In this document: positions 1-29,078 of the stretch, one piece after another
Layout: each line of letters opens with the position of its first letter
Position numbering within the stretch: position 1 is the stretch's first letter
Assembly (NCBI GenBank): GCA_027577595.1
Contig: JANBRJ010000140.1
Location: 1-29,078, forward strand
Direction: 5' to 3'
Source of the DNA: Coemansia sp. RSA 487
Taxonomy: Eukaryota > Kickxellomycota > Kickxellomycetes > Kickxellales > Kickxellaceae
DNA length: 29,078 bases
Notes under the pieces: model-generated
The model's input: the letters and a program-made list of their open reading frames with translations, nothing else
Told to the model about the DNA's origin: nothing
Database searches by the model: none
Position numbers and translations under genes: made by a program

Positions 1-1628
1 CTAAGCATCAGATGCATTTTTGCACTTGCTTTTGAGGCTTCAATAAATATAGACATTAAGTAATAGAGTTTGTCAATGTAATAAGCAAAAGCGTGGATGC
101 AGGACTTGTAGTTTCATTCTCTGGTATGATTACTACAAACTCGTGTGGTTTTATGTGTCCAGAAATGTGTATCTGGTAACAGACCCAGCTACCATAGTAA
201 TTTCTAATGAAAGGCACTTCAAGTTTTTTCCATTAATTTCGACAATTTAATATTTGAATGGATGTGTTTGACGCCCTCGTTTACTGCTAATTTTGTAGGA
301 CTTCTTCCAGCGTCCACTAAGTTCATTTGTCGTTGTGAATATCAGTTTGGAACCCACTTGTAGTTTAAGATGTCATATCTGGAAATTTGGCTACTGATGT
401 TAATACAACTGTATTAGCCATAAAAATTCCACATGACAGGCTTTACCATAAATTTATCTGCATGCACTATTACGATGTGAGGGCTCTTTAACTATTTATA
501 AAGGATGTCAACAAGACAACTACTGAGTTCGTATGTTAAATAGTGCATGGCAAATTGATTCGGCAGACAGCTGGTTGCCAACATGCCAGCAGGAAAAACA
601 CTCACCCAAACGGTTGTAATATTAGCTTGCAGTAAAAACAGTTCTTTAAATCACTCTTAACCAGCATGTTATGCCACAATTCATAGATATGCTTAAGTAC
701 GCCTCTGTAACATCAGTCGCACTTTTTGATCAGACAGCAATAGTACCAAGACTTGGTATGCTTGGCTTTCCTAATATAGTTAACTTGAGATATGTATAAG
801 TTACCCACTGTTATGCAAAAACTGACTTTTTTTACGTATTGGAAATGACATCAATGGATATTAGTTTTAACCCAAAAACTTTACAAAAGCTAATAAAATA
901 GATAGGGATTCCTCTGCACCAAAACCTCCTTGGCATCCGTCCCAACTTTCAGTGACCAGAGGGAGATGAAGATTGGTACAAATGCCGTGTTATATGGTTT
1001 GAATGTAGCAGATGTATTACAACTTCTAGTGCTCTTCGATCACCAGAGGTTGATTTAATGTAGTGAGGCAGATTTGGTGAGCCAAATCCACTCCCCACTT
1101 GTTATATTTATGTGGTTGAAGATATCTCCCAATATGTTTCTTTTTTGAATTTTCCATCCTCATCTTTGTCTAGACAGCTACAATACCACAAAAGATGCTG
1201 ATTTTGTTGCGTTTTAGGAGTGCTGTGATTGGATGTGTCTGTTGCTGCGCTGCGCACACACCATTTTCAGCGATCAGCCAAGCAATTTCCAAAATAGTTA
1301 CATGACAAAATAGGAAAATATTCTAAGAAATCAACGCATCACTCGGCATAAAATAAAATAAAACCTGTTTTTTGTTTTGGGTTGTCCGGTTTCTCCTCCC
1401 CAATATTTGTGGGTAGTCGAAATTCTTGGCAGAGACTGGTGTTTGATCGAAAAACAGAAATAAGATGTTTTCGCAGTGCTCCATCTTGGCATTTTGGAAA
1501 ATGGAAATACAGGTATAAAAGAGAATAGATATTGCCATGTGCCGAGACAAGGGAAATACAGCAACAATATTTACCGATTATTTTTTACTTGTAATAACCA
1601 TACTCATTTGACATTTTTTCCATTTACA
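1..1628. other. AT-rich intergenic region, no intact gene
   Basis: No convincing host gene is visible here. All open frames are short and interrupted. The stretch around 900-1185 may be a decayed transposase fragment on the minus strand, listed separately. The last 150 bases before 1629 presumably hold the promoter and leader of the following membrane-protein gene, but I see no clear TATA box. Confidence 0.5.
900..1185 (-). mobile_element. Possible piggyBac-like transposase remnant
   Basis: On the minus strand a short open stretch (about 1170 to 1050) reads HIGRYLQPHKYNKWGVDLAH. This resembles the piggyBac DDE region in which a Tyr-Asn pair is followed a few residues later by a Gly-Val-Asp-x-Ala-Asp/His-Gln motif. 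Downstream the similarity becomes faint and needs changes of frame, so this is at best an old fragment. No terminal inverted repeats or TTAA target duplications were found. The assignment rests on one motif and could be wrong. Confidence 0.3.
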
Positions 1629-2438
1629 ATGCTCAGCGACTATGCACAAAGCATCTTCAACTTCCCAAACTATCTGCCAAGCAAGGGTGCTGCATTCGGC
1701 GTTGCAGCAGTTTACTACGCTATGGGGGTGGTCCTAGCTGTTCAAAGCTTCCGTGCAAAGAACTTTAGCCCATCCCGGTATGCTGTGCTGATTGCGTTGA
1801 TGCTTGGCGGAGCTTTTACGGCCCGTGGTGTTTTTATAATCCAGAACTTCAACAACACGAGTGCGTACACTGCGTTCAGCGTCCTTATCGCAATAGCACC
1901 AAATTTTATCAATCTTGTGGACTATATTGTGCTTATCATCTTGCTGAAAGGTGTTTCAAACCCACCGTCAAAGCGCATTCTCATGGGTATCCGCGTATTT
2001 GCGATATTAATGGCTGTCACTTTTGGTGCGGTATCGACTGCTGGAACCGTGCTTGTTACTAGCGATGCTTCAGCTGCAAAGATTGAAACTGCCGTAAAGC
2101 TGATCAAGGCTAGCGTCGCTGGGCAGCTCTCAGTTAACTTCTTGTTTATTGTAATAGCGAGCTTTTTGCTGCTGAGATATCGAGAGGCGTTAAGGCATAC
2201 TCGGGCTGTGGCCATTGTCTATATTGGCGGGTTACTTCTTGTCGCACGTAACTCTGCAAAGATTGTCCCTTCATTCTATCCCCAAGACAGTTTAATGCGC
2301 GATTCTGAAGCCGCCTGGTACTGCCTGGATCCCCTGTTTACGCTCCTAATAATATTTGCATGGGTGGTTCTGGATTTACCGAGCCGCTGCAGCCAGAAAG
2401 CTGCTGATTATGTCAAGGAATATAACAATATTTCGTGA
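1629..2438 (+). CDS. RTA1-like seven-transmembrane protein
   Basis: A 269-residue polytopic membrane protein. Seven hydrophobic segments are visible, at roughly residues 18-40, 50-68, 80-108, 114-138, 156-176, 188-206 and 226-246. The ending, with an Arg-Asn-x-x-Lys stretch after TM6 and then an acidic/aromatic loop (SEAAWYCLDP) leading into TM7, resembles the fungal RTA1-like family (Rta1, Rsb1: lipid-translocation or stress-resistance membrane proteins). The frame is open upstream to 1476, but I start at 1629 because the extra 51 residues are polar and unlike a membrane-protein N-terminus. No introns are needed. Substrate and location cannot be told from sequence; in yeast, relatives sit in the plasma membrane. 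Other fungal 7-TM families of unknown function remain possible. Confidence 0.6.
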   Translation: MLSDYAQSIFNFPNYLPSKGAAFGVAAVYYAMGVVLAVQSFRAKNFSPSRYAVLIALMLGGAFTARGVFIIQNFNNTSAYTAFSVLIAIAPNFINLVDYIVLIILLKGVSNPPSKRILMGIRVFAILMAVTFGAVSTAGTVLVTSDASAAKIETAVKLIKASVAGQLSVNFLFIVIASFLLLRYREALRHTRAVAIVYIGGLLLVARNSAKIVPSFYPQDSLMRDSEAAWYCLDPLFTLLIIFAWVVLDLPSRCSQKAADYVKEYNNIS

Positions 2439-2655
2439 AGCATCGCGGCAGGGAAATACACATCTCGTTCTTTCGTTTTTTTTTTTGCATTTATTAAATA
2501 ATTACTTTTTGGGATATAGTCTGTGCCCATAAACAAAGAGTGAGAGAAGGGGTTCCATATATCAGTTGCACGCGACTGCAGCATCATCGGCTAGACTTTG
2601 CGCTTTCTCGTTTTGACATGTTCATTCAATTTACTGTTTACTTTTTTACACAGAT

Positions 2656-3450
2656 ATGATTGACCGAACGGGTGTATCTACAGAAATAAAGAAAAGATAC
2701 GGCATATCGTTGCGACCCAATTGGTTGGAGGAGTGTATTAGCCATATCGAAACGGAGCTGCGCCAAAGCTCGAATGGTGCTACACAACAAGATCAGCACC
2801 TGCATCTAGAGGCGCAGGTGCGTCTGGTGTTTGAACAGCTACTGCACTCTGAAATCAGCAACTCTTGCTATTCATCACTGGATGTAAGTTCGACAAATGG
2901 AAGAGTCACCTCGTTGCCTAGCCATCCAGGGGTTTTATTACAAGTACAGGACATTATGGACGTAGGAATTAGCAAGCATGCGATGTGGGAGGCGGTGCGC
3001 GAGAAGGAGGACTTTGAGCAAAGAGGGATCCGGCCGAGTTATGTGCCTACAACCGAGGAAGATGACCAGGAGCAGAGTGGCGTCTTTACTGCTACAGGCA
3101 CACAAAACAGAGCGAGTCAAGCACCCACTGCAGGCAGCGTCGATGAAATGCCTGGAGAGCGGGTGCCAAAGATACCGCGAAACATGTTGAAACTTGTACT
3201 AACAGATGGCAGGACGCAGCTGTCTGCAGTAGAGCTTATCCCTATCCCGCAGCTTGACATTGGGCTTCCAGTTGGGACAAAAGTACTCGTTCGGTCTGGG
3301 CAGATCCTTGAGCAGACAGGGCTTTTGTGTCTGGAGCAAGGATCAGTTCAAGTACTTGGCGGATCTCCAGCTCAGTATCAACAGCACACACTCAAAAAGC
3401 GGCTCGAAGGTCATCTAGAAACCAGAGGACGAGCAAAAAGTGGTGTATAA
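2656..3450 (+). CDS. RMI1: RMI1, RecQ-mediated genome instability protein 1
   Basis: A 264-residue protein. RMI1 is the OB-fold subunit of the Sgs1/BLM-Top3-Rmi1 complex, which dissolves double Holliday junctions in the nucleus. The N-terminal helical part (residues 1-35, with RPNWLEECISHIE) matches the family's three-helix start, where a Trp-Leu-Glu-x-Cys pattern is typical. Residues about 94-115 (LLQVQDIMDVGISKHAMWE) and 175-230 (PRNMLKLVLTDG, then ELIPIPQL, LPVGTKVLV and VQVLGG) match the conserved OB-fold strands. Its length is close to yeast Rmi1 (about 240 residues) and much shorter than animal RMI1, which carries a second OB fold. The insert of about 45 polar residues before PRNMLK is where animal proteins have the decatenation loop region or linker. 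A pyrimidine-rich acceptor-like sequence precedes the ATG, but the family N-terminus fits this start. Confidence 0.85.
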   Translation: MIDRTGVSTEIKKRYGISLRPNWLEECISHIETELRQSSNGATQQDQHLHLEAQVRLVFEQLLHSEISNSCYSSLDVSSTNGRVTSLPSHPGVLLQVQDIMDVGISKHAMWEAVREKEDFEQRGIRPSYVPTTEEDDQEQSGVFTATGTQNRASQAPTAGSVDEMPGERVPKIPRNMLKLVLTDGRTQLSAVELIPIPQLDIGLPVGTKVLVRSGQILEQTGLLCLEQGSVQVLGGSPAQYQQHTLKKRLEGHLETRGRAKSGV

Positions 3451-3873
3451 AGCCATTTGTGTTGTGCTGTCGCAGATGGCGGATATTAATAAAAAGCCAC
3501 AGTTTGCTGGACCAAAGAGGAAAGTGGCTCTTGTAACAATGACTGTGCGCTATGTTTGCGCAATGCCTAAACAGACCAATTTGCATTGTGCGCGAACGTC
3601 TGCAACAAAGAAAGAGCTCCACCACCATCGTCTCATTTACGTTTTGCAAGGGTTACTGACGCTCAGCTCTTGCGGTGGATTATCCAATCAGTACGCAAAT
3701 GGATAGAGAGGGAAGAGTTGCGTGTACTTTTGCCTTCAGCTCCCCAAATATCAAAGCTTGGGGCATTTTTAAAGTTTTTTGTATTACATTCTTTAGCTTT
3801 GCTTTTTTGCCTTTGTGTGGTACATTGCAACTTGAAATTCCTATAATCCACAACACCACCGTGTGTCACGATA
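3451..3873 (+). other. Intergenic, promoter region of golgin gene
   Basis: About 420 bases between RMI1 and the golgin gene. Several short overlapping frames exist on both strands, none with recognisable content. It probably contains the RMI1 3' end and the golgin promoter; a T-rich tract lies near 3770-3810. Confidence 0.4.
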
Positions 3874-5751
3874 ATGACCGAAAACAGAGCAGCTGTACTG
3901 GAGCCCAACGAGAAGCAGAAAAAGATCTTGGCAGCTAAAAAGAAGCTCAAGAGCTTCCAGGCCAAACGTGCAGCAGCGGCAGAGACTCTAGCGGATGGTG
4001 AACGCGCGGGCGGCGATGGCACGGGAGCAGAGCTGGTGGACGGCATCAATGGCGAAGCATACGCAGATGCTGATGGCGCCTCTGGTACTGGCAGCCGCGC
4101 ACAGGTGCAATCTAGAGAGGATGAGGCTGACGACTTGGCTAAAGAGCTTGAACAGCTAAAAATCCAGATTAATGCAGAGCGCAAGCAGCTCGAAGACGAG
4201 AGCAAGAAGACACGCGCCGAGCTGCAGAGTAGTCGCGAGCAGCTATCGTCGCTGGAGGCATCGTCTGCGGCAAAGGAGAAAACCCTAGGCGGGCTTTTGG
4301 AGGAGCGCGAGCGCGAGATCCAAGGGCTTAAGGATGACGCTCTGCGCGCACAGAATGAGGCAGCACAGGCCATGGATGACGCTCACGACCTTCACAGGCG
4401 GGAGCTGGCAGAGCGCGAAGCACAGCTTACTGCTGAACACACGGCAGAAGCTGCTGGGTTTACGAGGATGATAGAGGAGCGCGATTCAAGGATAGCTGAG
4501 CTCGTGCACTCGGCTGAAGAGGCGAGAGCTGCTTATAACGCGGATATTGCGCGGCTGACAGAAGCTGCTCAGGTTGCTGCTGATGCGGCTGCAGCCAAAG
4601 CTGGGCAGGACCAGCAGAACATCGCCGATTTGGAATCCAAGCTTTGTGCGGAAGCCGAAAGAGCAAATTCTGGAGAGGCACAGTGCGCGGAGCTTGAAAG
4701 CCGAAAGCAAGTGCTGGAGGGTACCATACAAAGACTAGAGTCGGATGTTGCTGCCAAGGAAACGGCATTAGAGGAGGCGCATGAACATATAGAGGAGGCG
4801 CGGACAGCGCACCAGGAAGAGCTGCTGAATGCATCCAAGCGAGCAGAGGCTGCCAGAGCAGAACACCAGACCCAGGTTTTGTCGCTGAACGAGGCCATTG
4901 CTGACATCAAGCGCGAAAAGAGCGAGCAGGAGGAAAGGGCGGCCAAGCTGGAGGCAGAGGTAGCATCGCAGAATGAAGCCAACAATGAAAAGAGCCAGCG
5001 CATTGATGGGCTTGAGACTGACCTGGCACATGTCGGTCAGATACGCGACACCATCCAAGCAAAGCACGACAAGCTTGTTGCGGCACAGAAAGAAAGCCGC
5101 AAGACAATCGATAAGATCTCCCGCGAAAAGACTAAGGCTGACGAGGCCCTTGCATCAATGGAACAAACGAAGGATGCTATTGCCACACAAGCAAGGACGG
5201 ACAAGGAGGAGTATGCCGCAGAGAAGGCAGCACTGGAGTCTACAAGCGAAAGCCTTCAGGCAAGGGTCTATGTACTCGAGAAGCAGGTGGAGGATGCAAA
5301 GAATGAGCTAGAAAACGAGCAGAACACGTGTGCGCAGCTGCGTGATGAAAAGAAACAGGCCCATGCAGAAATCGCAAGAGTGGCAAGCGAGGCAAAAGCA
5401 GCTGAAGCCGAGAGCGCGGCAAAGGCAGCAGAGCTGGGTCAGCAGCTAGCGGATAAAAAGGCAGCGTGCAAAGAGCTTGAGGATTCATATGCCCAGGCGC
5501 AGTCCAGAATAGCAACACTTGAAGAGATGAATGCAAGGCTCGAAGAGGAGCTTCAGATCGAGGCAGAAGCAGCAAAGGAGGCCTTTGAGGAGCTGTCGCA
5601 GGAGCACCACGACCTGGAGCAGAAGCACTCGCATCTTTCGGGAAAACACCTGAAGGCAATAGCCAGCACGCAGGCGTGGATAACCGAGCTTCAGGAGGCA
5701 AGCGCCCGACACAAGGATGAGCTTGGCAGCCTAGAGCTTGAGTCGGGATAG
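3874..5751 (+). CDS. GM130/Bug1-like golgin, coiled-coil protein
   Basis: A 625-residue protein that is almost entirely coiled coil from about residue 80 to the end (Glu, Lys, Ala, Gln and Leu in heptads, practically no Pro or Gly). The N-terminus carries the short basic motif KQKKILAAKKKLKSFQAKR (residues 14-32). It closely resembles the start of GM130/GOLGA2-type golgins (a Lys-Leu-Ala-Ala-Ala-Lys-Lys-Lys-Leu pattern), the segment that binds the p115/Uso1 tether in animals. A disordered acidic/Gly-rich linker (about residues 35-75) separates the motif from the rod. Yeast Bug1 has the same role: with Grh1 it forms a cis-Golgi scaffold for ER-derived vesicles. I see no GRIP domain or C-terminal membrane anchor, so Golgi attachment would need a GRASP partner. 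Single exon. Coiled-coil similarity can mislead; the call rests on the N-terminal motif. Confidence 0.55.
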   Translation: MTENRAAVLEPNEKQKKILAAKKKLKSFQAKRAAAAETLADGERAGGDGTGAELVDGINGEAYADADGASGTGSRAQVQSREDEADDLAKELEQLKIQINAERKQLEDESKKTRAELQSSREQLSSLEASSAAKEKTLGGLLEEREREIQGLKDDALRAQNEAAQAMDDAHDLHRRELAEREAQLTAEHTAEAAGFTRMIEERDSRIAELVHSAEEARAAYNADIARLTEAAQVAADAAAAKAGQDQQNIADLESKLCAEAERANSGEAQCAELESRKQVLEGTIQRLESDVAAKETALEEAHEHIEEARTAHQEELLNASKRAEAARAEHQTQVLSLNEAIADIKREKSEQEERAAKLEAEVASQNEANNEKSQRIDGLETDLAHVGQIRDTIQAKHDKLVAAQKESRKTIDKISREKTKADEALASMEQTKDAIATQARTDKEEYAAEKAALESTSESLQARVYVLEKQVEDAKNELENEQNTCAQLRDEKKQAHAEIARVASEAKAAEAESAAKAAELGQQLADKKAACKELEDSYAQAQSRIATLEEMNARLEEELQIEAEAAKEAFEELSQEHHDLEQKHSHLSGKHLKAIASTQAWITELQEASARHKDELGSLELESG

Positions 5752-6178
5752 TGGGAGGAGCCGCCCCAGATGCAGCCGTTGAATGTATCGGCTGACACGC
5801 AGCCGGATCATGAGCCGAGATGTTCCCACCAGTAGTGCCCTTGAGCGTATCTTTCGACTTTGATGTTTTGAATTGTTCTGTTTCATTCACGACAAACGGA
5901 TCACGTTATTAAATACAGTGTTGAATAGATGCGGAGTGCGTTTTTATCGGTGCATCCATAAACAGTGTGTGTATAAAATCAGGAGGCTCCATGCCAAATT
6001 GCGTCTGTTTATTTTTATCTGAAAAGATATGCAATACAACTGGAAAAGGCAAAGCAGGGATCGACGCTTTTTCTAGCAGTTTGCGGCCACACAGTCTCTT
6101 CCCCCTCCCCAAATTCGTTCCATGTTTCTTTGGCCTTCTTTGTGTACGACACCGCTTGGGATGCTTGGATGTTCGGGA
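5752..6178. other. Intergenic spacer with no gene
   Basis: Contains the 3' end of the golgin transcript and the upstream promoter of the GPI-protein gene. A minus-strand frame and a plus-strand frame are both open across part of it, but neither shows a family resemblance or a credible codon pattern. Confidence 0.4.
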
Positions 6179-6186
6179 TATAAAAG
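6179..6186 (+). promoter_or_regulatory. TATA box of the GPI-protein gene
   Basis: The sequence TATAAAAG lies 175 bp upstream of the ATG at 6361 and is followed by a long pyrimidine-rich leader, a layout common in strongly expressed fungal genes. Confidence 0.5.
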
Positions 6187-6250
6187 ACGGGTTCGTCCGG
6201 CATCCGCTGTTCCTCGCCTTTATTTTCTTTTCCTCTTCAACGCATCTCTT

Positions 6251-6277
6251 GCCTTTTTCGCCTTTTTCGCCTTTTTC
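6251..6277 (+). repeat. Three tandem copies of a 9-bp CT-rich unit
   Basis: GCCTTTTTC is repeated three times without a break in the presumed 5' leader, between the TATA box and the ATG. It is part of a pyrimidine-rich tract that could influence transcription start or translation; function not known. Confidence 0.8.
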
Positions 6278-6360
6278 CGTGTGTATCATTCGGATATTCG
6301 TCTGCCCCCTTCCTCTCGTCTTCATTTACAAGCACCTCCTTCCATCTTCATATACTTACA

Positions 6361-6915
6361 ATGAAGCTTGCTGCTGCCCTTCTTGCCCTTGCTGCTGTCG
6401 CCGTCGCCCAAGACTCATCCTCCTCGCTCAGCGCGCTTGAACAGTGCTATAAGCAAAAGTGTCCTAATGGAGTAACCAATGCTTGCCAGGCGGCCTGTCT
6501 TAACAACCCGAACCCAAATGCCTCGATGATCGCAGAGACCAACAAGTGTTACGAAGGCTGCAACGGCCTTGACTACCAGGGAGCCATCGATTGCCAGGCA
6601 AAGTGCAATGAGCTCTACAACCCGTCCGGCGTTGTTGTCACTGACCACCTCACCCCTGCTGGCGTCAGCGAGGACGGTAGCACCAGCACCAGCGCTAGCT
6701 CGGGTGCCTCCACAGCTGCAGAATCGCAGGACGCAAAATCGCAGGACGCAGAGTCCAACTCCGACGATGAAAAGTCCAGTGGTAAGGAATCCGGCTCTGA
6801 CGCAGAGAAATCGGGCGACGAGAAGAACTCTGACACCGAATCTTCTGGTGCATCAAGTGTCAAGGTTGTTCTTTCTGCCGTCGCCGCCGTCGCCGCTGCC
6901 GCCGCGCTGTTCTAA
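6361..6915 (+). CDS. Secreted cysteine-rich GPI-anchored surface protein
   Basis: A 184-residue protein with a clear signal peptide (residues 1-16, cleavage after AVAQ likely). The mature N-terminal half holds eight cysteines arranged as one C-x4-C and three C-x3-C pairs (CYKQKC, CQAAC, CYEGC, CQAKC), suggesting a small disulfide-bonded helical domain. It is followed by about 70 residues rich in Ser, Thr, Asp, Glu and Lys, expected to be O-mannosylated and extended. The C-terminus is a hydrophobic tail (VKVVLSAVAAVAAAAALF) preceded by small residues (SSGASS), the pattern of a GPI-attachment signal. It therefore probably sits in the plasma membrane or cell wall. Family not recognised by name. 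A strong TATA box, CT-rich leader and biased codons suggest high expression. Confidence 0.75.
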   Translation: MKLAAALLALAAVAVAQDSSSSLSALEQCYKQKCPNGVTNACQAACLNNPNPNASMIAETNKCYEGCNGLDYQGAIDCQAKCNELYNPSGVVVTDHLTPAGVSEDGSTSTSASSGASTAAESQDAKSQDAESNSDDEKSSGKESGSDAEKSGDEKNSDTESSGASSVKVVLSAVAAVAAAAALF

Positions 6916-7008
6916 GAGCAGCATTCTAAGCACATCCATACCCACATCTTTGTTATAGTTTTTTGTTTGTTTATTTTTTTACGGGGCCATGAATGAAATA
7001 TTTTTATC

Positions 7009-7014
7009 AATAAA
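7009..7014 (+). terminator. AATAAA polyadenylation signal of GPI-protein gene
   Basis: A canonical AATAAA about 95 bp after the stop codon at 6915, within a T-rich 3' region. Confidence 0.4.
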
Positions 7015-8031
7015 ACTAGGAGAGCAGTAAAAATCCCCCCTGTCGCTTTTTGATAACACTGTTAAACATTCCTTCCTCTCGTTTTGCTTATTTGGGATGT
7101 GGACAAAATAAAACATCGCAGCTGCGAAATCCGCTCCGGCTGTTCCAATTGCTCTCTTGGGCTGGTATCCGTGTGGATCTTTTAAATTACTTTTTCTGAC
7201 CTACAATAGCTCCAAAGCTCATCAGAACCTTATATTCAATGTTATTGTAGTTTTCTGCTGCTTTTGTGACATATTAGGCTGTTGTGGAACTCAGCCATAG
7301 GACAACCGCTGTTATAATCCAATTGTCGCTGCTTTTTGTGGATATTTTACCAAAGGTTGCTTGGACCATTATGCTGCTTTTCCAAATTCTCTCTTTTCTC
7401 ACCTGGCTTCCTTCGCCTTCAGTGTCAACAAACGCCCCTCCCCACATCGAAATGACTTTGTGTAACAACTACGATGCACATTTGCTTCTGGACCGCTGCT
7501 CCTTTCAGGCCGAAAAGAAAACCAGGCCTTTGCAGCAAATGCCCCTTGCTGCTTTGTGTCTTGTGTGTCATGTACAGAGCACTTGGCTGTGTGGGCATGC
7601 AAACATCTTAATTTTGCTGCTGCTACTGTTGTTGACACGACCTGCATAAATCAGATGTTTGATCTTAATAAGATTGTGATCTGATTTTTCGAACTTTGTT
7701 TCTCGTGACCAAAAGAACTGCAGACAGTGCCAAGCCAGCCTTGCCACTAGCCCTGGGAGTCACGAGTACAGCTCAATGAGAAAAACGTCAAGCCTAAAAA
7801 GAGAAGTGAAAAGAGCAAGAGAGACAGCTTGTGGTAGAGGCAATATCAATCGCTCTCTTTTTGGAAAAAGGTCTTTCTAAAGCTTTCTACTTTTTCTCTT
7901 TTTTTTGCTTCCAACACTTTCGCATTTTGTGCATTCCAAGCGCAGATTCCCCATCTATATTTTAGCTGCTCTTTATTTCATTTCGTAATCAGGCTATCTG
8001 GTATATCGATTCACACCCTCCTAAAATAAAG
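7015..8031. other. Intergenic region upstream of LAS17, no gene seen
   Basis: About 1 kb. One plus-strand frame (7284-7649, about 120 codons) is open but starts from GTG, has no family resemblance and ends in a Leu run. A poly-pyrimidine tract around 7880-7910 and the last 100 bases before 8032 probably belong to the LAS17 promoter and leader. Confidence 0.4.
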
Positions 8032-9728
8032 ATGCCTGCTGCCTCGCTTCTATCTTCCGAAGACAAGGCAGCAATCAAGGCAGCACAGCCAAGCACCAAG
8101 CATGTAAGTTTCAAGCAATGCACAAAACATAACACATTGGCAATGTGTTTGCTTGGCTTTTTTTTATAGCTACAAGTTACTAATGCTAAAGTATACTATA
8201 TATGCTGTGATGTTTGTAGAAAATCTTGGCAGCAGCAATTGCTCGCTTGTTTGCAGCGCAGCCGGGACAGGACGATTGGACCTATACTCGCAAGTTAGGC
8301 GGTCTGATTCTTGTGAAGGATGCGTCCCGCAACAAACCCTCGTTCCTACGTATTGTCAATCTCAGCGGCTCTGGCCCGCAAGTTCTGTGGGAACAAGAGC
8401 TGTACGAGGGGTTTGAATTTGTCCAGCAGACGCCCTTCTTTTTTACATTCATTGGGGATAAATACGTCTTTGGTCTGGACTTTGTCGACGAAAAGGAGTC
8501 TGCAACCTTTTCATCCAAGGTATCGCGGCGAATAGCGAAAATAGCTGGTAGGCGAAGCGATCAGGGGGCAGCCTCCTCAGCAACAGCAGACTCAGGAGCC
8601 ACAACGGCCCAGCGCAATGGCAAGAAGCCGGCCGGAGGAGAACCCACAGCGACCCAGAAGCTTCTTAATCTTGACGACGAAAAGTACAACAAGCTTGTAA
8701 AGTCACTGGCGGCATTTAACATTGACGAAGAAATGCTTGACACTCCAGCAGCAGCTAGTCTCGTCAAAAAGTTTTTCAGTCAGAATGGCAACGTTGACAG
8801 CTTTATCAATTCCACGAGCTGGCCGCCAGCTCCAGCCCAGGCTCCACCGCCGCCGCCGCCACCGCAACAGCAACAGCAACAGCAGCCAAGGAAGCAACCC
8901 CAGTCTTTGGCTACGGACAATGCCTTTAATGGATCAAAGGGAGCTATCTCCCACGCGCCACCAGCTCCTCCAAGACGTAACGCACCACCGCCTCCACCAC
9001 CTCCGAGGCACAGAACCCCTCAGCCTCATCCAGGATCTGCGGCTGCACAGAATCGACAGGCACAGGCTGTGACGACCTCTGCAGCAGCATCTCCATTGCC
9101 ACCACCACCACCACCACCGCCGCCGCCGCCGCCACCAAGAGGTGCTCCAAAGTCCCCAACTCTATCTTCGCATGTGCCGCCGCCGCCGCCTCGTCGATCA
9201 GCAAACTCGCCATTGCCTACACATCGCTCTTCTGAAGACGCACAGACACCAGCTGCTGCACCGCCTCCACTGCCGCCATCTCTGCCCCAAGCGGCTCCGG
9301 GTCAACAGCAGGCAAGCCGACCATCGCCACCACCAATGGCTCCACCAGTCCCGCCGCCAGCACCGCCGCCAGCACCACCAGCACCACCAGCACCGCCAGC
9401 ACCGCCACCAATGGCTCCACCAACACCACCACAAGCGCAGGGGGAAGATGTACTACCCTCTTCTCATAAGTCTGACGGAGATGGAAGAAATGCACTTTTG
9501 GCCTCGATCCGCGGCGCTGGCGGTGTTGGTGGTCTGCGCAAGGTCGACAGCAGCGCCTCGAATCGTGCATCCACGAGCTCGTCGTTGAATCCAAAGTCAC
9601 CGAGCGGAGAAACATCGCCAGGGCCAAAGTCAGGCGGCAACCTCGCGAATGCTCTTGCATCAGCACTAGCACAGCGCAAGAACGCAATCAGAGGTGACTC
9701 TGATTCTGATTCTGATGACGAATGGTAA
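8032..9728 (+). CDS. LAS17: WASP/Las17 actin nucleation-promoting factor
   Basis: Two exons: 8032-8103 and 8220-9728 (donor GTAAGT, branch-like TACTAAT near 8180, acceptor TTTGTAG), giving 526 residues. The short first exon supplies the start of the WH1/EVH1 domain (LLSSEDKAAIKAAQPSTKH), which joins in frame to KILAAAIARLFAAQP and matches the Las17 N-terminus. The order is WH1 (about 1-125), linker, a proline-rich region with long Pro runs (about 225-430; SH3 and profilin binding), a WH2 actin-binding motif (about 447-465, NALLASIRGAGG with LRKVD), a C helix (about 498-514) and an acidic tail ending DDEW with the conserved last Trp. WASP activates Arp2/3 at endocytic actin patches. I see no CRIB motif, as in yeast Las17. 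The Pro-rich part is built from CCN/GCN microsatellites and is likely variable in length. Confidence 0.92.
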
Positions 9729-10192
9729 AGCTTTGTTATGCCAGGAGCTATTGTGAGCAGTTGCTGCGTTGTACGCCACATTAAATGCAGGGAGCGATAG
9801 CATTAAGAAGAGGGTAACTCATGCGGAGGTGGGGGTGCGATAATGGAATTGCGCCATTTACATGTGTCTAGATTCCTCCGTATGCGCCCCCTTATTTCTC
9901 CATTATTCATGCGCATTGCGTGTATATATGGTTCTTTTGTCGCTATTACTCTTCAAAGCGCTTGTTTACGTAACATTATGCCGGGGGTGTGTTCTGAGAA
10001 TGGGTGGCTAGGCTAATTCAGTTTTTAAAGTTGTTACTTGTCTTTTATTTAGTTTTCTTTTTTCTCTCGCAACATCAACTGATCCATCCTCCGCAATACT
10101 TCTTTTTCGCTGAGCGCTGCCATTTTCCAACAGTTATTATTATCCACTTTTCTTTCAAGCTCTTGAGCCTCATGTCCATTAGAAAAGAATAA
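9729..10192. other. Intergenic, LAS17 3' end and syntaxin promoter
   Basis: About 460 bases with no gene. It becomes strongly T-rich towards 10020-10130, just ahead of the syntaxin ATG. Confidence 0.4.
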
Positions 10193-11869
10193 ATGAATCG
10201 CAATATATTTGCAGATTTTGTTGCAAACAGGAGAGAGAGTGGTGGCGGGATTTCTGGTAGTAGTCGCGCCGGAAATAGCTCCGGAGGCTCTCTCAGTGCT
10301 GTTTCCAGCATTGGTTCAGATATGGAAAAATATCTCACAACGGTAAGTGATAATGTTATATTACATGCAAATTACTTTTTGAAAGGTGAGAACTCATACC
10401 ACCGACACTAAATTTTATACGTTAATCGATCTACTGCCGCCTCATACCTGCCAATCTAGCTCAATGGAATCGAAAGCGATATTGGGATAGCAAGCAGAAG
10501 TGTAGATGAGTTGGGTGTAATCCACGGAAAACTTCTTTCAACTGCAGATGGAACCAAGGCCGAAGGTAAGCTTATTCTATCGATAACTTGGAAGCATATG
10601 TGTATGTATAGATTCTGGTAGGTAAAGTGAAATGTTATTAATGCTGTGTGGATTTAAACATTATGTTGCATAGCCATCGCACGGCAGAGAGACCAGATGA
10701 CAAACCAAATCAATGGGATTGTAATGAGGCTGAAAAACGAACTCGACGCTGTCGAACGGACGAACCAGACCACGCCGCTTAGTCCAAGCGAAGAGGCAAC
10801 ACGTCGAAGCCGGCACTCCGTTCTAGCCCGCAAGCTGATGGGTGTGATCGACAAGTACCGCATTTTGGAGCGCGAGTCGCAAAAGAGATATCGCATACGT
10901 ATGGAAAGGCATATTCGATTAGGTATGTAGTCAAAGAAACACGACATATGCTGTGCCCTCGGTTTATGTGGGTATGGTACATGCATTGGCTAATGAAATG
11001 AGTTGTTCTATTCAGAAATATAGTTCGACCAGATGCAACAGACGAAGAGGTCGCTGAGGCAGCAACAAACGAGACATCCCGCTCCGTGTTTGCCATGGAT
11101 GTAATGTCATCCTACCATAGCAAAGTGGCACGACGCATGCTACGCGACGTTGAGAACAGAGATAAAGACATCCGAGAAATCAGCAACACAATTGAGGTAC
11201 TGTATATATTGCAAAGTATTGGTTCGCTTATCAACATAAAAAGACATGTCATAGTAAACTAATCATTTGTGCTTTTGATCAATCATCTATTTTTAAATTA
11301 GCTATTGAACGGGATGTTTGGTGAGGTGCAGGAGCTTGTCGCCCAGCAACAAGATGTTTTAGACAATATTGAACAGGCCGTTGAGAGTACGCACGAAAAC
11401 GTACATGAAGGAAATAAAATGGTGGACCAGGCAAAATGGTATCGCATCAAGACAAGAAAGGTATTGTTGAACATATTTGTCTCGTTGGCCAATGTTTTTT
11501 ACCTACCCGCACATTTTTTATCGAGTGCAGATACTGATCAAATAACCTTTGAAATTATAATCCATCTCTGCATTGTAAAAATATAGAAAAAGTGGTGCTT
11601 TATATTCCTGGTTATATTAATTATAATTGGAATTGCTCTCGGGATAGCCTTGCCCCTTGCAATGTAAGTTGACGAATTTTCCAAGTTCTTGTATAAATAA
11701 CTGCTATTTTGTTTGAGATAAAAATAACTCAACGCAAAGCTATACACATAATCAACTAAAACTCCCGTAAAGAATTTGGTTGTGTGTAATGCATGTGTAT
11801 AATCCATGTAGAAACAAAAAAGGCGGTAGCGGCGGCAATTCGAGCAACAACACTTCAAATGGCACATAG
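10193..11869 (+). CDS. Sso1-type plasma-membrane syntaxin (Qa-SNARE)
   Basis: Seven exons: 10193-10342, 10460-10565, 10674-10922, 11024-11196, 11302-11460, 11587-11663 and 11812-11869. All junctions are GT-AG, the frame is kept throughout, and the product is 323 residues. After a Ser/Gly-rich N-terminus come the Habc helices (exons 1-3) and the linker RLVRPDATDEEV, the syntaxin signature after the third helix. The SNARE motif follows in exons 4-5, with the zero-layer Gln in VAQQQDVLDNIE. A Lys/Trp-rich juxtamembrane segment leads into one TM helix (exon 6, CFIFLVILIIIGIALGIALP). Sso1/2 pair with Sec9 and Snc1/2 to fuse exocytic vesicles with the plasma membrane. Unusually, about 20 residues follow the TM, Gly/Asn/Ser-rich with several N-glycosylation sequons. 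The gene converges on the bHLH gene, 129 bp away. Confidence 0.88.
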
Positions 11870-11998
11870 GTTCACAAAACAAGAGACACCAGTCCATATG
11901 ACCACAACCTTGTCGAGCACAATATTCCATTTTCGTATCTTTTATTTTTGAAAAACATTGACTGAAAAATGCCGAAGTATAATGCGTGCATGTTTTAT

Positions 11999-13125
11999 TT
12001 AAAACTGAGATCCCAAGGCTGTCCTTGTTGTTGGCGTGATTTCTGGTGCCGATGTGCCAGAAGCGGCGGCAGCGGCGGCAGCCACAATAGCATCATTGCC
12101 AGGATTTGAAGCCTTTAGCATTGGCTGATTGAGTTGATTTTTAAACTCCCCCGACGAACATCCTTGGATCTGTTCCAACTGATAGGGAGATACTGGTGAT
12201 ATTGGGCGTGCAGTGCACGAAGAAAAGTCTTGCGCTTCTTTATTCAAAACGGAATGGAGATGGCCAATGCTTTCGATATCCTGCTGGTCGAAATGAGCAC
12301 GGGACAGTGATAGTTCGCCCAGACCATGGAACGGAATTTGAGCAGTGCTGTCTATGGACAGATGGCCCTGAGATCCCACAGCAAGCAGCTGTTCGGATAG
12401 TAGTCCAGGCGACTGACACGAGCTTCCAAATGATGGCTGATTGCTAGAAAACCCGCAGAGCACATGCTGTTGTTGATTAGGCATCGGCAGTGGATATCCT
12501 GCAGCAACAAGTGCCCTACGCAAGTCGTTGATTTCGACTTCCATTTCCTGGATCGTTCTACGAAGCAAGTCAATGTATTCTTTTGATTTCTGCATTATAA
12601 GAACTGTCGAAGGTTTAACCATGTGTAGGTTAGGAATCACGTCGCGCAATTCGTATAAAACCTCTCTCTGGTGATATCTCCGCTACAATTTTGCAAAATG
12701 TGGATAAACGTAAGAACAAATTGCGGTGTTTAGCCTGTCTTACGTTTAAAAAGTACAATAAAAGAACAGAACTATTAGATTTTTGATATATTACCTTTCT
12801 TTCAAGCTCGTTGTGGTTTAGCCGTTTCTTTCTACATGTGTTACAAAGCATATATTCAGTTTGGTTGTCAATACACAAGCTTTGACGCTTTGAAGCACGA
12901 TAAACAAGCCCAACAAACAATTAAAACTTACTTTGGCCTTGTAGGCGTTTGCACGGCAGTTGTGCACGCTGACGATGCACTAGAGGCTGATGAGGCGACC
13001 ACGGCTGTGTCCCGTGGCTGGTGCGCCATGTTTGCTTTGGCAGCAACTTCTGCAAGGGTGTTTTCAAAGCTTGGATGCTGTTGTTGCAGCTGCTGGTGCA
13101 GTGGAGGAGGATGGACTGTAGACAT
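11999..13125 (-). CDS. Max/Myc-like bHLH transcription factor
   Basis: Three exons on the minus strand: 13125-12932, 12831-12795 and 12682-11999, together 304 residues. The 37-bp middle exon encodes most of the basic region. Spliced, the basic part and helix 1 read KKRLNHNELERKRRYHQREV, with His, Glu and Arg at the positions that contact a CACGTG/CANNTG E-box (group B, Max-like HNxLERxRR). Helix 2 follows (VKPSTVLIMQKSKEYIDLLR) and continues into a leucine-zipper-like extension (about residues 115-135). The N-terminus is Gln/Pro-rich; the C-terminal 170 residues are low-complexity with an Ala run, a likely regulatory region. It acts in the nucleus as a dimer; target genes unknown. The start at 13125 is the first ATG in an open frame. 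Confidence 0.82.
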
Positions 13126-14244
13126 GAATCACTAACAAGCCTTACAAATAATGCCTCTAACTCTATGAAATTGTGAAATGCAAATAAATGTATCGGATAT
13201 TCTTGAATAATACCAATTTGACAAAAAACAAACAAAAACTTATAAGGAAAGGAGGCTGTCGCTACACATGGGAACTGTTCGGCAACTGAGCTATTGTATA
13301 TAGATTCTGGCTTCTAAAATTTTTATGTTAGAAAGTATTTCAAAATTTTGAATACTGAAATAAAAAGAAGAGCATGTTTCCGTTATTGATTAGCATTTTG
13401 CAACATCGTATGAGACATGTACAATATCAAGCACAATATAATAGCACCAACAACAAGGTAGGGTTTTCAATGGTACTTGCACAATTGGGGGAGTTTACTG
13501 AGCTCTCCTTGACTCTGTATCTCCATGAAAAGATTGTCTGGTCAGTACAGCTGTGTGTGGGGGTGGAGGCGTCTTACACGACAAAAATAAGATGCACAAC
13601 TAAAACAATATATACAATATATTTATTTGAATGCGGTGCATGAGTCGCACATGGCCCAGATTTATTGCCCGAAACGAGTCGCATGTTTGGGCATATATAT
13701 TTTTCCTATTCCAAGAACCATGCTGTTTTAATCCCGCTAAAATCTTGTTTGTTCCACCTTTTTCTCCACTTGTACTGATCCAATTTCTCGGGAAAGAGGC
13801 GATCTGACTTGTTTAAAGCAATATTCCTCACATCGTACCCCACATCCCGCCTGCATCACAACATTGGTTTAAATAAGTATCCAAGGACATGGCAATCTAA
13901 ATCGTGTGGGATTTGCGAGATATCTGGGCCATATGTCACAGTGGCGAGAAAATGCTTTTTACTTTCAATATATTTATTGTTTCTTTTACCTGTGGCATGA
14001 CAATAGGATATTATGATGAACCTATAACGTTTGTAGAAATAGAACGAATTGTTGTCTTATTGTTTTATAAAATAAAAGGAGCTAGAGATAAATACCTAAT
14101 ATTTAAAGGCTAAACAGAATAAACATTGGCTCACCCCAGATGCTAGCTCAGTAGCTGTGTGCTGTAGCCGTTGCTTTCTTTATCGCACATTTTAACAACT
14201 AAAGTTGCGGCGTTTGTGTGGTTGTCCTTTGTAGACGCTGCTAG
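13126..14244. other. AT-rich intergenic region, no gene recognised
   Basis: Over 1.1 kb with only short open frames on both strands. None shows a signal peptide, a domain motif or plausible splice partners. It includes the bHLH promoter (13126-13300). Confidence 0.45.
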
Positions 14245-14496
14245 TGTAACTTACTCTTACTTGAAGCCTGGTGTAGATTATATTTATTAACTTTCTGCTC
14301 TGGTTGTTGCAAAGACGGGCTTGTGCATCCTGAAGGGCTAGTTCTAGGCCCAAGGCCCCATCCGAAAGAGAATAGGCGTGGTATCACTCTTCCGCCAGCA
14401 AAGAAGACCAAGAAACCCGCGAGAGGCGCCAAGAGGTCTGCCAGTGGCTCTACGCAGCCTAGAAAGAAGCCTCGTTCAGCGACATCGCGACAGTAG
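14245..14496 (+). pseudogene. Orphan basic C-terminal fragment or terminal exon
   Basis: An open frame with no ATG, bounded by a stop at 14242-14244 and ending at TAG 14494-14496. From about 14314 the composition changes to GC-rich and the translation becomes strikingly basic and Pro-rich (PPAKKTKKPARGAKRSASGS, then PRKKPRSATSRQ), like a histone-like tail or nuclear localisation region. An acceptor-like TTGTTGCAAAG precedes it. It looks like the last exon or a broken-off end of a gene or transposon protein whose other parts are not visible nearby. Family not recognised. Confidence 0.35.
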
Positions 14497-14522
14497 CCTT
14501 AACATCAGCCATATTTTTCCCT

Positions 14523-14538
14523 GGGTGCTATAGCACCC
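14523..14538. repeat. Perfect 16-bp palindrome
   Basis: GGGTGCTATAGCACCC reads the same on both strands. It lies 26 bp after the stop of the orphan basic fragment and may mark the end of an element or a transcript hairpin. Confidence 0.7.
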
Positions 14539-14585
14539 CAACTGTCCAAAACCGTTCTGGGCAGAAACTAATGCCAGATACAAGG

Positions 14586-14617
14586 CTTCGGTTGCCACAC
14601 GTTAGTGGCAATCGAAG
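14586..14617 (+). repeat. Hairpin with 13-bp stem and 6-base loop
   Basis: CTTCGGTTGCCAC and GTGGCAATCGAAG form 13-bp arms with one mismatch (a G-T pair in RNA) around the loop ACGTTA. It could be a structured RNA end or the fossil of a small inverted-repeat element. Confidence 0.6.
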
Positions 14618-14828
14618 GTCATTGGCAGGCAAGTTTTTCATGTCTTTTTGCCTATGTTTGCGTTGTTCGTTTGAACTTTTTACTAACCGGTTTTGTTTTC
14701 TCTCTTTCTGTGCCTTCGCATACATCATCGTTTCGGTTCTCATCATGGTTGTTTCTCTCTTCTTTCACTCTAGTATGTCTGTTAGGGAGATTTGAATAAA
14801 TACAACCTCCCACACTGTATTAAACATG

Positions 14829-16061
14829 CTACACATCTGGCAATTTCATAAAGTCCAAGGTACACGACCATCTTTTGTTTTTGGTCTCTATGGATTCCTC
14901 TTCTGGGCACCAGCACTTTTTGTTGGCGTCGCCCTTGGGGCAGTTCCACAGCGGACTGTGGAAGTACCCAATGTCGTCAAACCAATGGACCTGGTTCTTC
15001 TGCAAGAACATTGCAACGGCCAGCGAATGGACAGGTGCATCGCCCCAGCGCTCGTAGAAGAACCCGCCAGCGTGGTCCAGATGGTCGAAATACGCAGAGT
15101 ATTGTTCAGAACGCAGGAAATCCAGGTCGCCGATCTCAAAGTTGGACCAGAAGTGGCACATGTTGTAACCGCCCTTGCTGTTTGTCACAAAGTTCATCAG
15201 GTTTTTTTCTGGGATCAAGTCTTTGTTCTTGGCCATAAAATCGGTGGTTACATCCCAGAGAGTCGGAATGGTCTTTGGATATTCCTTTAGCGAAATGGTA
15301 AAGCCGTACGTCTTGTTGTTTGTCTGCATAAGCATGAACGGGTCGTAGTCAATGTCGCATCCAAACTTGACACCAGGCTCCACGCGCCAGTACCATTTGA
15401 ACTGATCCATGAGTGGGTGGCGGTAGAAGAACCCTGACTCGTAGCGACACATATGGCGGTAGCTCTCACTACCGCCATATATAATCTTTTGCTCATTCAT
15501 CTCCTTGCGTGCCTCAGCAGCGCGTATTTGGTCGATATAGTCGGGATACGACCAGTGCTCGGTAGGGATGAGCCCAAAGTGGCACTCGCCGCTTACAACG
15601 CTCTTGATCCGCTCTTTAAAGTCGTTGCTAAAGGGCTCGTTGTTCAAAAAGACATATGGGTAGTTGTAGCGGCGGTTAAAGCGGTCCTCCAGCTGTATCA
15701 GCGATTCACAAAGGCTATTGAGCTCCTTGTTGCGAGTCAGGATAACAAAGGCTGCATTCGCTTTTTCACTTGGCAACACAGGCTCGCCAGCAAGCGATGT
15801 TTCCCTAACGTATTCGGTGACAGTCTCAGTATAGTTGCCTGAGCGGGTGACGGTCACAGTGACTGGTGGAGGATGGCTTATTCCAGCGCCCCTCCCGGTG
15901 TCGTTGTTGTCATTTAGAGGGGGTGGTGCATTTGCGTCATCTGGTGTGTCGGCAGGACGATGATTTAGCTGTGAATCGAGATAGGGCGAGAGCAGGAGAA
16001 AGTGTACGAGCAGCACAACGCTAACAACTATGGCCACCAGCCTCCATTTAATGTTTAGCAT
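14829..16061 (-). CDS. Kre2/Mnt1-family alpha-1,2-mannosyltransferase, copy A
   Basis: A 410-residue type II Golgi glycosyltransferase of family GT15. It transfers mannose from GDP-mannose to O-linked and N-linked glycans of secretory proteins. I start at the ATG at 16061: a short cytosolic tail, a signal anchor (about residues 6-26, LVAIVVSVVLLVHFLLL), a Pro/Thr-rich stem (30-98) and the catalytic domain (99-410). Catalytic landmarks are YNYPYVFLNNEPF, EHWSYPDY, CRYESGFFYRHPL, YWRVEP (Glu228, equivalent to the Mn-binding Glu of Kre2) and FWSNFEI (Glu309, the proposed nucleophile position), then FYERWGDAPVHS and HWFDDIGYFHSP. No introns. It lies 238 bp downstream of the kinase gene on the same strand. 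Copy B at 23576-24754 is about 85% identical in the catalytic domain by eye but has an unrelated anchor and stem. Confidence 0.93.
   Translation of the reverse strand: MLNIKWRLVAIVVSVVLLVHFLLLSPYLDSQLNHRPADTPDDANAPPPLNDNNDTGRGAGISHPPPVTVTVTRSGNYTETVTEYVRETSLAGEPVLPSEKANAAFVILTRNKELNSLCESLIQLEDRFNRRYNYPYVFLNNEPFSNDFKERIKSVVSGECHFGLIPTEHWSYPDYIDQIRAAEARKEMNEQKIIYGGSESYRHMCRYESGFFYRHPLMDQFKWYWRVEPGVKFGCDIDYDPFMLMQTNNKTYGFTISLKEYPKTIPTLWDVTTDFMAKNKDLIPEKNLMNFVTNSKGGYNMCHFWSNFEIGDLDFLRSEQYSAYFDHLDHAGGFFYERWGDAPVHSLAVAMFLQKNQVHWFDDIGYFHSPLWNCPKGDANKKCWCPEEESIETKNKRWSCTLDFMKLPDV
14906..14990 (-). repeat. 85-bp tract identical (inverted) to copy B
   Basis: Within the C-terminal part of mannosyltransferase copy A, 85 consecutive bases are identical on the opposite strand to 24587-24671 in copy B. 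All synonymous positions agree, which suggests recent duplication or gene conversion. Confidence 0.9.
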
Positions 16062-16299
16062 CGTGCACGGATGAGAACGGATAAGGCAGAGAAAAGGGCG
16101 AATTAAGCAGCGAAGAAGAAAGGGGAGAAGGGGAGAAAAAGAAAGGCAGAGTTTGGCTCCAGAAAGCAACAGAGCAGAATTTTTATTTTGGGCTGTGGCG
16201 GATCGTTTGCGAAAGAGTTACACAGCGCAAATTTGACTGTGTAACACAACTGTGTATTAAAATGGTGTAAAAATAGAGAAAACAGTGAAAAAAGATCGG

Positions 16300-19200
16300 T
16301 CAGAGCTTCAAGCGCCGGAGGATATCGGAGCAGATGTCTTTGTACCGCCAAGTCGGGCCAGATACGCGGCGGAACTGTAGGCCGCAGAGACCCAGGAGTG
16401 GCATACGCACCAGGAAGATTTGGAAGCAGATGGCGGAGGCGGAAGTTGGCGCATCGGCTGGAGCAATGGGTGTGGAGTCGGCACGGTGGCTGTCGTCGCT
16501 AGCGGATTCACCGACGCTCTGGCGCGAGGCCGACAGCTCGTCATCATTGCTGGATGCGTAGGCGGGGCTGGTGGGGCGATGGTTGGCAGGCGCTGTAAGC
16601 GACAGCGACGCCTCGTCTGCGCGGCTGGGACGCTTGCGGAAGCTGATTTTGCGGTCGACGCCTGGCAAGCGCAAGGCACGTCTGGGGCGCGCCGGAGCGT
16701 TGGAGCCGGCGACGCGAGACTCCTGCAGGTTTGTGTTGGCGGCGGTGGTGGCCATGCTGCAGGTAAAGTAGCCACGGCCCTCGTGGAAGCGCAGCGGCAT
16801 GGCGCCCAGCACACGCAGCAAGTTGTCGCGAATGACTGACGGCGACCGCGTCGATGTTGTGGCTACCGAAAAGAGCCCCTTCAGGAACACCGGCTTGAGG
16901 TACTCGTCGGCACGCGGTGGGGCCGCTGATATGTCACCCATTATATCGTTCGTCGAATCGGTTTCACCCTCGACGTCGCCGATGCTGCTGCCGATCGATG
17001 CCTTCTCCGAGTGCTGGCTCTGTCGGCGCTCCTTACCACGGGCGCCAGTTGCAGAATGGCTAGGCGTCTGCGAGAGCCCGTCGCATTTGGAGTCTGCCGC
17101 TACCGGGCGCTCGTCTACGCTGCTCTCAGCTTCCTGTGGGCCGCCAAGGGACTCGATGCGCAGTGCATTTGGCGGGTGCGCATCGGAGGGCGTCGGTGGC
17201 TCTGGAAGCTCGGCGATGCGCTCAGGCAGCGCCATGCCACGGCTATGTGCACCTGAGCCGTGCGAGTGCGACCGCAGGATGTCTGGCGGATCCTCAGCAT
17301 CAGTGTCAGCAGCGTGCGACTCTGCACCGTGGGCGGGGCTATCGGGGCTTCCAGCAGCGCTTGCCTTGTTTATTGCCCCGGTGCTGTTGTGTCGCAGAAT
17401 CGTCCTAACGGCACCGTTGCGTGTGCCCGGTGCTGAAGCCTGCGGCGATGCCGACTTGGGAGCCTCCTGCTGGCTAGCGTTTCCTGCTCTTTTGCCTGAG
17501 CGTGCGGCTGCATATGCCGAAGCGCTGCCGCCATCGCGCACAATCTCGCTTAGCACTCGCACTACAGTGTTTGACGACGACCTTGCGCGGCGCTTGCCTG
17601 CGTCGAAGCCTGGGCTGACTATCTGTCCAGCCGTGCGGTAGCTGAGCTCCGGTGTTTGGTCAAGAAGCCCAACACCGGCGTGCTCATCGATGCTCTCGAT
17701 CTCGCGCTTTGCCTTCTCCAGCAGCGCCGCTCTCTCAGACTTGATGGAGCCGGTGTGATCCTGGCGCGCGGGCTCTGCTCTTTGTCTTTCTGCAGGGACA
17801 CGCATAGCGCTGTCACCGTCGTCGATGTCCGTGCTAGTAAACATTGATGATGCTCTGTCGTGTGACGATCTCGCATCTTTTGCATTGCCAGGGCCATTTG
17901 CGGGGCTTGTGTCGGTCCCAGGCGCAGTTTGCACATTGTGAGTAGATGTCGCCCCACGCTGCTGGTTCTCGCGCTTGGTCGCTGCTTCAGGCTCAGAGTG
18001 GTCGGTCTGGGCTAGCTGGTCTGTCTTCGCCCGCGAGTACAGAGGTCGTGTGAGGTACTGGCGCTTTGAGTGCTTGGATGGCTGCTCGCTGGGCGCCCTG
18101 TTGCTCTTTTCAGACGAGGAAGCATTTGACTGCTCGAGCGGTGATCCATGTTGTACACCTCGACTCAATCCAGCACCAATACCACCGCGGTTCTCCGCGC
18201 CAGAGCCCAGTACAGATCGCTTCCGCAGAAGCTGGGCACTCCTTGCGGCAGGAACTTCCCTGTGGCCCTGTCTATCGACGACTCTATCGCTGACACTGCC
18301 GTCGTGGACACTGATCTCCATGTACCCAGATTCATTTCCTTCTGTGTGGATGATTCGCGCTGTGGAGTCCGAGTGCTGGCTGCTGCCAGACTTGGCTCCA
18401 GGACGAGCTCCCTTGACTATTACGCTAAACCGCTTGAAGATGTTGCTTCGCTTTTTGCGCGACTCGGGGAACGCGTGGCTATTCGACGTTCCTGTACTGT
18501 GGGAAGTACCGAGGAGATCCGAGCCCTGGTGGTGTGGATGCAGTGACAGCGCCTTGATTGCGGCTGTGGTCTGATCGACCGAATCGCCCTCAGCTGCAGG
18601 TGTTGTTGTGGAGGATCGGGGCTTTGACAGGGGCAGCGGATTGGCGTCGTTACACTCAGTCTGCTGGGAGACCATAACGGCGTCGTCCATGTTGGCACTG
18701 TCGGCAAACACCGCCGCAAGGTCTTTGGCTGCGTCATGCACTGCCTGCGTGCTCTTCTTTTTATTGTGCGCGGCTCTTGGCTCGGTTGCCGAGCGAGCAT
18801 CCCTGGCATTGCTGCCGTTCTCAAGTGCTGGGTGTTCTGCGATTCGCTCCAGCTTAACCCAGGCCTCGTTAGCCTCGATGTTGGCGGGCGCGCTGGCAGG
18901 CACTTCGCCAGCGGAAGCAGCTTGTGCGATCGGGGCTGCAGGTACAGCTGCCGTGGGCGGGTGGGCATTGGGCAGGCTGCGCTGCGCAGAGTAGTGCATG
19001 ACGCTCCGCAGCTCGCGTTCCTTCCGCTCCTTCACCAGGAAGTAAATACTCAGCAGAGGATCAGTGGCAACGAGATCGTGGTAGGCCTGCTGAATGGCAG
19101 CACAATCAGTGTCTGGCGGGGCGAATTTATCGTTTCTCCATATACCAACCATTCCTGTCGCCGCTTCGATGTGCATGCGCGGCGAATGCGCTGAGAGCGG

Positions 19201-21813
19201 CGCTGCAGGGTACGCCTGTGGGCTGTTGGTGCTGCTTGCACCCGCGTCGGCACCGCCCACATGTCTTCCATCATTGAATATGCGTCCCGACAGCACCCGG
19301 AACTGGCTGAATTGTGGCTTCTCTGACGCCGATCCTGGTGCTGCTGCCTCGGCTGTGGGCTTCTGGCCGGAGCGCGAGAGCCCGCTGGAGATGAACGTGC
19401 TGCTGCGCTTCCAGAAACTGGAGCGCTTGCGTACAAAGTCCGTCTCACTCGTCTTTCTACTCACATCGCTCCGGCTAGGAACATTATCTTGGTCCAAATT
19501 GTGTGCAGCAGAGACGCCTAGCGGTACTGCGCTACCGCTCGAAGGCTTGTTGTTGGGTGGGCTCGCCAGGGTGGTTCCAGACGACAGTCTAGTGTTGGAC
19601 GTCTGTGCCGCCTGCTGCGAGCCAAGCTTGCTGACGGCAAGGCCGTCGTTTGGCAAAACTGTATCGCTCGACCCGGCTGCTTGCACAGACTGTGCATGAA
19701 GAATGTCCATTTGCACCTGGTCCCTCACCGCAGCGACCTGGGGCGCCAGATTGTCCTTGAGCCAGCTTCGGTACCAGTCCTCTGTCAATATGGCCTCTAG
19801 ACCAAGGCGGATCTCCTCCTCAGACCCAAATCCAAATCCAATGTACTGCGCCATCTCGTGTACTACCTCGCGGTCTATCTGCTCGCGCGACACCAGCGGC
19901 ATGCGCTCTGGAAGGTAGCTGTTAACAAGCTGGTTTTCGGAGTAGCCCCTGCACATCCACGGATGGCGCACAACCTCGCCCATCGTAGCGCGGCGCTGGG
20001 GGGCCACGACGAGCAGGCGCGAGAGCAGATGCTTGCACTCGGGGCTCAGCCATGCCGGATACTCCACGTGACCGCGCTTGATCTTGGCGTGCAAGGCAGG
20101 CATCGATTGGTCGTCAAACGGCACCTTGCCACACACAAGGACGTACAGCACAACACCAAATGACCACAGGTCGACCTCGGGGCCGGTGTAGGGCTGGGCG
20201 TTGAGAAGCTCCGGCGCGGCGAAGTACAGCGACCCGCAGAAAGTCGACAGCTGCGAGCGCGGCGAGTACAGATTCGAGAGGCCAAAATCGATGAGTTTGA
20301 TGTTGCCATTAGCGGAAATCAGGATGTTCTCAATCTTGAGGTCGCGATGAACAATTGAGTTGTGGTGGCAGTAATCGATGGCTGATGCGATCTGCCGCGC
20401 AAACTTGCGTGCATGCTTTTCCTTGAGCCGTCCATGGCTGATGATGTAGTCCAGCATCTGCCCGCCCGACACCAGCTCCTGGAATATGTAGTAGTGGTTC
20501 GGGTGCACCACCACATCGTGCAGCATGCAGATGTGCGGGTGGTGCAGCAGCCGGTTGATTGCCACCTCGCGCACAATCCGAATGTCCTTGTTTTCGCGCC
20601 GCTCGCGGTCCTTGGTCGTGTAGCGCTCGCGCGGCTGCAGAAGACGCACTTTGCGCTGGATGCGCACCGGGAACCCGATTGCTGCTGCCAGGTCCTGACG
20701 GCTCTCAAGTGCCAGCGTCATCAACCACGTCTTCCACGGCTCCGTATTTGTATCAATTGGCCCAGAAAAAGCCTCGCGTGCCTTTGCGTGTTCAATGTGC
20801 GCTGCGAGCTGCGCTGACGTCGTATCCAGCCCAGTCGGAAAGTAGATCGGCGCGTCGGGCTGCTGGAGCGGAATGATCTTTGCGGCAACCTAAAATGTTA
20901 GAGGCGGGAAAATGAAGCAAAAACAACAACATTAACAGTAGAAACAATGGTCGCCGACAATAGAGTAGTATCCGAAAAGAAGCTTTAGACATAGTAGTCA
21001 CAATTGACTTTTGTGGATAATGCAACGTATGGTAAAAATAGAGCACAGCTATTGCCATCAACAATCTTTGCTGTGGCCTTGAGCGCTGTGGCGAATACGG
21101 CTACTTACCCGCTTGTTTGTACGAGTGTCAAGCGCGACCTTGACCTTGCCCATGCTTCCAGCGCCAATTGTCTTTGCCAGCTGGTACGGGCCAACCATGC
21201 GCCTGTTGCTGTTGCTGCTGCTGCTGATTCCGCCACGATAAGGCTGCCCAGCAGCCTCGTGACGCACACCACGACTGGCGCCTGCTACTGCGCCGGCAGA
21301 AGCAGTGCTGCCCGATGTGGTCGATACTGGGACAGGTGCTGGTCCGCCACCGCTTGGCGGCACCGCCGTGTCGTGTGCGTTGAAAACGCGCTCGTTCATG
21401 GTTCCTGTTGCGCGCTGTTGATGGTACGACGACTTTGACTGCAGCCTACCCACTTGCTGCTGGTAGTTTTGCCGCTCGAGTGCTTCGCTATGTCTTCCTG
21501 TGCTGCTGGCTGAATTTACTCTAGCCACAGGGTTCGAGCCCGGGTGTGGCCCCAGGCTAGGCATACCAGCTCCACCGCTGATTTCGCGACTGTCGCTGAA
21601 GCTCATCGGACGGACGCGAGTCTGCACAGGATGGCTCCTGTGTGGAGCTTGTCGAGCGCTGCCGTCGGCGCTGTTGCTGTCGGCGGTGTCCTTTACGTTG
21701 CTCGGGCGAGTGGATGCTATGGCAGGCCGAAGAGGTTGCTGGGGCTGCTGCTTGGGTAAATGTTCGCGATGCCGAGCCGACATTCCGCCCGCAGAGAGTG
21801 CAGCGTCAGCCAT
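16300..21813 (-). CDS. KIN1: Kin1/Kin2-type (PAR-1/MARK) Ser/Thr protein kinase
   Basis: Two exons: 21813-21109 and 20889-16300, giving 1764 residues; a donor GTAAGT and acceptor TTTTAG join NKR to VAAKII in phase 0. The kinase domain spans about 208-510: glycine loop IGAGSMGKV (216-224), Lys239 (VAAK), alpha-C Glu343, HRD Asp418, DFG Asp436 and T-loop [13 protein letters not shown] (Thr451). Residues around [46 protein letters not shown] and SYLPERMPL match yeast Kin1/2. About 1100 disordered residues follow. The C-terminus is a KA1 membrane-binding domain in two pieces: [16 protein letters not shown] with [20 protein letters not shown], then after a long insert [18 protein letters not shown] to the end. 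In yeast these kinases control polarity, exocytosis and ER stress at the plasma membrane. Odd: about 100 residues lie between Lys239 and Glu343. Confidence 0.93.
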
Positions 21814-22380
21814 AAGAGGAGTGGGTGGAAGGTCAGACGTGGGTTTGGTTCAAACTAATTAAGATAATGTCGGTCGCAAGGGAGAGAGCAGATATTACGT
21901 ATATGATAGGGGAAAATCAGAGGTTGCGAGTTGTTTAGGGTGAACTACCAGTTTGTCTTGGAGATGCAAGTTGCCAAAGGAACCAATTATGAACAAGGAT
22001 AGGTAAAAGAGAAATAAAAAAAGAAAAACGAAATGTGCCAGAGCCAATTTGGGCAAAAGAAAAAAGAGACAAAAGAAGAAAGCTGTTCTTGCAAGGCCAA
22101 AGCTGGAATCGTTCATTAGCTGCAGGCTGACATGTGTTTGTTTGGCCACAGCTTGTATTGTTTTTTATGACTTTGGCGAGAGAGGAAGCGCCTGGTTCTG
22201 GTGCACACGGCAGTGGCTCTTTCTTCAAATCCCAAGGATGGCACCAACGTGATGATCGCCAGAAGAACAACATCTCTTGCACGACAACAACAACAGCAGC
22301 AGAAGCAGCAGAGGCAGAAACGAAAGTGCAAGAACGTCGCCAATCTAATGGTCTGTACCTTTTTTATTCTTAGTTTTTAG

Positions 22381-22565
22381 GATATGTGGGTTTTCAGTTT
22401 TGATTGGTGGAGGATGCACCAGAGCTTGCAAAAAATGGTTTATGTGAAAACATAAAACCACAGCCAAATTTATGTGGTTTTGGAATGTATGTGGTTTTTG
22501 TGATTTATGCGGGTTATGTTTTCCCACACACCACGTAAATAATTATGTGGTTTTAATTGCATGCA
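22381..22565. repeat. Cluster of degenerate TATGTGGTTTT motifs
   Basis: In about 185 bp the motif TATGTGG(G/T)TTT or a near copy occurs at about 22383, 22470, 22488, 22507 and 22544, plus inverted copies (AAAACCACA near 22455, CAACCAC near 22563). Two neighbouring inverted copies could form a hairpin (AAACCACA, spacer, TGTGGTTT). It may be a regulatory-site cluster for KIN1 or copy B, or a decayed minisatellite. Confidence 0.6.
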
Positions 22566-22877
22566 ACCACTTTAGACCATATTCACAACGCAATACGTTT
22601 GAAAACCCGACGATGCTTCCTCAATAGTTCTTAGTTTCTTATTTTGGGTTTATTTTGGTCTATTAGGAAACACTGAAATAAAAATATGCAAATACTACTG
22701 CTTGCGCTGCACTGGATTCCACCAGCTTTCCAGCCAGCATGCCATCACCACAGATTCTACTCGCCAGGAACTAGTGTGGTCAATGCCACTTGCTTGTAGA
22801 ATGGATGTGGCGAAGATGATGCTTGAAGCCGCCTTGCTTAAATATGGTGGCCGCTGTACAGATGATGCCTGCTTGAA

Positions 22878-22915
22878 TATGTGTGCTGATAGACACTTAT
22901 ATGTGTGCTGATAGA
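22878..22915. repeat. Tandem duplication of 17-21 bp
   Basis: ATATGTGTGCTGATAGA occurs twice with a period of 21 bp (22878-22894 and 22899-22915). Confidence 0.85.
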
Positions 22916-23575
22916 TACCTAGGTCTAATTTTCTAAAGCAACATTCGCTTGCCTTGTTTCTCTGCCGATGCTTGGGTGTGACAAAGTTTACAGAATACAA
23001 GCAAAAGACACTTACACAAACGGTTCTTAAAGACTAGTACTTGTAAAAGGCAGTGGCAAATATACTTGTTTAGTTGTTAAGCAACTATTCTCACTGTTTT
23101 TGCAGCCATTATTTTTGTGCTATCTATGGTATAAGAGCGCAGAAGCATACACCCCTGATCAAACGGAATGTTCCTTATTCAACCATCATCCCCTGCTTAT
23201 TTTCCCAACCAACACTCTTGAGTGTAGTTTTTTACACTCTACACACATCACTGGTTCTTCCTGCTTGACCCAAAGTATGTTTGTTTTTATCAATGTGCAC
23301 TCGCAATGGCTTTCCCTCCATATTTAATCTTTTTTGTAGTGAGAACTTATAGCAAACACTGCATATGCCTTGATCAGTCATGATGGATTAAATCATCGCA
23401 TAGTCTATACATTGCCTCTCATTTTCTTTCAGGAGCATACTTTTTTTTGGCAGGGCTCTGTTTTGGTTAAAGGGCAGGCTGCAATTCTGCAATCTTCATC
23501 TCCGTTTCCTGCTCTTTCTCCCTCCTCTCCCATTCATCCAATCTACACGTACGCATCTCTTTAACGTTTCTAATC

Positions 23576-24754
23576 ATGGCGGCAGTACGTGATTTGCGTG
23601 GCATACTCTTTTTTCTTGTGGTCATTGTCGGCATGGCAGTTGTATGGAGAGACCTTCGCTATGACTTTAGCTTTTCCAGCGACATGCGCCAGGCAGAGCT
23701 GGCTCGGCGGAAAGAGGTCGTCACAAGCACAATGACTTCGGTTGCTGTACAAACCCAGACTGAGGTTGTGACCGAGATTATTCAGATCCAGCAGGAGCAG
23801 GCGACGTCGGAAAGAGCAAGTGCAGCCTTTGTTATCTTGACCCGCAATAAGGACCTAAAGGGGCTGCGTGAGACTCTGGCACAGCTGGAGGATCGCTTTA
23901 ACCGCCGCTATAACTACCCATATGTCTTTTTGAACAACGAGCCCTTTAGCGACGACTTTAAGGAGCGGATCAAGAGCGTTGTGAGCGGCGAATGCCACTT
24001 TGGGGTTATTCCTACTGAGCACTGGTCGTATCCCGACTATATCAACCAAACGCGAGCAGCCGAGGCGCGCAAAGACATGAATGAGCGCAAGGTCATCTAT
24101 GGCGGCAGGGAGAGCTACCACCACATGTGCCGCTACGAGTCAGGGTTCTTCTACCGCCACCCGCTCATGGATCAGTTCAAATGGTACTGGCGTGTGGAGC
24201 CCGACGTAAAGTTTGGATGCGACATTGACTACGATCCGTTCATGTTTATGCAAACAAACAACAAAAAGTACGGCTTTACAATCTCAATCAAAGAGGTTCC
24301 CGAGACCATCCCTACGCTGTGGAACACAACCATGAACTTTATGAAAGAGCACAAGCACCTGATACCAGAGAAGAATCTAATGAACTTTGTGACTGACAGC
24401 AATGGTGGTTACAACCGCTGCCACTTCTGGTCCAACTTTGAAATTGCCAGTCTTGATTTCATGCGCTCCGAGCAGTACTCTGCGTACTTTGATTACTTGG
24501 ACCGTGCTGGCGGGTTCTTCTACGAGCGCTGGGGCGATGCGCCAGTTCATTCACTGGGTGTGACAATGTTCCTGAACAAGGACGAAGTCCATTGGTTTGA
24601 CGACATTGGGTACTTCCACAGTCCGCTGTGGAACTGCCCCAAGGGCGACGCCAACAAAAAGTGCTGGTGCCTCGAGGAGGACTCTATTGAAACGAGGAAC
24701 AAGAGATGGTCGTGTACATTGGACTTTGTTGCTCTGCCTGGACCGAATGCATGA
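23576..24754 (+). CDS. Kre2/Mnt1-family alpha-1,2-mannosyltransferase, copy B
   Basis: A 392-residue GT15 enzyme, paralogous to copy A and on the opposite strand. A short N-terminal tail and signal anchor (about residues 9-24, GILFFLVVIVGMAVVW) are followed by a Thr/Val/Gln-rich stem (45-80) and the catalytic domain (83-392). YNYPYVFLNNEPF, EHWSYPDY, YWRVEP (Glu208) and FWSNFEI (Glu289) are all kept, so the enzyme should be active. It would add alpha-1,2-mannose to glycoproteins in the Golgi lumen. Compared with copy A the stem is shorter and different in sequence, while the catalytic domain is about 85% identical, with blocks identical even at silent sites. Single exon. The ATG follows a pyrimidine-rich leader. 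Confidence 0.93.
   Translation: MAAVRDLRGILFFLVVIVGMAVVWRDLRYDFSFSSDMRQAELARRKEVVTSTMTSVAVQTQTEVVTEIIQIQQEQATSERASAAFVILTRNKDLKGLRETLAQLEDRFNRRYNYPYVFLNNEPFSDDFKERIKSVVSGECHFGVIPTEHWSYPDYINQTRAAEARKDMNERKVIYGGRESYHHMCRYESGFFYRHPLMDQFKWYWRVEPDVKFGCDIDYDPFMFMQTNNKKYGFTISIKEVPETIPTLWNTTMNFMKEHKHLIPEKNLMNFVTDSNGGYNRCHFWSNFEIASLDFMRSEQYSAYFDYLDRAGGFFYERWGDAPVHSLGVTMFLNKDEVHWFDDIGYFHSPLWNCPKGDANKKCWCLEEDSIETRNKRWSCTLDFVALPGPNA
24587..24671 (+). repeat. 85-bp tract identical (inverted) to copy A
   Basis: Partner of 14906-14990. The two tracts form an inverted repeat 9.6 kb apart with the kinase gene between them. Confidence 0.9.
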
Positions 24755-25719
24755 GCGAACCAAATAAGCTTTCCTTTAGTTTTTTCATTTTCAAAACAAC
24801 ACAAGACTGACACTTTGACGACTGCTGATTTGATCTTACTGTGACAAATTGTGCTAATATCCACATTTGACTTTATACATTTCAATGGCACTGACGTTGC
24901 TCAGTAGAGCTGTGTAGAGATGGTAGAGATGGTAGAGAGATCGATCGTCAGAAAAGCCAACCTTTATCGATGACAAAAAACGGAAACAACAGGCTCGGAC
25001 TTTTGTTGCCAGTGGGGAATTTGCAGCCAATGGCAGCTGCAGATAGGAGAATTGGCCACCAACACACATGTGCGTCAGATTCGATGATACCAAAAGAACT
25101 TTGAGAAAAGCTAGCATTGGAAGGGAGGTATTCAAAGTGGGAGGAAGTGCGTTTCAGATGAATGTGCATGTGGCCATTCGATTTGAGTTTCTCTGTCATG
25201 GGGCAAAAAGGACAATGGATCCAGACGGTGGCTGTCACAAAGGCCAGAGCACTTGCGCTCTGTCAGAAAGCTGCTTCAGGAAGCTTGCACCGAGAACAAT
25301 GGCCAGCAGTAGCAATGGAAGAAGCACTGGAAGAAGCAATGGAAGAGGCACTGGAATCAGTATCGCCATGAAAGAAAAGGATGACGTGAGTGGTATAGCT
25401 TGAATACACGTCCTCAGATAGACATCAAACAATTGAAATACTGTATTTTGCAAAACTAGTTGCATCGAATAAGAAGGATGTATACGCGTCGAATGGTGAA
25501 AGGTTTGCGGTGGCAATAATGCATTTTGCGTTCCAAGAAAAAGTCATTTGCGTCGGTTGGTGTTATATTTGCGCTTGGAAGCAAGAGGCACAAACTGAGC
25601 TTTGCGGAGAAAGCTATTCATTACACGCCTATTATTTCACATTAAGATGGATTGGTTTTCTCAGCCTCTGTATATGTTTTCAATGCGATTAGTTAACATT
25701 GGTCTTAATAAAACCTAGC
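24755..25719. other. Intergenic region, no gene recognised
   Basis: Nearly 1 kb without a recognisable gene. It contains a 12-bp repeat (25311-25357) that gives open frames on both strands. A minus-strand frame (25238-24948) has a CPFC and a HMHIH that superficially recall a zinc finger, but the spacing does not fit C2H2 and the gene model is unsupported. Confidence 0.4.
25311..25357. repeat. 12-bp minisatellite, about four copies
   Basis: The unit AAGCA(A/C)TGGAAG is repeated about four times with one or two changes per copy. Because 12 is a multiple of three, it produces open but meaningless frames. Confidence 0.8.
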
Positions 25720-26760
25720 AATCTGAAGAAATACCACTATTGCTTTGAATAAAAACCCAACTGCAGTGCTGGCAGATATCAAGAAACATCTATGTGCAGC
25801 ATTCAGCGGCCTGACCATATCAGTGTCAGCACTACACAGACATTCGGTTGGCAAGTGCTGCTTAACACTAAATAAGCTAGAAAAACTCCCTGCAGAATAA
25901 AACTCTGACAGAGTAATTGCATTGAGAAAAGAAAGGGTTGAGCAGTGGGAGCAGATGGCCGATCTTGACTTTGCCATAAACTGCGTTTTCATTGACAAGG
26001 CTCTGGGTTCAAATTGCATATCCAAAGCAACTTTGGTCGCTCATTGATAGGGAAACCAACAAAGGGAACTGCCCATGGCAACAGGCATTTCAATAACCAT
26101 CCTGGGTGTCACTCTAATGTGTGTCGTATGCAAGGCTGATCCATTGTCACAGGCTTGCACAGTCACTAAATGTTAACACTGCAATAATGCACTAAACGTA
26201 ACAGCTCTCTGTTACATATAAAGGCAGCATTGCCTGTGGGTCATTGTCTTCTGGAAGAAGGCATGGGTTTTTTCTTTTATCTGGTTTGGAGAGGATAAGG
26301 GATCTGTGGATTACTCTGTGTTATTTTATCCTGGGTCCGTGGTGAGTCCGGCACACTGGGTGCAATGTCTAGCGCAGGTGTGGTTGATGTTTCATTGAGA
26401 AAACCTCAAGCTGTTTCTGCTACCAAAAAGATAAAGGCCAATGGCGACGAGATCAGGGTCAGTGGGCGTGTTGGCACACGAAGGGCACTTTCTGGCCCAC
26501 ATCTCAAATGTAATCGATGTACTGGATGCAAAGAGCATGAAAGGCCACTATCTTGTGATTGACAATGCTCCAATTCACACGCCATTAGCCATTCGAAACC
26601 TAATAGAATACAGACGATACAAGTGCCTATATCTGCCTCCATACTCACCCTTTCTAAATCCCATTGAGGAGCTTTGGTCCAAAGTAAAATCGGGTGTTCG
26701 TAGAACAGTGCTTAGAACAGACAACAGACAACAGACTCTGTGACACGAAATCTAATTACC
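25720..26760 (+). pseudogene. Decayed Tc1/mariner (DD34E) transposase gene
   Basis: A transposase of the IS630-Tc1-mariner superfamily can be followed through several frames. The N-terminal DNA-binding part is at 25742-25900 (FSGLTISVSALHRH, LTLNKLEKLP). The first catalytic Asp is at 25994-25996 (CVFIDK). Next come FKLHIQSNFGRS (about 26005-26040) and GISITILG (26084-26107). After an insertion the protein resumes with AMSSAGVVDVSLRKP (26362-26406). The second Asp is in DNAPIHT (26561) and the Glu in NPIEELW (26666), giving DD34E spacing. I count one in-frame stop (25898), four frame changes (near 26003, 26065, 26480 and 26725) and one 247-bp insertion, so it cannot encode an active enzyme. 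The extreme N- and C-termini have faded, and I could not identify the element's own terminal repeats. It lies 670 bp upstream of the Fanzor frame. Confidence 0.85.
26109..26355. mobile_element. 247-bp insertion inside transposase, 7-bp duplication
   Basis: CTGGGTG occurs at 26102-26108 and again at 26356-26362, exactly flanking this block. Removing one copy and the block joins ITILG to AMSSAGVV in the same frame, as expected for this transposase family. The block has no open frame of note and no obvious terminal inverted repeats; it does contain a TATA-like ATATAAA (26217-26223). A small non-autonomous element is the best guess; class unknown. Confidence 0.7.
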
Positions 26761-26903
26761 GGATGTATGTTTACCACTATTTAACAGCATGCCATGTCAT
26801 CGCAGGTAAACATATCTTTTCTTCTCTTGGTCTCTTCTTAAGTTTTTATAATATACTTTTATTCATACAAAAGACAGTGACGGGATATTTCATAATAATA
26901 GAG

Positions 26904-27146
26904 TAGACGGAACTAAAGTTCCTCTTCGATTTTATTCCAACAAAAGATTGGCTTTTATAGCCGTCAAAGCATTCTGATAATGATGGTGGCTCGCAATATG
27001 ATTGTTCTGACAAGAGACAATCACATTGTCAGAAAGCATACAATATATGCTTCCCAATTATCTATCCCAATTATTGTAGTGCTTGTACGGCTATAAAAGC
27101 CAGGCTGTTTATGAAAAATAGAGACGAGGAACTTTAGTTTAGTCTG
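26904..27146. mobile_element. Foldback / MITE-like element
   Basis: Almost the whole 243 bp is an imperfect palindrome. The left arm begins TAGACGGAACTAAAGTTCCTC and the right arm, read on the other strand, begins CAGACTAAACTAAAGTTCCTC. Further in, TGGCTTTTATAGCCGT (16 bp, about 26949-26964) pairs perfectly with its partner at about 27085-27100, and the centre closes with TTCTGACAA / TTGTCAGAA around a 12-base loop (about 27004-27033). The flanks are TA on the left and TG on the right, compatible with a decayed TA target site as used by Tc1/mariner elements. There is no coding capacity. The boundaries may extend about 10 bp further on each side, where weak similarity continues. Confidence 0.8.
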
Positions 27147-27272
27147 CTCTCTTGATATTTTTGTGAAAAGTGATACATCAGTATCACAAGTGTTCCCAAG
27201 CAAGCTAAAGAACGAAAAGAGAATGTGTGCCCGATTAAGAAAGGCAGCGTGATATTGATGACTCAACGTTAA

Positions 27273-27286
27273 CCAATGCTATATAA
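27273..27286 (+). promoter_or_regulatory. CCAAT and TATATAA upstream of the Fanzor frame
   Basis: CCAAT (27273-27277) and TATATAA (27280-27286) lie about 150 bp before the ATG at 27432 and are followed by a T/C-rich leader. This would be a reasonable fungal core promoter, though the two boxes are closer together than usual. Confidence 0.35.
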
Positions 27287-27431
27287 CGACCAAAGGGGGT
27301 TTGTTTTTCCTTTTCACTTTTGTTTCTCCTTGGCTTTCCTTTGACATTTTATTTCCTCCAGTAGCACCAAATACACCTTTCAACGCATATATTATATTAG
27401 CTATCTGCTCTTGCTTGCTCGCCCATCTGCA

Positions 27432-29078
27432 ATGGACAACGAGGATATATTGGACACAGGAACACGCGTTATAAAGTGTCCCCTAAAATCTCTGGTGAAT
27501 AACAGAAATGATATTACCAAGGTAAACGACTATGTCGTAGTGGCCAACACAGCTTCTACACACATGTATGGGCTGGCTCGTTGGATATTTGTCCATGAAC
27601 TGGCTACTCACAAGCAGTTCGACCCCTCTGTGTACCTGGAAAAGAGGTTTTTTGGTGAGGTATTCCTGCACCTCACCAAGCAGAAATCTAGGCCGAATGT
27701 CAAGGCTGAAGTCCAGGAGTACAGGAGGATCATACGCAAGCATCTGGATGCGTACAAGGAGGCTGCTGGCATCACAGAGTTTGATATAGCCAACCCATGC
27801 CAGACAGCAAATTTTGAGGCAGCAAGAATTTACACTGCGTACGTAAATAATATACAGACCAAGTCTGGTCAGTACCTTCGGCGTGCAGTAAATGTTCTGC
27901 TGAAAACTCGGGAGCGCAAGAGGGCACTTGAGGAGGCAATGAAGGGCAGAACAACGGATGAGATAAAGGAGGCGTATGAAGGCCAGATTTGGAAACCTGG
28001 GCTAGAGTTGAAAGAGGCGATAAAGCACCGCAACACTGTTCTTCCAGTTATCACTGTGGGCGACAAGAACATCGGGGACATGCTTGAACCTGTGTTGACA
28101 GCATACGACAACGACTATGAGTTTGAAGAGGAAGGCCTTTATTACGATATTAAGGCTCATCCAAAAAAGTACTTCAAAGCATTCTATTGTTTGGCAGTGC
28201 TTCTTGAGACCAACGACTGCAGAGCTTTCCAATGTTTCTCGTTGCGGAAGTTGTTTGTGCCAATGCACATCGAAATTGACACCGCTGTATTGTGTCGAAG
28301 CATAATGGACTGGAAGTATAACGCGAAGTCTCCTATCGAAAACTATTGGTATAGGCTGTTCAATGAACAGTCAAGGGTGCTACGGACAAGAAACGGGTTC
28401 AGGTTCTACGGCACGATACAGACCGATGGTGTGTCGGTGTCTGTGATCAAAAAGACTGCAAAGGCCAAAACAAAAAGCGGCTGGAAAGCGAAGAAAAGGG
28501 ACACTGAAGCAAGTGCTGCCATCGAGGCCAGTGGAAGTGGGCTGACTGCCCCAGCCAAGACCGCGACTACTGACTTATTGCCAGAGGACCATCCCAAGAA
28601 GCCCAGGAAGCGAAAAAAGCTAGGGGGAAAGAAGTTGGGCGAGTTCACGTGTATCCACGAGCTTTCGCCAGAGCAGTTGGCCAACATGAAAGCCCCAATT
28701 TTCATGGATCCGGGTCGCCAGGACATTGTCTTTGGCATGACGGATGGGAGCACCTCTGAAGAGAAAGCTCTTTTCCGATACACACGGAGCCAGAAGGCTA
28801 AAGAAACCCGGACAACCCGCTACCGCAAGTTGAGGGAGAAGGTCAAGAAAGAGCATCCAGACAGCAGCGAAATCAAGGCTGCTGAAGCTAGTTTGGCTGC
28901 TTTTTCGTGCACATCGATATTGCCAGGTAAATATGAGCAATATATCAGGGCACGTGCTGCTGTTTGGCCAGTGCTGAGTAAATTCTACACGAACACCATG
29001 GCCACCAGCAAGAATGGGAACAACCCTCAGCCAATTCATCGCAAGCTTCGGCAATCCGCCCACATCAAGCAGCAACAA
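27432..29078 (+). CDS. Fanzor (eukaryotic TnpB-like RNA-guided nuclease), partial
   Basis: An uninterrupted frame of 549 codons from ATG 27432 that runs off the window. The architecture fits Fanzor: an N-terminal WED-like strand (RVIKCPLKSLV), long helical REC-like regions (about residues 25-300), then TDGVSVSV (331-338), the conserved strand before RuvC. A Lys-rich segment follows, with nuclear-localisation-like clusters (KKTAKAKTKSGWKAKK, and PKKPRKRKK at 388-396). RuvC-I is FMDPGRQDIVFGM, with Asp426 as the first catalytic residue. The typical Fanzor follow-up is RYTRSQKAKETRTTRY (449-464), and the bridge-like region ends in YEQYIRAR and IHRKLRQSAHIKQQ. Still missing at the edge are the RuvC-II Glu, the zinc-ribbon and the RuvC-III Asp. 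Fanzors are transposon-borne, use a guide RNA made from the element's 3' end and cleave DNA in the nucleus. The clean frame suggests a young or selected copy. A viral origin is possible for relatives, but the mariner neighbours favour a transposon. Confidence 0.85.
   Translation, partial: MDNEDILDTGTRVIKCPLKSLVNNRNDITKVNDYVVVANTASTHMYGLARWIFVHELATHKQFDPSVYLEKRFFGEVFLHLTKQKSRPNVKAEVQEYRRIIRKHLDAYKEAAGITEFDIANPCQTANFEAARIYTAYVNNIQTKSGQYLRRAVNVLLKTRERKRALEEAMKGRTTDEIKEAYEGQIWKPGLELKEAIKHRNTVLPVITVGDKNIGDMLEPVLTAYDNDYEFEEEGLYYDIKAHPKKYFKAFYCLAVLLETNDCRAFQCFSLRKLFVPMHIEIDTAVLCRSIMDWKYNAKSPIENYWYRLFNEQSRVLRTRNGFRFYGTIQTDGVSVSVIKKTAKAKTKSGWKAKKRDTEASAAIEASGSGLTAPAKTATTDLLPEDHPKKPRKRKKLGGKKLGEFTCIHELSPEQLANMKAPIFMDPGRQDIVFGMTDGSTSEEKALFRYTRSQKAKETRTTRYRKLREKVKKEHPDSSEIKAAEASLAAFSCTSILPGKYEQYIRARAAVWPVLSKFYTNTMATSKNGNNPQPIHRKLRQSAHIKQQQ

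Follow-up and report, generated by a model that had tools for sequence, protein, structure and literature searches.

A predicted Fanzor1 coding sequence entering the edge of a fungal-type DNA window

A long reading frame runs off the end of the 29,078-nucleotide stretch of DNA analysed here (the window). It raises the question whether it encodes a Fanzor, as an earlier note had proposed from its motifs, and whether such a gene would be a live mobile nuclease, a dead copy or a gene retained by its host.

Assignment of the open reading frame

The first feature to be considered is the frame itself:

27432 to 29078, + strand: predicted coding sequence of a Fanzor1, whose 549 codons begin at the first ATG and reach the window edge without a stop; phmmer matches to the Parasitella parasitica (PpFz1, 3.3e-63) and Spizellomyces punctatus (SpuFz1, 8.3e-19) proteins

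From the first in-frame ATG at 27432, the 549 codons run without a stop through the final base of the window, as the earlier note had stated. The other five frames of 27432-29078 contain 23, 30, 6, 15 and 26 stops, and in 2000 mononucleotide shuffles of this interval no open run exceeded 243 codons, the longest run averaging 72. The G+C content by codon position is 0.49, 0.39 and 0.57. Of the five further window genes for which this was measured, three also peak at the third position (the kinase and both Glyco_transf_15 genes); the coiled-coil and WH1 genes do not. About two-thirds of a Fanzor1 gene, counted from its 5' end, appear to lie in the window; the part past 29078, which lies outside it, would carry the RuvC-II Glu, the CxxC...CxxC zinc ribbon, the RuvC-III Asp or Asn and the ωRNA. 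The three Fz1 ωRNAs that are known measure about 70-150 nt (PMC11423790).

Judged from its sequence, the protein of 27432-29078 is very probably a Fanzor1, an estimate that covers family identity and is separate from the activity of the predicted nuclease. When the 549 in-window residues were compared with all PDB chain sequences by phmmer, the matches up to an E-value of 10 comprised three sequences, all Fanzor1: PpFz1 (matching query residues 32-352 and 419-527), SpuFz1 and the Guillardia theta protein (GtFz1, E-value 0.8), of which PpFz1 and SpuFz1 alone were significant. No TnpB or Cas12 chain was found among the PDB sequences up to the same value. A three-row profile made of the window protein, PpFz1 and SpuFz1, in which the last two match by construction, recovered GtFz1 with an E-value of 1.3e-15; it also returned two unrelated chains (0.8 and 1.2). 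The naming of the frame as a Fanzor is borne out by these matches. Over aligned residues, the window protein is identical to PpFz1 at 148 of 414 positions (36%) and to SpuFz1 at 97 of 399, and PpFz1 is identical to SpuFz1 at 104 of 389, so that the window protein and PpFz1 resemble each other more closely than either resembles SpuFz1. Residues identical to PpFz1 occur throughout the length of the protein, at 28% (14/50, 9/32) to 44% (22/50) per 50-residue bin, with the linker bin 351-400 left out because just three of its residues are aligned (one identical). The RuvC-I Asp, the TDG motif and the segments after them align across the Fanzor1 sequences.

Profile searches assigned the frame to no other family. 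Pfam-A gave no match to the whole frame up to an E-value of 1, and searches with its two parts returned a single match, to an unrelated DUF (2.8); this silence would be expected if the zinc-ribbon part modelled by Pfam falls past the window. The lack of a TnpB-family match in Pfam or NCBIfam is a weak test, as the zinc-ribbon region would lie outside the window. The sole NCBIfam match, to the lasso peptide isopeptidase profile NF033523, had an E-value of 0.012 and scored 14.4 bits where the model's cut-off is 400, and this family was rejected. In GTDB contigs, 13 pattern matches yielded no confirmed relative of PpFz1; three scans of IMG/VR gave 6, 113 and 4 pattern matches, none of them confirmed as a relative by tblastn, and phage records contained no matching relative. 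Single-sequence AlphaFold2 gave no usable fold (mean pLDDT 33.4).

Motifs, linker and the last residues in the window

Within the frame, four features can be placed with respect to the RuvC domain:

28422 to 28445, + strand: TDGVSVSV motif before the RuvC domain (residues 331-338); TDG is invariant in the three-sequence Fanzor1 alignment
28446 to 28703, + strand: Lys-rich linker of 86 residues from TDGVSVSV to MDPGRQD, with 20 K/R and 9 D/E
28596 to 28634, + strand: KKPRKRKKLGGKK, a putative nuclear-localisation-like run in the linker
28704 to 28724, + strand: RuvC-I motif MDPGRQD (residues 425-431), with Asp426 aligned to SpuFz1 D383

TDGVSVSV, MDPGRQD and RYTRSQKAKETRTTRY (residues 449-464) follow each other in the order that had been claimed for them. 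The structural report gives D383, E541 and D606 as the catalytic residues of SpuFz1 and describes the Fanzor1 architecture as bilobed, with REC and WED preceding RuvC (PMC11423790). The RuvC-I catalytic Asp is present in the window protein as Asp426, and from the published architecture we take residues 32-352 as REC and WED, with approximate domain borders. The distance from TDG to the RuvC-I Asp is 92 residues in the window protein, whereas PpFz1 has 51 and SpuFz1 has 52. Within this longer linker, KKPRKRKKLGGKK looks like a nuclear localisation signal.

Comparison with the individual family members shows where the likeness lies. PpFz1 (PDB 9cf0-9cf3), besides the identities given above, shares the MDPG of RuvC-I, with Gly following the catalytic Asp-Pro (MDPGRRD in PpFz1 versus MDPGRQD here), and a conserved segment ending in FKAFY. 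SpuFz1 (PDB 8gkh) shares the RuvC-I Asp and a RYT..Q.A.ET motif, but has DPN in place of DPG. GtFz1 (PDB 9cer) is recovered by the profile, whereas its single-sequence match marks it as distant. In the part of the literature available, 20 SpuFz1 residues are named as RNA, DNA or metal contacts (PMC10432273); in our contact map 16 of the 20 fall inside aligned segments and four outside. Eighteen SpuFz1 positions were checked and 16 counted, positions 152 and 159, taken from PMC11423790, being dropped because their letters did not match the paper. Six of the 16 are identical in the window protein (Q130, N133, Q148, R157, D383 and R420), nine differ, two of these by an Arg-to-Lys exchange, and one is aligned with a gap. 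On these contacts, the target-adjacent motif is not predictable from SpuFz1. Six of 16 is little higher than the 24% background.

The last residues in the window bear on the FRI, a cyclophilin-binding insertion of about 100 residues that follows the NETAKSI segment in PpFz1 and that is reported from Parasitella and Rhizopus alone (PMC11423790). The P614/P616 loop of PpFz1, which in our own reading of the numbering corresponds to chain positions 1023/1025, comes soon after the last aligned segment. In the window protein, about a dozen extra residues are followed by PIHRKLRQSAHIKQQQ, which is in register with PVFREFKFLVYNKTK of GtFz1 from the Pro of the GtFz1 HPV onwards, a weak likeness with 3 of 15 residues identical by eye. 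Queries joined from SpuFz1, GtFz1 and PpFz1 extended the alignment into the tail by at most one or two residues, with 16 tail residues available. Since a GtFz1-like stretch occurs about a dozen residues on, where PpFz1 has its insertion, the FRI is probably, on this weak indication, missing after the NETAKSI segment of the window protein.

Transposase fragment, fold-back and neighbouring genes

Two features precede the frame:

26435 to 26743, + strand: truncated C-terminal half of a Tc1-type DDE transposase (Pfam DDE_3, 3.4e-17; Sleeping Beauty SB100X, 2.4e-5)
26888 to 27168, no strand: fold-back, a near-complete inverted repeat with arms 26888-27013 and 27026-27168

The decayed transposase that the earlier note had placed just upstream was recognised over positions 62-135 of the 146 in the DDE_3 profile, with 34 residues between its Asp and Glu. 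Its N-terminal half was not recovered: Pfam matched none of nine further stop-free pieces on the + strand within 24895-26903, in a partial search that scanned 10 of the 29 stop-free pieces of both strands. Just before the DDE_3 piece, a stop-free piece in another frame (26299-26562, + strand), likewise with no Pfam match, reads AGVVDVSLRKPQ...GRVGT; it may represent a more N-terminal portion of this transposase, separated from the DDE_3 piece by a frameshift.

The fold-back is 281 nt long with a 12-nt loop, and 99 of 122 aligned arm positions are identical. RNA folding of 26875-27175 gave -107.2 kcal/mol, compared with a mean of -62.6 in 100 shuffles (z -9.6). Situated downstream of the transposase fragment and upstream of the Fanzor frame, it is probably a fold-back or MITE-like element. 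No second copy was found in the window, where all blastn matches were under 30 nt. A 7-bp direct repeat, GATATTT, occurs at 26884 and 27154, near the fold-back ends; as it is not flush with the arms, we refrain from reading it as a target-site duplication. No transposon ends around the Fanzor frame were recognised within the window, its 3' side lying beyond. According to the Fanzor survey, some family members of Rhizopus, Phycomyces and Mucor are carried by MuDr-type elements in which a MuDR transposase is not encoded (PMC3627910). Across the window, Rfam gave no match at the gathering threshold, the tRNA scan was empty, and so was the promoter and terminator scan, whose models were built for bacterial signals.

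The neighbouring genes encode two Glyco_transf_15 mannosyltransferases, a Pkinase-KA1 kinase, a WH1-WH2 protein, an RTA1-like protein and RMI1. Glyco_transf_15 is a mainly fungal family, and the gene set suggests a fungus. The two Glyco_transf_15 genes (14829-16169, - strand, and 23576-24754, + strand) form an inverted duplication that flanks the long Pkinase-KA1 gene, with arms of 918 nt (14850-15767 and 23810-24727) that are 84% complementary. At 6361-6915 (+ strand) lies a gene for a small protein whose start, judged by eye, resembles a signal peptide. The protein has repeated Cys residues and a tail rich in Ser, Glu and Asp, and matched no Pfam family above cut-off.

Persistence of the gene and its place in the family

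How long the frame could have stayed open by chance was simulated with substitutions alone, excluding indels, in 2000 runs per rate. Under neutral substitution, the frame was kept open in 54.7% of runs at 0.01 substitutions per site, 29.6% at 0.02, 4.3% at 0.05 and 0.3% at 0.1, which indicates that the gene has not drifted for long. Past purifying selection is supported by the open frame combined with the homology to PpFz1 that the protein has kept. This evidence does not tell apart a mobile copy that is still live, a recent insertion and a domesticated gene. The earlier note had set the open frame against the decayed transposase and took the contrast to suggest that the nuclease had recently been active or was alone under selection. 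This reading goes too far: the open frame fits selection or youth, and activity is not readable from a partial gene. The contrast itself carries little weight, because part of the gene is unseen and a common element with the transposase fragment is unproven.

Two alternatives are compatible with Fanzor1 identity. The gene may already be dead, either broken or truncated past the window edge or with selection only just ceased. The remainder of the gene lies outside the window, a truncated transposase fragment is nearby, and nearly three in ten simulated frames survived at 0.02 neutral substitutions per site; against this, all 549 codons are open, and few simulated frames remained so at 0.05 and fewer at 0.1, so that we regard a dead copy as unlikely. 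The gene may instead have been domesticated by the host as a single-copy gene retained after decay of the transposon. The uninterrupted frame beside a transposase fragment and the lack of recognised transposon ends would fit, but the origin of that fragment in the same element is unproven, and we consider domestication highly improbable. Equally doubtful is the fuller version, in which a stand-alone, host-retained RNA-guided nuclease would have lost its transposase and gained an extended Lys-rich linker for nuclear targeting. A prokaryotic TnpB, contamination or an unrelated family such as the lasso peptide isopeptidases, to which the NF033523 match might point, is in practice refuted by the score far under the cut-off, the strength of the PpFz1 match with no TnpB chain beside it, the eukaryotic neighbour genes and the lack of a confirmed GTDB relative.

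We prefer the reading in which the frame belongs to a Fanzor1 gene that a DNA transposon most likely carried into a fungal-type genome. By analogy with other members of the family, the recognition lobe (REC and WED) would be formed by the first part of the frame, and the complete protein would bind an omega-RNA whose coding region would lie at the stop codon or directly beyond it. The 3' guide of this RNA, together with a short target-adjacent motif, would direct the opening of dsDNA and its cutting by the three-acid RuvC site. Cutting by bacterial TnpB is the source of the idea that such cleavage would help the element to persist at, or return to, donor sites.

Five of the species in Table 1 of the Fanzor survey are early-diverging fungi. 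The earlier note had called such nucleases rare and poorly sampled in these fungi, a claim contradicted by two sources: one describes Fanzor1 as very widespread among fungi (PMC10432273), and the other lists three to ten families in each of these five non-Dikarya species (PMC3627910). A literature search found no paper joining 'fanzor' and 'Zoopagomycota'. Fanzor1 is well documented in such fungi, and the window protein looks like an ordinary member of the family. It adds one further divergent, so far uninterrupted Fanzor1, which by itself leaves knowledge of Fanzors unchanged. The Fanzor family is mined for compact genome editors, and the 3' end and ωRNA of this copy would raise its usefulness.
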